Assembly: GCA_024279255.1 (NCBI GenBank) | Contig: JAJRRT010000107.1 | Coordinates: 62,001-126,000, forward strand | DNA from: Deltaproteobacteria bacterium | GTDB lineage: Bacteria; Desulfobacterota; Desulfuromonadia; Desulfuromonadales; Geopsychrobacteraceae | Length of the DNA: 64,000 nt | Direction of reading: 5' to 3' | Shown: positions 1 to 64,000 of the stretch, one piece after another | How positions within the stretch are numbered: the first letter of the stretch is position 1 | Layout of the letters: every line of letters begins with the position of its first letter | Notes under the pieces: generated by a model | What the model saw: only the letters and a program-made list of their open reading frames with translations | What the model was told of the DNA's origin: nothing | Database searches by the model: none | Made by a program: the position numbers and the translations under genes

Positions 1-1474
1 GGGACAAGATCTGACGAGCGGCACGTTCCGCCATACGGGTAAAGTCAGGACGGTGCAAAACCTGACCGGCATAGGCCAAAGCCTCAATCATCAAACCGTT
101 CCAGGAGGTGATGATCTTGTCATCCTGCAGAGGCTGCGGTTCCTGACTCTGACGGGCCTTTAACAGACGGCTGCGGATACTATCAAGCTGAGCCAGCAGC
201 GGCTCTCTCTCAAGCGCTGCGGCCTGCTGGATTTGCTGATAACTCCAGGGCCGATAGAGAATATATTGTCCTTCAAAGTTTGGTTCAGCATCGAATCCGT
301 AGACCTTGGCAGCCAAGGTGAATTCTTTGGGAGTGAGCAGTTTGCGCAGATCCTCCCGTTGCCAGATGTAGGACCTTCCCTCTTCTCCCTCTACGCCCGA
401 ATCCTGCGCCGAGTAAAAAAGACCCTCGCTCGAAGTCATCTCGCGCTGAACATAGGCGACAATATCTTCGGACGTGCGCCGAAAATCGGGATTTCTGGTT
501 AACTGATAGGCATGGGCATAAGCCTTCAGCAACTGGGCATTGTCATAAAGCATTTTTTCAAAATGGGGCACCAGCCAGTGACTGTCCGTGGAGTAGCGGT
601 GGAAGCCCCCGGCCAGTTGATCATAGATCCCTCCCCGGGCCATGGCATCCAGAGTCTTGCTCACCATATCCAGGCTCGTGCGGTTGCCATTGACCTCATA
701 ATCTTTCAGCAACAGCTCAAGTACGGCCGGACGTGGAAACTTGGGGGCACCCCCAAAACCACCGACATCAGCATCAAAGATACTGGCAAAACGCTTTACC
801 CCATCGGCGGCCAAGGTTTCCGCAGGAAGGGCCCCGGTTCTGCGGCCTTGCATGCTCTCGATGCTCTGCAGCCTTGCTGTTACCTCATCCGCCCGCTTTT
901 GCAGGTTTAGCTGCTGCGTGCTCCAAAGTGTGGAAATCTGTTCCAGGATCTGATTAAACTGTGGATTCGGAATATAGGTGCCAGCGTGAAAGGGTTTGAG
1001 TTCGGGAGTCAGAAAAACCGACATCGGCCAGCCCCCTCCCCCACCGCTCAAAAGCTGCACCGCCGACATGTAAATCTGGTCGACATCGGGCCTCTCTTCA
1101 CGATCGACCTTAATGCTGACAAAATTCCGATTCAAAATCCCGGCTGTAAATGAATTTTCAAAAGACTCGTGCTCCATGACCTGGCACCAATAGCAGGTGG
1201 AATAGCCGACAGAGAGAAAAATCGGCTTGTTTTCCTTGCGGGCCAGGGCAAAAGCCTCCTCACCCCAAGGGTACCAATCCACCGGGTTCCCGGCATGCTG
1301 TAACAGATAGGGGCTGGTTTCGAACTGCAAACGATTCATGGCTCTCCCGGTATCGACCTTGTTTCCTTCACTGGCAAAAACCACCAGGGGCGCCAACAGC
1401 AGCAGACCTAAGATACCAAGCCCGAGCATCAGCGCACCAACCGGTAACGGGTTGTATTCTGTCAGGGTCTTCAT
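1..1474 (-). CDS. DUF255 thioredoxin-fold protein (YyaL-like), C-terminus cut by window edge
   Basis: Missing from the ORF track because it runs off the left edge; read here by reverse translation. The protein starts [11 protein letters not shown], has one N-terminal hydrophobic segment (about residues 12-33, anchor or signal), then the family opening [21 protein letters not shown]. The redox motif reads [14 protein letters not shown], where the family usually has STCHWCHVM, so CxxC is kept and both histidines are replaced. [14 protein letters not shown] and [12 protein letters not shown] follow. The family has a thioredoxin domain followed by an (alpha/alpha)6 barrel; its function is not settled. 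It lies 55 bases downstream of a DsbD-like gene on the same strand, consistent with a thiol-redox operon. Confidence 0.9.
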
Positions 1475-1528
1475 CTCAGGTCCTTTCTGGAAATATCTGA
1501 AGAAAAGTGGGGTTCAGATGTAGCGCGC

Positions 1529-2689
1529 TTATCGGTCGGCGTGGCGCAAGGCCGAGGTCAGAGCCTCGGCGGTAAACAGGTCAGGTAGTCTCCGGACAAT
1601 CTCCTGTTGCCGATTGAGAACCAGAGCAAAAGGCAACCCGGCGCCACCAGAATCCAGCAACAACTGTAACTTGAGCGGATCCGAATCGGTCAGATCAACG
1701 CGAAAGGCCAACAGCCTGGTGTCCCTCGCGGCCTCAAGAACCTGAGTATCAGTATAGACTGTAGATTCCAGAACCTTGCAGTTCAGGCACCAGTCAGCGG
1801 TAAATTCAATGAGAATCGGCCGATCACCGGCCAAAGATGCCAGTACGGCTGTAGAATAAGGTTGCCAGTGCAGTTCACTGTCGAGCGAGCGTCCGTAAAA
1901 AGTGAAGAGAAGAGCCAAACTCACCACTGCGGTCAAGAGCGGCAGCATCCGGTTGGCCAAGCTCGGCCCGCAAAACCAGGATCTGACACCCCACAAAAAC
2001 AGCAACGCGCCCCAGAGAATCACTGGAGCCTGACTCCAGGTCTCCGCAACAAGGCTTCGGGCAAAGAAGACCGCCCCGCCCCAGAGGATGAAGGCAAGAA
2101 GTTCCTTGATTCGCGGTGACCATTCGGCATCAACCGGAAATTTTGACAGCCAGCGCGGATAAAGCAGGAGCAACAGATAGGGGAGAGAGAGCCCCAGACC
2201 GACCAGAAGAAAGAGTCCGAAAAACAGCAACGGCGGCTGGGAAAGACCGAACGTGAGCACCCCACCCAAAAAGGGACCAGTACAGGGAGTGGCCAGAACG
2301 GCCGTCAAAACCCCGGCCAGAAAGGGTTTCAGATGTCCGCCCGAATCCAGGCGGTAAAGGGCTTGAGGCAGCCGCAGCGACCAGTCGAAAAAAGTGGCCA
2401 GTCCCGCACTGAGCAAGACCAGAACCAGCAGGAGAAGAAACCATTCAGACTGAAAGAGAAATCCCCACTGCAGGCGCAGAAAAGCCATAGCCCCACCCAC
2501 CAGGGCAAAGAGCAACAGGGTGCCGACCAGAAATGCCAGGGCTGAACCGATCTGCGGCCTGCCCTCCGATTCCGCGGAATCGAGAATCATACGAACCTTT
2601 AAAGGGATCGCGGGCAGCACGCAGGGAGTCAGGTTCATCAGTAGCCCTGCCGTAAAAGCCAACAGACATTGAGTTAAAAGAGAAGACAT
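1529..2689 (-). CDS. DsbD/CcdA-like thiol:disulfide interchange membrane protein
   Basis: A protein of 386 residues with about eight membrane segments of the CcdA type. The two transmembrane redox cysteines are visible in LTPCVLPAIPLK and TPCTGPFLGG. A C-terminal thioredoxin domain carries WCLNCKVLE. It lacks the N-terminal periplasmic domain of E. coli DsbD, so it is a short DsbD that passes electrons from the cytoplasm to the C-terminal CxxC outside. The ORF track starts at TTG 2698. I prefer ATG 2689 because AGGAG lies 10 bases upstream, whereas the TTG is only one base from it. The DUF255 thioredoxin protein follows directly and may be its partner, which is inferred from position only. 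Confidence 0.88.
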   Translation of the reverse strand: MSSLLTQCLLAFTAGLLMNLTPCVLPAIPLKVRMILDSAESEGRPQIGSALAFLVGTLLLFALVGGAMAFLRLQWGFLFQSEWFLLLLVLVLLSAGLATFFDWSLRLPQALYRLDSGGHLKPFLAGVLTAVLATPCTGPFLGGVLTFGLSQPPLLFFGLFLLVGLGLSLPYLLLLLYPRWLSKFPVDAEWSPRIKELLAFILWGGAVFFARSLVAETWSQAPVILWGALLFLWGVRSWFCGPSLANRMLPLLTAVVSLALLFTFYGRSLDSELHWQPYSTAVLASLAGDRPILIEFTADWCLNCKVLESTVYTDTQVLEAARDTRLLAFRVDLTDSDPLKLQLLLDSGGAGLPFALVLNRQQEIVRRLPDLFTAEALTSALRHADR

Positions 2690-3001
2690 CGGCAACAAAC
2701 TCCTTTATCTCCAAACTTCAATCTTTACCATTCTCGTCATGCTTAAAGATGAAAGTCTAGCATATACGAACTTTCGTCATCTCGTGGGGTCTGATCCTCT
2801 ACGTTTTCCAGGGATAATTTTGACCTGTGAAACCCGCAAAAGCAGATACATGTCCTCCCTGTAAATCTTTATCTAATCTTAATCCAAGCTTTATTCCAGC
2901 TTGACCTCACCTTGCTACCCTGATTCCAGACCACACAGAACAGCAAACCGGGTCTATTCCCCGAGGAGAGACCAACCCCGAAAAAAAGATGGAGGAAAGC
3001 G
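2690..3001. other. Divergent intergenic region
   Basis: About 310 bases between the minus-strand DsbD-like gene and the plus-strand spondin-domain gene. It must hold both promoters. I see no convincing pair of -35/-10 boxes, no long hairpin and no open frame with a ribosome binding site. The last bases (GGAGGAAAGCG) form the ribosome binding site of the plus-strand gene. Confidence 0.5.
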
Positions 3002-3679
3002 ATGAAAACCAAACGAATCAGCAGCACAATTCTACTGACCCTGACCCTTGGTCTACTGATCTTCAGCCCGGCTCTAGCCAGTAAGGGTGACGGGAAAAAC
3101 TACGAGGTCACCATCACCAACTTGACCAAAAAACAGGTCATGACCCCGCCGATCCTCATCAGCCACCGTAGCAGCTATGAGCTTTTCAGCCTGGCCCAGC
3201 CGGTCGGCGCTGAACTGGCTACCCTCGCCGAAGGAGGAGACTCTCAAGCACTGGCCGCCCTGCTCGGCACCCACGATGACGTGCATGATGTCGTTACCTC
3301 TGCCGTACCGATTCTACCGGGATCCTCAATCACCCTGACCATCAACAGCAAGGGCCGCTTCAATCGCCTGAGCCTCGCCGGCATGCTGGCAACCAGTAAC
3401 GACGGATTCTTCGCCTTAAATGGTGTCAAGTTCCCCCACGAATACTCCAGATCACGGTTTGCTGTTGCCTATGATGCCGGCAGCGAAGTGAACACCGAAC
3501 TCTGCTCCGATCTCCCCGGACCACCCTGCGCAGCAGACAGCGGCAACCAGCGTATCACCACAGACGCCGAAGGTTTTGTCCACATCCACAACGGAATTCA
3601 CGGAACAGGCGACCTGAACGCCGCAAATATGGATTGGCAGAATCCGGTGGCTAAGGTTGTGATTGAAAGAGTGAAGTAA
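3002..3679 (+). CDS. Spondin-domain exported protein
   Basis: A protein of 225 residues with a clear Sec signal peptide (basic KTKR, hydrophobic core, cleavage probably after SPALA). The mature part has the layout of bacterial Spondin_N proteins: YEVTITNLTKKQVMTPP near the start, an ILISHRSSYELF segment, the acidic/His segment THDDVHDV, then a beta-rich body and an INxKGRF-like motif. The family is a secreted beta-sandwich, often calcium-binding in eukaryotes; bacterial roles are unknown. The start is set by GGAGGAAAGCG-ATG. It stands alone, followed by a GGGGACAG hairpin. Confidence 0.85.
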   Translation: MKTKRISSTILLTLTLGLLIFSPALASKGDGKNYEVTITNLTKKQVMTPPILISHRSSYELFSLAQPVGAELATLAEGGDSQALAALLGTHDDVHDVVTSAVPILPGSSITLTINSKGRFNRLSLAGMLATSNDGFFALNGVKFPHEYSRSRFAVAYDAGSEVNTELCSDLPGPPCAADSGNQRITTDAEGFVHIHNGIHGTGDLNAANMDWQNPVAKVVIERVK

Positions 3680-3719
3680 ACTTAATGCAGAGCAAGAGCG
3701 AGTCGCTAGCGATAGAACG

Positions 3720-3752
3720 AAGGGGACAGGTTCAAAATCGATCTGTCCCCTT
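3720..3752. repeat. REP-like hairpin AAGGGGACAG...CTGTCCCCTT
   Basis: Perfect 10-base inverted arms AAGGGGACAG and CTGTCCCCTT around a 13-base loop, followed by TTATTTAATT. It sits 41 bases after the spondin-domain gene and could terminate it. The GGGAC/GTCCC core resembles hairpins beside the RAYT gene near 28 kb, so it may be a dispersed REP element used as a terminator. The link to that transposase is inferred. Confidence 0.7.
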
Positions 3753-3797
3753 ATTTAATTCCCCGCTCACCAGAAGAACCAACCGATCCTTCTCGCG

Positions 3798-4253
3798 CTA
3801 ACCCTTGGTTCGCGGGATAAGATCCTGTTCGGCGGCGTAGATCTGCCCTTGCTCAGAGAGGTAGAAACGGACACCGAAAAAACGGGTCACCGCAACCCGG
3901 ATCAAGCCGCGGCGAAGCAATGATTTAAGAGCCTGAGTGACATTATTGCGTTCCAGGTGCAGACCGGCCCGCACCCGCCTACTCGACAGCCCCTTAGCCG
4001 CGCGTGGAGCCAGATATCTGAACACCAGAAGTTCATAGTTGTTCAACTGTCCGACAAACTGGCGCACCGCAGATCCTGACGGCTCGCTAGTTTTGAGCAC
4101 GCCACTGGCGGCGAGCGGCGACCTGTCGATACTTTTGAGCAGCTTAAGTATTTTCGCGGCAATACGCTTCCAGGCCGGATAGAGCCCGACCAGCATGAAA
4201 GACAGCAGGAAGAGTAGAAAGAGCCCTGCCATAGGCAGATCACTAAACGGCAT
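3798..4253 (-). CDS. Membrane-anchored winged-helix protein
   Basis: A protein of 151 residues. Residues about 8-25 (LFLLFLLSFMLVGLYP) form one membrane segment. After a basic linker, residues about 65-145 read like a winged helix: LLVFRYLA, SSRRVRAGLHLERNNVTQALKSLLRRGLI (recognition helix) and a wing RFFGVRFYLSEQG. This resembles MarR-type DNA-binding folds, but I do not recognise a named family. The start has GGGAGG six bases upstream. It ends the minus-strand gene string that begins with the PLP enzyme, after a gap of 79 bases. A membrane-tethered regulator is plausible but unproven. Confidence 0.7.
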   Translation of the reverse strand: MPFSDLPMAGLFLLFLLSFMLVGLYPAWKRIAAKILKLLKSIDRSPLAASGVLKTSEPSGSAVRQFVGQLNNYELLVFRYLAPRAAKGLSSRRVRAGLHLERNNVTQALKSLLRRGLIRVAVTRFFGVRFYLSEQGQIYAAEQDLIPRTKG

Positions 4254-4332
4254 AACCAGCCTCCCTCGCTGAAGCCTAGATCTGAAAAGTTCTGACCACC
4301 ATTACATTATAGAACATATGCAGTGATCTGGT

Positions 4333-4896
4333 TTAACCCGAACCGCTCAGTTCGACCTCGCACAACGGCTGGTGCACGGCAGCGTTTGGGGTCAACCGGC
4401 TACTGAACAGAATCATGCTGGCCACTTCCAGTGAACCGCAGGAGTATTCTCGGAATTTTTCGAAGCTTTCTAGATTATCAGAACAAGAACGCAAACGTCC
4501 CAAGGTCAGATGCGGACGGTAGCGGCGTATTTCATGCGGTAGGCCGAGGTCACACAAGCCCTCGGCAAGGGCCGCCTGCAACGCCAGCAGTGGTTCGGGT
4601 GGTTCAACCCCCAGCCAGACCACTCGCGGCCGCTTGCCAGCCGGGAAGCTCCCGACACCTTTGAGCGTCACAGTAAAAGATGGCGTTGAAGCGGCCAGCG
4701 ACTGCAGCAGCTGGCCGACTTTGTCCAGAACATCCTGAGGCTGATCACCGAGAAACTGCAAAGAGAGATGGAGGTTATGCGTACTGGCAAGCCGCAACTC
4801 CGGCAGATGCTGTTTCAATTCCTGCTGCAGAGAGTCGAGCCGCTGCCAGAGTTCAAACGGCAAGGAAATCGCGATAAAGGAACGGATCAGTTTCAT
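4333..4896 (-). CDS. thpR: RNA 2',3'-cyclic phosphodiesterase (LigT/ThpR family)
   Basis: A 187-residue member of the 2H phosphoesterase superfamily. The two catalytic H-x-[ST] motifs are visible as HLSLQFLGD (about residue 44) and HLTLGRLR (about residue 130). The start MKLIRSFIAISLP is typical of the family, as is the block KGVGSFPAGKRPRVVWLGV. Family members hydrolyse RNA 2',3'-cyclic phosphates and can join tRNA half-molecules in vitro. It is cytosolic and has a weak ribosome site. It lies 41 bases after the NnrU-like gene, same strand, probably co-transcribed. Confidence 0.92.
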   Translation of the reverse strand: MKLIRSFIAISLPFELWQRLDSLQQELKQHLPELRLASTHNLHLSLQFLGDQPQDVLDKVGQLLQSLAASTPSFTVTLKGVGSFPAGKRPRVVWLGVEPPEPLLALQAALAEGLCDLGLPHEIRRYRPHLTLGRLRSCSDNLESFEKFREYSCGSLEVASMILFSSRLTPNAAVHQPLCEVELSGSG

Positions 4897-4937
4897 AACT
4901 TCAGCCAGTTCCCCCTTAAGAGTTTGCGCAGGGGCTC

Positions 4938-5507
4938 CTAGATAAGTGCAACCCCGACCAGCACGCTATGCAACCAGACAACAAACAGGCCATAGAGGAG
5001 AAGTCCAAGTACCAGGACAATGATATCGTTGACCCTGGAGACCGGTGCTCCGGGTACGACACGTGGCGTTCGTCGACGCGTGGAGAATAGATCGAGGGCA
5101 GCCCAGAGCAGGAATGCACCGAACAGCAGCACATCGGCCAACCGACCGTTGACCATCAGATGGGCGAAAGACCAGAGGAGCGTCGCGATCAACATCGGAT
5201 GTCTGGCCAGCGTCTGGATGCGGCCGGGGAAATAGGTCGCCAGCAGCAAAGGAAAGACCGGAAGCAGCAGCAACATCGCCAGATGCCGCAGCCAGTTGGG
5301 AGCCAAAAAGAGAACAGCAGTTTCCTGACGCGCCAGCCCGTAGCCCCAGATCATCAGGATAAACCCGATGGTGGCGACCACCGAATAGATCCCCTTCCAG
5401 GGACCTTCGCCGATGCTCGCCAGCATGCGATCCCGCCAACCCTCGTTGACGATCGACACCGAGTGTACCGCAAAAAAAATGATCAGACCGACGACCAGAA
5501 TGCTCAT
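4938..5507 (-). CDS. NnrU family membrane protein
   Basis: A 189-residue integral membrane protein with about five hydrophobic segments. Family signatures include FFAVHSVSIVNEGWRDRM at the N-terminus, GYGLARQE, FPGRIQTLARHPMLIATLLWSFAHLMVNGRLADV in the middle, and RTPRVVPGAPVS. NnrU relatives are linked to nitrite/nitric oxide reduction in some bacteria and resemble isoprenoid methyl/isomerase membrane folds; the activity here is unknown. AAGGAG lies six bases before ATG. It follows the PLP enzyme by only ten bases, so the two are co-transcribed. No nitrite or NO reductase genes are seen nearby. Confidence 0.88.
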   Translation of the reverse strand: MSILVVGLIIFFAVHSVSIVNEGWRDRMLASIGEGPWKGIYSVVATIGFILMIWGYGLARQETAVLFLAPNWLRHLAMLLLLPVFPLLLATYFPGRIQTLARHPMLIATLLWSFAHLMVNGRLADVLLFGAFLLWAALDLFSTRRRTPRVVPGAPVSRVNDIIVLVLGLLLYGLFVVWLHSVLVGVALI

Positions 5508-5517
5508 GTTCTTCTCC

Positions 5518-6699
5518 TTAGCCCAACGCCTGCTGTAAATCCGCGATCAAATCCTCAGCATCTTCCAGACCGATGGATAGCCGCACCATACCATCAGGGA
5601 TACCGCGGCGGCTTCGCTCTTCTGGGAGCATGGCGTAATGGGTGGTGGTGATCGGCTGGGTCACCAGACTTTCAACTCCGCCAAGACTGGCTGCGATAGA
5701 GAAGAGTTGCAGACGATCAACGACCGCCGCCGTCGCTGCTGCATCACCATCGAAAACAAAGCTCAACATACCGCCGAAACCGCTCATCTGCTCACGAGCG
5801 ACCGCATGGCCGGCAAAGTCTTTCAGTCCTGGATAGTTTACCCGCAGTACCTGTGGTTGTTGCTGCAGAAATTCGGCAACCTGCTGCGCGGTCTGGTTCT
5901 GGGCCTTCACCCGCACCAAGAGGGTGCGTAGACTCCGGGACAGCAGAAATGCGACTTCCGGGGCCATCATCTGGCCGAGATTCTTGCGCCACACCCAGAT
6001 CGGCGCGAGCAGTTCACCGCTGGCGATCACCAGGCCGCCGGTCAGATCACTATGACCACCCAGATATTTGGTCGCGCTATGCACCACAATGTCCGCTCCC
6101 AGCTCGAACGGCTGCTGGTTAACCGGGGAGGCAAATGTGTTATCGACTACTGTCAGCGCGCCGTGCTCTTTGGCTACTGCAGCGATTTTGCTGATATCCA
6201 GTACTTCCAGATTCGGGTTGGTCGGGGTTTCAAAAAAGACTATCCGGGTGGTCTCACGAAACTGCTGCGGCAGGTCGGCCAGTTCATTGCCGAGGACAAA
6301 GGTCGTCTCAATACCAAGAGTCGGCAGGTTCTCGTTTAGCAGATCGAAGGTGCCACCGTAAACGTCACCGATACAGATAATATGGTCGCCAGCGTTGCAA
6401 AGAGCGAGAAAGGTTGCCGCCTCCGCAGCCATCCCCGAACTAAAGGCCAGACAACCTTGTCCACCCTCCAGGTCTGCGCATTTTTTTTCCAATCCGCGTA
6501 TGGTCGGATTGAGTCCGTACCGGGTATAGAGGTTACCGTCGGGGTTGCGTCCCTCAACCACATCGAGCAATTCCTCGGTATTTTTAAATGCGAAGGTTGA
6601 ATGGTTGTACAGCGGCATGTGGATACCGCCCTGTACATCGAGAGACTCGCCTGCATGGATACAGCGAGTTGAAAAGCCATTGCTGTCGGTATCTGCCAT
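5518..6699 (-). CDS. Cys/Met-metabolism PLP enzyme (cystathionine gamma-synthase / O-succinylhomoserine sulfhydrylase type)
   Basis: A 393-residue PLP enzyme of the trans-sulfuration family. Seen: YSRYG-like LYTRYGLNPT (partner-subunit phosphate binding), SSGMAAEAATFLAL, GDVYGGTFDLL, ETPTNPNLEVLDI, VVDNTFASPVNQQP, and the PLP lysine in SATKYLGGHSD. The C-terminus has the usual MTHA-like block TQPITTTHYAMLPEERSRRGI. The exact reaction (synthase, lyase or sulfhydrylase) cannot be fixed by eye. GGAGG lies two bases before the first ATG (6702) and five before the second (6699), so I use the second. It heads a minus-strand string with NnrU and ThpR genes. Confidence 0.9.
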   Translation of the reverse strand: MADTDSNGFSTRCIHAGESLDVQGGIHMPLYNHSTFAFKNTEELLDVVEGRNPDGNLYTRYGLNPTIRGLEKKCADLEGGQGCLAFSSGMAAEAATFLALCNAGDHIICIGDVYGGTFDLLNENLPTLGIETTFVLGNELADLPQQFRETTRIVFFETPTNPNLEVLDISKIAAVAKEHGALTVVDNTFASPVNQQPFELGADIVVHSATKYLGGHSDLTGGLVIASGELLAPIWVWRKNLGQMMAPEVAFLLSRSLRTLLVRVKAQNQTAQQVAEFLQQQPQVLRVNYPGLKDFAGHAVAREQMSGFGGMLSFVFDGDAAATAAVVDRLQLFSIAASLGGVESLVTQPITTTHYAMLPEERSRRGIPDGMVRLSIGLEDAEDLIADLQQALG

Positions 6700-7276
6700 C
6701 ATGACCTCCCTTTTACAGGTATGTTCCTGAACGACTGATCACCAGTCTATCATGGATAAATCAATTTCTCTGACTAGCTGTTTACTCAGCTCAGAACACG
6801 CGCATATCGCTATTATCAGGGGTGCTCTGCCTCCTCGCTACGCCCTTTTGATCACGAGATAGACTCCAGGACAGTTGTGGCGATAGCTACAATCCCAATA
6901 CCAGCCAGCCAAACGCGAGAACCCGTTGAAGATCCCATACCACCTCCTGGGCTTCGAATGTCCAGACCAACAGCGCCATCAACAGCGTCACACTGAGGTA
7001 CTGCCAGATTGATCCCGCCAGAAGGTTGGTGCCGCTCCCATGATTGACCCTCTTCTTTGAATTTCGTGAGATAGGTCCAAGGTCAATTATGCCTGATCCT
7101 GCTATCGCCTGTATTGGATACAGACTCACCCGGATACTCCTGGTTTTGACCAATGTCAAGATTGACTTCAACGCGGGACGTAGGAAGAAAGCCTGGGCAT
7201 CCGTATCCGATCTCTGCATTCCTGATAGACTGAACTGACAGACCAAAAGGTTAGCAAAGACGCCTGAGGGAAGACT
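6700..7276. other. Divergent intergenic region with a possible gene remnant
   Basis: About 575 bases. The minus-strand ORF track entry 6887-7441 overlaps the real plus-strand gene and has no ribosome site. Its last 45 residues (WQYLSVTLLMALLVWTF..VLAFGWLVLGL) do read like a membrane segment. They may be the tail of a degraded small membrane protein. No start codon with a ribosome site was found for this frame. Confidence 0.3.
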
Positions 7277-7657
7277 ATGAACAAGGACAACGTACTGAAT
7301 GTCATGGAACAAACCGACGATAAACATGCCCATTTCCTGCTTGCGTGGAAACGTGGCGTCGTCTTTCTCGGTCCGGAGTTGTTCGGCCCAGGCTCTCCCG
7401 ATACGGCCCATGACAAAGACGAACTTCGGCCACTCCCGCACGCGGTGGAGGCCGTATTTGCCGAGGAAAGTGGCGGTGAAGAGCAGTTCCTGGCGGCGAT
7501 GGTGAGTTTTTACGACCCGGTATGGGGGGAGGAGTTAGCGGTCCGCATCGACTGCCTCAAGTCGGTATGTGGCCTGACCTATAACCTGGATCACGAATGT
7601 ATCGGGATACTTTGCGACCTGCTGCTGAATTATGAGGGGTGGAAAGTAGGAGAATGA
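7277..7657 (+). CDS. Hypothetical acidic protein, 126 residues
   Basis: The start has GAGGGA six bases upstream of ATG. The protein is acidic and soluble, with no signal peptide. Visible blocks are HAHFLLAWKRGVVFLGPELFGPG, EEQFLAAMVSFYDPVWGEELAVRIDCLKSVCGLTYN and a C-terminal DHECIGILCDLLLNYEGWKV. Three cysteines occur, not in a metal-binding spacing. I do not recognise the family. The minus-strand ORF across the same bases is a shadow. It is followed 114 bases later by a small Cys-rich protein that may share its transcript. Confidence 0.7.
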   Translation: MNKDNVLNVMEQTDDKHAHFLLAWKRGVVFLGPELFGPGSPDTAHDKDELRPLPHAVEAVFAEESGGEEQFLAAMVSFYDPVWGEELAVRIDCLKSVCGLTYNLDHECIGILCDLLLNYEGWKVGE

Positions 7658-7771
7658 AGCCTGTCCACTTCCACTCCGTCTGTCGGGATGACCCCTATGC
7701 ATGATAAAATGAGGCAGAGAAACAGGGGTACGGAAACGAACCATTTTTGTCCCGTGGAAAGGAAAACCGTC

Positions 7772-7996
7772 ATGACAGAAATCTATGAATGCGCAGTCTG
7801 CGGAGTGGTATCGAAAGTCGGCGGTAATCTGTGTCGTCCTGATTTACAGGAAGATATTCATGATTATTGCGGTACAACCAGGGAGCGTGGAGCGATGTGT
7901 ACCGAGATCAAAGGAAATCTACCGATTGTCTGCGGGACCTGTGGCCGACCGGCCAAACATGCCGATCTGGTCTGTAATCCATTAATGCTCGGCTGA
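7772..7996 (+). CDS. Small Cys-rich (zinc-ribbon-like) protein, 74 residues
   Basis: The ORF track begins at 7688, but AAAGGA nine bases before ATG 7772 and the family-like start MTEIYECAVCGVVSKVG favour the shorter form. Cysteines occur as CAVC near residues 7-10 and CGTC near residues 57-60, with further single cysteines between. This suggests one zinc ribbon formed by two CxxC knuckles. No enzyme domain is seen. The function is unknown; such ribbons often bind nucleic acid or protein. Confidence 0.6.
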   Translation: MTEIYECAVCGVVSKVGGNLCRPDLQEDIHDYCGTTRERGAMCTEIKGNLPIVCGTCGRPAKHADLVCNPLMLG

Positions 7997-8063
7997 TCTC
8001 TTAGTTGGTCGCTTACCGTCTGCGGAGTCTAGTTCTTTTTCAGGCCATTCCTTTGGCCCTCAG

Positions 8064-8324
8064 TTAGTCAAGCGCCTCATCACTCTTTGCTAATTCCAGC
8101 CCCATCGCCCTCAGCACAGCACCGCTCTTGCTGAACTGAATATCCCCATATTCGACCACCTGCATGAAATTTCCCCAGGGATCACGAAAATTCAGCCCTT
8201 TTCCCGGCAAGTAGTTCAACCTGCTGCCCGGTTTCAGCCAGAGCCAGAAACTGGCCCCCCATATCGATGAAGGCCATCCCCTCGCCCCGACCATGCGCGG
8301 TCTTGATTTGTCCTGATTATCCAT
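8064..8324 (-). pseudogene. Broken VOC (glyoxalase-fold) gene
   Basis: The translated C-terminus GLNFRDPWGNFMQVVEYGDIQF followed by VLRAMGLEL is a clear VOC-family ending. The preceding DNA, read in another frame, gives GEGMAFIDMGGQFLALAETG, which is the matching middle of the same family. Between these two blocks the usual 25-30 residues (RHFGLVVDD-type) are absent, and the frames do not join. The gene therefore carries both a frameshift and an internal deletion, and is also N-terminally short. The start still has AGGAG eight bases upstream, so a scrambled 86-residue product could be made. No function is expected. Confidence 0.75.
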
Positions 8325-8575
8325 GGCTTTTTCTCCTCATGCTTTTCCCCATCGTACTGCGAACTGGCAACCACCGGGAAGTCCAGAGAATTCAGAGGGC
8401 TGGATACTCTCGAAACGTAAACAGGATGAATTTCGGCTGCTATGTCATCCGGGACTTATCTTTGCCACAAGGATGTTGATGATCACGCTGCAACAAATAA
8501 CCGATTAGGTTATAATTCAGCTACGGAATAAACGACACATTTTCACTAATCTCTAGCAGTTTTCAGGAGCCGATA

Positions 8576-9133
8576 ATGAATCTTTATGAATATGCTCGGG
8601 CAACCGAGGAAAGCGGCATCCGCTATTACCAGGGTTTGGCAACGCAAGCGCAGAAAGCTGGCGTTAAGGGAGTGTTTAATATGTTGGTCGGTGAAGAAAG
8701 AAAACTCCTGGCGAAGATCCAGCTTATCCGGCAACGTTTTCCCCGGATGGATAGCCTGAAATGCCACCGATTGCGGAAGAACACTATTGTTTTTGTCCGG
8801 CTGAGCAAGGCCTCAAACCACTCCCGGGTGGAGTCTGATCGAGAAGCATATCTGGTTGCTCGTGAGGCCGAGGAGAAAGTTGTCAGACAGTATATGGAAG
8901 CGGCCGAAGTCGAACAAGATCCCCAGACAAAAGAGATGCTGCAATGGTTCGCAGCCCTTGAGCGGCACGAACTGCGCGAGATAGAGAGTCTCTACGATTT
9001 TGTCAATGCCCCGACCGACTATCTGGAATGGGCCGAATTCAGTAATCTGGATGAGTTTCATAACTTTGGCCGTTACGAGGATCTGCGCCGGGGACAACTG
9101 GAGCTACCGACCGACCAGAAGAAGCATCACTAA
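8576..9133 (+). CDS. Ferritin-like / rubrerythrin-family protein
   Basis: A helical protein of 185 residues. The opening NLYEYARATEESGIRYYQGLA and the block VKGVFNMLVGEERKLLAKI match helices 1 and 2 of rubrerythrin-like proteins. EAYLVAREAEEKVVRQYMEAAE and WFAALERHELREIESLYDFV match helices 3 and 4. By eye the helix-2 EExxH motif is EERKL (no histidine), so the diiron ligand set may be incomplete. The C-terminus (DYLEWAEFSNLDEFHNFGRYEDLRR) is typical of deltaproteobacterial members. CAGGAG precedes ATG by six bases. It may act in iron or peroxide handling; it stands alone. Confidence 0.78.
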   Translation: MNLYEYARATEESGIRYYQGLATQAQKAGVKGVFNMLVGEERKLLAKIQLIRQRFPRMDSLKCHRLRKNTIVFVRLSKASNHSRVESDREAYLVAREAEEKVVRQYMEAAEVEQDPQTKEMLQWFAALERHELREIESLYDFVNAPTDYLEWAEFSNLDEFHNFGRYEDLRRGQLELPTDQKKHH

Positions 9134-9331
9134 CGTCCGACAGATTCCTGAGAGGCAGATCGACTGAAGTCGATACCGGTTCGTCTGATCCGTGATTTTT
9201 CTCCTCGCGCAACTCTATGGCCTCAAACAGTTATGAGCTTGGCAATACCGCTTTCGGTGAGGATTTGGCCCTGCGATCTCCAGCCGTGAACCATTTCAAT
9301 CACGTTGCAGCCACCTTGAAGGAGAGTCCCC

Positions 9332-10033
9332 ATGAGTAAACCTGTTTGCGTTGTTATTGGTGTAGGCCCCGGCAATGGCACCGCGATTGCCAGAAAATTT
9401 ACGGATCAAGGATACGCAGTTGCGCTCTGTGCGCGAACCCAGGCTAGACTGAACAGGCTGGCTGAAGAGCTGCCTGATGCTGCCGCTTTTGTCTACGATG
9501 TGACCGACCCGGGGGCCGCCGGGCGAGTATTTGCCGATATAGAACAATCGATGGGTGCGGTGTCGATTGTCGCCTATAATGCCGGCTCAGGGACATGGGG
9601 CAATGTTGATGAGGTGACTGTTGACTCCTTTCAATCAACCTGGGAAGTGAATACGCGCGGCCTGTTATTGGCGGTCAAAGCAGTCTTACCCCAAATGCGT
9701 AAACGGGGTGGCGGTTCGATTGTGATAACCGGTGCTACCGCTGCCCTAAGGGGAGGGCTGATGTCCACTGCATTTGCCTCAGCCAAGGCGGCTCAGCGTA
9801 ACCTGGCCCAATCCTTAGCCAAGCAATTAGGCCCGGAAAAAATTCATGTCGGTTATGTCGTCCTCGATGGCATGGTGGATCTGGAAAAAACCATGACGAA
9901 CATGGCAGACAAACCGCTCGATTTCTTTCTCAGTGCCGAGCAGATTGCCGAAGCATTCTACTATCTTGCGACACAGCCGGAGCGCGCCTGGACGTTTGAA
10001 ATAGACCTGCGCCCTTACGCTGAGAAGTGGTAG
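9332..10033 (+). CDS. Short-chain dehydrogenase/reductase with Phe in place of catalytic Tyr
   Basis: A 233-residue Rossmann protein. The nucleotide-binding turn is GVGPGNGTAIARKF, followed by ALCARTQ, and the middle motif is YNAGSGTW (usually NNAG). At the catalytic site the YxxxK motif reads FASAK, with Phe replacing Tyr. This substitution is common to a known SDR subgroup with the QLGPEKIHVGYVVLDG block that is also present here. True oxidoreductase activity is therefore uncertain. AAGGAG precedes ATG. A second SDR with an intact site lies convergently downstream on the opposite strand. Confidence 0.85.
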   Translation: MSKPVCVVIGVGPGNGTAIARKFTDQGYAVALCARTQARLNRLAEELPDAAAFVYDVTDPGAAGRVFADIEQSMGAVSIVAYNAGSGTWGNVDEVTVDSFQSTWEVNTRGLLLAVKAVLPQMRKRGGGSIVITGATAALRGGLMSTAFASAKAAQRNLAQSLAKQLGPEKIHVGYVVLDGMVDLEKTMTNMADKPLDFFLSAEQIAEAFYYLATQPERAWTFEIDLRPYAEKW

Positions 10034-10178
10034 CCTGCAAGGGATCAGATTTTATCCGCGTGCAACAGTCGTTAATCTTTCGGTATATACCTGAGGGTTC
10101 GGGCCTCAATATTCAACAAATGAATTTTCTACCTCACGGTAGCCCAGATTGCTTAACCCTTACCCTGTGAGCGTCCAA

Positions 10179-10841
10179 TTACCAAGGCAACTCGTCACCA
10201 TTGCTATGCCAGAAAGAACCTGCATTTTCAAGGTTAAGGGCTTCAATCCGTTCGGCCAGTCCGGCAACAGACTCTTCGGGGGTAATGATCCCGCCAAAAT
10301 TGACCATGCGGGTTTTTACGAATCCGGGGTGTAACTGCGCCACGGCAATACCGCGCCCTTTCAGATCGATAGCCAGTGAGCGCCCCAGAGCATTGAACGC
10401 AGCTTTGGAGGCTCGATAGCCATAGCGGCCACCTGAGTCGTTATCGGCAATCGAGCCCATGCGGCTGGTCATGTTGGCAATTTTGCTTCCCTCTGCCAGA
10501 TTGGGTAGCAGGGCCTCGCTGATCCTTATGGGGGCAAATGCGTTGATCTCCATCTGTAAGCGGAGCGAATCAAAATCGATTGAGCCGAGGGTCTCATCCA
10601 GCATAAGACCAGCGTTGTTGATCAGCAAGTCAATCATTTGTCCCTGTAGAGCGTCCACCAGCCGCTCGATGCTCTCTTGGCTGGTCACATCGATCCCGTT
10701 AATTATCTGGCTTGCGAAGCTCTCAAGTTCGTTTGATGTTTCGCGACAGACACCCGTGACGCGCCAGCCTTCAGCCTGATAATGACGTGCCAACTCAAGG
10801 CCAATCCCACGATTGGCACCGGTAATAACAACATGCTTCAT
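10179..10841 (-). CDS. Short-chain dehydrogenase/reductase
   Basis: A 220-residue SDR. TGANRGIGLELARHY is the cofactor turn, LLINNAGLML the NNAG motif, and YGYRASKAA holds the catalytic Tyr and Lys (YxxxK), with a TSRMGS serine upstream. HPGFVKTRM is the typical substrate-loop start. The layout resembles C-factor/sniffer-type SDRs acting on carbonyl substrates; the substrate is unknown. AGGAG lies six bases before the ATG. It converges with the SDR gene at 9332. Confidence 0.88.
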   Translation of the reverse strand: MKHVVITGANRGIGLELARHYQAEGWRVTGVCRETSNELESFASQIINGIDVTSQESIERLVDALQGQMIDLLINNAGLMLDETLGSIDFDSLRLQMEINAFAPIRISEALLPNLAEGSKIANMTSRMGSIADNDSGGRYGYRASKAAFNALGRSLAIDLKGRGIAVAQLHPGFVKTRMVNFGGIITPEESVAGLAERIEALNLENAGSFWHSNGDELPW

Positions 10842-10959
10842 TGCACACTCCTTATCTCAGAATTGTCTGCACAACTTAAATAGATCTATTTCTCTTGCCC
10901 CGAACCGATCACCCGAAAATCCTCGGTGTGATGTCGGGCCACGGCCGTGAATCTTTACA

Positions 10960-11251
10960 AAACAACAAATGCGCTCTTTCAGTACAAGTCTGAAAAGCGG
11001 CGTTAAAAAAACATCTATTTATTGTTCAAGCTCCCCTCATCCCATCAGATACGCCTGTCATTTTATTGAGGTACCAATATACGCCAATATTATATTTAAC
11101 CTGCCAATAAATCGACCCTGTTATCAACGATGAGTGTGCTATCTCAATGACTTGCAAACCCTGAATAGGCGAATGGCCAACCCGATGTTTTGGGTTGGCC
11201 ATTCTGTTAATCACGCGGAATAGCTTTGGGATTGTTCTGTTGACCTGTTGT
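10960..11251 (-). repeat. Non-coding 3' tail, copy 1, with 13-bp perfect hairpin
   Basis: This stretch of about 290 bases follows the larger repeat-protein gene and resembles 12975-13303 after the smaller one. Shared blocks include CAAGTCTGAAAAGCGGC, AATCGACCC and GAATGGCCAACCCGATGTTTT. At 11171-11204 it holds perfect arms GAATGGCCAACCC / GGGTTGGCCATTC with an eight-base loop. No T-run follows on the gene strand, so it is not a classic terminator. It could be a structured 3' UTR or a small RNA. No ribosome site or conserved frame is visible. The 120 bases between it and the SDR gene show nothing. Confidence 0.6.
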
Positions 11252-11779
11252 TTAGCCGTTCACTTCCTCGCCTACGAAGTAGCCGATTTGTTCCTGATTA
11301 ACCGAAGAGTGTAATTCCTCGTCTACAAAGTAGCCGATCTCATCCTGGTTGATTGAAGAGTGAAGCTGCTCATCAACCCAGTATCCAAAGTTTTTACTAT
11401 CAACTGCTGAGTGCAGTTCTTCATCTACGTAGTAGCCAATTTCGTCCTGGTTGATCGAAGAGTGAAGCTGCTCATCTACCCAGTAACCGAAGTTTTTACT
11501 ATCAACTGCTGAGTGCAGTTCTTCATCTACGTAGTAGCCAATTTCGTCCTGGTTGATCGAAGAGTGAAGTTGCTCATCTACCCAGTAACCGAAGTTTTTA
11601 CTATCAACTGCTGAGTGCAGTTCTTCATCTACGTAGTAGCCAATTTCATCCTGGTTGATCGAAGAGTGAAGTTGCTCATCAACATGGTAGCCAAACTGGT
11701 CAGGGTTTATGCTGGCGGCCAGCAGTGCAGTTACGGCGAAGATACTAACAGTCAATACGCTCAAGATTGTTTTCGTCAT
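11252..11779 (-). CDS. Secreted tandem-repeat protein, nine 17-residue units
   Basis: The start is ATG 11779 (AAGGAG seven bases upstream), not the longer track form. A Sec signal peptide (MTKTILSVLTVSIFAVTALLAAS) is followed by nine units with consensus INQDEIGYYVDEELHSA, alternating with VDSKNFGYWVDEQLHSS. Every unit keeps G-[YF]-x-V, and nearly all keep D-E and H. The mature protein is acidic and aromatic-rich, has no cysteine, and has almost no sequence outside the repeats. I do not recognise the family. A repeated fold (beta-solenoid or fibre) or metal binding by the D/E/H positions are both possible; neither is shown. A signal peptidase gene and a shorter paralogue lie directly upstream. 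Confidence 0.85.
   Translation of the reverse strand: MTKTILSVLTVSIFAVTALLAASINPDQFGYHVDEQLHSSINQDEIGYYVDEELHSAVDSKNFGYWVDEQLHSSINQDEIGYYVDEELHSAVDSKNFGYWVDEQLHSSINQDEIGYYVDEELHSAVDSKNFGYWVDEQLHSSINQDEIGYFVDEELHSSVNQEQIGYFVGEEVNG
11348..11690 (-). repeat. 102-bp tandem DNA repeat inside the repeat-protein gene
   Basis: The block beginning GTTGATCGAAGAGTGAAG recurs at 11348, 11450, 11552 and 11654, exactly 102 bases apart, each coding two 17-residue units. The second and third copies differ at only about two positions by eye; the outer copies differ more. This indicates recent expansion or gene conversion in the centre of the array. Confidence 0.92.
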
Positions 11780-11846
11780 GGTCTTTCTCCTTAGGCAACG
11801 ATTCAGAGTGAATCCGTTTCGATTATGTTTCTTGCCCAAGCTATAT

Positions 11847-11863
11847 TCCAATGTCCGTGCCAA
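11847..11863 (-). promoter_or_regulatory. Sigma-54-like -24/-12 element, repeat-protein gene copy 1
   Basis: On the minus strand this reads TTGGCACGGACATTGGA. Compared with YTGGCACGRNNNTTGCW, only the -12 C is changed (to G). The same sequence is kept in front of the paralogue at 13649. The distance to the ATG leaves a leader of about 55 bases. The imperfect -12 element is a caution. Confidence 0.6.
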
Positions 11864-11925
11864 CCTTAGAAATCCTGCAATATCAGCACCTTATGGATTC
11901 GAAGTTCCCAACGCCAATCTTGGAT

Positions 11926-11963
11926 TGTAGAATATTCCACAAGGGCCCGTAGAATATCCGGGG
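11926..11963 (-). promoter_or_regulatory. Paired palindromic upstream sites, copy 1
   Basis: TGTAGAATATTCCACA (11926-11941, one mismatch from a palindrome) is followed about two helical turns away by GTAGAATATCCG. Both lie some 60-100 bases upstream of the -24 element, the usual place for enhancer-binding activator sites. The paralogue has the same pair, with a perfect palindrome. Confidence 0.6.
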
Positions 11964-12054
11964 TTCCCGCCGAAAACAACACTGAAATACTGTGGAACCC
12001 GATCGCACCAAAACTGGCTCTGACACGCAGAGCCAAACCTCAATGTTCAACAGC

Positions 12055-12936
12055 CTAATCAATCGTCTGCCCAATCCTCTGCCACCTCACCTCGATATTT
12101 ATACGATCCCAGGACCAATAGATCTTCGCAGCACGACCGCTAATCTTCTCTTCGGCGACAAAACCCCAGAAACGGCTGTCGAATGAATAGTCGCGATTAT
12201 CCCCCATGGTGAAATACATCCCTGCGGGGACTCTGAGCGGGGCCATGTTGTCACGTGGGCTTGCTTCTGCAGGGATGGTCTGGGGGTCCTTGTGCACCAC
12301 ATAATCTTCAACAAGCAACTGGTCATTCACCAGCAGTTGCTTGTCACGAATCTCAAGTTTATCTCCCGGCATCCCGATTACCCGTTTAATAAAATCGCGG
12401 GGACTGGCCTTGTCGGCATCTGGTGGGAACTCGAAAACAACGATATCGCCTCTCGCGATATGATCTGCTGTTTTGTCGATCAAAACATGGTCACCCACGA
12501 TAAGGGTATTCACCATACTGGCCGAGGGAATTTTATAGGCGCGGACATGAGCGTGTTTGATGTAGGCAGAACCGGCCAAATCACCACCAAGGCCAAAAAT
12601 CAGGTACATCGCAATGTAAACAACTGGGCGGTTATACTTTTTTGGCTGAAAATTATATTTCAATTTGCGCGCGGTCTTAACGCTATCGACAATAGCCAAG
12701 ACAAGAATCAGGATCGTCAGCAGAAAAAACAGGGCGAGAACGGTAAATGGGAGTTTGAGAGAGAAAAGTGTGATTGCCAGACCGAAAGCTGTAGAGAACA
12801 GGGCAAACAGGAAGCCTTTTTGTAGCTGTCCGTTGTAAACCTGCCCCAATCCCGGCATTAACAGAGTTAAGACAACGGCAGTCCAGGGTTTACGTGTTTG
12901 CCCAGCGCGCTTTTTCACCTCAAACTCAAAATCCAC
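12055..12936 (-). CDS. lepB: Signal peptidase I with N-terminal membrane domain
   Basis: A protein of 293 residues. The catalytic serine is in IPSASMVNTLIVGD, the lysine in DFIKRVIGMPGD, and box E is GDNRDYSFDSRFWG, so the enzyme looks complete. The N-terminal 100 residues carry MPGLGQVYNGQLQKG and several membrane spans, a TM2/DUF5683-like extension not present in classic LepB. It removes signal peptides at the outer face of the inner membrane. It lies between two secreted repeat-protein genes, all on one strand, which suggests (but does not prove) a dedicated role in their processing. A housekeeping lepB elsewhere would be expected. Confidence 0.9.
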   Translation of the reverse strand: MDFEFEVKKRAGQTRKPWTAVVLTLLMPGLGQVYNGQLQKGFLFALFSTAFGLAITLFSLKLPFTVLALFFLLTILILVLAIVDSVKTARKLKYNFQPKKYNRPVVYIAMYLIFGLGGDLAGSAYIKHAHVRAYKIPSASMVNTLIVGDHVLIDKTADHIARGDIVVFEFPPDADKASPRDFIKRVIGMPGDKLEIRDKQLLVNDQLLVEDYVVHKDPQTIPAEASPRDNMAPLRVPAGMYFTMGDNRDYSFDSRFWGFVAEEKISGRAAKIYWSWDRINIEVRWQRIGQTID

Positions 12937-12974
12937 AATTTTATTCCCTATTGATAAGTACCAGCTTCTTATTT

Positions 12975-13303
12975 AACCTTAAAAACAACAAAAGCCACCC
13001 TTCAGCACAAGTCTGAAAAGCGGCTTATAAAAGCATCTCTCACTAACCCGAGATCCCCACATCTCACCCCTCATAAAGATTGTCATTTCAATAAGTTGCC
13101 GATATATACCTGTTTCGCACCAGACCTGTCAACAAATCGACCCGTTTACCCTTGTGTGAGGTTACTCTATAACGTGCAGGGCCAGAACAGGTGAATGGCC
13201 AACCCGATGTTTTGGATTGACCACTCTGTTGGTCACGTGGAATAGTTTTGAGGTTGTTCTGTTTAGCTGTGCACGTCCTCGGCTACGAAGGAACTCGTTC
13301 TGA
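12975..13303 (-). repeat. Non-coding 3' tail, copy 2
   Basis: About 330 bases resembling 10960-11251. The GAATGGCCAACCC arm (13193-13205) is kept but its partner reads GGATTGACCACTC, with three mismatches, so the hairpin has decayed here. The right end still contains a remnant of a further coding repeat in a shifted frame (revcomp of GAACTCGTTCTGATCAACC). No gene is visible. Confidence 0.55.
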
Positions 13304-13573
13304 TCAACCGTTACCGTGGTGGACTGGATCTACATTGTAACCAAAGTCTTTAGAATCAATGGCGGCATGAAGATCATCGACGTTGTAACCAAAATCCTTA
13401 AAATCAATTTTGGCATGATCTTCATCGACGTTGTAACCAAAGTCCTTATTATCGATTTTGGCGTGTTGTTCATCGACATTGTAGCCAAACTGATCAGAGT
13501 TTACGCTGGCGGTCAGCAGTGCAGTTACGGCGAAGATACTAACAGTGAGTACACTCAAGATTGTTTTCGTCAT
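13304..13573 (-). CDS. Secreted tandem-repeat protein, four 16-residue units (paralogue)
   Basis: An 89-residue protein whose signal peptide is nearly identical to that of the 11252 gene (MTKTILSVLTVSIFAVTALL). The mature part has four units of the type IDNKDFGYNVDEDHAK, one residue shorter than those of the paralogue, ending VDPVHHGNG. Past the stop the DNA still resembles the last unit of the paralogue but in another frame, so its C-terminus was probably shortened by a frameshift. The protein is acidic and His/Asp-rich, without cysteine. Function unknown. It shares its promoter architecture with the 11252 gene and lies upstream of the signal peptidase gene. Confidence 0.82.
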   Translation of the reverse strand: MTKTILSVLTVSIFAVTALLTASVNSDQFGYNVDEQHAKIDNKDFGYNVDEDHAKIDFKDFGYNVDDLHAAIDSKDFGYNVDPVHHGNG

Positions 13574-13648
13574 GGTATTTCTCCTTAAAGAAATATTCAG
13601 GTAGAATCGCAGAATCCGTTACAGTTATGTTTCTTACTAGGTTTATAA

Positions 13649-13666
13649 TCCAATGTCCGTGCCAAT
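13649..13666 (-). promoter_or_regulatory. Sigma-54-like -24/-12 element, repeat-protein gene copy 2
   Basis: The minus strand reads ATTGGCACGGACATTGGA, the same core as at 11847. The flanking sequence differs, so the core has been kept while its surroundings diverged, which supports function. Confidence 0.6.
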
Positions 13667-13727
13667 CTCTAAATATACGTAATATCAGCAGGTTACGGTC
13701 TTCGCACTGCCAAAGCAAATCTTAATT

Positions 13728-13763
13728 TGTAGAATACTCTACAAAAGCACATAGAATATTCGG
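13728..13763 (-). promoter_or_regulatory. Paired palindromic upstream sites, copy 2
   Basis: TGTAGAATACTCTACA (13728-13743) has perfect six-base arms. ATAGAATATTCG follows from 13751, with the same spacing as in copy 1. It lies about 60-95 bases upstream of the -24 element. It is a candidate binding site for a sigma-54 activator not identifiable from this window. Confidence 0.6.
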
Positions 13764-13943
13764 CAGCACAACAAACAATCCCCCCTAAAGTACAGTGGAA
13801 CACATCGTCCCCCTGCCATTCATAATGGCTACAACCCGCTTTTCTCTGCGGAATAGGTATGTTTTTCAACCGTGCGCTCAGGATCATTTCCGGATTTGGT
13901 AGACTGTATATGAAGCAGATCGACACCGATAAAGGAGCTGAGC

Positions 13944-15476
13944 ATGGATTTTCTGAAAGAGCTTGGGATTAAGGACAGGAACTTTGGTGCTTCTACGGGG
14001 CTTGAATGGAATAGCACAACCGACCAGGGAGAGCTGCATATCGTTTCTCCGACTGATGGCAAACCGATTGCCAGCGTCTATCTTGCCTCTGAGCAGGATT
14101 ATGAAAGGATCGTGACCAAAGCCGCCGAAACTTTTAGACATTGGCGGACGGTTCCTGCGCCGAAGCGAGGTGAGGTTGTGCGCCAGATCGGCCTGCGCTT
14201 ACGAGAACATAAGGATGCACTCGGGGCACTGGTCTCCTACGAAATGGGCAAATCACTGCAGGAGGGAAAAGGCGAGGTTCAGGAGATGATCGATATCTGC
14301 GATTTTGCCGTCGGCCAGTCCCGTCAACTTTACGGCTCGACCATGGTCTCTGAACGGGAAGAGCACCGGATGTATGATCAGTACCACCCCCTTGGCGTGG
14401 TCGGTACCATCTCGGCCTTCAATTTCCCGGTTGCAGTCTGGTCTTGGAATACCATGATCGCTACGGTTTGTGGCGACACAAACCTGTGGAAACCTTCATC
14501 AAGGGTCCCCTTGAGCGCTATCGGCGTGCAGAATATTCTGGCCGAAGTGGTCAGAGAGAATGAGCTCCCCGAAGGGCTATTCAACCTGATCATCGGGCGG
14601 GGTTCTTCGGTCGGCGAAACATTGCTTAACGACAAACGCATCCCGCTGGTCTCGGTAACCGGCTCAACGCAAGTCGGTCGACACGCGGCCCAGGCCGTTG
14701 CCAAACGATTCGGCAAGACGATTCTTGAACTTGGTGGCAACAACGCAATTATTCTGAGTCCAAATGCCGAGCTCAAAACAGCACTCCCTGCCATCGTCTT
14801 CGGCGCGGTCGGAACTGCCGGACAGCGCTGTACCTCAACCCGGCGTCTGATTATTCATGAATCGATCTACTCCAGAGTCAAAGCGAGCCTTCTGAAGGCC
14901 TATGCAGGGCTGAGAATCGGCAATCCGCTGGATGAAAAGAACCACGTCGGGCCGCTGATCGACAGCGACGCGGTTATGGCTTTCCAGCAGGCACTGCAAC
15001 GCGCAGAAAAAGAAGGAGGAAAACTTGTTTATGGCGGAACCCTCCTTGAAGGCGCAGGTTACGAGTCGGGCTGTTACGTCGTTCCGGCGATCGTCGAAGC
15101 CGAAAACAGCTACGCGATCGTTCAGGAGGAGACCTTTGCCCCGATCCTTTACCTGATTCGATATTCCGGCGAACTGAGCGCTGCCATCGAATTGCACAAC
15201 GCCGTCGTACAGGGGCTCTCCTCGGCTATTTTTACCGAAAATCTTCGTGAAGCCGAACTCTTCCTCTCGGCCACCGGCTCAGATTGCGGGATTGCCAATG
15301 TCAATATCGGCACCTCCGGAGCGGAGATCGGCGGTGCATTCGGCGGCGAAAAGGAGACCGGTGGCGGACGCGAATCGGGCTCTGATGCCTGGAAAGCCTA
15401 CATGCGACGCCAGACCAATACGATCAATTACGGCAAAGACCTCCCGCTGGCGCAGGGGATCAAGTTCGATATTTAA
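13944..15476 (+). CDS. amaB: ALDH7-type aldehyde dehydrogenase (alpha-aminoadipate semialdehyde dehydrogenase)
   Basis: A protein of 510 residues, the usual length. [30 protein letters not shown], the glutamate in [11 protein letters not shown] and the cysteine in [13 protein letters not shown] form a complete ALDH active site. The ELGGNNA and QRCTSTRR blocks, with the ending [19 protein letters not shown], are typical of the antiquitin/ALDH7 class that oxidises alpha-aminoadipate semialdehyde (or its cyclic piperideine form) to aminoadipate. The next gene, 41 bases on, is saccharopine dehydrogenase-like, which would supply this semialdehyde. Together they point to lysine degradation through saccharopine. 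Confidence 0.88.
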
Positions 15477-15517
15477 GCGCGGCTCCCAACATAACTTCAT
15501 CCTGAGGAGAGCGATTT

Positions 15518-16585
15518 ATGCCAAAAAAAATCCATTCCATCCTGGTGCTGGGTCTGGGGAAGGTTGGTTCTTTAATCGCGACCATGCTCCATGAAACAGG
15601 CTTCGCGGTCACAGGGGGCGACATTAAGATCCATGATGACAGCCACCCCTTTGATGTTATGAGCCTGGATGTATGCAACAGTGCGGAGTTGGCCCTCGTC
15701 ATGAGCGGAGTCGATGCGGTCGTCTCCTGCCTGCCTTACCGCTTCAACCTCGGCGTCGCCGGGGTCGCCAGTCAACTTGGTACTCACTATTTCGATCTTA
15801 CTGAAGATGTGGCGACGACCAGGGCCATCATCAACATGAGTAAAACCGCCAGCGGAGTCATGGCGCCACAATGCGGTCTGGCTCCCGGTTTCATTGCTAT
15901 TCTCGGCGCTTCCCTCGCCAGTCGATTCGATAAAATCAGAAGCATAAAACTGCGGGTCGGTGCCCTCCCCAGCAATCCCACCGGATTACTCTCTTATGCC
16001 TTTAACTGGTCCCCTGAAGGGGTGGTCAATGAGTATCTCAACGATTGTGAGGTGATCGAGAACGGTAAGCACAAGTGGGTTTCACCCCTGGAATGGCTGG
16101 AAAAAATCGTGATTGACGGTATCCAGCTGGAGGCATTTACCACCTCTGGCGGTCTGGGGACCATGTGCGAGACCTACAGGGGACAGGTCGAGAACCTTGA
16201 CTATAAGTCGATCCGTTACCCCGGCCATGCAAAATTGATAAATTTCTTTTTTGATGAACTGCTGATGCGTGAAGATCGTAAACGGGCCGGTGAGATCCTG
16301 GTACATGCCAAGCCGCCGGTCAATGATGATGTGGTTTATATTCATGCCTCAGTGGAGGGCTGGCAAGAAGAGAAGCTGACGCGTGAAGAATTCGTCAGGT
16401 CTTACCGTCCCTTAGAGATTGCCGGACGCCGTTGGCGTGCAATCTCCTGGACCACGGCGGCTTCTGTCTGTGCGGTTGTTGAACTCGTGAGTAATAGGAC
16501 TTTGAGCAACAGGGGATTTATTAAGCAGGAAGAGATAGATCTCGATAAATTCTTGCGAACTCAAAACGGGCGTTTATATGGATGA
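15518..16585 (+). CDS. Saccharopine dehydrogenase-like protein
   Basis: A protein of 355 residues with a Rossmann N-terminus (ILVLGLGKVGSLIATML), then VDAVVSCLPYRFN and GTHYFDLTED, then the family block CGLAPGFIAILG and the C-terminal domain with FTTSGGLGTMCETYRG and KSIRYPGH. These match saccharopine dehydrogenase (glutamate-forming) and lysine 6-dehydrogenase relatives. The reaction would yield aminoadipate semialdehyde for the ALDH7 encoded just upstream. A GAGGAG site precedes ATG. A lysine-ketoglutarate reductase partner is not visible, so direct lysine 6-dehydrogenation is an alternative. Confidence 0.85.
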   Translation: MPKKIHSILVLGLGKVGSLIATMLHETGFAVTGGDIKIHDDSHPFDVMSLDVCNSAELALVMSGVDAVVSCLPYRFNLGVAGVASQLGTHYFDLTEDVATTRAIINMSKTASGVMAPQCGLAPGFIAILGASLASRFDKIRSIKLRVGALPSNPTGLLSYAFNWSPEGVVNEYLNDCEVIENGKHKWVSPLEWLEKIVIDGIQLEAFTTSGGLGTMCETYRGQVENLDYKSIRYPGHAKLINFFFDELLMREDRKRAGEILVHAKPPVNDDVVYIHASVEGWQEEKLTREEFVRSYRPLEIAGRRWRAISWTTAASVCAVVELVSNRTLSNRGFIKQEEIDLDKFLRTQNGRLYG

Positions 16586-16772
16586 GAAGCTCCTGGTGGG
16601 AAGCTCAACTGACGGACGGGATGTCTGGTCGCTACTCCGTATCAGTTTCACCCCTACGCTCAGGACCTTTGTCGCTATTCAAATCAGTCAAACAACTCTG
16701 AAATCTGCAATCAATGCGAACTGTTTAACCTTGGAAGAGACTCTGAGATAAGAAAAGTACGCGACATATAGA

Positions 16773-18257
16773 TCAAGCTATATTTCCGAGTACGCCCAAA
16801 ATCCGGACCATCGCCAAAGTATCCAATTCACAATACTTCAACATCGCCTTCCGCAGCTCAGCCAGCGCCACCGGATCATCCAGCTCACACATCGCATGAT
16901 ATGCCCGCATCGCCGCCATACCGTCAACAATCTCGAGTCCCGCATAAGAGAGCTCCGGCACCAGCGCCGGTAACACCTCTTTGATCGAGTAGGACCCGCG
17001 CATCTGCCAGCGATACAGATCACGCCGCCGGAATGGCAGCATCAGATCGCGAACATTGGGCAGACGGAGGTTGATCGTAGCGGCCAGATCTGGAAAGAGT
17101 TCGGCGAGGTTCCGCAGCACACCTTTTTCGAAGGCCTGGTTGTAGGTCAGCACGCAGGCGTTCTGCGGAATTACAGCGAGGAGCTGTTCAATCAGTTCGC
17201 GGCGGGGGTCGACACCTGGCGGGGCGAGATACTCGAAGTGCTGCGGTTCAACACCGGCTGCTGGCTGAATATGAATCGAATACTGAAAAGGAACCTGCTG
17301 ATAGGGCCTTGTTCCGTCAAATTTCGGGATCGGTGAGTTGAAGCTTTCGAAATCGAGATGGCAGAGCGGATACCACAAAGTGCCAACAAACTCTTTGACC
17401 TTTTGAGTATCGATGAAATTCTGCTGAGACAGGGTCGTTTCAACCTGTTGGCGTTGCTTGGCATTCAGATCATCCAGCGGAAGGTCCGCAAGCCTGATCA
17501 ACCCCTTTTTGTAATAGTCGAACTTTTTGATGCCGTTGCCACGTAGATCGAAGACCGAATTTTTGGGAATATGCTGCCAGCAGTAGGGGATATAATCACA
17601 TTCGTAGGGATCGGTGCAGTGCGGACCGATATCGATAATCGGTTCCTTTTTTTCAGCCATGGTCAGACGGAATTCACGCACGATCTCCGGCAAACTTTGC
17701 TGACGCGCGGCGACCTTGGCACTGATATCTTCGGCATGAAAAAGCTTGTCGACCTCAATCGCACCCTGGCGTGTATAGCTATTATCAATATGCACCAGAA
17801 AAGACTTGGAAACCGACAATCCGCAACCATTTAAAACATACTGCTGAACTGCAACGTCGTCGAGGTTGACCGGTTTCACCCCGGTCCCCATCTTAACCTC
17901 ATAGATCTGCCAGCTATCACTATGATCGCTATCACGAACCAGAATATCCGCCTTGACAAAGATCGCCGAAAAAGAGAACGAGGCTTCGTAGATTATATCG
18001 GTGCCATTCTCGATCAGTTCTTTGGTACGGGCGAGTTGAGCAGGAAAGGAGAGCCCCTCATAGGGGACTTCGATTCCGCCGGGAAACAGTTGCTGAGCGA
18101 GGAGACCGACTTCATTTCCGGCGGCAAATCTGGCTTGCAGATCTGGCGGCGGCGGGAGCTCAAAATCAGGAGGATGTTTGGCCAGCCACAGCGCTTTCTG
18201 GCACTGTAATCCTTTGAGAATCAGTGATTTACTAAGACCGCTGCCAGTTCGCGCCAT
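16773..18257 (-). CDS. DUF2779 protein: Cas4-like nuclease plus DEDD exonuclease-like domain
   Basis: A protein of 494 residues. The N-terminal half carries a PD-(D/E)xK core, with an upstream E in the YEASFSF segment, then KADILVR and IYEVKMGTG. Four cysteines, one at LKGLQCQKALW and three in HCTDPYECDYIPYC, fit a Cas4/AddB-type iron-sulfur site. The C-terminal half has CHLDFESFN, VLTYNQAFEKGVLRNL and LKYCELDTLAMVRI, matching the DEDD exonuclease fold. A nuclease acting in DNA repair or defence is likely. No Cas1/2 or CRISPR lies nearby, so there is no evidence for a CRISPR role. It stands alone. Confidence 0.85.
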   Translation of the reverse strand: MARTGSGLSKSLILKGLQCQKALWLAKHPPDFELPPPPDLQARFAAGNEVGLLAQQLFPGGIEVPYEGLSFPAQLARTKELIENGTDIIYEASFSFSAIFVKADILVRDSDHSDSWQIYEVKMGTGVKPVNLDDVAVQQYVLNGCGLSVSKSFLVHIDNSYTRQGAIEVDKLFHAEDISAKVAARQQSLPEIVREFRLTMAEKKEPIIDIGPHCTDPYECDYIPYCWQHIPKNSVFDLRGNGIKKFDYYKKGLIRLADLPLDDLNAKQRQQVETTLSQQNFIDTQKVKEFVGTLWYPLCHLDFESFNSPIPKFDGTRPYQQVPFQYSIHIQPAAGVEPQHFEYLAPPGVDPRRELIEQLLAVIPQNACVLTYNQAFEKGVLRNLAELFPDLAATINLRLPNVRDLMLPFRRRDLYRWQMRGSYSIKEVLPALVPELSYAGLEIVDGMAAMRAYHAMCELDDPVALAELRKAMLKYCELDTLAMVRILGVLGNIA

Positions 18258-18383
18258 ACCACCTCTCTTGTTTAAATGTCATAAAACAGAATCGTTGGGC
18301 CTGAGAGGCACAACAATGGGCCTTAAAAAAGGACAGAGCACCTGCCTCTCCCCCTGTTGTTGAGATGGACTCACCCTGATTTA

Positions 18384-20585
18384 TTACGGGATACTTATCT
18401 GAAAACGTTGAAAGGGGAAGTTTTCGAGCGGGCAGGATGGCACCCTGGCCATCATCCCAGTGCGCAACAGTTCAAACGTCTGCGCAACCGACTGGGCGCC
18501 GCCAAACAGGAAACCCTGCACTTCGCTACAGCCAATTTTTTTCAGGTAGTTGAGCTGATCTTCATTTTCGACCCCTTCGGCGACAATATGCAGACGCAGG
18601 CCACGCCCCATCGCGACGATTGCATCGACAATGCAGGCTTCGGGAGCCTCTCCTTCGATCTGCTGAACGAATGATTTGTCGATTTTGAGAGTGTCAACCG
18701 GGAACTGATGAAGATAGCTGAGTGAAGAGTAACCGGTACCGAAATCATCGACCGCAATAGAAATGCCGTGACGGCTCAAGGCTCTAAGCTTGAGAGATGT
18801 GGTTTCGCGATTTTTCATGATTCCTGATTCGGTGACTTCGATTTCAATCTGGTTGCCGGGGATACCAAATTCGGCGAGGGTGGCGAGAATACCCTGAACG
18901 AAATTGGGTTGTTCGATCTGTACGACCGAGATATTGACCGACACCGGCACTCTCGAAAGGCCCTGTTCGTGCCAGTGGCGCATCTCGGCGCAGGTCGCTC
19001 GCAGGACCCAGTCACCAATCGGGATGATCAGCTTTGATTCTTCTGCCAGAGGGATAAACTGATCCGGGTAGATAAGGCCGCGTTGGGGGTGCCGCCAGCG
19101 AATCAGCGCCTCCATTCCAACAATCTTCCTGTCTTCGCTATCAACCTTGGGCTGAAAGAAAACTTCGAATTGTTCCGATTCAACCGCATGACGCAAATCA
19201 CGTTCAAGGGAAAGATGTTCCCCCCAACCAGCGGTCATACTCTCCTGGAAAAAGGCAAAGCCATTCTTGCTTTCCCCTTTGATGTGGTACATCGCCACAT
19301 CTGCCGCACGCAGCAAAGATTCCCGCGTATCGCCAGCGTCAGGAAAGAGTGCAATACCGATACTCGCGCTGAGGAACATTTCCTGTCCGCCAATCAGGTA
19401 GGGCTCACTGATGCGTTGAAGAATTTTCTTGGTTACAATGGCCGCATCTTTCCCATCGTCAAGTTCTGGCAACAACAGCGTAAATTCATCACCGCCAAAG
19501 CGGGAGAGGGTATCCTCTGCCCGGAGACAACCCTGTATCCGTTCGGCAACTCTTTGCAGAACCTGATCGCCAAGACTGTGTCCAAGCGTGTCGTTGATCA
19601 ATTTAAAACGATCCAGATCAAGAAATATAACGGCCAGGATTCTCTCATTACGCTTGGCATGGGCAATGGCCAGACCCAGACGATCCTCAAAGAGCATCCG
19701 GTTCGGCAAGGCCGTTAACTGATCATGGTAGGCGTGGAAATTGATCAGCTCTTGCGCCTGCTTGCGCTCGGTCATATCCCTTGCGCAGCCGTAAGTGCCG
19801 ATAAATTTTTCACCGTCATCGCTATGACTCGCATTGTACATACCAACCGAACTCAGCTCGATCGGCAATAGATGCGTATCAAAGATTCGCGTTTCAACTT
19901 GTTCGGTATTCAGTTTAAGGCGCAGTTCGACGTTGCGGCTCGAACGTGCCCCGGTGCGTCTTTCGTTAAAGACATAACGCGCTAGTGGAAGGTCCTCTTC
20001 AAAAACCAGTTCGGAGTAATGACGACCGATCAATTCCTCGCGGTTGTAGCCGAGCAGATTATTGACCGTATCATTAACGAAGGTGAAGCACCCTTCCTGA
20101 TCGAGGACATAGACAAAATCAGGGGAATTATCAACGATATAACGATGAAGTTCTTCAGACTCGTGCATCACCTGCTCAAGACGAAGCTGCTCTTTCTCTT
20201 GGCGATAGCTGGCCTGGGCATTGCGGACCGTGGTCAAGAGTTCTTCAGCCGGATAGGGCTTACGGATAAAATCGTAAGCCCCCTGCTGCAGGGAATCTCT
20301 CACCGCATCAAAAGAGGTTTCTCCACTAACCACAATAACTCTGGTTGATGCTTTTTGCTGCTGTAGTTCTGCTAAGACCTGATGACCATTGGCTCCTGGC
20401 ATCTGCAGATCAAGCAACATCACCTGATACTCAACTTGGCGACACATCTGCAACGCATCGGAACCATCAGTCGCCGTCTGGTTCTCAAAACCCGCACCTG
20501 ACAGCAGAAGTGACAAACTATGCCGCATGGCCGATTCGTCGTCGACTATCAGAATTTTCTCGCTAAGATCTCTACGTTCAGACAT
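18384..20585 (-). CDS. Response regulator with PAS, GGDEF and EAL domains
   Basis: A protein of 733 residues. The receiver domain reads ILIVDDESAMRHSL, MLLDLQMPG (phospho-Asp) and RKPYPAEEL (Lys). A PAS domain follows (IVDNSPDFVYVLDQ, NNLLGYNREELIGRHYSEL). Then come GGDEF with an intact SRFGGDEF, and EAL with EALIRWRHPQRG, EVTESGIM, DDFGTGYSSLSYL and KIDKSF. Both cyclic-di-GMP synthesis and hydrolysis sites look intact. The start ATG 20585 is chosen because GGGAG lies about seven bases upstream; the track start is 30 bases earlier. An HDOD-histidine kinase gene lies directly upstream on the same strand and is a likely phosphodonor. Confidence 0.93.
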   Translation of the reverse strand: MSERRDLSEKILIVDDESAMRHSLSLLLSGAGFENQTATDGSDALQMCRQVEYQVMLLDLQMPGANGHQVLAELQQQKASTRVIVVSGETSFDAVRDSLQQGAYDFIRKPYPAEELLTTVRNAQASYRQEKEQLRLEQVMHESEELHRYIVDNSPDFVYVLDQEGCFTFVNDTVNNLLGYNREELIGRHYSELVFEEDLPLARYVFNERRTGARSSRNVELRLKLNTEQVETRIFDTHLLPIELSSVGMYNASHSDDGEKFIGTYGCARDMTERKQAQELINFHAYHDQLTALPNRMLFEDRLGLAIAHAKRNERILAVIFLDLDRFKLINDTLGHSLGDQVLQRVAERIQGCLRAEDTLSRFGGDEFTLLLPELDDGKDAAIVTKKILQRISEPYLIGGQEMFLSASIGIALFPDAGDTRESLLRAADVAMYHIKGESKNGFAFFQESMTAGWGEHLSLERDLRHAVESEQFEVFFQPKVDSEDRKIVGMEALIRWRHPQRGLIYPDQFIPLAEESKLIIPIGDWVLRATCAEMRHWHEQGLSRVPVSVNISVVQIEQPNFVQGILATLAEFGIPGNQIEIEVTESGIMKNRETTSLKLRALSRHGISIAVDDFGTGYSSLSYLHQFPVDTLKIDKSFVQQIEGEAPEACIVDAIVAMGRGLRLHIVAEGVENEDQLNYLKKIGCSEVQGFLFGGAQSVAQTFELLRTGMMARVPSCPLENFPFQRFQISIP

Positions 20586-20695
20586 CCAGTTCTCCCTGTG
20601 CCACTCATCGTTCAAGACAACAATTGATTAAAGGTTTACTCCCCCCTCCATCTCTTCATCTAGCGGCCGGTTCATAGCAAGAGCTCGACAGACTG

Positions 20696-22732
20696 CTAGC
20701 GCGGTATAAGGATCCTGAAACTTGTTCCGGTCGCAGCACTCTGGCAGCTGATCCGAACTCCGACATCCTTGGCCATATTCCGCACAATATTGAGACCAAG
20801 ACCAGCATGCCCGCTCCCTTTGGAGCTTTCTACCGGATTGAAAAGCTGATCCAACAGATGCGGGGCGATCCCCGGTCCGTCATCGGCAACCACAATTTCA
20901 ATCTGCTTTTCACCATTGGATTCAATCAGGTCACGGCTCTGCAGTTCGATACGGCCGCCAATGGGTAACGCTTCAGCAGCATTTTTGACCAGGTTGATCA
21001 AAATCTGGCGTAACACGATCGGGTTGATCGAGATGGGCTGCAACTGATCACAAGCAACAACAATTTCAATGTGGCGTGGTTTCAAAATTGTCGGTCTCAG
21101 ACTCATCAGGACCGATTCGATCACTTCCCTAACGTCGACCAGTGAGACCGGCAAAGGAGAGCGTTCCTGTTGGCGACTGTAGTAACTCAGAATCTCACTC
21201 ACGCGCCGAATTTCATCTTCCATGGCACTAAGCACATCTTTATCGCTCTGTTGTTGCCGCAGGACCTGTAGATAGTTGCCGAGTATTGCCAGCGGATTAT
21301 TAATTTCATGTGCGACCCTGCGCAGTTCAATGCGGTCACCACCTCTTCGACCGAGTATTTTCCCCGATTGAAGATGGCTCCTCAGCCCGCGCCCGATGGC
21401 GTTGACGAGTACCCGCGTTTCGCTGGCGATAATCGTCTCAAGATCTTGTTTTTCATCCAGCCCGATGGCCACCACTCCAAACTGATCTTCTGTCGACAAC
21501 GTCAGGCAGACAAAGCGTGTACTTGTAGATAAACGTAAAATGGTCTGGTCAACAATTGAGATCTCACTGCTGTCACTGTTTGCCGTATCGTGAACGCCTC
21601 CTTCGATCAAACAGCGAGCAATGAGGCTAAAAGCCGGATCTATCGGAACCTGTAGATCAGCAACAAGTTGTGACTGCCCGGGAACCTGCAAACCATAGAG
21701 CACACCCTTATGTGCATCGGCCAGCAGAAAAATTGTTTCTTTAACGTCCAATTTCTGCAAGAGCAGGCTGCGCCCTTCGTTCAGAAGCTGCGGCTGACTT
21801 TCACAATTGCCAATTTGCACCAAGCTGGCCTGCCTTTCAGCCAGTGAAAATACCAATTTTTCAAGTTGCAGGACGTTTTCCTGCTCTTCCTGGTACGACC
21901 GGGCAGGGTCACCCGTGAGCTCTGAAAAACCCGAGTACTGCTGCTCAGTCTCAATGCAGATTTTTTGTAACGCCGCAGAACCAAGATCGAAATAGCGTCT
22001 GCCCAGGTCAAGCGTCTCAGGGCTGAGGTTCACAGGAGACAAACTGAGGGCATAAGCCAACTGCAACAAGCGAATTAAAGTGCCACTCCCTTCGGCTTGT
22101 GAATGGTGAAGAAAACGTAGAGCATCAGATAGATATGAATCCAACTGCCAGGTGTCGGTCAGTTCTACTGCAAGCTGCAAATGATCGTAACCGTAAGCCT
22201 GCATCTCATGGTGACAAACCTCGAGGCTGCTGATCGGATTCATGGCCTTCTCGGGGTAATGAATGCTGTCCTGCGCAAAGAGTAACTGCATGCCGATATT
22301 GTGCAGCATCCCGGCGAGCTGAGCTTCTTCAACTTGAGGATATGCGAGCGCTTCAGCCAGGCAACGAGCGGCAACCCCCACCCCACGTGAGCGATGCCAG
22401 AGGGTCTGCCGGAAACCGCTGCGTGGCAGATCAGGTCGTTCCTCAAGATATCGACCCGCAGCACGCAATGCGATGGCAGAAAGGGCATCAATAGAGAGTT
22501 GATCCAGAGCGACCGAAAGTGGTGATTCGGCCGATGCGGACCCTTTGGAGGTAATCGAAGCGGCGTGTAGAATTCTGACCGTTAAGGCAGCGTCTTGCTG
22601 AAGAATATTGATAAAATGTTGGCGAGATTCTTGACGTAAACATGCATCAAGAAATTGAACCAGAACGCGAGGACACGAAAAGAGCTGGTCAATCGACTTA
22701 CGGCAGGGTTTATGGGGCGTGGGTTGATTCAT
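20696..22732 (-). CDS. HDOD-domain histidine kinase
   Basis: A protein of about 678 residues. The N-terminus is an HDOD domain (RVLVQFLDACL, ILQQDAALTVRILHAAS, AGMLHNIGMQLLFA). The middle is a GAF-like region. The end is a kinase: RVAHEINNPLAILGNY (phospho-His), NLVKNAAEALP (N box), VADDGPGIA (G1) and GHAGLGLNIVRNM (G2). No membrane segment is seen, so it is a cytosolic sensor. ATG 22732 has CGGAG nine bases upstream; the track start at 22810 has no ribosome site but cannot be excluded. It lies upstream of, and in line with, the REC-PAS-GGDEF-EAL gene, suggesting a cyclic-di-GMP phosphorelay. Confidence 0.88.
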   Translation of the reverse strand: MNQPTPHKPCRKSIDQLFSCPRVLVQFLDACLRQESRQHFINILQQDAALTVRILHAASITSKGSASAESPLSVALDQLSIDALSAIALRAAGRYLEERPDLPRSGFRQTLWHRSRGVGVAARCLAEALAYPQVEEAQLAGMLHNIGMQLLFAQDSIHYPEKAMNPISSLEVCHHEMQAYGYDHLQLAVELTDTWQLDSYLSDALRFLHHSQAEGSGTLIRLLQLAYALSLSPVNLSPETLDLGRRYFDLGSAALQKICIETEQQYSGFSELTGDPARSYQEEQENVLQLEKLVFSLAERQASLVQIGNCESQPQLLNEGRSLLLQKLDVKETIFLLADAHKGVLYGLQVPGQSQLVADLQVPIDPAFSLIARCLIEGGVHDTANSDSSEISIVDQTILRLSTSTRFVCLTLSTEDQFGVVAIGLDEKQDLETIIASETRVLVNAIGRGLRSHLQSGKILGRRGGDRIELRRVAHEINNPLAILGNYLQVLRQQQSDKDVLSAMEDEIRRVSEILSYYSRQQERSPLPVSLVDVREVIESVLMSLRPTILKPRHIEIVVACDQLQPISINPIVLRQILINLVKNAAEALPIGGRIELQSRDLIESNGEKQIEIVVADDGPGIAPHLLDQLFNPVESSKGSGHAGLGLNIVRNMAKDVGVRISCQSAATGTSFRILIPR

Positions 22733-22967
22733 ACGCTGCAAGCTCCGGTGCCGAACTGGTGGTCTGACTTGAAGATCGATAGCCCACCTTGCCATCATCA
22801 GGCTGAACATTATGATTCAACATGACGTACCAGAATAATCTTTCTCACAGGTTTTACGCAAGCTGAATGATGTTAAACATTGTTAAAAATCAATAAGCTA
22901 GGAGATCTTTGGCCTATTCCGGTCGATAAAAAAATCTCACGATATGGCCAATCGTACTGCTTATCCC

Positions 22968-23384
22968 TTAGCCAAAAAAACTCTTAATTTTTGAAAGAAT
23001 TCCCTGAGTATCAGAAGATTGTTCAGCACTTGAAGGAGATGCAAGCCGCACTGAAATGACTTCACCATTCCCCCAGGGCCACCATGCGGCGAAGATCAGG
23101 ACATTTCCTTCAGGATCGGTGGTGAAGAGAAGTTGATTATCACGCAGGTCTCCCAGATCTCCAGATTTAGTCTTGATTTGCTCAGGTGCTTTGCGAATTG
23201 AACGACTGTCCCACTTAAAGCCGAGGTGCCGTTCAAGAACGGTACGAACCTCATTCTGCTTGTCGGTAGAAAACTCTGCGACGAGGGCATTAAAGCCACT
23301 GTCCCATTTCCATGACAAAACACGCTCAAAGTCATTCAGCAACTCTTTGCAAAGGTCCTTGATCTGTGCCTTATCCAGGTACAT
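22968..23384 (-). CDS. Hypothetical protein, 138 residues
   Basis: A GGGAGG site lies five bases upstream of ATG. The soluble N-terminus reads MYLDKAQIKDLCKELLNDFERVLSWKWDSGFNALV; the middle has HLGFKWD and the C-terminal half a beta-like block LLFTTDPEGNVLIFAAWWPWGNGEVISVRLA. There is no signal peptide or metal motif. I do not recognise a family. It lies between a small membrane-protein gene and the HDOD kinase gene, all on the minus strand, without tight spacing. Confidence 0.7.
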   Translation of the reverse strand: MYLDKAQIKDLCKELLNDFERVLSWKWDSGFNALVAEFSTDKQNEVRTVLERHLGFKWDSRSIRKAPEQIKTKSGDLGDLRDNQLLFTTDPEGNVLIFAAWWPWGNGEVISVRLASPSSAEQSSDTQGILSKIKSFFG

Positions 23385-23463
23385 TTACCCCTCCCTTTGG
23401 TATGCAACCTAACGGTCAACTTTGAAAAACAATGAACCGAATTACTCTCTGCAAGCCATCGCA

Positions 23464-23700
23464 TCATTCGGTTTTATGGATCATTTGGTCCTTATTCTGG
23501 GTCCCGGTTGAAACCAGGTCGCGGAACAGGCCGACAGCATAGAGAAATGCGGCCATAATTAAAAAGAGAAGAGCAAGCTTAAGGCTTTTTTTCGGATATT
23601 TATAAATGATGACGAGCAGGATGAGCACAACCACTGCAATCACAAATGGATACTGATTGTACAGGCTGTGAGCATAGCTTTCGATACTATCGAAATTCAT
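23464..23700 (-). CDS. Small membrane protein, 78 residues
   Basis: The start at ATG 23700 is preceded by GAGGAATT, a better site than any for the longer track form. The protein has two membrane spans (VIAVVVLILLVIIY and LALLFLIMAAFLYAVGL) joined by a basic KYPKKSLK turn, and a short hydrophilic tail. No family is recognised. It is close to fabH but is separated from it by 100 bases. Confidence 0.6.
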   Translation of the reverse strand: MNFDSIESYAHSLYNQYPFVIAVVVLILLVIIYKYPKKSLKLALLFLIMAAFLYAVGLFRDLVSTGTQNKDQMIHKTE

Positions 23701-23800
23701 AATTCCTCGACAGGAAGCGATTAACGGATGAGCCTGCAAAAATAGATGATTAACATCATCTACAAGTGCCACAAGATCAGGCTTGCAAAACAGCTACTGG

Positions 23801-24787
23801 CTAAACCCGCAGCAGCGCAGCCGCCCAGGTAAAACCGGCGCCAAAGGTGACAAACCCGACCAAAGAGCCGTCTTTAAGTTCGCCGCTACGGCGAAGCTCA
23901 TCAAGGGCGATAGGAATAGAGGCTGCCGAGGTATTGCCGTAGCGATCAACATTAACGAAGACCTTCTCCATCGGCATTTTGCAGCGTTTGGCGACCGCCT
24001 CGATAATACGCAGGTTCGCCTGATGGGGGATCAGCAGGTCGAGGTCATCGCCACTCAACCCCGCCCGATCCAATACCTGTTTCAGGACGCTGGTCATGGA
24101 GGTCACGGCGTGGCGAAAGACCTCTTTTCCCTCCATCCGGATGGTATGTAACTGTGCAGCGACATTCGCTGTGGTCGGCGGGTTAACACAACCGCCACCG
24201 GGGTTATAGAGCAGGCCACTATGCGCCCCGTCGCTCTGCAGACAGGTTTGCAGCAGACCGCGCTCGCCGTCAGAAGGGCCCAGAACCACTGCGCCAGCGC
24301 CATCGCCGAACAGGACGCAGGTATCACGATCCTGCCAGTTGACCATCGAAGTGAGAACCTCGCCACCAATGACCAGTACCCGGCGATATCCGGAAGCCAT
24401 CATCAGCCCTTCAACCACCTGCAAACCATAGAGAAAGCCGGAACAGGCCGCAGAGATGTCAAAAGCCACCGCATTTTTAGCCCCGAGCTTCTCCTGCACC
24501 AGACAGGATGTCGCAGGGAATTTCATATCACCGGTCACCGTACCGAGCACAATCAGATCTATCTCCTCGGCCGTTACACCAGCATCTTCCAGGGCGTTAC
24601 GAGCAGCCTCGGTCGCCAGATCAGACAGAGCGGTTCCCGGCTCAGCAACGTGGCGCTGCCTGATTCCCGTACGCGCAACGATCCACTCGCTGGAGGTCTC
24701 GACCATCTGTTCCAGATCCGTATTTGTGAGGATCTTCTCCGGTACGGCACGCCCGGTTCCCAGCAGCATCATTAGTGGTTTTTTCAA
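23801..24787 (-). CDS. fabH: Beta-ketoacyl-ACP synthase III
   Basis: A 328-residue thiolase-fold enzyme. The Cys-His-Asn triad is visible in ISAACSGFLYGL, IPHQANLRIIEA and GNTSAASIPIALDE. The family motifs NTDLEQMVETSSEWI, RTGIRQRH and VLFGDGAGA are present. It condenses acetyl-CoA with malonyl-ACP to start fatty-acid synthesis. The start appears to be TTG (24787), with GAGGA nine bases upstream; the next ATG (24772) has no ribosome site. No fab or plsX genes adjoin, so it is a stand-alone copy, possibly with a special starter substrate. Confidence 0.93.
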   Translation of the reverse strand: MKKPLMMLLGTGRAVPEKILTNTDLEQMVETSSEWIVARTGIRQRHVAEPGTALSDLATEAARNALEDAGVTAEEIDLIVLGTVTGDMKFPATSCLVQEKLGAKNAVAFDISAACSGFLYGLQVVEGLMMASGYRRVLVIGGEVLTSMVNWQDRDTCVLFGDGAGAVVLGPSDGERGLLQTCLQSDGAHSGLLYNPGGGCVNPPTTANVAAQLHTIRMEGKEVFRHAVTSMTSVLKQVLDRAGLSGDDLDLLIPHQANLRIIEAVAKRCKMPMEKVFVNVDRYGNTSAASIPIALDELRRSGELKDGSLVGFVTFGAGFTWAAALLRV

Positions 24788-25036
24788 TAGCTTTATTCCT
24801 CATGTTCAGAATCTATTTATAGTCAGGAAAATAGCACAGCCTCCCCCCCTCTCTCAAGAGGGAGCGACACCACCACCCGATTTTCATTAGCTCAAGCCGA
24901 CTCAAGTCAATTTTCGCCACTGCGATGGCAGCTAACACAGGTGCTCAGAAATCTGCGCCCTCGCACTGCGGCGCAAAGTTCGCTATCATGAACAAGGAAT
25001 CTCGAGCCGTTCGACCCTGCCAGTCTGCTTTCAAAC

Positions 25037-26422
25037 ATGGATTCAACCATGACCACAACATCCACCTCCCCGTTCAAGATTCCCAACGTTCGACTCTTCA
25101 TCCTCTTTCGTGTTTTGTTCAATGCGCGTTTTTATTACCCGGTCTTCTCAATTCTGTTTCTCGATTTCGGCCTGACCCTCGCGCAGTTCGCCGTGCTGAA
25201 TGCGGTTTGGGCTGCGACCATAGTACTTTGTGAGGTCCCATCCGGAGCTCTGGCTGACAGTTTCGGACGACGCAACCTATTGGTCTTTGCCGGAGCCCTG
25301 ATGGTTATCGAAATCGCGCTCTGGGCCTTCGTGCCACTCGGCAACCTGAACCTGCTGTTCTGGGCATTTGTCCTTAATCGTATCCTGAGTGGTATGGCTG
25401 AAGCTGCCGCGAGTGGGGCTGATGAAGCGCTGGCCTATGACAGTTTGCAACAGCAGGGAAATATTGATGATTGGGGACGAGTCCTGGAGCGACAGACTCA
25501 GGTTCAGTCTGCCGGTTTTGTCATCGCTATGACCTTAGGTGGCGTTCTTTACGACCCGAATTTACTGCAGACACTGTTCAGTTTCATTGGACATCCCTGG
25601 GATATCACCCGTTCAATCACGCTCCGCTTGCCGATCTATTTTACTCTAGCCACCGCAGTATTAACCCTGCTGACAACCCTGCGTATGCGTGAAGTGACTC
25701 ATCTCGAGTCCAGCACAGAGATCAACCACGAACAGTCAATTTCTTCTGCGTTTCGTCTGGTCTGGCAGGCTGGTCGCTGGATTTTCAATACGCCCTTTGT
25801 TCTGGCATTAATGCTCTTCGGTCTGTTGGGTGACAGCGTTATCCGCATGATTCTGACCATGGCCAGCCAGTATTATCGAATCATCGAAATTCCTGAGTCC
25901 CTGTTTGGTGTCTTCGGCTCACTTCTGGCCATGCTAGGATTTGTCATGCCGGGCCTGGCACGCCGTTTAACCGAAACTCGCACCCCACTGTTCAATCTGC
26001 TGTTGACTGCGGCGATGATTCTGCTCGGTCTCGTCGGACTCTGTTTCGTCTGGCCGTGGGCCGGGCTTTTACCAGCACTGCTTCTATTCAGCTGTATGTT
26101 CCTGATCGGCTTTTTTCTGAGTCACTACCTGAACCAGGCAACCAGTTCGGAGCAACGCGCTACGGTGCTCAGCTTCAAGGGTTTATTTCTCAATTTAGGT
26201 TACGGCGGAATCGGTATTTTCTACGCCTTGCTACTCGCCATGTTGCGGAAGCAGACCATAGCAGTCCAACCAGCAATCGCCGAAGAACTATTGAAAAACC
26301 AGGTTTTCATTGATTCACTCCCCTGGTTCGTCAGTTATTTCTGCGGCTTGCTGGCAATCTTGTTATTGCTCTCATATAAACTGTTACGCACACAGAAGAC
26401 CCCGCCACTCAATGAATCCTGA
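25037..26422 (+). CDS. MFS transporter
   Basis: A 461-residue protein with about twelve membrane spans. The loop 2-3 signature is GALADSFGRRNLLVFAG. The N-terminus reads IPNVRLFILFRVLFNARFYYPV, which resembles drug or sugar efflux-type MFS proteins. The acidic loop SGADEALAYDSLQQQG is shared by a poorly described MFS subgroup. The substrate is unknown. The ribosome site is weak; ATG 25049 is an alternative start. It stands alone between fabH (divergent) and an AhpD-like gene 90 bases downstream. Confidence 0.85.
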   Translation: MDSTMTTTSTSPFKIPNVRLFILFRVLFNARFYYPVFSILFLDFGLTLAQFAVLNAVWAATIVLCEVPSGALADSFGRRNLLVFAGALMVIEIALWAFVPLGNLNLLFWAFVLNRILSGMAEAAASGADEALAYDSLQQQGNIDDWGRVLERQTQVQSAGFVIAMTLGGVLYDPNLLQTLFSFIGHPWDITRSITLRLPIYFTLATAVLTLLTTLRMREVTHLESSTEINHEQSISSAFRLVWQAGRWIFNTPFVLALMLFGLLGDSVIRMILTMASQYYRIIEIPESLFGVFGSLLAMLGFVMPGLARRLTETRTPLFNLLLTAAMILLGLVGLCFVWPWAGLLPALLLFSCMFLIGFFLSHYLNQATSSEQRATVLSFKGLFLNLGYGGIGIFYALLLAMLRKQTIAVQPAIAEELLKNQVFIDSLPWFVSYFCGLLAILLLLSYKLLRTQKTPPLNES

Positions 26423-26511
26423 TCCCCATTATCTGCTGTTGCACTATTCCCAAAACCCTGAAAATGTTTAAATGATAAAATATTTCTTCTCTAAAGACAG
26501 GAGCGACAGAT

Positions 26512-27042
26512 ATGGCACGCATCTCTCTATCGACAAACGATAACGCCGAGCAAAAAGTTACAACTCTCTTTGCAGAGATCGAAGGGGCTTTCGGCATGGT
26601 CCCTAATCTTTTCAAGGCCTATGCGCATCACCCACCTCTTTTGCATGCGAACTGGAGCAAAGTTAAAGCCGTGATGATGGGGGGCAGCCTGAGTCGTAAG
26701 CTCAAGGAGACCATCGCGGTACACGTCTCAAAAGATAACAGTTGTTCATATTGTGTGGCTGCACATACCGGCGCGCTACATGCGATCGGGGTGACTGATG
26801 AAGAGCTGAAAACGATTCTGGATGATCTGGAAAATGCCGACTTCACACCAAAGGAAAAAGCCTTGATCGATTTCGCTCGAAAAGCAAATTCGAGCCCGTT
26901 GCGAATTCCTGATGATGAGTTTGCCGCGTTACAAAAAAACGGTGCGAGCGAGGCGGAGATTGTTGAAGCCTTAGGGGTAATGGAGCTCTTCACCGCCTTT
27001 AACAAATTTCTGGATTCCCTCGAAGTCGATATCGACTTTTAA
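26512..27042 (+). CDS. Carboxymuconolactone decarboxylase/AhpD-like protein
   Basis: A 176-residue helical protein. The redox motif CSYCVAAHTGAL (CxxC..H) and the preceding RKLKETIAVHVSKDNS define the alkylhydroperoxidase-like CMD family, here the peroxidase-related type. The pair of cysteines and nearby His act in proton relay and disulfide exchange in AhpD. It starts after an AGGAGCG site. It lies 12 bases upstream of a methyltransferase gene, so the two are probably co-transcribed. A role in oxidative or electrophile stress is inferred. Confidence 0.88.
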   Translation: MARISLSTNDNAEQKVTTLFAEIEGAFGMVPNLFKAYAHHPPLLHANWSKVKAVMMGGSLSRKLKETIAVHVSKDNSCSYCVAAHTGALHAIGVTDEELKTILDDLENADFTPKEKALIDFARKANSSPLRIPDDEFAALQKNGASEAEIVEALGVMELFTAFNKFLDSLEVDIDF

Positions 27043-27054
27043 AGGAAATCAGTA

Positions 27055-27645
27055 ATGTGGGATAAACGTTATCTGACCGACGAATTTGTCTATGGTAAAG
27101 AACCAAACGGGTTTCTGCGTGAGGCAAGTCGCGAACTGACTCCGGGCAGAGTTCTCTGCCTGGCTGAGGGGGAAGGTCGCAATGCAGTTTTTCTGGCTGA
27201 AAGCGGACATGAAGTAACCGCGGTCGATGCCTCTGCGGTCGGTCTGGCAAAGGCGCAACGACTGGCCACTGAACGTGGAGTACAAATCACAACCGAAGTG
27301 GCCGATCTGTCCGGGTACGCGATCGAGATTGAAAGTTGGGACACAATTGTTTCAATTTTCTGTCATGTCCCGCAGGAAATCAGAATAGAGATTCACAGAA
27401 AGGTCGTTGCTGGCCTGAAATCTGGCGGCAGATTCATACTGGAAGCTTACACCCCGGCGCAACTCGAACTAGGCACCGGTGGTCCACCAGTCAGAGAACT
27501 GATGATGTCATTGGCCGGGCTGAAGCTGGAACTGGCCGGGCTCGACTTTGAACATGCGCTGGAGACCGAACGCGAAATTATCGAAGGCAGCCTGCACACC
27601 GGACGGGGTGCTGTCGTTCAAATCATCGCGCGCAAGCCTTGCTGA
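27055..27645 (+). CDS. SAM-dependent methyltransferase (TehB-like class I)
   Basis: A 196-residue protein. It opens MWDKRYLTDEFVYGKEPNGFL, a signature shared by tellurite-resistance-type and thiopurine-like methyltransferases. Motif I is VLCLAEGEGRNAVFLAESG and the acidic loop AVDASAVGLAKA; motif IV is WDTIVSIFCHVP. The substrate is unknown; selenite, tellurite, thiol or electrophile detoxification are the usual family roles. It follows the AhpD-like gene closely, which fits a stress role. Confidence 0.88.
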   Translation: MWDKRYLTDEFVYGKEPNGFLREASRELTPGRVLCLAEGEGRNAVFLAESGHEVTAVDASAVGLAKAQRLATERGVQITTEVADLSGYAIEIESWDTIVSIFCHVPQEIRIEIHRKVVAGLKSGGRFILEAYTPAQLELGTGGPPVRELMMSLAGLKLELAGLDFEHALETEREIIEGSLHTGRGAVVQIIARKPC

Positions 27646-27716
27646 GTCAACTTAAGAGCACACGTCCCACCCGGTTCATGAATGAATCGACACTCTTTCA
27701 TACTTTGCGACGGATA

Positions 27717-28470
27717 ATTAGGGACGCTTCACTATTTTTCAAGTTTCTCCGCCACTTTGCAGGGGCGGCCAACCCTCTTCGCCCTGATCTTACGGTTCAG
27801 TTCATATTCGATGGTATCAATAAAACTGTCGGCACCGAAGGGACGACCACTGCGGGTCGCTTTGCGGATGGCTCTGTTCTGGGCTTCATCCTCAATTTTG
27901 AAAAAAGCGGCATAATCGTCGCGCGCCGCAGGTTCAAGCCAATCCGATTGACACAGCAAACCATCAGTCGCATCGGTCAAATGAAGTCTCGCGCTCGACC
28001 AGCGATAATCCTCCGCGTGTTCAGCCAACCCGCCCTTAAGGGGATTGCGTTCGATATATCGTGCTACCGCCCACAAATACTCATCATTCTCGACCACACA
28101 GGAAAAGAAACGATTTTGCCAGATTCGTCCAGATTGGCCCAGCTTGCGGTTGAGATACTGAGTGTAGACCAAGTTTGTCAACCCAATGCCACGCGCCAAC
28201 GAGATCTCACTTTCCGGTACAACCAGCAGGTGCACATGGTTATCCATCAGACACCAGGCCCAGATCTGCAAACCGTACTTTTGTGCATAACCCGCAAGCA
28301 GATTAAGGTATGTCTGACGGTCTTCGTCATCAAAAAAGACGGCCGAGCGATTGTTGCCGCGCTGGGTAATGTGATGAGGATACCCGGGGGCTATGATGCG
28401 TGCGATTCTTGGCATAAGAAAAGGATAGATTGGATAGCAGCATAAATCAACTAAATAGGGAAGTGTCCCT
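27717..28470 (-). mobile_element. RAYT element: transposase gene bounded by GGGAC/GTCCC motifs
   Basis: At the upstream side of the gene lies the hairpin AGGGA-AGTG-TCCCT (28457-28470), followed by a T-rich stretch. At the other side ATTAGGGACGCTTCACTA overlaps the stop codon. Both carry the same GGGAC/GTCCC core. REP-associated tyrosine transposases are known to sit beside such hairpins. A free-standing hairpin of similar type is at 3720-3752. Confidence 0.7.
27732..28415 (-). CDS. REP-associated tyrosine transposase (RAYT, Y1/IS200-like)
   Basis: A protein of 227 residues. It opens MPRIARIIAPGYPHHITQRGNN. The HUH motif is in WCLMDNHVHLLVVP, and the Y1 region includes RYIERNPLKGGLAEHAEDYRWSS, all typical of the bacterial RAYT family. 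It is believed to cut single-stranded REP hairpins through a catalytic tyrosine. The protein looks intact. The stop codon overlaps a TAGGGACGCTTCACTA-type end motif. It sits between the methyltransferase gene and an AT-rich stretch; one copy only is seen here. Confidence 0.93.
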   Translation of the reverse strand: MPRIARIIAPGYPHHITQRGNNRSAVFFDDEDRQTYLNLLAGYAQKYGLQIWAWCLMDNHVHLLVVPESEISLARGIGLTNLVYTQYLNRKLGQSGRIWQNRFFSCVVENDEYLWAVARYIERNPLKGGLAEHAEDYRWSSARLHLTDATDGLLCQSDWLEPAARDDYAAFFKIEDEAQNRAIRKATRSGRPFGADSFIDTIEYELNRKIRAKRVGRPCKVAEKLEK

Positions 28471-28641
28471 GTTTTAGTTTTCTATATACTCAATGAGGAT
28501 TAGAGTTAGAAAGGTACAGAATCGATGGACTTGTGTCATACCTCCCCTCAACAAAGTTATTGTATGTCTCGTTGTATTTCTCGTCACCTCGACTGTGATA
28601 ATTTGTTGGGCTCACAAAACACCTCAGAAGCATCACACGCA

Positions 28642-29001
28642 CTAGTGAAAATTGAGCCTCTCAGAAAGTAATGCGGCATTCCTGGCAGTAGAGTAGTCAT
28701 CACCAAAAGCAGCATTTTTTACGATTATGGCTAAAAATTTTTGCTTCTCTGAGAGGGATGGTAGATCACGAACCAGATAGAAAGCTTCAGAAAAATTATT
28801 GTTTGCCAAGCAGCTCTGGATCATCGCCAATCTATGGGTCAGGACGAATGGTCGGTCGAGTTGCCTTAAAATTTTCAAAGCAGCAAAAACATCCCCTTTC
28901 TTGATTTTCTTTTCGAGTCGTATTTCGAGCTCTCTCTGAGAAAGAATTTTTTCTTCGTCTGCAAGCCTAAAAAACTTTTTTATAAACTTTAGATATCTCA
29001 T
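28642..29001 (-). CDS. Hypothetical helical protein, 119 residues
   Basis: Base composition is clearly more AT-rich than the neighbours. The protein is basic at the N-terminus (MRYLKFIKKFFRLADEEK), then helical throughout, with TPR- or HEAT-like pairs such as GDVFAALKILRQLDRPF, NNFSEAFYLVRDLPSL and DDYSTARNAALLSERL. No ribosome site of good quality precedes the ATG. No family is recognised. With the flanking 200 non-coding bases it forms a small AT-rich island between the RAYT element and the Ehr operon. Confidence 0.5.
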   Translation of the reverse strand: MRYLKFIKKFFRLADEEKILSQRELEIRLEKKIKKGDVFAALKILRQLDRPFVLTHRLAMIQSCLANNNFSEAFYLVRDLPSLSEKQKFLAIIVKNAAFGDDYSTARNAALLSERLNFH

Positions 29002-29035
29002 GTGTGATTTCTACCATTGTCGGTATAACGATTAA

Positions 29036-29797
29036 CTAACCTGGGGTTTTTCCGAGAAGGCGTAAAAGGCCATCCAGAACGGTGTAAGGATGAGGCGGAC
29101 AACCCGGAATATACAAATCCACCGATAACAGGTTGCCAATCCCATGATTGACCTCCGGGCTCTGACAGAAAGGCCCCCCTGCGATTGCGCAGGCTCCGGA
29201 AGCGATGACCAGTTTCGGATCGGGGATGGCGGCGTAGGTATCAAGCAAGGCACTTTTCATATTTTCAGTCACTGGGCCGGTCACCAGCATGCCGTCGGCA
29301 TGGCGCGGCGAGGCGACAAACTGGATGCCGAAGCGACCAAGGTCGAAGACCAGTGTACCGAGGACATTGATATCGGCCTCACAGGCGTTGCAGCCACCGG
29401 CTGAGACCTGACGTAATTTCAGGGATCGACCGAAGAGCTTGTGCATCTTCTTTCCAAGTTTATCGGCCAGACGGTAGGCTTCATCATTCAACAGCAGCCC
29501 TTCGCGCAGGGAGGTCGCAAGGCGGTAATCATTGCTGAAGGTCAGAGCGCCATACTCAATAGCCGCCGGGCAGTCGGCGCAAAACAGGCAACGACCGAGA
29601 TCGATCTGAAGTTCACCCTCGTGGTCACTCAGGGCGGCGAAAGGACAGCTGACGACTGCCGCGCTAAGCGTCTGGGGAGATAGGTTTTCTGACACGCGTG
29701 GCAGTCCACGGAAGCGTTGCGGAAGCGTCGGTTCGATCTGAGGATATTTGGCGGTACGGTGTCCCTGTCGCAGACGTTCACGGATGATACTCAACAT
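29036..29797 (-). CDS. Ehr complex small subunit (NuoB/HyfI-like) with N-terminal ferredoxin segment
   Basis: A 253-residue protein. The C-terminal part has the four cluster ligands of the hydrogenase small subunit/NuoB fold: GGCNACEADI, GACAIAGG and IPGCPPHP. The N-terminal 100 residues add VSCPFAAL and GRCLFCADCPAAI, enough for one ferredoxin-type [4Fe-4S] cluster, so a NuoI/HyfH-like piece appears fused here. This subunit would carry electrons to the membrane arm of the complex. It is the last gene of the six-gene minus-strand operon, 12 bases after the large-subunit gene. Confidence 0.85.
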   Translation of the reverse strand: MLSIIRERLRQGHRTAKYPQIEPTLPQRFRGLPRVSENLSPQTLSAAVVSCPFAALSDHEGELQIDLGRCLFCADCPAAIEYGALTFSNDYRLATSLREGLLLNDEAYRLADKLGKKMHKLFGRSLKLRQVSAGGCNACEADINVLGTLVFDLGRFGIQFVASPRHADGMLVTGPVTENMKSALLDTYAAIPDPKLVIASGACAIAGGPFCQSPEVNHGIGNLLSVDLYIPGCPPHPYTVLDGLLRLLGKTPG

Positions 29798-29809
29798 AAG
29801 GATATTCCT

Positions 29810-31342
29810 CTAAAGATCAAATCCGCAGTACGACAAGTTGAAACTTTTGTTGCACAGCGGAAAGTCAGAAATTTGCTGGCCACGCAGGGCCATAGCTAGC
29901 CCGCTCCAGTTGTGGAACGAAGGGTCGACAATTTTGTAGCGACCGATTCGTCCCTCTGAATCGGTAATAGCGGCATGCACAACTTCACCGCGCCAGCCTT
30001 CACAGAGCGCAACCGCAAGACTGTCAGGCGCCAGCGACCCGAGCGGCGAGGAAATCTCTCCTGCAGGGAGTCGCTTTAGGAGTTGCTTGATCAACTCAAG
30101 GCTGGCATAAACCTCACGGCGGCGGATATTGCTGCGGGCAAAGACGTCACCGTCAAGTTCAATGACCGGCGTATCAAACCCGCCTGCCCAAGACCCCAGG
30201 GGGTGATGTAGGCGGGAATCACGCACCAGACCGCAAGCGCGGGCGGCCACACCGACAAGGCCCAATGCCTCAGCATCATCTGTTGATACAGTCCCGGTTC
30301 CTTCGAAGCGGGCGAGAACCGATGGCGAATCAAAACAGAGGTCGATTGCCCCACGGGTATCCCGTTCGAGGCCTTTAAGGCGCGTGCTGAAGGTTTGGAG
30401 TAAAGCACCATTCAGATCGAAACCAACTCCGCCGGGGCGCACCAGCCCGCGACCGAAGCGACTCCCACAGAGTTCGGCGGTCAGGTTCAGATAATCACCG
30501 CGCAGCCGGCCACAGAAGGAGGCGGTCGGCAGGAAACCCACATCGCCAGCTAAGGCGCCGATATCACCGACATGGTTGGCGAGGCGTTCCAGTTCGAGGG
30601 CTATGGCTCGAATCGTCTGCGCCCTTGGTGGAGGTGCGCTGTAGGCGAGACTTTCCAGCAACTGCGAGTAAGCGGTTGCATGGCCAATACTGGTGTCACC
30701 TGCGGCCGCCTCAACTTGATAGATTGCGGCGGGATGAGGGCCGCCGATCAGCATCTGTTCGATTCCACGGTGCTGATAGCCGAGGGAAATCTCGAGATGC
30801 ATGACCTCTTCGCCGTGGCATTGAAAACGGAAGTGCCCTGGCTCGATCACTCCGGCATGCACCGGGCCGACCGCCACCTCATGAACCTCTTCCCCCTCGA
30901 CCCGATAGAACTCCATATCTCGAGGGATTGGGTGCTCGCCTTGAGGGCGGCCCCAGATATCATCCACCTCGAGCCAAGGGCGATGGAAGCGCACTGGTTT
31001 CAACCATGGATGACCCTCGGGGTGCAGGCCAAACTGTTCAGCCAGTTCCCGCTCAAACAGGTGAAGTTGTGGACATTCAAGGGTCAGGGATGGAAAGGAA
31101 CCACTGACTCTTGTGCGCAACAGGGCAAGTTCCCCGCGCCAGTCATGAGCGAGGATGGCAAAAATCTCGATCTCTTCACCGTTATTCTGGCTGACAGGTC
31201 GGCCAAAATATGCTGCTACACGGGCATCTGCAGTGACTTCCTCCAATAAGGATTCCCTAAACTCGTCGTAGCTGAGTTGCGGAATGTCGGCAAGAGGAAC
31301 GCCAAAACCGTGACGGAAGCGGACCAGAGTCGCGTGATTCAT
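29810..31342 (-). CDS. Ehr complex large subunit (NuoCD/HyfG-like) lacking [NiFe] cysteine pairs
   Basis: A 510-residue protein. The first 170 residues are NuoC-like (FPSLTLECPQLHLFERELAEQFGLHPEGHPWL). The rest is a hydrogenase large-subunit/NuoD fold, seen at GPVHAGVIEPGHFRFQ, GYQHRGIEQML and IALELERLANHVGDIGALAGDVGF. Where hydrogenases have CGxC after RGxE, this one reads VEAAAGDTSIGHA. The C-terminal DPCxxC is replaced by LCNKSFNLSYCGFDL. The [NiFe] site is therefore unlikely. This fits the Ehr (energy-converting hydrogenase-related) complexes described in Geobacter and relatives, whose reaction is unknown. It overlaps the preceding gene by four bases. Confidence 0.9.
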   Translation of the reverse strand: MNHATLVRFRHGFGVPLADIPQLSYDEFRESLLEEVTADARVAAYFGRPVSQNNGEEIEIFAILAHDWRGELALLRTRVSGSFPSLTLECPQLHLFERELAEQFGLHPEGHPWLKPVRFHRPWLEVDDIWGRPQGEHPIPRDMEFYRVEGEEVHEVAVGPVHAGVIEPGHFRFQCHGEEVMHLEISLGYQHRGIEQMLIGGPHPAAIYQVEAAAGDTSIGHATAYSQLLESLAYSAPPPRAQTIRAIALELERLANHVGDIGALAGDVGFLPTASFCGRLRGDYLNLTAELCGSRFGRGLVRPGGVGFDLNGALLQTFSTRLKGLERDTRGAIDLCFDSPSVLARFEGTGTVSTDDAEALGLVGVAARACGLVRDSRLHHPLGSWAGGFDTPVIELDGDVFARSNIRRREVYASLELIKQLLKRLPAGEISSPLGSLAPDSLAVALCEGWRGEVVHAAITDSEGRIGRYKIVDPSFHNWSGLAMALRGQQISDFPLCNKSFNLSYCGFDL

Positions 31343-32766
31343 GGCTGCACCTCCAACAGACTGGTCGCATCACGCAAGGCGCTTTGCAAGGGCTCAGGCA
31401 GATAAACCCCGAGCATCAGGATAATTAATAAAAAGGTGATTGGTGAGATGACCAACAGGAAACTATCCTTAAAATCTGTCTCAAGGTGGACTGGTTCCCC
31501 TTGAGTTGCGGTTAAGGCTGTTGCCCCCATTCCGATAAAGACAACCCCCAAAAGAAACAACACCAGCAAGCCAATCCAAACCTGACCGCTGCTAAAGATA
31601 CCGCGCAGGATGGTGAATTCACTCATGAAGGGTCCAAAGGGAGGAGAGCCGGTAACCGCGAGAAACCCAGCCAGAAAGACGCTCCCTGAAATCGGCAGGG
31701 TCGCGATAGCACCATGCACCCTGGAAAGTTTTTTACTGTCATAGGCGCGTTGGATGTTGCCGGCGGCAAGGAACAGGCACCCCTTGGTCAGGGCGTTATT
31801 GACCAGGTGCAACATGGCTCCAAAAGTCGCCAAGCCACCGATGCCGACCCCGATCGCCAGAATGCCCATGTGTTCGACAGAGGAGTAGGCCAGCAGGCGT
31901 TTGATGTCGGGTTGACGAACCATGAAAATCGCCGCCACCGCCATCGACAGAAGTCCCATGCCAAGCAGTGCCTGTCGAGCCATATCCCCATCACCAGCCG
32001 CGGTCATCAGTTGCACCGCACGTAAAATTGCCAGAAAAGCTACGCTGGTGAGTCCACCCGCAAGCAGGGCACCGACCATCCCGGGAGCCTCGCCGTAGGC
32101 ATCAGGTTTCCAGGAGTGGAGAGGTGCCAGACCCATCTTGGTGCCGAAACCGACCAGCAGAAAGACGAACCCGGCGTGCAACCAGGGGCGTGACAAAATT
32201 GTTGCACCACTGAGTAGGCTGTCGAACTGCAGACTAACCGACATCGCGCCACTGACCAGCGCGGCGTAAGCTATGAACAGCATGCCGAGCATCGCCAGGC
32301 CGATACCAACCGAGCAAAGAAGTAAATATTTCCAGGTCGCCTCAATCGACAGGCGGTTACGGTTGTAGTAGATCAGTGGCGCACTCGAGATGGTAGTCGC
32401 TTCAACCGCCATCCACAGCAGCCCGAGGTGGCGAGCCGAAATCGCCAGAGTCATGGCCACCAGAAAGATCAGCAGACAGGGGACGATGATTTTGTTGCCA
32501 CGATCCCTGCGCAGATTGAGATAACCGACCGCATAGATGGCACAACCGAAGTAGAGCAGACTGGTAACGATCAGCACCAGTCTGGAGAGTGCATCAAGGC
32601 CGATCCAGGGCCCGAGCTGCGGAGCAGGGCTATTCAGGAGGAGACATGTCAAAAACAAATGCAATCCGCCACAGAGCGGGAGCAGCCAGGACCGCCCCTG
32701 ATACCAGGGGAGAAAGAGGGAGGTACCAGCCCCTGCGAGTGGAAATAGAATGAGAAAAAGCAACAT
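31339..32766 (-). CDS. Ehr complex antiporter-like subunit (HyfF/NuoN-like)
   Basis: A 475-residue protein with about fourteen membrane spans. MrpD/NuoL-type signatures are AVEATTISSAPLIYYNR (conserved Glu near the start), FGTKMGLAPLHSWKPDAYGEAP (Lys and His of the ion channel), RQPDIKRLLAYSSVEHMGILAIG and NNALTKGCLFLAAGNI. It is a proton- or sodium-translocating module of the complex. It lies four bases after the NuoK-like gene and overlaps the large-subunit gene. Confidence 0.9.
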   Translation of the reverse strand: MLLFLILFPLAGAGTSLFLPWYQGRSWLLPLCGGLHLFLTCLLLNSPAPQLGPWIGLDALSRLVLIVTSLLYFGCAIYAVGYLNLRRDRGNKIIVPCLLIFLVAMTLAISARHLGLLWMAVEATTISSAPLIYYNRNRLSIEATWKYLLLCSVGIGLAMLGMLFIAYAALVSGAMSVSLQFDSLLSGATILSRPWLHAGFVFLLVGFGTKMGLAPLHSWKPDAYGEAPGMVGALLAGGLTSVAFLAILRAVQLMTAAGDGDMARQALLGMGLLSMAVAAIFMVRQPDIKRLLAYSSVEHMGILAIGVGIGGLATFGAMLHLVNNALTKGCLFLAAGNIQRAYDSKKLSRVHGAIATLPISGSVFLAGFLAVTGSPPFGPFMSEFTILRGIFSSGQVWIGLLVLFLLGVVFIGMGATALTATQGEPVHLETDFKDSFLLVISPITFLLIILMLGVYLPEPLQSALRDATSLLEVQP

Positions 32767-32769
32767 GGT

Positions 32770-33402
32770 CTATTCCTTCAATGCCGTCAGACGTTCTGTC
32801 TCGAGGCTGGTAAATTCGCGACTGATCTGGTTGAGCACGATCCCCATAACAAAAACACCGACCAGCAGGTCGAGCAGAATCCCGGCTTCGACCATTAAGG
32901 GGATGGCCGCGGAAAGTAGCACTGCGAAGATGAAAATACCGTTTTCAAGCATCAAGTAGCCTAGGACCTGGGTTATCGCCTTGCGCCTTGTAATCAGCAT
33001 CAGAAAGCCACAAAACATGGTTGCCAGCGCAGTTGGGACGAAGAGTCCTTCATGGTGCTCGTGAGCTAGCGGCAGAAAATCAGAAAAGATGAAAGCTCCG
33101 GCGGTGACCAGTAAGCCGAGAACCAGGGTCGGTACGAAGCCGATAAAGGATTCCACGTCGCGTCGGATACGTACTTCACGGATCGTACGCAACAGGAGCA
33201 GGGGAATGAATATCCCCTTGAAGAGCAGAGCTCCAGCTCCAAGGAGCAGAGCGTGCCCTGTTGGTCCGTGTGTCGCAAGCGGCAACAGGGCCAGCAGAGC
33301 GCCCTGTAAAGCAACCGCACGAATACAGGCGACCAATCTGGCGCTGCCGAGGGTGTAAAAATTGAGCAGAATAACTAAAAGCAAGAGCAGGTTAGCCATC
33401 AA
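32770..33402 (-). CDS. Ehr complex NuoK-like subunit (HyfE-like)
   Basis: A 210-residue membrane protein with about six spans. VLGYLMLENGIFIFAVLLS carries the conserved membrane Glu of NuoK/HyfE, and DLLVGVFVMGIVLNQISREFTSLETERLTALKE is the usual HyfE C-terminus. Compared with NuoK (about 100 residues) it is double length, as in HyfE. It is a small membrane subunit linking the antiporter-like parts. It lies between the NuoH-like and HyfF-like genes with gaps of only a few bases. Confidence 0.88.
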   Translation of the reverse strand: MMANLLLLLVILLNFYTLGSARLVACIRAVALQGALLALLPLATHGPTGHALLLGAGALLFKGIFIPLLLLRTIREVRIRRDVESFIGFVPTLVLGLLVTAGAFIFSDFLPLAHEHHEGLFVPTALATMFCGFLMLITRRKAITQVLGYLMLENGIFIFAVLLSAAIPLMVEAGILLDLLVGVFVMGIVLNQISREFTSLETERLTALKE

Positions 33403-33408
33403 GGCCTC

Positions 33409-34323
33409 CTAACGCAAAACCAGAACCAAAGCGAAGATTGATATAAGTGTGGTGCCAACCAGGACCTGTGGAACCCGAGGAAGTTGCAATCGGGCCATAG
33501 TTGATTCGACCACGCCGATTAACACGGCCAGGGTCAGCAGTCCCGCTAAAAAAACCAGTAAGTCGAGCAAAATGGACCCGGTTTGTATTGGCAGTGCGAT
33601 GCGCACCAACAAGGCACCCATGACCATGAGTTTCATTGAGGCACCATAGAGGACCATGCCGAGTGCCGGGCCACTATGGTCAAGGACCATCACCTCATGG
33701 ATCATGGTTAATTCCAGATGGGTGTTGGGGTCGTCAAAGGGGATGCGTGAATTTTCGACCAATAGCACCACAAACAGACAGACCAGGATCAGTCCCAGTG
33801 ATGCGCTGGCATCCCCCTGCCACTGACCTGCCAACTGCGACCCGAACAGGGAACCTAGATTCAGACTCTTAGCACCACGGGCCAATACCAGCAGGGCAAA
33901 AAACAGCGTCGGCTCAGCCAGGCAGGAGAAGGTCACCTCGCGGGCCGCACCCATCCCTTCGAAACTCGAACCGGTATCCAGTGCCGCAGCGGCGGTAAAG
34001 AATCGAGAAAGACCGAACAGATAGACAAACAGGATCAGGTCCCCGGTAAAGGAGATCGGCGCGGGGAGCCCACCGAACGGCAGTAACAGCGCAGCCAGCA
34101 GCGGCACGACCAGTCCGACCACCGGGCCAGCCAGGAAGACCCAGGTGGTGGTGCGGCTGATGACGAACCCTTTACGCCAGAGGCGGCCGAGGTCGTAATA
34201 GGGCTGCAGAACTGGGGGGCCGATACGCCCGGCAAAGAGCGCCTTGGTCTTATTGATCACCCCCAGCGGGAGCGGGGCGAAGATGAGGAGTACTGCAAGC
34301 TGTAATGCTATCCGGCCGATCAT
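33409..34323 (-). CDS. Ehr complex NuoH-like subunit (HyfC-like)
   Basis: A 304-residue protein with about eight membrane spans. Visible family blocks are GVINKTKALFAGRIGPPVLQPYYDLGRLW, REVTFSCLAEPTLFF, VENSRIPFDDPNTHLELTMIHEVMVLDHSGP (the conserved acidic cluster of NuoH/HycD) and MGALLVRIALP. This subunit joins the soluble arm to the membrane arm. The gene follows the second antiporter-like gene by about 14 bases. Confidence 0.92.
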   Translation of the reverse strand: MIGRIALQLAVLLIFAPLPLGVINKTKALFAGRIGPPVLQPYYDLGRLWRKGFVISRTTTWVFLAGPVVGLVVPLLAALLLPFGGLPAPISFTGDLILFVYLFGLSRFFTAAAALDTGSSFEGMGAAREVTFSCLAEPTLFFALLVLARGAKSLNLGSLFGSQLAGQWQGDASASLGLILVCLFVVLLVENSRIPFDDPNTHLELTMIHEVMVLDHSGPALGMVLYGASMKLMVMGALLVRIALPIQTGSILLDLLVFLAGLLTLAVLIGVVESTMARLQLPRVPQVLVGTTLISIFALVLVLR

Positions 34324-34337
34324 TGTTAGGCTACCTT

Positions 34338-36302
34338 TCAGCGGGTCAGCAAAGTCAGAAGGACAATCAGGGTAAGGGCAACGTAGAGCAGGTAGATCGC
34401 GACGACGCCGTTCTGGAAAAGCCAGCGAAACCTGTGGAACAGCCAGGCGATCCCGGCGAAGGCCGGGGTAAGCGTCAGGTCGAGGACCAGATCAGGGGTG
34501 TGACTCGAAAATTCATCATCATCTGGAAAGAGACCTTCGATCCGGCCACCATGCCGTTTGCTGCAGAGTCCGAAACGGAACAATCTCACCAGATTGTCAG
34601 CAAGGGAGCTGGCGGTGTATTGCATACTGGTCGCCGGGAACTGATAACCGCAGCCCCAGGTGCCAATATCACGTGAAGCCTGACGGGATTGACGCTGGAG
34701 CCACCAGCCGCCGAGAAGGAGTAGCCCGAGGAGTATCCAGCCAGCTAGGCTGATCGCACTCAAGGGGGCCAGATCACCGGCTAACGGTGGCAATGTCCGG
34801 TTGCCAGTCCAGTCAATCGCAGCTCTCTCCAGCAGCGCGCGTAAACTCCATGGGAGCAGCCCAATCCAGGCACAGGGCAAGAGCAGCATGGCCATTGGCC
34901 AGAGCATGGTGCGCTTTGCCTCCTTGGCCAGAGCCGCGCCGTTACTACGTGGTTCGCCGAGAAAACTCACACCAAAAACCTTGACGAAACAGGCCAGAGC
35001 CAGTCCACCGATCAGGGCTAGCACCGGAGCGATCAGCAGGCTGAGGGAGAGAACCGATCCCGGTTGCTGAAGGGGTTGGAAGGCACCGAGATAGATCAGC
35101 CACTCGCTGACAAACCCGTTGAACGGCGGCAGACCGCAGATCGCCACCGCGCCGCCGAGAAAGAACAGTCCGGTCCAGCATTGACGTTTGTGCAGACCGC
35201 CGAATTGATCGATTTCACGGCTGCCGACCGCGTGGATCATCGAACCTGCGCTGAGAAACAACAGCGATTTGAAGAGCCCGTGATTAACGACATGTAGCAG
35301 ACAACCGGCGAGGCCGAGAATGACCAGTGAAGGTTGGTCGTAACTGCGACCGAGCAGAGCCAGCCCAAGCCCCAGGGTTATGATACCGATATTTTCAACA
35401 CTGTGGTAGGCGAGCAGACGTTTGATGTCATGCTGTGCCAAGGCCAGCGCCACTCCCATGATTCCAGAGACAGCGCCGAGGAGCAAAAGCGTCCAGCCCC
35501 ACCAATCCGGGATCACTGCGAAAAAGGAGGTCAGCCGGACCAAACCGTAAATTCCGGTCTTGATCATGATTCCGGAGAGGAGCGCCGAGGTGTGACTGGG
35601 CGCGGCCGCGTGGGCACCGGGAAGCCAGATATGCAACGGCATCAGTCCGGCTTTCATGCCGAAACCAAACAGGCCGATGAGGAAAATCATGCTACTCCCT
35701 GCCAGTGGCATACTGGCGACCGTCGGGAATGCCGTTGATCCGGCGCTCCGTTCCAGCAGTGCGAACATCCCTAAAAGCGCGAGGGTTCCCGTATGAGTGG
35801 CGATCAGGTAGATATAACCGGCCTGGCGGACTTCAGCTTTACGATCCTCTATGGTGATCAGAAAATAGCCGGAGAGGGCCATGATTTCCCAGGCGATTAG
35901 AAAAAGAATACTGTTCCGCGCCGTCAGCAGTAGGATCATTGCCCCGCTGATCAGGCCGAAAAAGAGGCGCAGTTTGCGGCCATTGCCAGGATGTTCTTGC
36001 TGGGGCCAATAACTGAGGCCATAGATCGCGCCAGTTGCAACCACCAGCAGCAAAGGCGCGATAAATACGACCGAGATACTGTCGAGCACCAAGTTGAACT
36101 GCCCCCCCGGAACCGACCAGTTGCTGCTGAAAGATTGAAGCGGATCGCTGATGCTGAGCAACAGAGACCAACTACAGAACAGGGCCCCGAGAACAACCAG
36201 CCCGCAGGCCATACGTTCGCCGCCACCCTTGGTGCGATCAATAAACAGCCCAGGTATTCCTGAAATTGAAATCAGCAATAATCCGATCAACAGCCAGTTC
36301 AT
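34338..36302 (-). CDS. Ehr complex antiporter-like subunit 2 (HyfB/NuoL-like)
   Basis: A 654-residue protein. The track start lies inside the upstream gene in another frame. ATG 36302 has GGGGAGG five bases upstream and gives the start MNWLLIGLLLISISG. About fifteen spans. Channel residues are seen in LIAWEIMALSGYFLI, FGMKAGLMPLHIWLPGAHAAAPSHTSALLSG and KRLLAYHSVENIGIITLG. The soluble loop WGCGYQFPATSMQYTASSLADN is typical of HyfB. It begins one base after the stop of the first gene and is a paralogue of it. Confidence 0.92.
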   Translation of the reverse strand: MNWLLIGLLLISISGIPGLFIDRTKGGGERMACGLVVLGALFCSWSLLLSISDPLQSFSSNWSVPGGQFNLVLDSISVVFIAPLLLVVATGAIYGLSYWPQQEHPGNGRKLRLFFGLISGAMILLLTARNSILFLIAWEIMALSGYFLITIEDRKAEVRQAGYIYLIATHTGTLALLGMFALLERSAGSTAFPTVASMPLAGSSMIFLIGLFGFGMKAGLMPLHIWLPGAHAAAPSHTSALLSGIMIKTGIYGLVRLTSFFAVIPDWWGWTLLLLGAVSGIMGVALALAQHDIKRLLAYHSVENIGIITLGLGLALLGRSYDQPSLVILGLAGCLLHVVNHGLFKSLLFLSAGSMIHAVGSREIDQFGGLHKRQCWTGLFFLGGAVAICGLPPFNGFVSEWLIYLGAFQPLQQPGSVLSLSLLIAPVLALIGGLALACFVKVFGVSFLGEPRSNGAALAKEAKRTMLWPMAMLLLPCAWIGLLPWSLRALLERAAIDWTGNRTLPPLAGDLAPLSAISLAGWILLGLLLLGGWWLQRQSRQASRDIGTWGCGYQFPATSMQYTASSLADNLVRLFRFGLCSKRHGGRIEGLFPDDDEFSSHTPDLVLDLTLTPAFAGIAWLFHRFRWLFQNGVVAIYLLYVALTLIVLLTLLTR

Positions 36303-36303
36303 G

Positions 36304-38289
36304 TCAGCCTCCCCTGCCGGTCCAGACTGACCAGGCCAACAACAGAATACAGAGGATAAACATATAGAGCAGATAGATCGGTAATTGCCCCTGCTGCAGC
36401 CAGCGCAATTTCTGGCATCGATCTCCAACCGCGATAAAGAGCGGATTTAAAATGCGGATCAAAACAGGATCTGGAGAAGTTTGAGCCAAGCTGGTCGCAG
36501 CCGGAAATATTCCTTCGACCTTCTCCCGCTGCAGATGGGGGCGCATGATACCGGGCATAAGATGGGCCGCGGATAATTCAGAAAAACCCTCAGCGGTATA
36601 TGACATCCTAACGGTTGAAAAACGAAAACCACAACACCAGGTTGTGGCCTGAGCTCTGTGTCCTATGCGAAGGAGAAAGGTCAGAATTCCGGCACACAGG
36701 ATCAGCCCTGCCAGTAACAATAGTGCCCATTGACCAAGCGGTGCGACCGCACTCTCAAGTTCTGCTCCGACCGACAGGCGCGCCACCGAGGAGAGCGCGG
36801 GTGTCAGCAGACGGAGTGCCCCTTGTGGATAGATTCCGATCGCGAGACAGCCCGCCAGCAAGGTTGCCATACTGATCAGCATCGCTGGTGCCGTCGCATG
36901 ATGCTGGGCGATACTCGGATCGCGCGGTTCACCGAGCAGGCTGATCCCAATCAGGCGGGAGAAGGTGAGCAGTGCCAAGGCACCAACCAGACCGAGCAGG
37001 CCGATCAGCAAGAGTGGGACCAACGCATTGAAGCCGCCCAGAGATATCCCCGCCTGACTCAACCCGAGGTAGATCAGCCATTCACTGATCAGTCCGTTTA
37101 AGGGAGGCAGGGCTCCTAACGCCAGGCTACCGCCGATCAGCAGAATCCCGACAACGGGCATCTGTTTCAGTAGTCCGCCCATGCGGTTCATATCGCGTGT
37201 GCCGGTAGCCTGTAACAGAACCCCTGCCCCGAGAAACATGACTCCTTTGAAGAGAGCGTGATTCCAGAGATGCAGCATCCCGCCAGCGAAGGCAAAGAGG
37301 GCGATGGTGGGATATCCCTGTGCCGCTGCGACTAATCCGAAACCGAATCCGAGAAACATGATGCCGATATTTTCGACCGTTGAATAGGCCAGGCAGCGTT
37401 TGATATCGCGTTGCTGTGCGGCCATCGATATTCCATAGAGCGCACCGGCGGCCCCCAACAGTGCCATCAACCAGCCCCACCAGGCTGGTGCCGGAGGGAG
37501 AAAACTTAATATCCGCAGAATTCCGTAGATACCGGTCTTGATCAAGACACCGGACATCAGCGCTGAAACATGGCTAGGTGCAGCCGGATGAGCGTTTGGC
37601 AACCAGATATGAATCGGGAAGAGTCCCGCCTTGACGCCGAAACCGAACAGGGCCAGCATGTAAAGGAGTGAGCCACTTGTCAGCGGTAGCTCTGCCAGTG
37701 GACCGAAATCGCTAAAATTGAGGCTACCGGAATAGTTGCCGGCTAGAACAAACAGGGCGAGCAGTAATATCATGCAGCAATGAGCCGCCAGCAGGTAGAG
37801 CCATGCCGCTTTGCGGACTTCCTTAAGATGATGATCCCAGGCAACCAAAAAGAAAGAGGAGAGGGTCATGATCTCCCAGGCGAACAGGAATAGCAGGCTG
37901 TTCGCGGCCGTCACCACCAGGAGCATAGCCAGCACCATGATGGTATAAAAAAACCAGTGGGGAGCAAGCGAGCGGCTGCGTTCTCCATGAGCCAGATAGG
38001 GGCCAGCATAGAGCGTACAGAAGAATGAAAGTATGGAGATTGGCAAAATGAAAAAAGCTGCCAACGGATCTAGTAGCAGTCGGAATTCTCCCCCGGGAAC
38101 CGCCCAGGGCGTAGAGAAAGTCAAAGTCTGACCGCTGAGGAGAACCTGTAACGCAAGATAACCGCTCAGCATAGTGGCGAGCAAAACTGCTACCGCACCA
38201 ACTCGGGAGGCCAGTTTCGATTTACCAAGCAGCAGTGCACCCAGACTGCCGCCGAATAGAATCAGCAAGGCATATAGCAACAGGCTCAT
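36304..38289 (-). CDS. Ehr complex antiporter-like subunit 1 (HyfB/NuoL-like)
   Basis: A 661-residue protein, first gene of the operon. About fifteen spans. LFAWEIMTLSSFFLVAWDHH, FGVKAGLFPIHIWLPNAHPAAPSHVSALMSG, KRCLAYSTVENIGIMFLG and WNHALFKGVMFLGAGVLLQ are the conserved channel blocks. It and the next gene are clear paralogues, sharing the WCCGFRFSTVRMSYTAEGFSE-type loop. Having two HyfB-like subunits plus one HyfF-like subunit suggests three ion-pumping modules. The start ATG has only a weak ribosome site. The promoter is at 38383-38417. Confidence 0.92.
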   Translation of the reverse strand: MSLLLYALLILFGGSLGALLLGKSKLASRVGAVAVLLATMLSGYLALQVLLSGQTLTFSTPWAVPGGEFRLLLDPLAAFFILPISILSFFCTLYAGPYLAHGERSRSLAPHWFFYTIMVLAMLLVVTAANSLLFLFAWEIMTLSSFFLVAWDHHLKEVRKAAWLYLLAAHCCMILLLALFVLAGNYSGSLNFSDFGPLAELPLTSGSLLYMLALFGFGVKAGLFPIHIWLPNAHPAAPSHVSALMSGVLIKTGIYGILRILSFLPPAPAWWGWLMALLGAAGALYGISMAAQQRDIKRCLAYSTVENIGIMFLGFGFGLVAAAQGYPTIALFAFAGGMLHLWNHALFKGVMFLGAGVLLQATGTRDMNRMGGLLKQMPVVGILLIGGSLALGALPPLNGLISEWLIYLGLSQAGISLGGFNALVPLLLIGLLGLVGALALLTFSRLIGISLLGEPRDPSIAQHHATAPAMLISMATLLAGCLAIGIYPQGALRLLTPALSSVARLSVGAELESAVAPLGQWALLLLAGLILCAGILTFLLRIGHRAQATTWCCGFRFSTVRMSYTAEGFSELSAAHLMPGIMRPHLQREKVEGIFPAATSLAQTSPDPVLIRILNPLFIAVGDRCQKLRWLQQGQLPIYLLYMFILCILLLAWSVWTGRGG

Positions 38290-38363
38290 GGTTTTTCTGA
38301 GGACTTAAGCAAGGCTGCGAAGCTTTTGACGACAAAGCGCATCTATTCTCTTTCGTGAAATAT

Positions 38364-38391
38364 ATGTCCATGAATGGACATCTGTGGACAT
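38364..38391. promoter_or_regulatory. Palindromic operator with third half-site at Ehr start site
   Basis: ATGTCCATGAATGGACAT (38364-38381) has perfect eight-base arms around GA. A third half-site, TGTGGACAT, follows (38383-38391). These lie directly at and after the expected start of transcription of the Ehr operon, so a bound protein would block it. The divergent HTH-EIIA regulator is the obvious candidate to bind here (inferred). Confidence 0.7.
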
Positions 38392-38417
38392 TATATCTTG
38401 GTGGGGACTATTGTCAA
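38390..38417 (-). promoter_or_regulatory. Near-consensus sigma-70 promoter of the Ehr operon
   Basis: On the minus strand TTGACA (38417-38412) and TATAAT (38395-38390) are both perfect and 16 bases apart. Transcription would begin near 38383, about 95 bases before the first ATG. So strong a core promoter suggests control by repression. Confidence 0.85.
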
Positions 38418-38498
38418 TCCGAGTTGACAGATAAGCAAGCCGCTTGTTACTGTTTATTGTTTTTCATATTCGGAGGGGTAATCAACAGTGGGAGACAG

Positions 38499-39176
38499 AT
38501 GAACACTTCAGTTAAAGATGCAGCAAGTCTCTTGAGTGTTTCAGAGAAAACGATCTATCGATGGATCAAACAGGAGGTTGTCCCCGTATATCGGGTCAAT
38601 GAGCAATACCGCTTTAACCGCGCCGAATTACTCGAATGGGCTACGTCCCGGCGCATGGGTGTTTCTCCAGAGGCATTTCACGAGGCCGAAGATACGAGCA
38701 TCCCTCTACCAACTCTGATCGAATCTCTTGAAACCGGGCGGATTGTTTATCGTTTAGAAGGAAAAAATCGCGTGCAGGTCATGTCAGGACTTGTCGATGA
38801 ATTGAGTCTTCCGGAAGAGGTCGATCGTAGCTATCTGCTCAAGGTGTTGAATGCGCGTGAAGAACTCGCTTCGACCGGCATCGGCAATGGTATCGCCATT
38901 CCCCATCCACGCAACCCCGTACTGCTGCATATCACAAAGCCGAGTGTCACCCTGGCTTTTCTGGAAAACCCCATCGACTTTGACGCTCTGGACAGAAAAC
39001 CGGTTCATACCCTGTTCTGCCTGATTTCTCCGACCCTCCGTGCCCACCTTCACCTGCTTTCAAAACTCAGTTTTGCCTTACGGGACCCGGGATTTAAAAC
39101 CGCAATTGAGAATCAGGGGAGTCGTGATGAGATTTTTGCAGCTATGCGTAAACTGAACGAAACCCTGCTGCGCTAA
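38499..39176 (+). CDS. HTH-PTS EIIA (fructose/nitrogen type) regulator
   Basis: A 225-residue protein from ATG 38499 (GGGAG upstream); the track form 48 residues longer lacks support and would cover the operator. The N-terminal excisionase/MerR-like helix-turn-helix is VKDAASLLSVSEKTIYRWIKQEVVPVYRVNEQYRF. The C-terminal 150 residues are an EIIA-Fru/PtsN domain, with the phospho-His in GIGNGIAIPHPRNP. Such fusions let PTS phosphorylation state control gene expression. It is divergent from the Ehr operon, and a palindrome lies between them, so it is probably its regulator. Confidence 0.9.
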   Translation: MNTSVKDAASLLSVSEKTIYRWIKQEVVPVYRVNEQYRFNRAELLEWATSRRMGVSPEAFHEAEDTSIPLPTLIESLETGRIVYRLEGKNRVQVMSGLVDELSLPEEVDRSYLLKVLNAREELASTGIGNGIAIPHPRNPVLLHITKPSVTLAFLENPIDFDALDRKPVHTLFCLISPTLRAHLHLLSKLSFALRDPGFKTAIENQGSRDEIFAAMRKLNETLLR

Positions 39177-39745
39177 GGGGATATAGCTGGTAGCTCCTGA
39201 TTCTTTGACAAATTCCGTATTTTCATACACCCATCGTTCATTCCAACTTGTTACAAAATGTAGAGATGGATGCGTATAAATTTTTCAAACTAAGACTGAA
39301 CACTTTTTAGGGAGAATCAAGGGAATGCGAATAGTTCCCTATGTGTCAGGATAGCTCCTACTGTCGCGGATGCAGGTTTTGGTTGCACAATCCTATCGGA
39401 CAGATAGGGTAGCGCTTAATTAGTTTTTGCTTTCATCGCACATTCCGGGGCGTAGCGGTAGCGCGGGACATGTAATTATGCCTTTCAGGTCAAATCTGAC
39501 CCGAATACCCAACCCACACCCCCTTGCTCACGACCATCTTCTTTCTTACCAGTTTGCAACGATGAGGGGGTCATAAAGCTATCTTGAAATGGAGATGAGA
39601 CTGGAATGCAGGGTCCTTAAGAATGACCGATTTTGGACTCTGGCGACCCTCAAATTCCAATAACACAACATAACGGATGCCCTGAGGTCCATATTCTGGT
39701 CCGACACAACAGCTCCCTTTATACCCACCGCCATCACTTCACCTG
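39177..39745. other. Long intergenic region, possible gene remnant
   Basis: About 570 bases between the EIIA regulator and the convergent LysR gene. At 39593-39745, minus strand, a 47-codon frame without a start (VGPEYGPQGIRYVVLLEFEG, ending KIAL) looks protein-like and may be a remnant of a lost gene. The region also has a short inverted repeat, GGTCA-AATC-TGACC (39487-39500). No terminator with a T-run and no RNA gene was recognised. Confidence 0.35.
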
Positions 39746-40633
39746 CTATAAACTGTTTGCCTGCAACAGCTCAAGATAGGCATCTAATAGCTTGCCCTTA
39801 TAGCGGTTTTTCCTGACCAGGATCGTTAGGGGGCGTATAAGTTTCAGGGGGGACTTCACAGAAACCAGCCAGCCATGATCCAATTCTCTTTGAACGGCCA
39901 AGCGTGACAGGCAGCTCACCCCTAAACCAGCTTCGACGGCCTTTTTGATCGCCTCGGTATGGCCCAGTTCCAGGTGGACGGTAAATTCTTCGACTTTCCC
40001 GGCAATAGCCGCCTCAAACACTTCTCTGGTTCCTGAGCCTTTTTCACGCACAACCCAATTGGCCTCGGTAAGCATTTCGATGGTGATTCCGGCTTTTTGT
40101 GCCCAAGGATGGTCCTTCCCTGTTATTACCACCAGTTCATCATCACGCCAAGGAATGGTATCCAGTGCGTGAGCATGGCATGGGCCCTCGATCAGGCCCA
40201 GATCTATCTCGCCGCTCTCCACAGCACTTTCGATCTGCTGGGTGTTTCCAACCATAAGAAGCGCTTTTGCCCGAGGGTAGAGATGGGAGAATTTAGCCAT
40301 CAGGGTAGGGAGAAGATAGTTGCCGATGGTCGTACTTGCTCCGATGTGGAGTTCTCCTATAGGCTCAGTGGCCGATTCCTTAAGCAGCTTCTCAAAGCTG
40401 CTGAGACGCCGCAATATTTCCTGTGCCTCCGAGAGAAGGCACCGACCCCGTTCGTTGAGCACCAGTCGTCGACCTTGTCGGTGAAAAAGGGGATCTCCTG
40501 CCTGTTTTTCCAGATCGCCCAAGGCCATGCTGACCGCAGACTGGCTAAGCATCAACGCCTCACTGGCCCTGGTGACATGCTCTGTTTCAGCGACCTTCAC
40601 AAATATTTCCAGCTTTCGTAAAGAAGTACCCAC
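39746..40633 (-). CDS. LysR-family regulator (YeiE-like)
   Basis: A 295-residue protein. The HTH is FVKVAETEHVTRASEALMLSQSAVSMALGDLEKQAG, followed by the LFHRQGRRLVLNERG wing. The effector domain has GELHIGASTTIGNYLLPTLM and IDLGLIEGPC, the pattern of CysB/CbbR/YeiE-type regulators that sense small anions. It is divergent from the yeiH-like gene, as in enteric bacteria, so it probably controls that gene. A candidate binding site is at 40645-40663. Confidence 0.9.
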   Translation of the reverse strand: MGTSLRKLEIFVKVAETEHVTRASEALMLSQSAVSMALGDLEKQAGDPLFHRQGRRLVLNERGRCLLSEAQEILRRLSSFEKLLKESATEPIGELHIGASTTIGNYLLPTLMAKFSHLYPRAKALLMVGNTQQIESAVESGEIDLGLIEGPCHAHALDTIPWRDDELVVITGKDHPWAQKAGITIEMLTEANWVVREKGSGTREVFEAAIAGKVEEFTVHLELGHTEAIKKAVEAGLGVSCLSRLAVQRELDHGWLVSVKSPLKLIRPLTILVRKNRYKGKLLDAYLELLQANSL

Positions 40634-40644
40634 ACCCTACCTTT

Positions 40645-40663
40645 CATCAGAAAAATTGATGAT
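40645..40663. promoter_or_regulatory. Candidate LysR operator
   Basis: TCATCA-GAAAAAT-TGATGA is a perfect inverted repeat (arms six, gap seven) 12 bases before the LysR start and 80 bases before yeiH. It contains the T-N11-A pattern of LysR-type sites. Confidence 0.55.
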
Positions 40664-40744
40664 TGCGCTCAATATTATAGATTTTTATTTATACCCAGAT
40701 TTTGCTAGCTTGGCAATTATGAAATTTACTCCAGGTGGACTTTT

Positions 40745-41677
40745 ATGATCGGGTGCCAAACGAAAAAAGGACTGTTCCTATTACTTGTGGCGATCTGTAC
40801 CGTACCTGTAATCTCCACGGCTCAGGCATTGATCAGTGGCATTCTTTTCAGCTTGCTGCTGGAAAACCCCTGGCCGGAGAAATCCTCTGCCTGGAGTCAG
40901 AGACTACTTCAACTCTCGGTGGTGGGTCTCGGTTTCGGATTAAGCATCGATGAGGTCTGGCAGGTGGGGAAAAGCTCCATCTTCTACACCGTGGTGGGGA
41001 TCGTCCTTACCTTGTCGGTGGGAATAATACTGGGACGTTTGTTCAAAACGGGCAGAAATACCGCAATCCTCATCGCCTGTGGTACGGCCATCTGCGGCGG
41101 CAGTGCCATTGCTGCCATGTCGCCAGTCATAAAATCGGAGGATGATGAAACGGCAGTGGCTCTAGCCACGGTCTTCACCCTGAACTCCGTGGCTTTGTTG
41201 CTGTTCCCTCTGGTTGGGCACTTTTTCAATCTCAGCCAGCATCAATTCGGCGTCTGGGCGGGGCTGGCCATCCACGATACCAGCAGCGTGGTCGGTGCGG
41301 CAACTAGCTACGGAGCCGAGTCCCTGCGTATAGGCACCACGGTCAAGCTGGCGAGGGCCATGTGGATTGCCCCACTGTCCATGGGAGCCGCACTACTGAT
41401 GAAATCCGGGCAGCGGGCTAAGCTGCCCCTGTTCATTGTGGGTTTTTTCGCTGCCGCAACCATTCGCTCGCTAATGCCCGACCATGGTGAACTCTGGAGC
41501 ACACTATCGGCGGTCGCCAGACAGAGCTTGGTGATCACCCTTTTCCTTATCGGCTCAGGCCTGAGCAAAAAGGTGTTGAAAAAAGTTGGCCTGCGACCCT
41601 TGGCCAATGGGACGACTCTCTGGCTTCTGGTCAGCGGTGTATCCCTGGCGGCCCTGCTCAGCGGCTGGATTAATTGA
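40745..41677 (+). CDS. yeiH: YeiH family membrane transporter
   Basis: A 310-residue protein with about ten membrane spans. LLQLSVVGLGFGLSIDEV, IACGTAICGGSAIAAMSPVIKSEDDETAVALATVFTLNSVALLLFPLVG and WAGLAIHDTSSVVGAA are the hallmarks of UPF0324/YeiH. Family members are annotated as putative sulfate or sulfite exporters, on slim evidence. AGGTGG lies before ATG. The divergent LysR gene is a likely regulator. Confidence 0.9.
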   Translation: MIGCQTKKGLFLLLVAICTVPVISTAQALISGILFSLLLENPWPEKSSAWSQRLLQLSVVGLGFGLSIDEVWQVGKSSIFYTVVGIVLTLSVGIILGRLFKTGRNTAILIACGTAICGGSAIAAMSPVIKSEDDETAVALATVFTLNSVALLLFPLVGHFFNLSQHQFGVWAGLAIHDTSSVVGAATSYGAESLRIGTTVKLARAMWIAPLSMGAALLMKSGQRAKLPLFIVGFFAAATIRSLMPDHGELWSTLSAVARQSLVITLFLIGSGLSKKVLKKVGLRPLANGTTLWLLVSGVSLAALLSGWIN

Positions 41678-42065
41678 GCTGCGGCTTTCTATGTTTGATG
41701 GATTATTTGACATTGTTCAATAGCCGACCCTACGAGATTCAAATGGGGCAGAAGATGGCTCTTTTCCCAGTACCTAAGTTTGCTCTGATAGGGAAGAGAA
41801 TCGCCTTCGGCATCATAGATAACCCTATGCTTCTCATGATATGTCCCGTGAATCACGATCAGAAACACAAAGAACGGCCCCACCTGAAAGTCCGGTAGGG
41901 CCGTTCTTATTTATCATCCAATTAATACAATCCTGTAATGCCTTAGGATTAATAGCTCGTCAAGAACCAAGAGATCTGTCTCAAAGCTTCTACATGACTA
42001 GAAAAGACCTGACGAATCGCTAGCCACTGTTCAAAATCAACTTAACTTTCTAATGGAACCGAAAT
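41678..42065. other. Intergenic region with terminator only
   Basis: About 390 bases between convergent yeiH and the helicase gene. It holds the hairpin at 41870-41908. The minus-strand 64-codon track ORF has only a GTG start inside the hairpin arm and no clear homology, so I do not call it. Confidence 0.5.
41870..41908 (+). terminator. Rho-independent terminator
   Basis: Arms AAGAACGGCCC and GGGCCGTTCTT pair perfectly over 11 bases, followed by ATTTAT. It lies about 190 bases after yeiH and may serve both convergent genes. Confidence 0.75.
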
Positions 42066-43442
42066 CTAAGACCGCCCACCCCGACGACCCTTGGGCGTGG
42101 GACGTCCGGTATTAACCTTGACCTTTGTCGACGTAGTTTTTCTACGTGCTACCGTTCTGGTCTTGGTCGATTTCTGTACCTTCTTAGGCTTGCCGGAGTT
42201 CTTCTTCTCGACCGTATGCGCCTTCGCTGGTCTGGCCACGGCTTTTTTAGGTTTGGCTGGTTCATTGGCGGTTCTAAGCGGCCTTGCTGACACCACCTTC
42301 TTGAACACGACCAGCGGAAACTCTGCCAGGTTCTTACGGGGAATGGCGTATGTCAGCAACTTTTCGATCGCGGCCAGACGCGGCTGTTCATCCTGAGCAA
42401 CCAATGAGATCGCAACCCCGGCCTCTCCGGCCCGACCGGTACGCCCGATCCGGTGGACATAATCTTCGGCAATCTGCGGCAGTTCATAATTCACCACATG
42501 CGGCAGCTGCTCAATATCGAGACCACGCGCAGCAACATCGGTCGCCACCAATACGCGTAACTCACCCCGTTTAAACTCCCCAAGAGTTCGAGTCCGGATT
42601 GATTGGCTCTTGTTGCTGTGGATCGCCGCTGCCTTGATCCCATCATAGAGCAGTTCGGCGGTCACCTTGTCTGCACCGTAACGGGTCCGGCAAAAGACCA
42701 GGACCTGTTGCCATTTTCCATCGATAATCAGGTGCGAGAGCATTTCCCGTTTGAGCTTGCGCTCGGCAGGATAGATCACCTGGGTCACGGCATCGGCGGC
42801 AAGGTTACGGCGCGCCACTTCTATATGGCGTGGATTATCAAGCAATTCATCAGCAAGTTTTTTAATATTTGGCGCGTAGGTCGCAGAAAAGAGCAAGGTC
42901 TGACGTTCCGCAGGCAGGTACTCGGCGACCTTGAGGATATCATCGATGAATCCGAGATCGAGCATACGGTCAGCTTCATCGAGAACCAGAAATTCAATTT
43001 TAGAGAGGTTAATGGAGGCGCGCTCGGCATGATCGAGTAATCGTCCCGGGGTTGCCACCACAATATCAACGCCGCGATGCAGGCGTTCGATCTGCGCCTG
43101 AATGTTCACCCCACCATAGATCATGGTCGAACGCAACGACAGGCGTCGTCCGTAATTTTGCATCTCGCCACTGACCTGGGCTGCCAGCTCACGAGTCGGC
43201 ACCAGCACCAGCACACGCGGGCGACGGCGTTTTCCTTCAGGGATATTTTCACTCAAGCGCTGCACGATCGGCAGGGCAAAAGCCGCCGTCTTGCCAGTGC
43301 CGGTCTGGGCGCCAGCCAGCAGATCGCCCCCCTCGAAGATCACCGGGATCGCCTGGGTCTGGATGGGAGTCGGGGTCGTATAGCCTTGAGAGCTGACCGC
43401 GCTCAATAGTTCGGCACAAAGGCCAAGAGAATCAAAAGACAT
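42066..43442 (-). CDS. DEAD-box RNA helicase (RhlE-like)
   Basis: A 458-residue protein. The Q motif [13 protein letters not shown], Walker [13 protein letters not shown] in [16 protein letters not shown] in LFSATYAP, and the C-terminal [17 protein letters not shown] and [10 protein letters not shown] are all intact. The last 90 residues are Lys/Arg-rich and low-complexity, as in RhlE, for RNA binding. Likely roles are ribosome assembly and RNA turnover. It stands alone. Confidence 0.95.
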
Positions 43443-43553
43443 GGTTCAAAATCCTTATATAATCCGTTCCGATGGTGGCGGATTGATTGAAATAAATGCG
43501 GAAGATAAGCGGATTAGCCTATGGCTGTCAACCATGCGGGAAATCGAGGCTTT

Positions 43554-44057
43554 TTAGTAGAGCGGCCCGAACAGGTCAAGATGAGTCAGATAGAGCCGTA
43601 CGTCGAGCTCAAGTTGGGGATAGTCCGGCTCCATATGGGTGCAGAGGTTGTAAAAAGCCTTGTTATGATCCTTCTCTTTGAGGTGCGCCAATTCGTGCAC
43701 TACGATCATCCGCAAAAAAGCGAGAGGCGCCGTCTTGAAAACAGCCCCGATGCGGATCTCATTTTTCGCCTTCAGCTTGCCCCCCTGCACGCGTGAGATA
43801 TAGCTGTGCAGCCCAAGAGCCTGGTGGGTTAAGTTGATCTTGTTGTCGTAGACGACCTTGGAGAGAGATGGGGCTTTACGCAGGAACTGATTTTTCAGTT
43901 GGATACTGAAGTTGTAGAGCGCCTTGTCGGTCTTGATCTCATGAGCGGAGGGATATCGACCGCGAAGAACCACGCCTAATTTCTTCTCAGCAATCAGTCG
44001 CTCGATCTGGTCGATGACCTGATCTGGATAACCCGCCAGGTATTTTAATTCGTGCAT
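43554..44057 (-). CDS. YgjP-like metal-dependent peptidase (M48-related)
   Basis: A 167-residue protein. The zinc motif is VVHELAHLKEKDHNKAFYNL (HExxH plus a downstream H). The C-terminus YPQLELDVRLYLTHLDLFG is typical of the YgjP/DUF45 family. It lacks the long N-terminal domain of many DUF45 proteins but is otherwise complete. The enzyme is soluble; its substrate is unknown. It is divergent from the YigZ-like gene. Confidence 0.82.
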   Translation of the reverse strand: MHELKYLAGYPDQVIDQIERLIAEKKLGVVLRGRYPSAHEIKTDKALYNFSIQLKNQFLRKAPSLSKVVYDNKINLTHQALGLHSYISRVQGGKLKAKNEIRIGAVFKTAPLAFLRMIVVHELAHLKEKDHNKAFYNLCTHMEPDYPQLELDVRLYLTHLDLFGPLY

Positions 44058-44198
44058 CGCTCGATCTTCCTCTGTAAGTCTCTGGCCCTACTTAGTGCGA
44101 TGACCCGCAGGGAAGCTAGCAGATCCAAAGGAAATTGTCCAAACCGGTTGTTTTCTGAAGGCAGTCCTGCAATTCTGGAGTTCAACCTGGAGAGACCA

Positions 44199-44825
44199 AT
44201 GACATCGACAACACCTCGCTACCCGATTCCAGCACAAGCATTTCGCGCTGAAATCGAAATCGAGCGCAGCCGTTTTATTACCACAGTGCAAGAGGTCTGT
44301 TCCGCAGAAGAGGCCCAGGCTTTTGTGGCTGAACTCAAAGCTGAGTTCCCCGACGCCAATCACAACTGCTGGGCTTATCTGATCGGCCCACCCGGTAGCA
44401 GCGACCGGATCGGCCTGAGTGATGACGGTGAGCCCCACGGTGTCGCCGGACGCCCAATGCTGACCTGCCTGCAGCACAGCGGGCTGGGGGATACTGCGGT
44501 CGTGGTGACGCGCTACTTTGGCGGGATCAAACTCGGTAAAGGGGGAATGGTCAAGGCTTACACTGCCGCGGTGCAGACAGTCCTCGATCAGTTGCCGCGC
44601 ACTGAACGGATCGACTGGTGCGAGCTGGCGGTTACTTTCGACTACGCCCTTGTCACACCTCTTGAACGCCGCCTTTCGGAGTATGAAGCTGAGACCCTTG
44701 CAACCGACTATGCCGCGCAGGTCTGCTGCAACTTGCGTCTACCCGCAGAGCACCTTAAAACTTTCGAAAAAATGTTTGCCGATCTGACCGCCGGGCAGGG
44801 TCAAATAAACAGGGTCAGTAAATGA
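44199..44825 (+). CDS. YigZ/IMPACT family protein
   Basis: A 208-residue protein from ATG 44199 (GGAGA upstream); the track form is 49 residues longer and overlaps the divergent peptidase gene. Signatures: IERSRFITTVQEV, DANHNCWAYLIG, RIGLSDDGEPHGVAGRPML, AVVVTRYFGGIKLGKGGMVKAYTAAV. The family (UPF0029 N-terminal plus DUF1949) resembles a ribosome-fold protein linked to translation stress. Its stop overlaps the next start (ATGA). Confidence 0.93.
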   Translation: MTSTTPRYPIPAQAFRAEIEIERSRFITTVQEVCSAEEAQAFVAELKAEFPDANHNCWAYLIGPPGSSDRIGLSDDGEPHGVAGRPMLTCLQHSGLGDTAVVVTRYFGGIKLGKGGMVKAYTAAVQTVLDQLPRTERIDWCELAVTFDYALVTPLERRLSEYEAETLATDYAAQVCCNLRLPAEHLKTFEKMFADLTAGQGQINRVSK

Positions 44826-45223
44826 CTGAAGCACGCAAGCCCCTGAACCCCCTGCTGCGCTGGCTGCTGCTTGGGGTAGGACTTGTCGCGGTTACTCTCG
44901 CGGTAATCGGCATCTTTCTGCCGGTCCTACCGACCGTCCCCTTTCTGCTGTTAGCCGTCGGCTGCTTCGCCCGCAGTTCGGAACACTTCTACACCTGGCT
45001 GCTCGAGCACAATCATCTCGGCCCGATCGTGCGGCCTTACCTGCAAGGAGAGGGGCTTCCACGCAAGAACAAGGTCCTCGCCATCATCCTGATCTGGGCG
45101 AGTATCGGACTGTCGGTGTTTCTGCTGAATGTCCTCTGGGTCAAAGGGTTGCTAGTGGGAATCGCCGCTGCCGTGACTCTCTATTTGATTCGCTTGCCAG
45201 AAGCAGCCAACGAACCTACTTAA
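44822..45223 (+). CDS. YbaN/DUF454 family membrane protein
   Basis: A 133-residue protein with three to four spans. The conserved blocks VTLAVIGIFLPVLPTVPFLLLAVGCFARSSEHFYTWLLEHNHLGPIV and EGLPRKNKVLAIILIW define DUF454. Function unknown. It overlaps the YigZ gene by four bases, so the two are translationally coupled. Confidence 0.93.
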   Translation: MTEARKPLNPLLRWLLLGVGLVAVTLAVIGIFLPVLPTVPFLLLAVGCFARSSEHFYTWLLEHNHLGPIVRPYLQGEGLPRKNKVLAIILIWASIGLSVFLLNVLWVKGLLVGIAAAVTLYLIRLPEAANEPT

Positions 45224-45248
45224 GAATGCACCCCTCGCAAAAGCCTGT

Positions 45249-45833
45249 TCAATTCTTCTCTGCAATCAACTCCTGAAGCCGCCTTGCATCAACCCGTTCC
45301 AACGGCTTATCCGTCAAACCACAGTGGGGTCGTTGTCGCCGTTGAACGAGTGTATAGACTGAACATGCAATCTCGATCCCATCCTCTTCGAGAGAAAAGC
45401 GGGCACTTTCGGCATCCCCCTCCTCTTCAAAAGCAATTCCCTGTACTTCGAGAAAATATCCGACCTCTTCCGGTTTGTCACAAAACAGTTGCAGGTTAAT
45501 ATCGCTGATTTCACGCACTTCACCCCGTTGCACCGAGCCGACCAGCAACGGCTGAAAGGGTTCGAATATCTCAAGATACTTCAAAGCCAGAACCCGCCAT
45601 TCCATGACGCGGCGAGCTAAGGCCTCACCTCCATAAAAACGCAACAGCTGTTGAAGTTCGATATGAATCTCAGCATATTCGGGAAGGTGAGCACCACGCG
45701 TACTTGAGGCCGATGGGCCAAAACGTCGAACCGCCTGCCGCCGGGCGTCGCGATAGCTACGAACCTCTTCTTCGAACAACAGGCGCGCCGCTTCGCGAGC
45801 AATCTCCGCTTTTATCCGTTCATTACGTACCAT
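45249..45833 (-). CDS. Putative nucleotidyltransferase
   Basis: A 194-residue protein. RIKAEIAREAARLLFEEEVRSYRDARRQAVRRFG, then MEWRVLALKYLEIFEPFQPLLVGSVQRGEVREISDINLQLF, match a family of stand-alone nucleotidyltransferases whose core is GS..G...SD(I)D. Here the second acidic residue of the SDxD pair reads N (SDINL), so activity may be lost or changed. There is no partner gene. It is convergent with the YbaN-like gene. Confidence 0.65.
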   Translation of the reverse strand: MVRNERIKAEIAREAARLLFEEEVRSYRDARRQAVRRFGPSASSTRGAHLPEYAEIHIELQQLLRFYGGEALARRVMEWRVLALKYLEIFEPFQPLLVGSVQRGEVREISDINLQLFCDKPEEVGYFLEVQGIAFEEEGDAESARFSLEEDGIEIACSVYTLVQRRQRPHCGLTDKPLERVDARRLQELIAEKN

Positions 45834-45856
45834 GAGCCAACCCTCCTGCTACTTTT

Positions 45857-45870
45857 TTGACCTAAGTCAT
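45857..45870. promoter_or_regulatory. Possible Crp/Fnr-family site
   Basis: TTGACCTAAGTCAT is one base short of the perfect palindrome TTGAC-N4-GTCAA. It lies between two divergent genes. Crp/Fnr-type regulators bind such motifs. One isolated match is weak evidence. Confidence 0.3.
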
Positions 45871-45962
45871 AGCGGCGCAAAGTGCCCTAAGCGTAGAATG
45901 AATGGTTCATATACACTCACGCAGTTCCTGACGAATCTATTCATCTACAAGGAGTATAACCC

Positions 45963-46253
45963 ATGAGTAATTGTGCATGCGGCGGCGGACATCATGCCGG
46001 AAGTGGCGGGCCCTTCTCCGAAGGGCGTGAACTGGTTGATTTTGTCGCTCAGGCTCACGGAGGCGCAAAACGGAATCAGCCGATCCCAGGTGGCGGTCTC
46101 ACAACCAACTGTCAGGGCTGTGACGCAGCTTTCACCCTGATGACCTTTGTCGGCAGCTGCCCGAAATGTGGCGGAATCCATGCCGTTGCCCCACCACGGA
46201 GCGATGATGCTGCGAACATTCAATTCGCTGGAGCTGGTTATCAGTTGCCCTGA
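45963..46253 (+). CDS. Small Cys/Gly-rich putative zinc protein, 96 residues
   Basis: An AAGGAG site is followed nine bases later by ATG. The N-terminus is MSNCACGGGHHAGSGG, with C-x-C and HH. Later NCQGCDAAF and SCPKCGGIHA provide two CxxC pairs, a zinc-ribbon layout. Cytosolic. The family is common as a hypothetical protein; function unknown. A strong terminator follows. Confidence 0.72.
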   Translation: MSNCACGGGHHAGSGGPFSEGRELVDFVAQAHGGAKRNQPIPGGGLTTNCQGCDAAFTLMTFVGSCPKCGGIHAVAPPRSDDAANIQFAGAGYQLP

Positions 46254-46274
46254 TTCTAAATAAAACCGAAGAGT

Positions 46275-46312
46275 TTTCAAGCCTGGCACCTGTGACTGAG
46301 CCAGGCTTGAAA
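46275..46312. terminator. Bidirectional terminator
   Basis: Arms TTTCAAGCCTGGC and GCCAGGCTTGAAA pair perfectly over 13 bases, followed by TTTT. It lies between the convergent Cys-rich and 71-residue genes and can serve both. Confidence 0.88.
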
Positions 46313-46328
46313 TTTTAGGAAGTCCTAT

Positions 46329-46544
46329 TCAGGCTGACGAACCTGAATAGGCATATTTGAATACCAAACGACAACGTAACCCATTGAGCTGCTGATGCCA
46401 GTTCTGTTTCTGGCGTGGGCTGAGTAACAACCAACAGGAACTTGTCATCAGATCCTCAATGCCCCTGATCTGCTCCTGGATGGTTGATGGTGACCAGATA
46501 TGCGCTGAGGGATATGGCTGTTCGGGCCAAGATTGTTGATTCAT
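46329..46544 (-). CDS. Small hypothetical protein, 71 residues
   Basis: AAGGAG lies six bases upstream of ATG. The protein reads MNQQSWPEQPYPSAHIWSP, then QEQIRGIEDLMTSSCWLLLSPRQKQNWHQQLNGLR. It has Trp and Gln in excess, no signal peptide and no known motif. It ends at the bidirectional terminator and is preceded by a striking AT-rich inverted repeat (46575-46623), which may control it. Confidence 0.6.
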   Translation of the reverse strand: MNQQSWPEQPYPSAHIWSPSTIQEQIRGIEDLMTSSCWLLLSPRQKQNWHQQLNGLRCRLVFKYAYSGSSA

Positions 46545-46574
46545 AGACCACTCCTTTGCAACACGACTGTTATC

Positions 46575-46623
46575 TATAAAACAAACATAACAACATATGT
46601 CCTGTTATTATGTTTGTTTTATA
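46575..46623. repeat. AT-rich inverted repeat upstream of the 71-residue gene
   Basis: Arms TATAAAACAAACATAA and TTATGTTTGTTTTATA are perfect over 16 bases, with a 17-base gap; four of the next five bases inward also pair. TGTTAT/ATAACA half-sites recur. It lies 30 bases before the gene's start. Operator for a dimeric regulator is the best guess. Confidence 0.75.
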
Positions 46624-46701
46624 ACAATACTGGTCAGGATTACAAGTATTTTTTGTCTATCCCTCAAGTTACTAACAAATGTTCTATCGATTGCCCTCTG
46701 A

Positions 46702-47313
46702 CTATTGCTCACTCTGCTCTTGATCTTTACGGTCAGGTCGTACCAACCAGAACAACGGAGTCACACTTAATGCTCCCAGAGTATCAGCCAACATATCTTT
46801 CTGGGCATCCCAGATATCCCCTTGAGAGCCCAGAAATTCCATACCGGCCTCTCCCCCTTCAGCCACGGCATACCACCACTCGATAATCTCATAGCCGGCA
46901 GCGATACTCATGACGAAGAACACCCCGAGGAAACTGGCCACTACAGGACCGCCCCAACGTTTGCGCGTCAGAAGCTCAATCAGTGGATAGGCGTAAAAAC
47001 CGATAGAGAAATGACCGATGCGATCAAAATGATTGCGCTCGAAACCGAACAGCTCGGTAACAAAGCCGAATGGAACATTGGCAAAGGTGTAGTGTCCACC
47101 GATGGTATGCCAGAACATCCAGAATGCGAGCAGACCGTATGCCAGGTTACTGAAGCGGAACTTGTTGAAGGTCAACACCAGGATCACGAAGACCAGCACC
47201 ACCGGGATCACCTCGGCGATCCACACCTCACGCGAGACCGGACTGACCCCCAGAATAATGAAAAACAGGACAAAAATGGCCGCCAGCAATTGTGGGAAAT
47301 TACGTTGCACCAT
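46702..47313 (-). CDS. YjdF/DUF2238 membrane protein
   Basis: A 203-residue protein with about six spans. HTIGGHYTFANVPFGF, RNHFDRIGHFSIGFYAYPLIELLTRKR and YEIIEWWYAVAEGGEAGMEFLGSQGDIWDAQKDMLADTLGAL are the hallmarks of the family. The conserved His and acidic residues in the membrane suggest an enzyme or ion-handling role; function unknown. It stands alone. Confidence 0.92.
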   Translation of the reverse strand: MVQRNFPQLLAAIFVLFFIILGVSPVSREVWIAEVIPVVLVFVILVLTFNKFRFSNLAYGLLAFWMFWHTIGGHYTFANVPFGFVTELFGFERNHFDRIGHFSIGFYAYPLIELLTRKRWGGPVVASFLGVFFVMSIAAGYEIIEWWYAVAEGGEAGMEFLGSQGDIWDAQKDMLADTLGALSVTPLFWLVRPDRKDQEQSEQ

Positions 47314-47496
47314 GGGATCCCTCCGTGAAAAATCAATATCCCTTGATAATGCCAGTGAATCCGGATGTCAAATATTCTTCTTTCCCCGAAAATATTAAAA
47401 AGCAACAACAACGTATTTTTCTGGTAAACCATTACGAACCGTACTCGTCTAACCGGGGAGTCGTTGTCTCTTACATTCCACCATCAGGAGGTCTCC

Positions 47497-48336
47497 ATGT
47501 TTATGCCCCGTCTGTTCTACACTGCGATATTTATGTTTTTTTTGTGCATCCCTCTTCCTGCTGATGCCAGCGATTATCAGGTGCAGGAAAAGTCAAAACT
47601 TCTCGGGCTATCTATCGGTACGGGATTTGAGTTTGAAACAGGTGGTTATGGCACGGACCAGACCATTGACAGCTGGCGCATCCCGCTGGTGATCGATTGG
47701 GCCCCGAATGATTTCTGGGGGATGTCGCTGGAAATTCCCTATGTCCATCAAAGCAGTACCGGTGACACCGTGTTGCTGGGCGCAGGAACCAGCCCGGTCC
47801 GGCACGGAAACGGTCGCATGAGCGAGTCCAGCACAACACAGACAACAACATCCGAGGAGGGACTGGGTGACATGAGTCTGGACGTTGATCTGACCTTACT
47901 CGGAGATGGCAAGCAAACTCCAAAACTGCTGGTGCTATTGCACGCCAAGCTCCCAACCGCCGATGAGGAAAAAGGCCTGGGTACTGGAGAGTTCGACTGG
48001 GGTGGCGGACTGGGGGTGTATAAAAAGTTCGGCCTCTGGTCAACCTATGCCGAAACCCTCTACCTGCTGCCGGGGACGTCACAGATCTATGATCCTTCGC
48101 CCTACTGGGAATGGCAGGCAGCACTGAGCTATCGCACCACCAACAACCTGCGCCCCGGGCTTTCTCTCTCCGGTGGCACTGCACCCTTCGAAGGCACAGA
48201 CAACCCGCTCGAAATCAATGCCCGCCTTGCCATTCTCGGTGAGAATAATCGCAGCTACAGTTTTTCAATTAGCCGTGGCCTAAGTGAGGCCAGTCCAGAT
48301 TGGGGTATCGGTCTCTTCGCTTTTTTTGATTTTTGA
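47497..48336 (+). CDS. Outer-membrane beta-barrel protein (phenol MetA-pathway-like)
   Basis: A 279-residue protein from ATG 47497, with AGGAGG five bases upstream. The signal peptide ends near PLPADAS. The rest is alternating beta-strand pattern (LSIGTGFEFETGGYG, DSWRIPLVIDWAP, GLGDMSLDVDLTLLG, KLLVLLHAKLPTADEEKGLGTGEFDWGGGLGVYKKFG) and ends in FFDF, an outer-membrane C-terminal Phe signal. It resembles the MetA/putative transporter barrels. The ligand is unknown. A strong bidirectional terminator follows. Confidence 0.75.
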   Translation: MFMPRLFYTAIFMFFLCIPLPADASDYQVQEKSKLLGLSIGTGFEFETGGYGTDQTIDSWRIPLVIDWAPNDFWGMSLEIPYVHQSSTGDTVLLGAGTSPVRHGNGRMSESSTTQTTTSEEGLGDMSLDVDLTLLGDGKQTPKLLVLLHAKLPTADEEKGLGTGEFDWGGGLGVYKKFGLWSTYAETLYLLPGTSQIYDPSPYWEWQAALSYRTTNNLRPGLSLSGGTAPFEGTDNPLEINARLAILGENNRSYSFSISRGLSEASPDWGIGLFAFFDF

Positions 48337-48354
48337 TGATTCCTCTTTCTGTGC

Positions 48355-48395
48355 AGACAAAAAAAGCCTCCCGCTTGGGGAGGCTTTTTTTGTCT
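48355..48395. terminator. Bidirectional terminator
   Basis: Arms AGACAAAAAAAGCCTCCC and GGGAGGCTTTTTTTGTCT are perfect over 18 bases with a five-base loop. U-runs exist in both directions. It separates the barrel gene from the convergent secreted-protein gene. Confidence 0.95.
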
Positions 48396-48417
48396 GTTCA
48401 AGTAGCACCGGCGATGC

Positions 48418-48768
48418 TTAATCGACAATATCCTGTTGCAACTGCAAATGGTCCTGGCGGCGTTCACGGATAAAATCCTGATTATCTGCAACGCCCTCAG
48501 CCTGGTATTCACGCGTCTGTGTGCGTGTTTCGCTACGGACCTGCTGTCTTTCCTGCAGGCTATCGGCATCAGCCATCACCTGCCGACTCTCATTGCGCAT
48601 CTGCTGGCGATCAGCGACGCGATCCTGACGGTAGGTCTGTTGATCCATATGACGATCACTACTGAAACTACGCGTCTCTCCTCGGTTCATTTTAGCCTGA
48701 CTGATAACCGGAAGGCTAAGTGAGAAGGCGATCAGTGCGGCAAGGGTAAAAATTGACTGGCGATTCAT
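48418..48768 (-). CDS. Secreted Gln/Arg-rich helical protein, 116 residues
   Basis: AGGAGG lies before ATG. A signal peptide ends near ISQA. The mature part is a highly charged helix with QQMRNESRQVMADADSL and ERQQVRSETRTQTREYQ, no cysteine, and no known domain. It resembles small periplasmic chaperone-like proteins of the Spy/ZraP sort in composition only. It is downstream of, but separated by a terminator from, the DUF3106 operon. Confidence 0.6.
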   Translation of the reverse strand: MNRQSIFTLAALIAFSLSLPVISQAKMNRGETRSFSSDRHMDQQTYRQDRVADRQQMRNESRQVMADADSLQERQQVRSETRTQTREYQAEGVADNQDFIRERRQDHLQLQQDIVD

Positions 48769-48842
48769 GGTGGTTCCTCCTATCGGATTGTGTTGGCGTC
48801 ATTGCCTTATGTTCCTTAGACGCGCCCACAGCAAGGAAGTTT

Positions 48843-48876
48843 ACAAAAAAAGCCGGGAAATCCCGGCTTTTTTTGT
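48843..48876. terminator. Bidirectional terminator
   Basis: ACAAAAAAAGCCGGGA pairs perfectly with TCCCGGCTTTTTTTGT. It ends the DUF3106 operon on the minus strand, 28 bases after its last stop. Confidence 0.93.
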
Positions 48877-48903
48877 GAAAATCGTAGTAACAATCAGAAG
48901 CTG

Positions 48904-49380
48904 TTAGTGATGTCGTCCTCCGCCACCAGTTCGCATACCCCGATTGAAGAAACGCTCACGCAACTCTCGCCGACGCTCCATACGCTCTTCAGCAGGCAGG
49001 TTCCGCAGTGTGCGTGCCTGTTTGCGCAGCTCGTCGCGTTGTTCAGGAGACAGGTCACGCAGTTGCCTGTTCAGTTCACGTAACTTCTGTTTTTGTTCCG
49101 GTGAAAACTGTTGCCAGCGTTTAAAGCGCTGCTTGAGCTGCTGCCGATCTTCTGCAGGCAGCTGGCGAAAGGTAGCCAGCCGTTGCCGCAGCTGCGTTTG
49201 CTCATCAACCGACAATCCCTTGAACTGCTTGTAGCGTTCACGTAATTTCTCGCGTTGCTCCAGGGGAAGTTGTTGCCAGCGCTGCAGTGCGGTAGTCACG
49301 GGAACAGGCTCGGTCGCCTGACTGATCAGGGGCATAACCAGCAGACCGATTATCAGCAAAACCAGAATTCGACTTTTCAT
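48904..49380 (-). CDS. DUF3106 secreted protein
   Basis: A 158-residue protein with a signal peptide ending near SQA. The mature part repeats the DUF3106 helical unit (RWQQLPLEQREKLRERY, TFRQLPAEDRQQLKQRF, RWQQFSPEQKQKLREL and more; about five units). It ends in a Gly/His tail. The family is periplasmic and often lies with ECF sigma/anti-sigma genes, as here. Its start overlaps the preceding stop by four bases. Probably part of an envelope stress response (inferred). Confidence 0.9.
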   Translation of the reverse strand: MKSRILVLLIIGLLVMPLISQATEPVPVTTALQRWQQLPLEQREKLRERYKQFKGLSVDEQTQLRQRLATFRQLPAEDRQQLKQRFKRWQQFSPEQKQKLRELNRQLRDLSPEQRDELRKQARTLRNLPAEERMERRRELRERFFNRGMRTGGGGRHH

Positions 49381-49583
49381 TGATTCTCCTCCAGTGCCGT
49401 GACGTCCTCAAATGCAGTCAACAGCTCCAGCAGTTCGATAAGATCCAGCATCTCCACCAGTTCACGATCCTCTTTGCTCAATGCCGCTACCGAATCCGTT
49501 ACCTGCTCTTCGGCAGCAAAAACAGCAGTAGCTCCCAAGAGCGTCAATAGAACAAAAATCAGAACCCGCTTTGTATATTTCAT
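49377..49583 (-). CDS. Small secreted acidic protein, 68 residues
   Basis: A signal peptide ending near VFAA is followed by an acidic helix, EMLDLIELLELLTAFEDVTALEENQ. The gene overlaps both neighbours by four bases (ATGA), so it is translationally coupled inside the sigma/anti-sigma/DUF3106 operon. The similar acidic Leu-rich pattern at the anti-sigma C-terminus (LLQDLDLLQDLG) is notable. Function unknown. Confidence 0.8.
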   Translation of the reverse strand: MKYTKRVLIFVLLTLLGATAVFAAEEQVTDSVAALSKEDRELVEMLDLIELLELLTAFEDVTALEENQ

Positions 49584-50023
49584 CCCAGGTCCTGTAGCAG
49601 ATCGAGATCCTGTAACAGGTCAAACTCCTTGAGCATTTCAAACTCTTCAAGAACCTCAAGTTCAGCCAGTGCAACTGCGGCGGGGACTGTTTTGACCGGG
49701 TGATCAATCGGGCGCAGCATCAGCAGCATCAGCGCCAATACGGTTCCGACGGCCAGGACCGTTTTCAACCCAAGCAGACGGGACCCCACACCCTGTCGGG
49801 TGCGTTCGGTTACTCGCGCAGAGAATTCCAGCTTCTGTGCAGCACTGAGTATCACTCGGGGATGCGGCACGGCAGAAAGGCTTGCACGTAATTCATCAAG
49901 CGAGGCGCTGCAGGTCGCACATTCACTCAGATGCTGCTCAAGGACATAACACTCGGATGCGGTCATTTCCTTGTAGTGATAGAGAGTTAACTGCTCGTTA
50001 TTGCAGATATCTTTATGGGTCAT
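49580..50023 (-). CDS. Anti-sigma factor, zinc-finger type
   Basis: A 147-residue protein. The N-terminal zf-HC2/ZAS motif is LEQHLSECATCSASL (H-x3-C-x2-C). One membrane span lies near residues 85-105 (LKTVLAVGTVLALMLLML). The short outer part is acidic and Leu-rich (EEFEMLKEFDLLQDLDLLQDLG). It would hold the co-encoded ECF sigma factor at the membrane. It overlaps the sigma gene by four bases. Confidence 0.92.
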   Translation of the reverse strand: MTHKDICNNEQLTLYHYKEMTASECYVLEQHLSECATCSASLDELRASLSAVPHPRVILSAAQKLEFSARVTERTRQGVGSRLLGLKTVLAVGTVLALMLLMLRPIDHPVKTVPAAVALAELEVLEEFEMLKEFDLLQDLDLLQDLG

Positions 50024-50604
50024 GGCGACTCCTCTCTGGAGTGGCGAAATTCTTTTCGGAATCGGCTGACGGCTCGGTGCAAGTGGGCTTTAACCGTGCC
50101 CTCTTCAACCTCGAGAGTGCTGGCGATCTCTCTGAGAGACAGCCCTTCGAAATGGCGCAGCACAAAAACCGTCTTCTGGCGTGCGGGAAGACTGTTCAGA
50201 ACCTGCTGCATCTGGGATGCGGTCTCCTGGGCCAGCAAACGCTCTTGCGGAGAGGCCGCCGGATCAGCGACAGCATCAAGTGGATCGAATTGTTGCGAAT
50301 CATCACTGCGAAAAAAGAAGATCTTTCGCTTCAATGTTTCACGACGCAGATGGTCAATCGCCAGGCGGGTGACCGTACGATAAAGCCAGGTTCCGACACT
50401 GCTGTCACCGCGAAAGGTTGCAAGGGATTTATACAGGCGTAAAAAAGCTTCCTGGGTAATCTCTTCAGCCTCTTCACGCTGGCCGACCAGCCGCCAGGCC
50501 AGAGAGATAAGCTTCTCACTGTGCCCATCGATCAGTTGCGCAAAAGCTGTGTCATGCCCGCGGCGCGCCTGATCAAGCAAGATTTTTTCCGTTGCTGACT
50601 GCAT
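50020..50604 (-). CDS. ECF-family RNA polymerase sigma factor
   Basis: A protein of about 194 residues from ATG 50604; a GTG start at 50658 is possible and neither has a clear ribosome site. Region 2 is FAQLIDGHSEKLISLAWRLVGQREEAEEITQEAFLRLYKSL and GTWLYRTVTRLAIDHLRR. Region 4 is LPARQKTVFVLRHFEGLSLREIASTLEVEEGTVKAHLHRA. It heads the four-gene operon with the anti-sigma, the 68-residue and DUF3106 genes. Confidence 0.93.
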   Translation of the reverse strand: MQSATEKILLDQARRGHDTAFAQLIDGHSEKLISLAWRLVGQREEAEEITQEAFLRLYKSLATFRGDSSVGTWLYRTVTRLAIDHLRRETLKRKIFFFRSDDSQQFDPLDAVADPAASPQERLLAQETASQMQQVLNSLPARQKTVFVLRHFEGLSLREIASTLEVEEGTVKAHLHRAVSRFRKEFRHSREESP

Positions 50605-50884
50605 GGAGCGAGAGTACCCAGCGGCCAGCAAACTGTCAACGCTAGTCACTGCAGGCACCTCGCTTGCGGGCGGTTATGGGAACAAGCCGTGCGACAGTTA
50701 TCGTCATCTTCTGCAATCTCATATATCTTTGACGAATGAACCGCGCAAAGGGTTACAACCGATACGTTATTGAATGAATCGGCATGAATGCGGTTTTATT
50801 GACACTCACCCCGCTACTGACGTATACAGGACGACCCTTTTGTCAGCTCCTTGTCGTCCAATCATAAAAAGAGAGTAAAGAACC

Positions 50885-51766
50885 ATGATGAATCTCAAGC
50901 CTGAAGTTGTCGCCCAGCTCGAGCGCGTGCTCGGTTCAGTCGAAATGCTGCTCCCCAAGATGACCAAACCGGTCGACTGGTCAACCTGTCACGCTGCCAA
51001 CTGGCGCCGTCATTCTTTCTCCGGCTATCTTGAACCGGTCAAGGTGACCGACGACACTCGCCTTGATCAACTCCTCGGTGTTGAGGATCAGAAAAAAATC
51101 ATGATCGACAACACGCGACAGTTTCTCAAAGGTCTGCCAGCCAACAACGCTCTGCTTTGGGGTTCGCGCGGCACCGGTAAATCGTCGATCGTCAAGGCGC
51201 TGCTCAACGAGTATGGCAACGACGGCTTGCGTGTTATTCAGGTCGAAAAAGAGGATTTGATCTATATCTCGGAAATTTTTACCGCCGTTGAAGATCAGCC
51301 TTACCGCTTTATCATGCTCTGCGACGATCTGACCTTTGAAATGGGTGAACTCTCCTACAAGATGCTCAAGAGTGCGCTCGACGGTTCGGTCTATTCGGCA
51401 CCAGAAAACGTGTTGATCTACGTCACCAGTAATCGTCGCTATCTTCTCCCAGAATACGAAGGGGATCATCTCGGCGGCAAGTACGTTAAAGGTGAATTAC
51501 AGCAGAGTGAGATTCAGGAAGAGAAGAGCTCCCTCTCTGACCGCTTCGGCCTCTGGGTTCCCTTTCACGTCTTTTCTCAGGATCGCTACCTCGAAGCGGT
51601 CAAACTCTGTATCGAGCGATTTTCCCAGCAGCTGAGCCAGGAGATCCCGATGACCAAGGATCTGGAGATGGCGGCGATCAAATGGTCACAAGAGAAAACC
51701 AAGCGATGCGGGCGCACCGCCTTCCAGTTTTCCAAAAACTGGGTTGGCAAGTATTTACTTAGATAA
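50885..51766 (+). CDS. DUF815 AAA ATPase
   Basis: A 293-residue protein. Walker A is LLWGSRGTGKSSIVKALL, Walker B IMLCDDLTFE, sensor 1 VLIYVTSNRRYLLPE, and the GGKYVKGE..SLSDRFGLWVPFH block is diagnostic of DUF815. Function unknown; cytosolic. A GAGAGTAAAGAACC leader precedes ATG. The rhodanese gene follows ten bases later. Confidence 0.93.
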   Translation: MMNLKPEVVAQLERVLGSVEMLLPKMTKPVDWSTCHAANWRRHSFSGYLEPVKVTDDTRLDQLLGVEDQKKIMIDNTRQFLKGLPANNALLWGSRGTGKSSIVKALLNEYGNDGLRVIQVEKEDLIYISEIFTAVEDQPYRFIMLCDDLTFEMGELSYKMLKSALDGSVYSAPENVLIYVTSNRRYLLPEYEGDHLGGKYVKGELQQSEIQEEKSSLSDRFGLWVPFHVFSQDRYLEAVKLCIERFSQQLSQEIPMTKDLEMAAIKWSQEKTKRCGRTAFQFSKNWVGKYLLR

Positions 51767-51775
51767 AGTGAAGAG

Positions 51776-52084
51776 ATGAAACTCGATATCCTAAAAAAAC
51801 AGCTGAAATCGGCAAACCCACCGGTCGTTATTGATGTGCGTAGCGGATTCGAATTCCGTAGCGGTCATATCCCGGGAGCACTGCACCTGCCTGTGCCGAG
51901 CCTGCTTTTCAAACGCGGCAGTTTGCCTAAGGACCGGCAATCCCTGCTGGTGATCACTTGTGAACATGGACCGCGTGCGGTTCTGGCCAAAAAGATCCTC
52001 GGCCTGTTCGGATTCAAAAACTGCGAACTGCTGGACGGCCACATGCATGCCTACCGAAGAAAAGGCCTGCCGCTCGAAAAATAG
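51776..52084 (+). CDS. Single-domain rhodanese
   Basis: A 102-residue protein. VIDVRSGFEFRSGHIPGALHLP and the catalytic Cys in LLVITCEHGPRA, with AVLAKKILGLFGFKNCELLDGHMHAYRRKGLP, are standard. It would transfer sulfane sulfur via the cysteine. The active loop CEHGPRA differs from the CxxGxR of GlpE. It lies between the DUF815 and YlqF genes in one likely operon. Confidence 0.92.
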   Translation: MKLDILKKQLKSANPPVVIDVRSGFEFRSGHIPGALHLPVPSLLFKRGSLPKDRQSLLVITCEHGPRAVLAKKILGLFGFKNCELLDGHMHAYRRKGLPLEK

Positions 52085-52139
52085 TCTACAGGCTGCTTTC
52101 GTGTTAGGGTGCGTTTTTTACGCACTGGAGAAAGACATA

Positions 52140-52991
52140 ATGCAAATCGGATGGTATCCGGGCCACATGAAGAAGGCCCGCGAGTTGATCGAAGATCTGG
52201 TCAAAAACATCGACTTGGTCGTCGAAATACTTGACGCACGTCTGCCTCTGAGCAGCGCAAACCCTGTACTTCAGGAGTTACGCAGTCGCCGACCGTTCAT
52301 TCGTGTTCTGAACAAGGAAGATCTGGCTGACCCCGCCACGACCAAGGCCTGGAAGAGTTATTTTGAGTTGGAAGAGGGGGTCAAAGCCCTACCGCTGTCG
52401 GCTAAGAACCACTCCGCGGGTGCCAGCTTGCAGAAGCTTTGCCGCCGCATGGTCCCTAAACGCTGCAAGCCGGGACGGCCATTACGGGTGATGATCGTTG
52501 GCATCCCAAATGTCGGCAAATCGACCATGATCAACACTCTGGCGGGCAAGAAGATGGCGCGGGTTGGTGACAAACCAGCGATCACCACCTGTCACCAGCA
52601 GATCGACCTCCGCAACGGCATATTGCTCTCTGATACACCGGGATTGCTCTGGCCGCACCTGGAAGATCAACAGGCAGCACGGCGGCTGGCGACCAGTGGC
52701 GCAATCAGTGAGAACGCCTATGATCAAGGAGAGGTTGCTCTCTTCGCCCTGAGTTGGTTGGTTGAAACCTACCCGCAGCGGCTGAAAGAGCGCTACAAGC
52801 TTGAAGAGGTGAGCGGAGAAACAGCCGACCTTCTCGCAAAGATAGGCAGTAAACGTGGCTGCCTGATCGCCGGTGGCGAAATCGATATTCGCCGCGCTTC
52901 CGATCTGCTGCTCCAAGACCTGCGGGGTGGAAAATTGGGCCGTGTCAGTTTTGAAGCGCCGCCAGAAACCCCGGCCGCGTCAGAGACCTGA
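52140..52991 (+). CDS. ylqF: Ribosome biogenesis GTPase YlqF
   Basis: A 283-residue protein from ATG 52140 (GGAG upstream); the track form starts 60 codons earlier inside the rhodanese gene. It starts MQIGWYPGHMKKARELI, typical of YlqF/RbgA. The GTPase motifs are in circularly permuted order: NKEDLAD (G4), then GIPNVGKSTMINTL (G1) and DTPGLLWP (G3). It acts in late assembly of the 50S subunit. Confidence 0.95.
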   Translation: MQIGWYPGHMKKARELIEDLVKNIDLVVEILDARLPLSSANPVLQELRSRRPFIRVLNKEDLADPATTKAWKSYFELEEGVKALPLSAKNHSAGASLQKLCRRMVPKRCKPGRPLRVMIVGIPNVGKSTMINTLAGKKMARVGDKPAITTCHQQIDLRNGILLSDTPGLLWPHLEDQQAARRLATSGAISENAYDQGEVALFALSWLVETYPQRLKERYKLEEVSGETADLLAKIGSKRGCLIAGGEIDIRRASDLLLQDLRGGKLGRVSFEAPPETPAASET

Positions 52992-52997
52992 TAGAGA

Positions 52998-53819
52998 TCA
53001 AGCCCCTGTCACCCAGCGACACTTCGGTCCGACCACCATCAAACTATTCGGCAGAGCACTCTGGACCTTCTCCATGGTGCTACCGAAAAGAGCCTCACGG
53101 AGCGTTCCCTTGCCATATGCACCAAGCATCACCAAGCCATCGTGCGGCAAGCTATAGAGCTGCTGCGTAATATCCCCCTCGTTCCAAAAATGCCAGTCGA
53201 ACCCCTCAATTTGTTGTTGGGCAAAACCCTGCTTCAGTAACCGAGACACTAACTCCTCCCTATCCCCCTGACTGAAAATTTGAAGCGGTGCATTACTCAA
53301 CTGCTGGATCTTAAGTGCCAGACGTAGTGCTCCCGCAGCGCTGTCTGAACCACCGTAAAGGACTGACAGACGAGTCCAGGGTTTGAATACCGGTGCCGGG
53401 ATATAGATCGGAAAAGGCGCAGCCTGAACAATCCGCCTGACTTTCGAACCAATATGACCCAGTGCAATTTTTCGGGTATCGTCACTCATCGAGCGTGGAC
53501 AGGTCATCACTGAAAAATGGATGGGAAGGTCGGGCAGGTCACTGGCACTTTTGCCCTTAGGTTCCACCAGCCTGTACTCAATCTGGTGAATTGCGAGGAT
53601 TTCACGCACATGTCCCTGTGCAGAGGTCGGGTCACTCAGATAACTGGTATCAAGATCAACCTGCACAACATCAGGATCAAAATAGAAAAGAAAGCGCTTG
53701 AATTCCGGCAGGTAAATTGACAGCGACAATTTCAAACGTCGGCACAGATAGGCTGACTGCAATAAAGTTTCGCGGCCAAAAGGGGTATTTCGAAAAACAT
53801 GTAGAACGGGCTTATTCAT
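52998..53819 (-). CDS. Universal-stress-protein-like protein
   Basis: A 273-residue protein from ATG 53819 (GGAGG upstream); the track start adds an unsupported 28 residues. It opens KPVLHVFRNTPFGRETLLQSAYLCRRL, has a second half beginning LSVLYGGSDSAAGALRLALKI, and ends MLGAYGKGTLREALFGSTMEKVQSALPNSLMVVG, the USP ATP-loop-like GxxGxG/S motif. Two USP-fold halves are likely, the first degenerate. It converges with ylqF. Confidence 0.75.
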   Translation of the reverse strand: MNKPVLHVFRNTPFGRETLLQSAYLCRRLKLSLSIYLPEFKRFLFYFDPDVVQVDLDTSYLSDPTSAQGHVREILAIHQIEYRLVEPKGKSASDLPDLPIHFSVMTCPRSMSDDTRKIALGHIGSKVRRIVQAAPFPIYIPAPVFKPWTRLSVLYGGSDSAAGALRLALKIQQLSNAPLQIFSQGDREELVSRLLKQGFAQQQIEGFDWHFWNEGDITQQLYSLPHDGLVMLGAYGKGTLREALFGSTMEKVQSALPNSLMVVGPKCRWVTGA

Positions 53820-53909
53820 AGAACCTCCAATTCGCGTGAAACACATCATAGCGCTGTGATAGTAGTTATAGCAATCAACACAATTACATATAGAGGTTGA
53901 CAAAAAAAC

Positions 53910-53931
53910 CTACAACTGCAGGATAACTGCA
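53910..53931 (+). promoter_or_regulatory. Direct repeat AACTGCAG upstream of the sensor kinase
   Basis: AACTGCAG-GAT-AACTGCAG, an 11-base-spaced direct repeat whose units contain the palindrome CTGCAG, lies 35 bases before the kinase start. A TTGACA box lies just upstream (53897-53902). Possibly an operator. Confidence 0.4.
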
Positions 53932-53963
53932 GATATTATATTCAAGCCGTAACGGAATTTTTC

Positions 53964-55412
53964 ATGCGCTTAACTATCCGCATCACCGCCGCTGTGACCC
54001 TCGGGATTATCCTGATCTTCTCGCTCTACAGTTATCTGTCGATCCAGCGCGAGCGGGAGCAGCTAAAAAAAAATCTCAGCCGCGAAGCACGAAACCTCGG
54101 TCAATCATTACTCTTTGTTGTAACAGACCTTTGGGAGACCCGTGGTGAAGATATTGCGATCAGCTTTCTTCGGCGTCGCAACCTGCTTAGCCCCAACTTG
54201 CAAGCACGCTGGGTCTGGATCGATGCTGAAATTGGCACCCCCTTCCGACCTCTGGTTCCCCAATCGGAACTTTCTGACCTGTCGAACGGTAAGGGCCTCT
54301 CACTTCTTGTTTCATCGGATGACGGACACGACTTTCTGCTGACCTATATACCAACAAAAAATATTAAAGGGCGTCTCGGCGGGATTGAAGTACGCGAATC
54401 GATGGATGAACTGCACGGCTATGTAAAGGAGAGTTTACGCCGCTCGGCAATGGTCGTCGCTGCAGCTGTTGTCTCAGCCCTGTTACTGATGACATTACTT
54501 GGCAGTATCTGGATCAACCGCCCGGTCCGCCGCCTGCGTGAACAGGCCGAAAGGATCGGCACCGGAGATTTTTCAGCATCGTTGGATATTAGCGGCCGTG
54601 ACGAACTCGGCAAGCTAGCTGTCTCCATCGAACAGATGCGCGGCCAGTTGGCAGCGGCCAAAGAGGCCGACGACGAAGCAACCCGCGAAAAGATTAAGAC
54701 TCTGGAAAAGCTACGCCACACCGAACGCCTCGCCACTTTGGGCCAATTGTCCGCTGGCATGGCCCACGAACTCGGGACCCCGCTCAATGTCATATCCGGG
54801 CGAGCCAAGTTGATTGCCAGCGAAGAGCTCAGCCAGCAGGAAGCGACACATTCTGCAAGAATCATTGGTGAGCAAGCCGAGCGGATGATTCACATCATGC
54901 GCCAGCTTCTTGATTACGCACGGCGTGGTGATATCAGTAAGCAGTCGGTGGTGGTTTCCGACCTTCTTTCCAACGTCGTCGAGATGCTGTATCCGATCAC
55001 GAATAAGCAACGGATCGAGATCGAACTGAATCTGCCGACGGAATCATATCAAGTTAAAGCCGATCTCAGCCAGCTACAACAGGTCCTCCTCAATTTGGCG
55101 ATGAACGGAATTCAGGCGATGGGTCGTGGCGGGAAGCTACGGCTTGACCTTGACCTTGATCCCGAGGATGAAAATCAACTCCGAATCAGCATTACTGATG
55201 ATGGCAAAGGTATCGCTGCAGACGACCTTCCACATATTTTTGATCCCTTCTTCACCACCAAGGAGGTCGGCCAGGGAACAGGCCTCGGACTTTCCATCGC
55301 TCAAGGCATTGTCAGCGAACATGGCGGCAAGATCGAGATCGACAGCAGCCCCGGGAAAGGGAGTTGCTTTCGCCTGAGCTTTCCATTGGATTCAGGAGAA
55401 GATGATGCCTGA
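53964..55412 (+). CDS. Membrane sensor histidine kinase
   Basis: A 482-residue protein. Two membrane spans (about residues 5-25 and 160-182) enclose a periplasmic domain of about 130 residues without a recognised fold. A HAMP domain follows, then [15 protein letters not shown] (phospho-His), [11 protein letters not shown] (N), ITDDGKGIA (G1), FDPFFTTK (F) and [10 protein letters not shown] (G2). It resembles ZraS/NtrB-type kinases. It overlaps the sigma-54 activator gene by eleven bases and is surely its kinase. Confidence 0.94.
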
Positions 55413-56748
55413 TGATCGCGCCAGAGTCCTGATCATTGAAGACGATCAGGCCTTTCTCGAGCTGCTTGATGAGACCCTGACCCGCCGCGGATATAAGATT
55501 GACGGTGTCACCAGCACTGTCGCCGCCGATCATCATATGCGGACAATCGATTATGATCTGGTGCTGACCGACATCAACATGCCGGGGGAGAGTGGTACCG
55601 ACTTTTGCGCTCGGCTCAAACAAACGCGGCCTGACCTGCCGGTGTTAGTGATGACTGCGTTCGGGAGCCTGGAGACTGCCATCACCGCTTTACGGGCCGG
55701 GGCCTATGACTTCATAACCAAACCTGTCGACCTCGACCTGCTCTCAATAGCCCTGGAACGTGCATTGCAGCACCGCCGCCTCACTCGCCAAGTGCGCCTC
55801 CTTGAGGAACAGATCAAAAAGTCAGATAACCAGCAAGAACTAATCGGCAACAGCCCTTCTATCATAAAATTACGCGAACAGATCAGTCGTCTTGCCCCTG
55901 TCGACACCTCAGTACTGATCAGTGGCGAAAGTGGGACCGGCAAAGAATTGGTCGCACGCGCACTACACCGTATGAGCAATCGTAAGGGCCGCTTTATTGC
56001 GATCAACTGCGCTGCACTGCCAGAATCCCTTTTAGAGAGTGAACTCTTCGGCCACGAGAAGGGAACCTTCACCGATGCGCACACAAAGCGCCGGGGACTC
56101 TTTGTTGAGGCCCATGGAGGAACTCTTTTCCTCGATGAAGTTGCTGAACTGCCACTTGCCCTGCAACCGAAACTACTCCGCGTTCTTGAGGAACGACGAG
56201 TGAGACCTTTGGGCAGCAGTCTGGAGATCGACTGCGACGTCAGGATCCTGGCCGCCAGTCACCGTAACCTGCAAGAGGCTGTTTCAGCCGGGGATTTCCG
56301 TGACGACCTCTTCTACCGCCTCAACGTCATCGAACTACATTTGCCGCTATTGTCGCAACGCGGCAATGATATTCTACTCCTGGCCAACCGCTTTATCGCC
56401 GAACTGGCCCCGCGCTTCAATAAAAAGGTCGAAGGTCTGGCCGCTCCTGCAGCAGAACGCCTGCTGACTTGGCCATGGCCGGGAAATGTGCGTGAACTAC
56501 GCAACGTCATTGAGCGGGCACTGGCACTCTGTCGCCATAACCTGATAACGATTGAAGACCTGCCTGAGAGCCTGCAGCACCAGAAACCCCCGCAGATTTC
56601 CCCGGCCAGTAACGCTGAGATGTCACTGGCGGAATTGGAAAAATCCTACATCTCACAAGTCCTAAAGCAGGTTGATGGCAACCGTAGCCTGGCCGCCAAA
56701 ATTCTGGGCATCGACCGTAAGACCCTGTATCGTAAACTCACCCTCTGA
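55402..56748 (+). CDS. Sigma-54-dependent response regulator (NtrC/ZraR-like)
   Basis: A 448-residue protein. Receiver domain: VLIIEDDQAF, LVLTDINMPG (phospho-Asp), ITKPVDLDLL. AAA domain: ISGESGTGKELVARALH (Walker A), GTLFLDEVAELPL (Walker B). The sigma-54 contact loop, usually GAFTGA, reads GTFTDA. The Fis-type HTH is SLAAKILGIDRKTLYRKL. It ends 5 bases before twin palindromes and a -24/-12 element that serve the next genes. Confidence 0.95.
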   Translation: MMPDDRARVLIIEDDQAFLELLDETLTRRGYKIDGVTSTVAADHHMRTIDYDLVLTDINMPGESGTDFCARLKQTRPDLPVLVMTAFGSLETAITALRAGAYDFITKPVDLDLLSIALERALQHRRLTRQVRLLEEQIKKSDNQQELIGNSPSIIKLREQISRLAPVDTSVLISGESGTGKELVARALHRMSNRKGRFIAINCAALPESLLESELFGHEKGTFTDAHTKRRGLFVEAHGGTLFLDEVAELPLALQPKLLRVLEERRVRPLGSSLEIDCDVRILAASHRNLQEAVSAGDFRDDLFYRLNVIELHLPLLSQRGNDILLLANRFIAELAPRFNKKVEGLAAPAAERLLTWPWPGNVRELRNVIERALALCRHNLITIEDLPESLQHQKPPQISPASNAEMSLAELEKSYISQVLKQVDGNRSLAAKILGIDRKTLYRKLTL

Positions 56749-56752
56749 TTTC

Positions 56753-56785
56753 GGGGCATTATGCCCCGGTGGGGCATAATGCCCC
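56753..56785. promoter_or_regulatory. Twin palindromes GGGGCATTATGCCCC and GGGGCATAATGCCCC
   Basis: Two perfect 15-base palindromes whose starts are 18 bases apart and which differ only at the central base. They begin five bases after the stop of the sigma-54 activator gene and end about 40 bases upstream of a -24/-12 element. This is the classic layout for activator binding. They could also fold as one long hairpin in RNA. Confidence 0.8.
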
Positions 56786-56827
56786 GAAGCGACATTCCGT
56801 AACTCCCTGATTCTAAACAGATTAGCT

Positions 56828-56844
56828 TCGGCATACTTCCTGCG
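56828..56844 (+). promoter_or_regulatory. Sigma-54-like -24/-12 promoter
   Basis: TCGGCATACTTCCTGCG has GG and GC exactly ten bases apart, as sigma-54 needs. Match to TTGGCAC-N4-TTGC is otherwise partial. The ATG of the receiver-only gene is 55 bases downstream. Confidence 0.6.
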
Positions 56845-56898
56845 ATAGATACTGGTCCTACAAACCAGCAACCGTATCTACTTGCAAGGAGTTTTAGC

Positions 56899-57324
56899 GT
56901 GACTCATCTGACAACCGACAACCAACGACCGCCCTGCGTCCTGATCGCCGAAGATGATCAGGCTCTGCGCGAACTCCTCTCCTTTGCTATGAATCGTGCA
57001 GGTTTTTCAGTCGCCTGCTGCAACAATGGCAAACGACTCCTCGAGATCCTCGAAAGCGGCATTGATGACGCATCGACTGCGGTCGATATTGTGATCACTG
57101 ATCTGCGCATGCCAGCGTTAAGCGGCCTTGAAGTTCTTGAAGCTCTTTTTGATCGCCCGGAACGCCCACCCGTCATCTGCATGACGGCCTTTGGCGATGC
57201 AAAAACCCACCAGGCCGCAATCCGCTTCGGCGCAACCCACCCCATAGACAAGCCCTTCGACATCGATGAGATGATCGATCTTGTCCGTGCGGTCTACAAC
57301 TACAAAAATAGCCACAAGGAGTAA
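56899..57324 (+). CDS. Receiver-only response regulator
   Basis: A 141-residue protein. VLIAEDDQALRELL, VDIVITDLRMPALSG (phospho-Asp), ICMTAFGDA and PIDKPFDIDEM (Lys) form a complete receiver. No output domain follows. It is seven bases upstream of a DegP-type protease gene, an unusual pairing. It may tune the phosphorelay of the adjacent kinase as a phosphate sink, or bind a partner protein. Confidence 0.92.
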   Translation: MTHLTTDNQRPPCVLIAEDDQALRELLSFAMNRAGFSVACCNNGKRLLEILESGIDDASTAVDIVITDLRMPALSGLEVLEALFDRPERPPVICMTAFGDAKTHQAAIRFGATHPIDKPFDIDEMIDLVRAVYNYKNSHKE

Positions 57325-57331
57325 CCACCAA

Positions 57332-58780
57332 ATGAAAACATTACAAATCAGATTATTCATGTTTTTACTGCTCGCAATCACCGCAACCAGTCTGTTACTG
57401 CCCGTTCCTGTACTCGCCCAAAAGGCCGGCCTTGAAAGCCTGCGTCAAACCGGCTTGGCGTTTCGTGAAGTTGCCAAGAAGGTCTCACCGGCGGTGGTTT
57501 TTATCAAAGTTGAAAAAATGGCGGACCCTTTGGCTGGACAGAATCCTCTCAACTCCCCCTTCGGTGACGAATTCTTCCGCCGCTTCTTTGGTCAGCCTCC
57601 TCAACACCCGGGACAACAAAAACAACCGCCAAAACAACGCTCGATGGGTCAGGGAAGCGGATTCATCCTCTCGCCTGACGGTTATATCATGACCAATAAC
57701 CATGTTGTCAGTGGAGCAGACCAGGTCACTGTCACTCTGCTCGATGGCCGCGAATATAAAGCTGAGATCGTTGGCACGGATCCACCCAGCGATGTTGCAA
57801 TCATCAAGATTGATGAGACTGATCTCCCTTTCCTGCGCCTCAGTGATTCCGACAAGCTGGAAGTTGGCGATTGGGTCCTGGCTTTCGGCAACCCTTTCGG
57901 TCTCTCACACACCCTGACCGCTGGAATCGTCAGCGCAAAAGGACGCAGCGGGATGGGGTTGAACGAATATGAAAACTTCATTCAGACCGACGCCGCGATT
58001 AATCCCGGGAACTCTGGTGGACCACTGATCGACCTCGACGGTCACGTGGTGGGTATGAACACCGCAATCTTCAGCCGTAGTGGCGGCTACATGGGGATCG
58101 GCTTCGCTATTCCGATCAATATGGCGCAACGAATTCGTGAGCAACTCGTAGAGACTGGCAGCGTTACCCGTGGCCGGCTTGGCGTTTATATTCAGGATTT
58201 AACTCCTGACCTCGCTGAATCCTTTGACCTCGACAACATCGAAGGAATTCTGGTGACTCAGGTCATGGAAGATTCAGCGGCAGCCAAAGCCGGTCTCAAA
58301 CAAGGGGACCTGGTTCTCGAAATGGACGGTAAGAAAGTCGGCAAGGTTGCTGAATTCCGCAATAAGGTCTCCTTCACCCCACCTGGAACCAAAGTCAAAC
58401 TGCTGATTCAGCGTAACGGCAAGGAGCGAACCCTGGTTGCCAAAATAGGCAAACAAGAAACCGACGACAAAGGTCAACCGACAGAAAGCAGCAAACTGTC
58501 GAAACTTGGGTTGAGCCTGCAAGAGCTCACTAAGGACCTGTCTGAAAAATTCGAATATCAGGGTCAAACCGGCGTATTGGTTACTGAAGTAGAACCGGGG
58601 TCAGCAGCCGAACGAGCTGGAATCAAACGCGGAGACCTGATTCAGGAAGTCAATCGCGCAGAAGTTAAAACTCCAGCTGATGTACGCAAGGCGATTGAAG
58701 AAAACAAGCGCAATTCTCTGTTGCTGTTAGTTCGTCAAGGTGAATCAACGCGTTATCTGGCGATTAAACTCGACAAATAG
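57332..58780 (+). CDS. degP: Do-type periplasmic serine protease (DegP/HtrA)
   Basis: A 482-residue protein from ATG 57332 (AAGGAG upstream). A signal peptide ends near VLAQ. The triad is in MTNNHVVSGAD (His), PSDVAIIKID (Asp) and NPGNSGGPLID (Ser). Two PDZ domains follow (GRLGVYIQDL and LGLSLQELTKDL regions). The flexible loop PPQHPGQQKQPPKQRS (LA loop) is present. It degrades or refolds damaged envelope proteins. It is co-transcribed with the receiver gene behind the sigma-54 element. Confidence 0.95.
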   Translation: MKTLQIRLFMFLLLAITATSLLLPVPVLAQKAGLESLRQTGLAFREVAKKVSPAVVFIKVEKMADPLAGQNPLNSPFGDEFFRRFFGQPPQHPGQQKQPPKQRSMGQGSGFILSPDGYIMTNNHVVSGADQVTVTLLDGREYKAEIVGTDPPSDVAIIKIDETDLPFLRLSDSDKLEVGDWVLAFGNPFGLSHTLTAGIVSAKGRSGMGLNEYENFIQTDAAINPGNSGGPLIDLDGHVVGMNTAIFSRSGGYMGIGFAIPINMAQRIREQLVETGSVTRGRLGVYIQDLTPDLAESFDLDNIEGILVTQVMEDSAAAKAGLKQGDLVLEMDGKKVGKVAEFRNKVSFTPPGTKVKLLIQRNGKERTLVAKIGKQETDDKGQPTESSKLSKLGLSLQELTKDLSEKFEYQGQTGVLVTEVEPGSAAERAGIKRGDLIQEVNRAEVKTPADVRKAIEENKRNSLLLLVRQGESTRYLAIKLDK

Positions 58781-58800
58781 CCCGTAGACTCATCATAGAG

Positions 58801-58871
58801 GAAATTCACACACCAAGCCAAATGCCTTCCTGATTTATCCAGGAAGGCATTTGGCTTGGTGTGTGAATTTC
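58801..58871. terminator. 31-bp perfect inverted repeat after degP
   Basis: Two 31-base arms, beginning GAAATTCACACACCAAGCC and returning to end GGTGTGTGAATTTC, pair without mismatch around a nine-base loop. It starts 20 bases after the degP stop. It can terminate transcription, but the stem is much longer than usual and the T-run is short. Confidence 0.9.
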
Positions 58872-59006
58872 ATGTCGCCAAAGTTGTAAATCCGAAATAG
58901 AGCAGTACAATTCTTCTACAATCTAATCAAAAATCCACATCCATATATAAGTCACACCCCGTTCGCTCTTAAATAGCTTCATCACCCCGCTCTAGAGGAG
59001 ATAAAA

Positions 59007-59507
59007 ATGCTACGAAATCGGATCATTGTTGTTGTGAGTCTAATGTGCCTTGTCCTGACAGCTGGGATAGGTTCCGCTCTGGCTGGCGGCATGTCACCAC
59101 CGGCAGCAGATGGCAAAGCGGTCTATGATTACATCACTAAGGCCAATCCCTATCAGCAATGGGCACTCTTCCCTGGCAAAGGGAAGTTCTACAAGGGGGC
59201 CCACCCCCATGGTGCGCTGCTGACCACCTATGTTTCAGATGGTGCACTCAAAGCACTCAACAACAAATCGGGCAGCTACCCGAATAACTCCTTTATCGTC
59301 AAAGAGAATTACTCTCCTGACAAAAAACTGGGTGCGGTCACCGTCATGTACCGGGTCAAGGGCTACAATGCCGATGCTGGTGATTGGTTCTGGGCCAAAT
59401 ATGCCGCGAGTGGCAAAATTCTGAAAGAGGGCAAAGTGGGCGGCTGCATCAACTGTCACACTGCTGTCATCATGGATGACTGGGTATTCACCGGCTCGGT
59501 CAAGTAA
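59007..59507 (+). CDS. Cytochrome P460-family secreted protein
   Basis: A 166-residue protein. A signal peptide ends near SALA. The domain reads DYITKANPYQQWALFPGKGKFYKGAHPHGALLTTYV, then KENYSPDKKLGAVTVMYRVKGY, WFWAKYAASGKILKEGK and the heme motif GCINCHTA. In P460 enzymes the c-heme is crosslinked through a Lys to the protein and oxidises hydroxylamine; many relatives lack this, and their role is unknown. A GAGGAG site precedes ATG. A terminator follows at 59524. Confidence 0.92.
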   Translation: MLRNRIIVVVSLMCLVLTAGIGSALAGGMSPPAADGKAVYDYITKANPYQQWALFPGKGKFYKGAHPHGALLTTYVSDGALKALNNKSGSYPNNSFIVKENYSPDKKLGAVTVMYRVKGYNADAGDWFWAKYAASGKILKEGKVGGCINCHTAVIMDDWVFTGSVK

Positions 59508-59523
59508 GCGATACAACCCACAG

Positions 59524-59558
59524 GCGGAAGAGTCAGTCGACTCTTCCGCTCCTTTTTT
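59524..59558 (+). terminator. Rho-independent terminator
   Basis: Arms GCGGAAGAGTC and GACTCTTCCGC, loop AGTC, followed by TCCTTTTTT. It ends the cytochrome P460 gene. Confidence 0.93.
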
Positions 59559-59681
59559 AATCCTGCCCTTTGACAGATAGACGACAAAACAGGTTATGAT
59601 TTGGGTGCCACCATTTCCCCTGTAAGTACCCATGTCACTCAATCCGTTCCCCCTAGAGATCATTTTCATTTTTTCAACATA

Positions 59682-59717
59682 GTGTCCGTTGACACCATTA
59701 TGATTTGCACATACATT
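59682..59717 (+). promoter_or_regulatory. Promoter of the exported three-gene cassette
   Basis: TTGACA (59689-59694) and TACATT (59712-59717) are 17 bases apart, giving a leader of about 30 bases. The -35 box lies inside GTGTC-CGTT-GACAC, a small inverted repeat that could be an operator. Confidence 0.6.
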
Positions 59718-59755
59718 GTGTTGGATTAAGCGTCTATAACGCAAGAGGGCTAGTT

Positions 59756-60388
59756 ATGCTGAAGTTCGGGTTGTTCTGTCTGTTTCTAAGTATCACCGTC
59801 TTTATCAGCCCATGTTTTGCGGTTGATGATTATTTTCCTGATGAAAAAATTCTTGTTGATAAATGTGCTCAAAATTTCTCTTCCAGTTGTGCAAAGAAGT
59901 TAGCGAAAGTGCGCTTCAATCACGCTAGAGAGCTTTTTATCTATCTTCAGAAAACTAACAATATGGATTCTTTTGAGCTTCCTCTGGCATATGCCGAATC
60001 CGCTGTCGAGCTCGACACTAAAAACAGCCTGTACTGGTCTTTACTGGGCGAGTTTTACACCTTGATACCTCACACAGAGTTTCAAGTCATGGCAGAGGGG
60101 GCTTTCCTTAAGGCGATCAAGTTCGATAAGTCCAATAACGCCGCCCGTCTTCTTCTTGCGGATCTGATGTTCAATGAAGGTCGCTTCTCTGTCTCCACGC
60201 AACTCATTCTCGATGCATTCGATCGAGATAAAAAACTATTAACCCATGAACTTGTAGAAATACTTTCTCTGGCATACCTGCTGGATAACAATGTGAAAAA
60301 CGGACTTGAGGTGCTTAGGCAGCTCGACAAGCAGTACGATCAACCTTTTATCGAGGCCTTCATTGCTGTCTTTGAGGAGGCCATCTAA
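59756..60388 (+). CDS. Secreted TPR-like protein, 210 residues
   Basis: From ATG 59756 (GAGGG upstream); the track form is 17 residues longer. A signal peptide ends near CFA. The mature N-terminus has two cysteines (DKCAQNFSSSCAKKL), perhaps a disulfide. Then helical pairs follow: LPLAYAESAVELDTKNSLYWSLLGEFYTL, MAEGAFLKAIKFDKSNNAARLLLADLMFNEGRF, VEILSLAYLLDNNVKNGLEVLRQLDKQY, at TPR-like 34-residue spacing. Protein-protein contact in the periplasm is the likely role. Its stop overlaps the start of the giant gene by one base (TAATG). Confidence 0.82.
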   Translation: MLKFGLFCLFLSITVFISPCFAVDDYFPDEKILVDKCAQNFSSSCAKKLAKVRFNHARELFIYLQKTNNMDSFELPLAYAESAVELDTKNSLYWSLLGEFYTLIPHTEFQVMAEGAFLKAIKFDKSNNAARLLLADLMFNEGRFSVSTQLILDAFDRDKKLLTHELVEILSLAYLLDNNVKNGLEVLRQLDKQYDQPFIEAFIAVFEEAI

Positions 60389-63300
60389 TGCGTTATCTCA
60401 TTCCTTTTCTGATCTTGCTTGCTATGGCCAACGCTGCTGTTGCCGCGGACGAACTGTCGTTTACGCAGCGGGCTCAATTTGAACAAAAACATTACAATGA
60501 AGTTCAAGCTGGTCGGAAAAAGGCCAGGAATACCTGGAATAAAACTATTGCAAATCTCCCTCCTGCGACTTTCGACGGAAGAGGGAAATTAAGACGCGAC
60601 GATCCTGCCGTTATTCGTGCCACTGAAGTCTATAACAAAAAAATGGCCGAAGTCGGGCGTCAGGCAAAAGCTAATTACGATGCGGAGATCGGTGCCGTTA
60701 TCGCAAATTCGAACTCCGGGGTTGGTGCCCTTCGCGCTGAAAAAGCCCGCTTGCAGGTAGAAGCCTTTAAAAAGTATGAAGCAATGTTGCCTCGTCGGGC
60801 GGATGGAACCACCAATAAACGAAGCCCCGAATATAAAAAACTGAAAGCTGAGCTGGATAAAGAATGGACTCGGATTGATTCTGATATGAATGCGAAAGAT
60901 GCTCGCCGTCGTCAGATGATCAAAAACAATTTCAACACAACAGGTGGTGATGGCTCTTACAAGGTTGTCGGTGATCTGCCTGAGCATCTTAAAAGTGATG
61001 CCGACATGACAATCTCTGACCCCAAAAAGTTCAAGAAGAAAATAGCTGCGCTAACGAACAGTAATCAGCAGACAGGATGGACTTCTTATAGTGACCGGAA
61101 CGTTGACCATCTGAATGATCTCACTGCCTGGAAGGACACCTCTGAAGGCTCCAAAGGAAAACGTACCGGGAGCAGTAGTAATGACGCAGAGATAGCCTTT
61201 GGAGCGCAACAGGGGAGCGATAGCTTTCCTTCCACCGATGGTAAGAGATACGCGGCTGGAGCCAGGAAATACAATAAGCTCAATGCCTTCAATTCAAACC
61301 TCGTAAAGTTAACCCACAGTGTAGGGGACACTCGGATAGGCTCCGTGTCGTATCAAGACCCGAAAGATGTCGATTTCAAGACTTTTGCAAAGAGTACCGT
61401 TAAGGGGGCAGGAATAGCGGGTGTCGGTGTTGACAAAACTCTCGGCGAACAACTCACAAAGCTGCAAAAGGGCAAAATTATCGAAGAGTCGTTGGATCTC
61501 TTTGGGGATAGCCCCGCTCAAAAAGACGCGAAGGTCAAAGAATTTCTCCAAAGGAGTACAAAAGTTGCGAGAAAAAGCTATAAAAAGGTTAAAAATGCCA
61601 ACACGGAAGAACTGAAAAAACTCACAAAAAATGTCGAGATATTAAAACGCAACAACGTCGCTCCAGAGCGGATTGCTCGGGCTGAAAAATTACTATTAAA
61701 GAATAAGTCACTTGCCATCGAAAATAGAGGAATTTATGGCGAACTCGTGACCATTAACCCCGAACTTGTCGGCAGCGTTATTTCTGACGAGGGAAAGATT
61801 GTACGTAAAACCAATGGTGAGTTTGTCGACACCAGGAATGGTCGGCTTTTATCCTCCAGTGAAGTTCGGGAGCGATATCTGGTGGATGTCAATGCTGATG
61901 CCATTGATGCAAGTTCTTTTGTCGGCTCGGGGAAGGAAAGCCTGTTTTCTAAATCAAAAAGCCAGCTTAACGCTATCCGGTCCTCGAAGACGTTCAAAGC
62001 CGTTAGTGGCAGTTATAACGTTATTGAGCTGGGTGTTTCTGCAGTCAAGGGGGCGCAAAGGGCCGTAGGAGAAGAAAAGGACGGAGACAGTGATCTGAAA
62101 ACCTTCTCTAAAGCATTGTACTACGCGTCCCCCGTGGCCGGAATTAATGATTTAACCAAGGCCAGCGTATTTACGGGTCTGACTAATTACCAGAACGAAC
62201 TGGCACTCTCAAACTCACCGAACGACACAACAACTCAGGCGCTGCTCTTAGGTAAGCACGCGACTATTGAATTTTTCGGCGCAGCAGGCACTTTGGCCAA
62301 AGAAAGTCTTATAGGGTTTATTGATACCGGCAAGAGTCTCGGTTCTTTTGCGGAGTGGTCAACGAGGAGCACGACCGAAGAAAATAGCTTCGACAATAAG
62401 GACTCCATGGAAAGAAAGTTGATCTCGTATCGGGCCAAATATCTGAAAGGTCTCTATGCCAAAGCCAAGGCTCTTCGGTCTGACGACATAGAAGGCCTGA
62501 ATACTCTCAATGGGGCTGTTGCTGCTACCATCAAACAATGGAAAAGCAAAACAAACGCCCATGATGTCCTTGCCCGGGCCAAAAAACTTCAAAGTATTCT
62601 TTTAGAGGCTGTACCTGCTCCAGCCCCAGCCCCTGAGGTAACAAAGCCCAGAATAGTCGAGAATAATGCTGCTGACCCCGTCGATTTAAAACCCACACCA
62701 GATACCGAAACCAACCCCTTTGGCGGTGATGCCCCAAGCGGTGAAGACAATCCTTTTGGTGACATCTCCAAAGAGTTATTCGCCGATGTTGACCAGAACG
62801 AAGTCTATCGTCTTAAACAGCAACAGGCAGAGAGCAAAAATAGAATCCTCCAGTCCCAGCGCTCAAACATCTACTCGAAAGTATCGGAAATCAATCAAGC
62901 TCATATACGAAGATCAGCAGCAATTTCTGCGGCAGCTCAGTCGATGCAGCAGTCTCTCGTGACGGCGCAAATACAACTCAATAATACCCGAGCGCAGGAA
63001 CGTGTTCAGGACCTTCAAAACCAGCAGATCATCAATCAGAACCGGGAAAACATTGCTGCAATGACCCGCAACAATAACAATTCACCGTACACACAGTCTT
63101 CGACGAATGGTTATCCTGTGACCGATCCCTACGCGCAACGTTTCCAGGAACAGCAGGCACAAGTTCGAGTAAGTCAACAGCAGCAGTTTGTCGAGCCATC
63201 CCAATCCGTTTCCCGCCATCAGCCGAACGAAGGCTTTTCGCCATCGCCGTTTGAGGAACCACCGGCGTATCAAGCAGAAGAAAAACAGGAAAGGCTTTGG

Positions 63301-63612
63301 GCAATAATTGCGTATCTTCATCCTGCGGGACAGAGAGGGGATAACTATACCAACGCCTCTTGTTATGTAATTTCATCTGACCTGCGCCCCCTTGATAAGG
63401 TTGGCTATTACAAACCGTCAGGAAGAGAAGGTGTGACGCAGTTCTACATGGGTTACACCTATGCCAGGCCGGTGGCAGATAAAGAATACTGCCAACAGAG
63501 AATTAATGGCAAAAACCATCGCGATCTTTTCAAACTACACACTTCGCGTACCGAACATGGCTACGGGTTTCCCGGCCCGCACACCAAAGAGGACCTTATC
63601 TTGATGCATTAA
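60388..63612 (+). CDS. Giant exported coiled-coil protein, 1074 residues, family unknown
   Basis: A signal peptide ends near AVAA. The first 230 residues are charged and helical (FEQKHYNEVQAGRKKARN, EKARLQVEAFKKYEAML). Residues about 330-470 hold a long Lys-rich helix (KVARKSYKKVKNANTEEL). The central part (about 540-680) has small-residue helices such as YNVIELGVSAVKGAQRAVGE. Then comes a Pro/Ala and NPFG-repeat linker (NPFGGDAP, NPFGDI), a Gln-rich coiled coil (about 800-920), and a compact C-terminal domain with two cysteines (NASCYVISSD, KEYCQQRI). I do not recognise the family. It is translationally coupled to the TPR-like gene and followed by a lipoprotein gene. Confidence 0.85.
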   Translation: MRYLIPFLILLAMANAAVAADELSFTQRAQFEQKHYNEVQAGRKKARNTWNKTIANLPPATFDGRGKLRRDDPAVIRATEVYNKKMAEVGRQAKANYDAEIGAVIANSNSGVGALRAEKARLQVEAFKKYEAMLPRRADGTTNKRSPEYKKLKAELDKEWTRIDSDMNAKDARRRQMIKNNFNTTGGDGSYKVVGDLPEHLKSDADMTISDPKKFKKKIAALTNSNQQTGWTSYSDRNVDHLNDLTAWKDTSEGSKGKRTGSSSNDAEIAFGAQQGSDSFPSTDGKRYAAGARKYNKLNAFNSNLVKLTHSVGDTRIGSVSYQDPKDVDFKTFAKSTVKGAGIAGVGVDKTLGEQLTKLQKGKIIEESLDLFGDSPAQKDAKVKEFLQRSTKVARKSYKKVKNANTEELKKLTKNVEILKRNNVAPERIARAEKLLLKNKSLAIENRGIYGELVTINPELVGSVISDEGKIVRKTNGEFVDTRNGRLLSSSEVRERYLVDVNADAIDASSFVGSGKESLFSKSKSQLNAIRSSKTFKAVSGSYNVIELGVSAVKGAQRAVGEEKDGDSDLKTFSKALYYASPVAGINDLTKASVFTGLTNYQNELALSNSPNDTTTQALLLGKHATIEFFGAAGTLAKESLIGFIDTGKSLGSFAEWSTRSTTEENSFDNKDSMERKLISYRAKYLKGLYAKAKALRSDDIEGLNTLNGAVAATIKQWKSKTNAHDVLARAKKLQSILLEAVPAPAPAPEVTKPRIVENNAADPVDLKPTPDTETNPFGGDAPSGEDNPFGDISKELFADVDQNEVYRLKQQQAESKNRILQSQRSNIYSKVSEINQAHIRRSAAISAAAQSMQQSLVTAQIQLNNTRAQERVQDLQNQQIINQNRENIAAMTRNNNNSPYTQSSTNGYPVTDPYAQRFQEQQAQVRVSQQQQFVEPSQSVSRHQPNEGFSPSPFEEPPAYQAEEKQERLWAIIAYLHPAGQRGDNYTNASCYVISSDLRPLDKVGYYKPSGREGVTQFYMGYTYARPVADKEYCQQRINGKNHRDLFKLHTSRTEHGYGFPGPHTKEDLILMH

Positions 63613-63655
63613 TTATTTTCAAAATAGTATTCAATCACCTCAAAAGGAGAAATTA

Positions 63656-64000
63656 GTGAAATCTACAATTGTTCTGTTGTTAATCGCACTCGGTACGCTT
63701 GTTCTTTCGGGCTGCCTTCCCGCAAACCCTAAAGCCTTTGGTATAGGCAACGGGCCGAGCATGATGTATCAGCCAGCGTTCGGTCAAAGGCTACAGCAAA
63801 AATACCCTCTAAAAGTCGGGATCATGGTTGCACGGGACACTCGGCCATACGATTTTTACGACGAAGAAGATGATTTTTTTAAAGAATCGATTCCTGAGGG
63901 ATTCTCTCGAATGATGTTTCAGGAATTTAAAAATAGTGGACTGTTTGCTGAAACAGTCTTCATAAACGAACCTGCTCCAAAGGTTCTCGATGCAAAAGCG
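63656..64000 (+). CDS. Lipoprotein, C-terminus cut by window edge
   Basis: Not in the ORF track. It starts with GTG 63656, with AAGGAG six bases upstream. MKSTIVLLLIALGTLVLSGC is a lipoprotein signal with lipobox LSGC. The next residues are PANPKAFGIGNGPSMM, and then LKVGIMVARDTRPYDFYDEEDDFF and GFSRMMFQEFKNSGLFAETVF, which resembles outer-membrane lipoproteins with a GNA1162/LpoB-like alpha-beta fold. Asp follows Cys+1 in inner-membrane retention; here Cys+1 is Leu, so outer-membrane sorting is likely. It is the third gene of the exported cassette. Confidence 0.85.
   Translation, partial: MKSTIVLLLIALGTLVLSGCLPANPKAFGIGNGPSMMYQPAFGQRLQQKYPLKVGIMVARDTRPYDFYDEEDDFFKESIPEGFSRMMFQEFKNSGLFAETVFINEPAPKVLDAKA

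Follow-up and report, generated by a model that had tools for sequence, protein, structure and literature searches.

An exported TPR protein paired with a giant exported protein: a recurrent, predicted envelope module on an accessory island of a Geopsychrobacteraceae bacterium

The window, a 64,000-nucleotide stretch (contig positions 62001-126000) of the genome of a Deltaproteobacteria bacterium of the family Geopsychrobacteraceae, ends within a cassette of genes for exported proteins (Table 1). The first two genes, ORF1 and ORF2, are joined at the junction ...CCATCTAATGCG, where the TAA stop of ORF1 overlaps the ATG start of ORF2 (TAATG). Each of the four proteins ORF1 to ORF4 has an N-terminal signal or a lipobox, which in ORF3 reads LSGC, and none possesses another strong hydrophobic segment. 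The initial annotation had described a cassette of three adjacent exported genes; these genes, their TAATG junction and their export signals are all real, but beyond position 64000 the third gene is followed by a fourth one, ORF4, and then by a terminator-like hairpin.

Table 1. Features of the cassette and its surroundings, and carriers of the C-terminal tail in related modules. Positions are those of the window, continued beyond 64000 where needed; positions with a prefix (L002, L036 and so on) refer to loci.
Feature	Position	Strand	Description
ORF1	59756..60388	+	210-aa exported TPR protein
ORF2	60388..63612	+	1074-aa giant exported protein
ORF3, lipoprotein	63656..64000 in window, on to 64327	+	223 aa, GTG start
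ORF4, lipoprotein	64334-64960, outside window		208 aa, after ORF3
Accessory island	59508-67069 (59508..64000 in window)		7562 bp, 46.1% G+C, relative to G007
Island ORF	65286-65954 (L002:6287-6955)		222-aa membrane protein, CxxC pair, several membrane segments
Island ORF	66050-66463 (L002:7051-7464)	opposite	137-aa exported protein
Cytochrome P460 gene	59007-59507		upstream of the cassette
Terminator-like hairpin	59523..59550	+	behind the cytochrome P460 gene; 12-pair stem, then CCTTTTTTAA
Inverted repeat	59682..59695		GTGTC-CGTT-GACAC over the -35 box, possible operator
Promoter-like site	59689..59717	+	TTGACA-17 nt-TACATT, sigma-70-like, 10/12 matches
Terminator-like hairpin	64979-65022		after ORF4; perfect 16-bp stem
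Tail [GP]xVL[DE]-COOH	L036:10948-12693; L037:7670-9412; L039:1168-1878; L039:1944-4364; L041:4911-8033 (GPVVLD); L042:5770-8022; L042:8019-8813; L082:6642-8918; L134:8879-11134		carriers in related modules

ORF1 alone gives a weak match to the Pfam family TPR_17 (E 0.012). However, one of its homologues matches TPR_19 at an E-value of 1.6e-11, and a search of the ORF1-family profile against structures retrieved designed TPR proteins at E-values down to 4e-33. The TPR-like character first suggested for ORF1 is thus firm at the level of sequence once the homologues are included.

The giant ORF2 consists of a signal peptide, a basic and mainly helical N-terminal half, a Pro/NPFG linker, a Gln-rich segment and a C-terminal domain with two cysteines. 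The proline-rich stretch extends over residues ~700-800 and the motif NPFG occurs twice, at 776 and 788, whereas glutamine accounts for 15-18% of residues 801-1000; the only two cysteines are Cys992 and Cys1035. The linker, the Gln-rich segment and the cysteine pair noted by the initial annotation could all be located in this way. Profile searches of Pfam and NCBIfam returned no curated family for ORF2, and the sequence contains neither the CxxCH motifs of an extracellular multihaem cytochrome nor an RTX motif (GGxGxD) or an LPXTG motif. An AlphaFold model of the C-terminal domain built from four sequences is poor (pLDDT 43), and in this poorly modeled region no toxin domain was matched in Pfam, NCBIfam or PADLOC. 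Comparison with the C-terminal domains of the related giants at loci L042 and L041 gave p-values of about 0.013 and 0.02, a likeness that is only suggestive because these comparisons were picked after looking.

A pattern scan of 84,980 genomes yielded no relative of ORF2, and searches of plasmids yielded none of ORF2, ORF3 or ORF4. Weak matches to residues 540-642 in several genomes looked like a family, but the one inspected (L005, G055) fell on tsaB beside rseP, and these matches were therefore taken as chance. That ORF2 is directly homologous to the Ig-type giants described below was likewise rejected, as both pairwise and profile scores lay within those of shuffled sequences.

For ORF3, family assignment by Pfam, NCBIfam and structure-library matching gave nothing; there was no match above cut-off in Pfam or NCBIfam, including to the CsgG-family lipoproteins of curli-type secretion, and a match to GFP at E 0.007 was taken as chance. 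ORF4 matches DUF4352 at E 8.8e-4 with 20 bits, which is below the gathering cut-off of 25.9. It is homologous to lipoproteins of G250 (z 18) and more weakly to those of G386 and G190 (E about 5e-4), and thus belongs to a broader group of lipoproteins that occur away from giants. The ORF4 homologue of G250 lies in a lipoprotein cluster (L013:8230-10239) with no giant nearby, where it adjoins an ORF3-like lipoprotein; the latter was rejected as a homologue of ORF3, as its z of 3.6 was exceeded by shuffles.

The cassette had also been assigned a promoter of its own, with an inverted repeat at the -35 box. Both elements are present, and the promoter-like site scores best of the seven sigma-70-like sites in the region; since about seven are expected by chance, however, it is only a candidate. 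Farther upstream, a very long near-perfect hairpin with arms of about 32 bp (GAAATTCACACACCAAGCCAAATGCCTTCCTG) sits at 58799-58871 behind the gene for an HtrA-like protease, and G007 harbors a related, oppositely oriented copy at the corresponding position.

The whole cassette lies in an accessory island. The genome G007 of the same genus is colinear with the window genome at 92.3% over 52177-59507 and at 89.0% over 67070-74329, but has only about 67 bp where the 7562-bp island stands. The flanks of the island have G+C contents of 52.4% and 49.7%, and the cassette itself has 46.3%, compared to a mean of 53.5% (s.d. 3.0) for the 36 upstream ORFs of at least 200 aa, only one of which is lower. 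Searches of eight other genomes of the genus and of the sample of relatives did not find ORF2, ORF3 or ORF4, apart from one chance hit. The AT-richness pointed out earlier as a hint of transfer is borne out by this clean island, and acquisition is the simpler reading compared to loss elsewhere. Searching the 39 kb downstream gave no tRNA, and no obvious repeats flank the island, the two remaining ORFs of which, of 222 and 137 aa, have no Pfam match.

Searching ORF1 through the class and a sample of the phylum, and then through the order of G319, which added G674, G663 and G667, revealed at least ten other genomes of the phylum in which an ORF1-homologous TPR gene overlaps or abuts the start of a giant exported gene. 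In the broad search, nine of these TPR genes had E-values of 1.9e-19 (G674), 1.1e-17 (G319), 1.1e-15 (G091), 3.6e-15 (G016), 1.6e-10 (G663), 6.1e-10 (G667), 1.6e-8 (G334), 8.7e-8 (G025) and 1.8e-5 (G649); the tenth genome carries locus L041, where a TPR gene precedes a giant in the same arrangement. By sequence, loci L042 and L133 (G663) represent one contig. In every pair, 30 nt or fewer separate the TPR stop from the giant start. The top matches of ORF1 outside its own genome all adjoin giants, and its best match without one (G228) has an E-value of 2.9e-5; the link to G649 consequently rests on gene order and homology of the giants. Ordinary TPR proteins are numerous among the matches when an alignment of the ORF1 family serves as query, with E-values up to 1e-11, so the pairing is judged from the single-sequence ranking.

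The pair of G674 is homologous to that of the window in both proteins. ORF1 and its TPR protein share 33% identity over 177 aa (E 8e-22), and ORF2 residues 128-605 align to its giant at 24% over 501 aa (composition-adjusted E 3e-12); the Smith-Waterman score is 218, compared to at most 91 in shuffles (z 18.2). The window thus carries an exported TPR-giant pair homologous to another such pair. The giants of G674 and G319 are 61% identical over their length, and the remaining giants fall into one or two further groups that are homologous among themselves but not detectably to ORF2. At the sequence level, both proteins support grouping G674 with the window as one gene pair; for most members this grouping depends on the TPR protein and the order of the genes. 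With counterparts of the pair in ten other genomes, the cassette is not an orphan.

In the giants of the relatives, the N-terminal half is helical and a hydrophobic helical segment is present, as are Ig-like repeats and a Pro linker; the C-terminus varies, and in G091 it is an ankyrin domain. ORF2 is shorter, has its Gln-rich segment where the repeats stand, and lacks both detectable homology to the L042/G649 core and the Ig-like repeats, which together define an Ig-repeat subtype. An AlphaFold model of the L042 core from five sequences (pLDDT 67) presents helices followed by beta-sandwiches, and in the PDB it most closely matches Ig-like or cupredoxin-like sandwiches, with E-values of about 1e-3. 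A reading of the motif GTDSDY...NDVDFM in these giants as a nucleotidyltransferase signature was abandoned, as the PDB matches of the core model were only Ig-like sandwiches. The exported companions encoded in related modules display Ig-like, PKD-like, LamG, Lcl_C, PDZ, ankyrin, Sel1 and MORN/WG domains, and these modules do not share ORF3 and ORF4 with the cassette.

The closest modules, those of G674 and G319, resemble the cassette in that an exported TPR gene overlaps the gene for an exported giant of 1170-1180 aa; they differ in the PKD or Ig-like repeats and the Cys-containing C-terminus of the giant, and in lacking ORF3 and ORF4. The modules of Geobacter sp. UBA6802 (G649), UBA5756, HGW-Deltaproteobacteria-15, Desulfuromonadaceae BB27 and others agree with it in gene order, export signals and TPR homology, as well as in a helical N-terminal half with an Asp motif and a hydrophobic helical segment. 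By contrast, their giants are not detectably homologous to ORF2 and contain Ig-like repeats, and their companions end in GxVL[DE]. Large Ig-repeat adhesins are exported giants with a spacer and repeat organization, which the giants of the relatives share; ORF2 has neither RTX motif nor repeats, and the cassette has no transporter genes. Moreover, some related giants are followed by lipoproteins with a DUF1566/Lcl_C domain, which is also part of the C-terminal domain of Legionella Lcl, a secreted, surface-located GAG-binding protein (PMC11162425), but this domain is absent from the window and unrelated to ORF1-ORF4.

The cassette therefore belongs to a real, recurrent and unannotated module, predicted to act in the envelope: a fast-diverging two-gene unit that is unnamed in the curated libraries searched and whose pairs are now defined across the phylum. 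In those libraries no secretion, pilus or polysaccharide system was matched, in agreement with the initial annotation, and a search of open-licence papers found no description of such a TPR-giant module. The novelty lies in the gene family and the module; the biochemical function may be familiar in kind, for example that of an adhesin or a scaffold.

A cell-surface or periplasm-spanning machine, as the initial annotation suggested, would be possible. The conservation of the pair, its signals for export and the domains of related modules (Ig, LamG, Lcl and PDZ) point to the envelope, as far as sequence can indicate. We propose, at roughly even odds (a probability of about 0.5), that the four cassette genes form an accessory operon around a conserved TPR-giant core. 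ORF1 would be a dedicated periplasmic partner of the giant, either adaptor or chaperone. ORF2 would build an extended scaffold or surface structure bound to the envelope and made up of helical, linker and C-terminal parts. The lipoproteins ORF3 and ORF4 would anchor or cap it; they are predicted to reside in the outer membrane because no Asp follows the lipid-bearing Cys. Counted against this scaffold are the lack of any enzyme or known-system match, the poor C-terminal model, the absence of ORF3 and ORF4 from the other modules, the membership of ORF4 in a lipoprotein group that also occurs away from giants, and the absence from ORF2 of Ig repeats and of detectable homology to most giants. Part of the same evidence suits a secreted adhesin or extracellular-matrix protein, for which the TPR protein and the lipoproteins would provide export and anchoring, and variable C-termini would bind different surfaces. 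Such a role would account for the Ig-like and PKD-like repeats in the relatives' giants, the LamG and Lcl_C domains of their neighbors, the Pro- and Gln-rich spacers and the sporadic, island-borne distribution; we consider it possible though on the unlikely side, as the cassette contains no type I, RTX, two-partner, type IX or curli genes, no ABC exporter adjoins ORF2 in the island, and ORF2 itself has no RTX motif, LPXTG motif or Ig repeats.

The variable C-termini behind better conserved upstream parts, the accessory island and the lipoproteins directly downstream would also fit a polymorphic effector or toxin, with an N-terminal half for delivery, a toxic C-terminus and lipoproteins for immunity or anchoring. 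We judge this quite improbable: there is no toxin, protease or PADLOC match, the lipoproteins are not conserved with the giants, and the C-terminal variation consists largely of ankyrin repeats or Cys-containing domains with no enzymatic match. Furthermore, the modules keep an exported TPR partner throughout, an arrangement that is not known to be usual in polymorphic toxins. That an orphan giant and a generic TPR gene were merely brought together in the island by chance might be suspected from the lack of a curated family for ORF2 and of a true homologue among the relatives and plasmids searched, but this is largely refuted, and very improbable, given the recurrence of the pair in ten other genomes and the homology of both proteins in G674.

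Related modules share a further feature at the C-termini of their companions. Among 223 ORFs in the loci examined, eight end in VL[DE] preceded by G or P, and all eight are exported companions in TPR-giant modules; a ninth was found in G667. This count is descriptive, since the motif was noticed before counting. The carriers are unrelated in their domains, comprising LamG-PDZ, beta-propeller-PDZ, MORN/WG, Sel1 and Lcl_C proteins. In whole genomes the corresponding DNA pattern showed no excess over a reversed-pattern control, and two of its three matches in G649 and one of two in G656 fall inside modules; the tail thus looks like a module-internal tag rather than a genome-wide sorting signal. 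The window and the island contain no GxVL[DE] tail, and their genome has 5 pattern matches versus 10 in controls. Since the G649 module has tails but no PDZ proteins, while the TPR protein is present in all modules, one may speculate that the TPR protein reads the tails. By analogy with PEX5 and Hop, whose TPR domains recognize C-terminal tails, the TPR-giant pair would then be the core of a new envelope assembly system in which GxVL[DE]-COOH serves as docking tail on companions of the Ig-repeat subtype, and the cassette of the window would be a tail-less, lipoprotein-anchored variant. We hold this extended scheme to be rather unlikely; if the tails were true docking signals, they would define a new route of exported-complex assembly in Gram-negative bacteria.

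Two additional giants were observed in the loci examined. A 1551-aa giant (L083:8183-12838) is akin to the module core (E 1e-28 to L041) and has TPR-like repeats of its own; no separate TPR gene precedes it. In G319, a second exported giant of 1576 aa (L081:11408-16138) stands directly behind the first one; the two have PKD/Ig-like repeats in common, and the second carries a GDIDFS motif.
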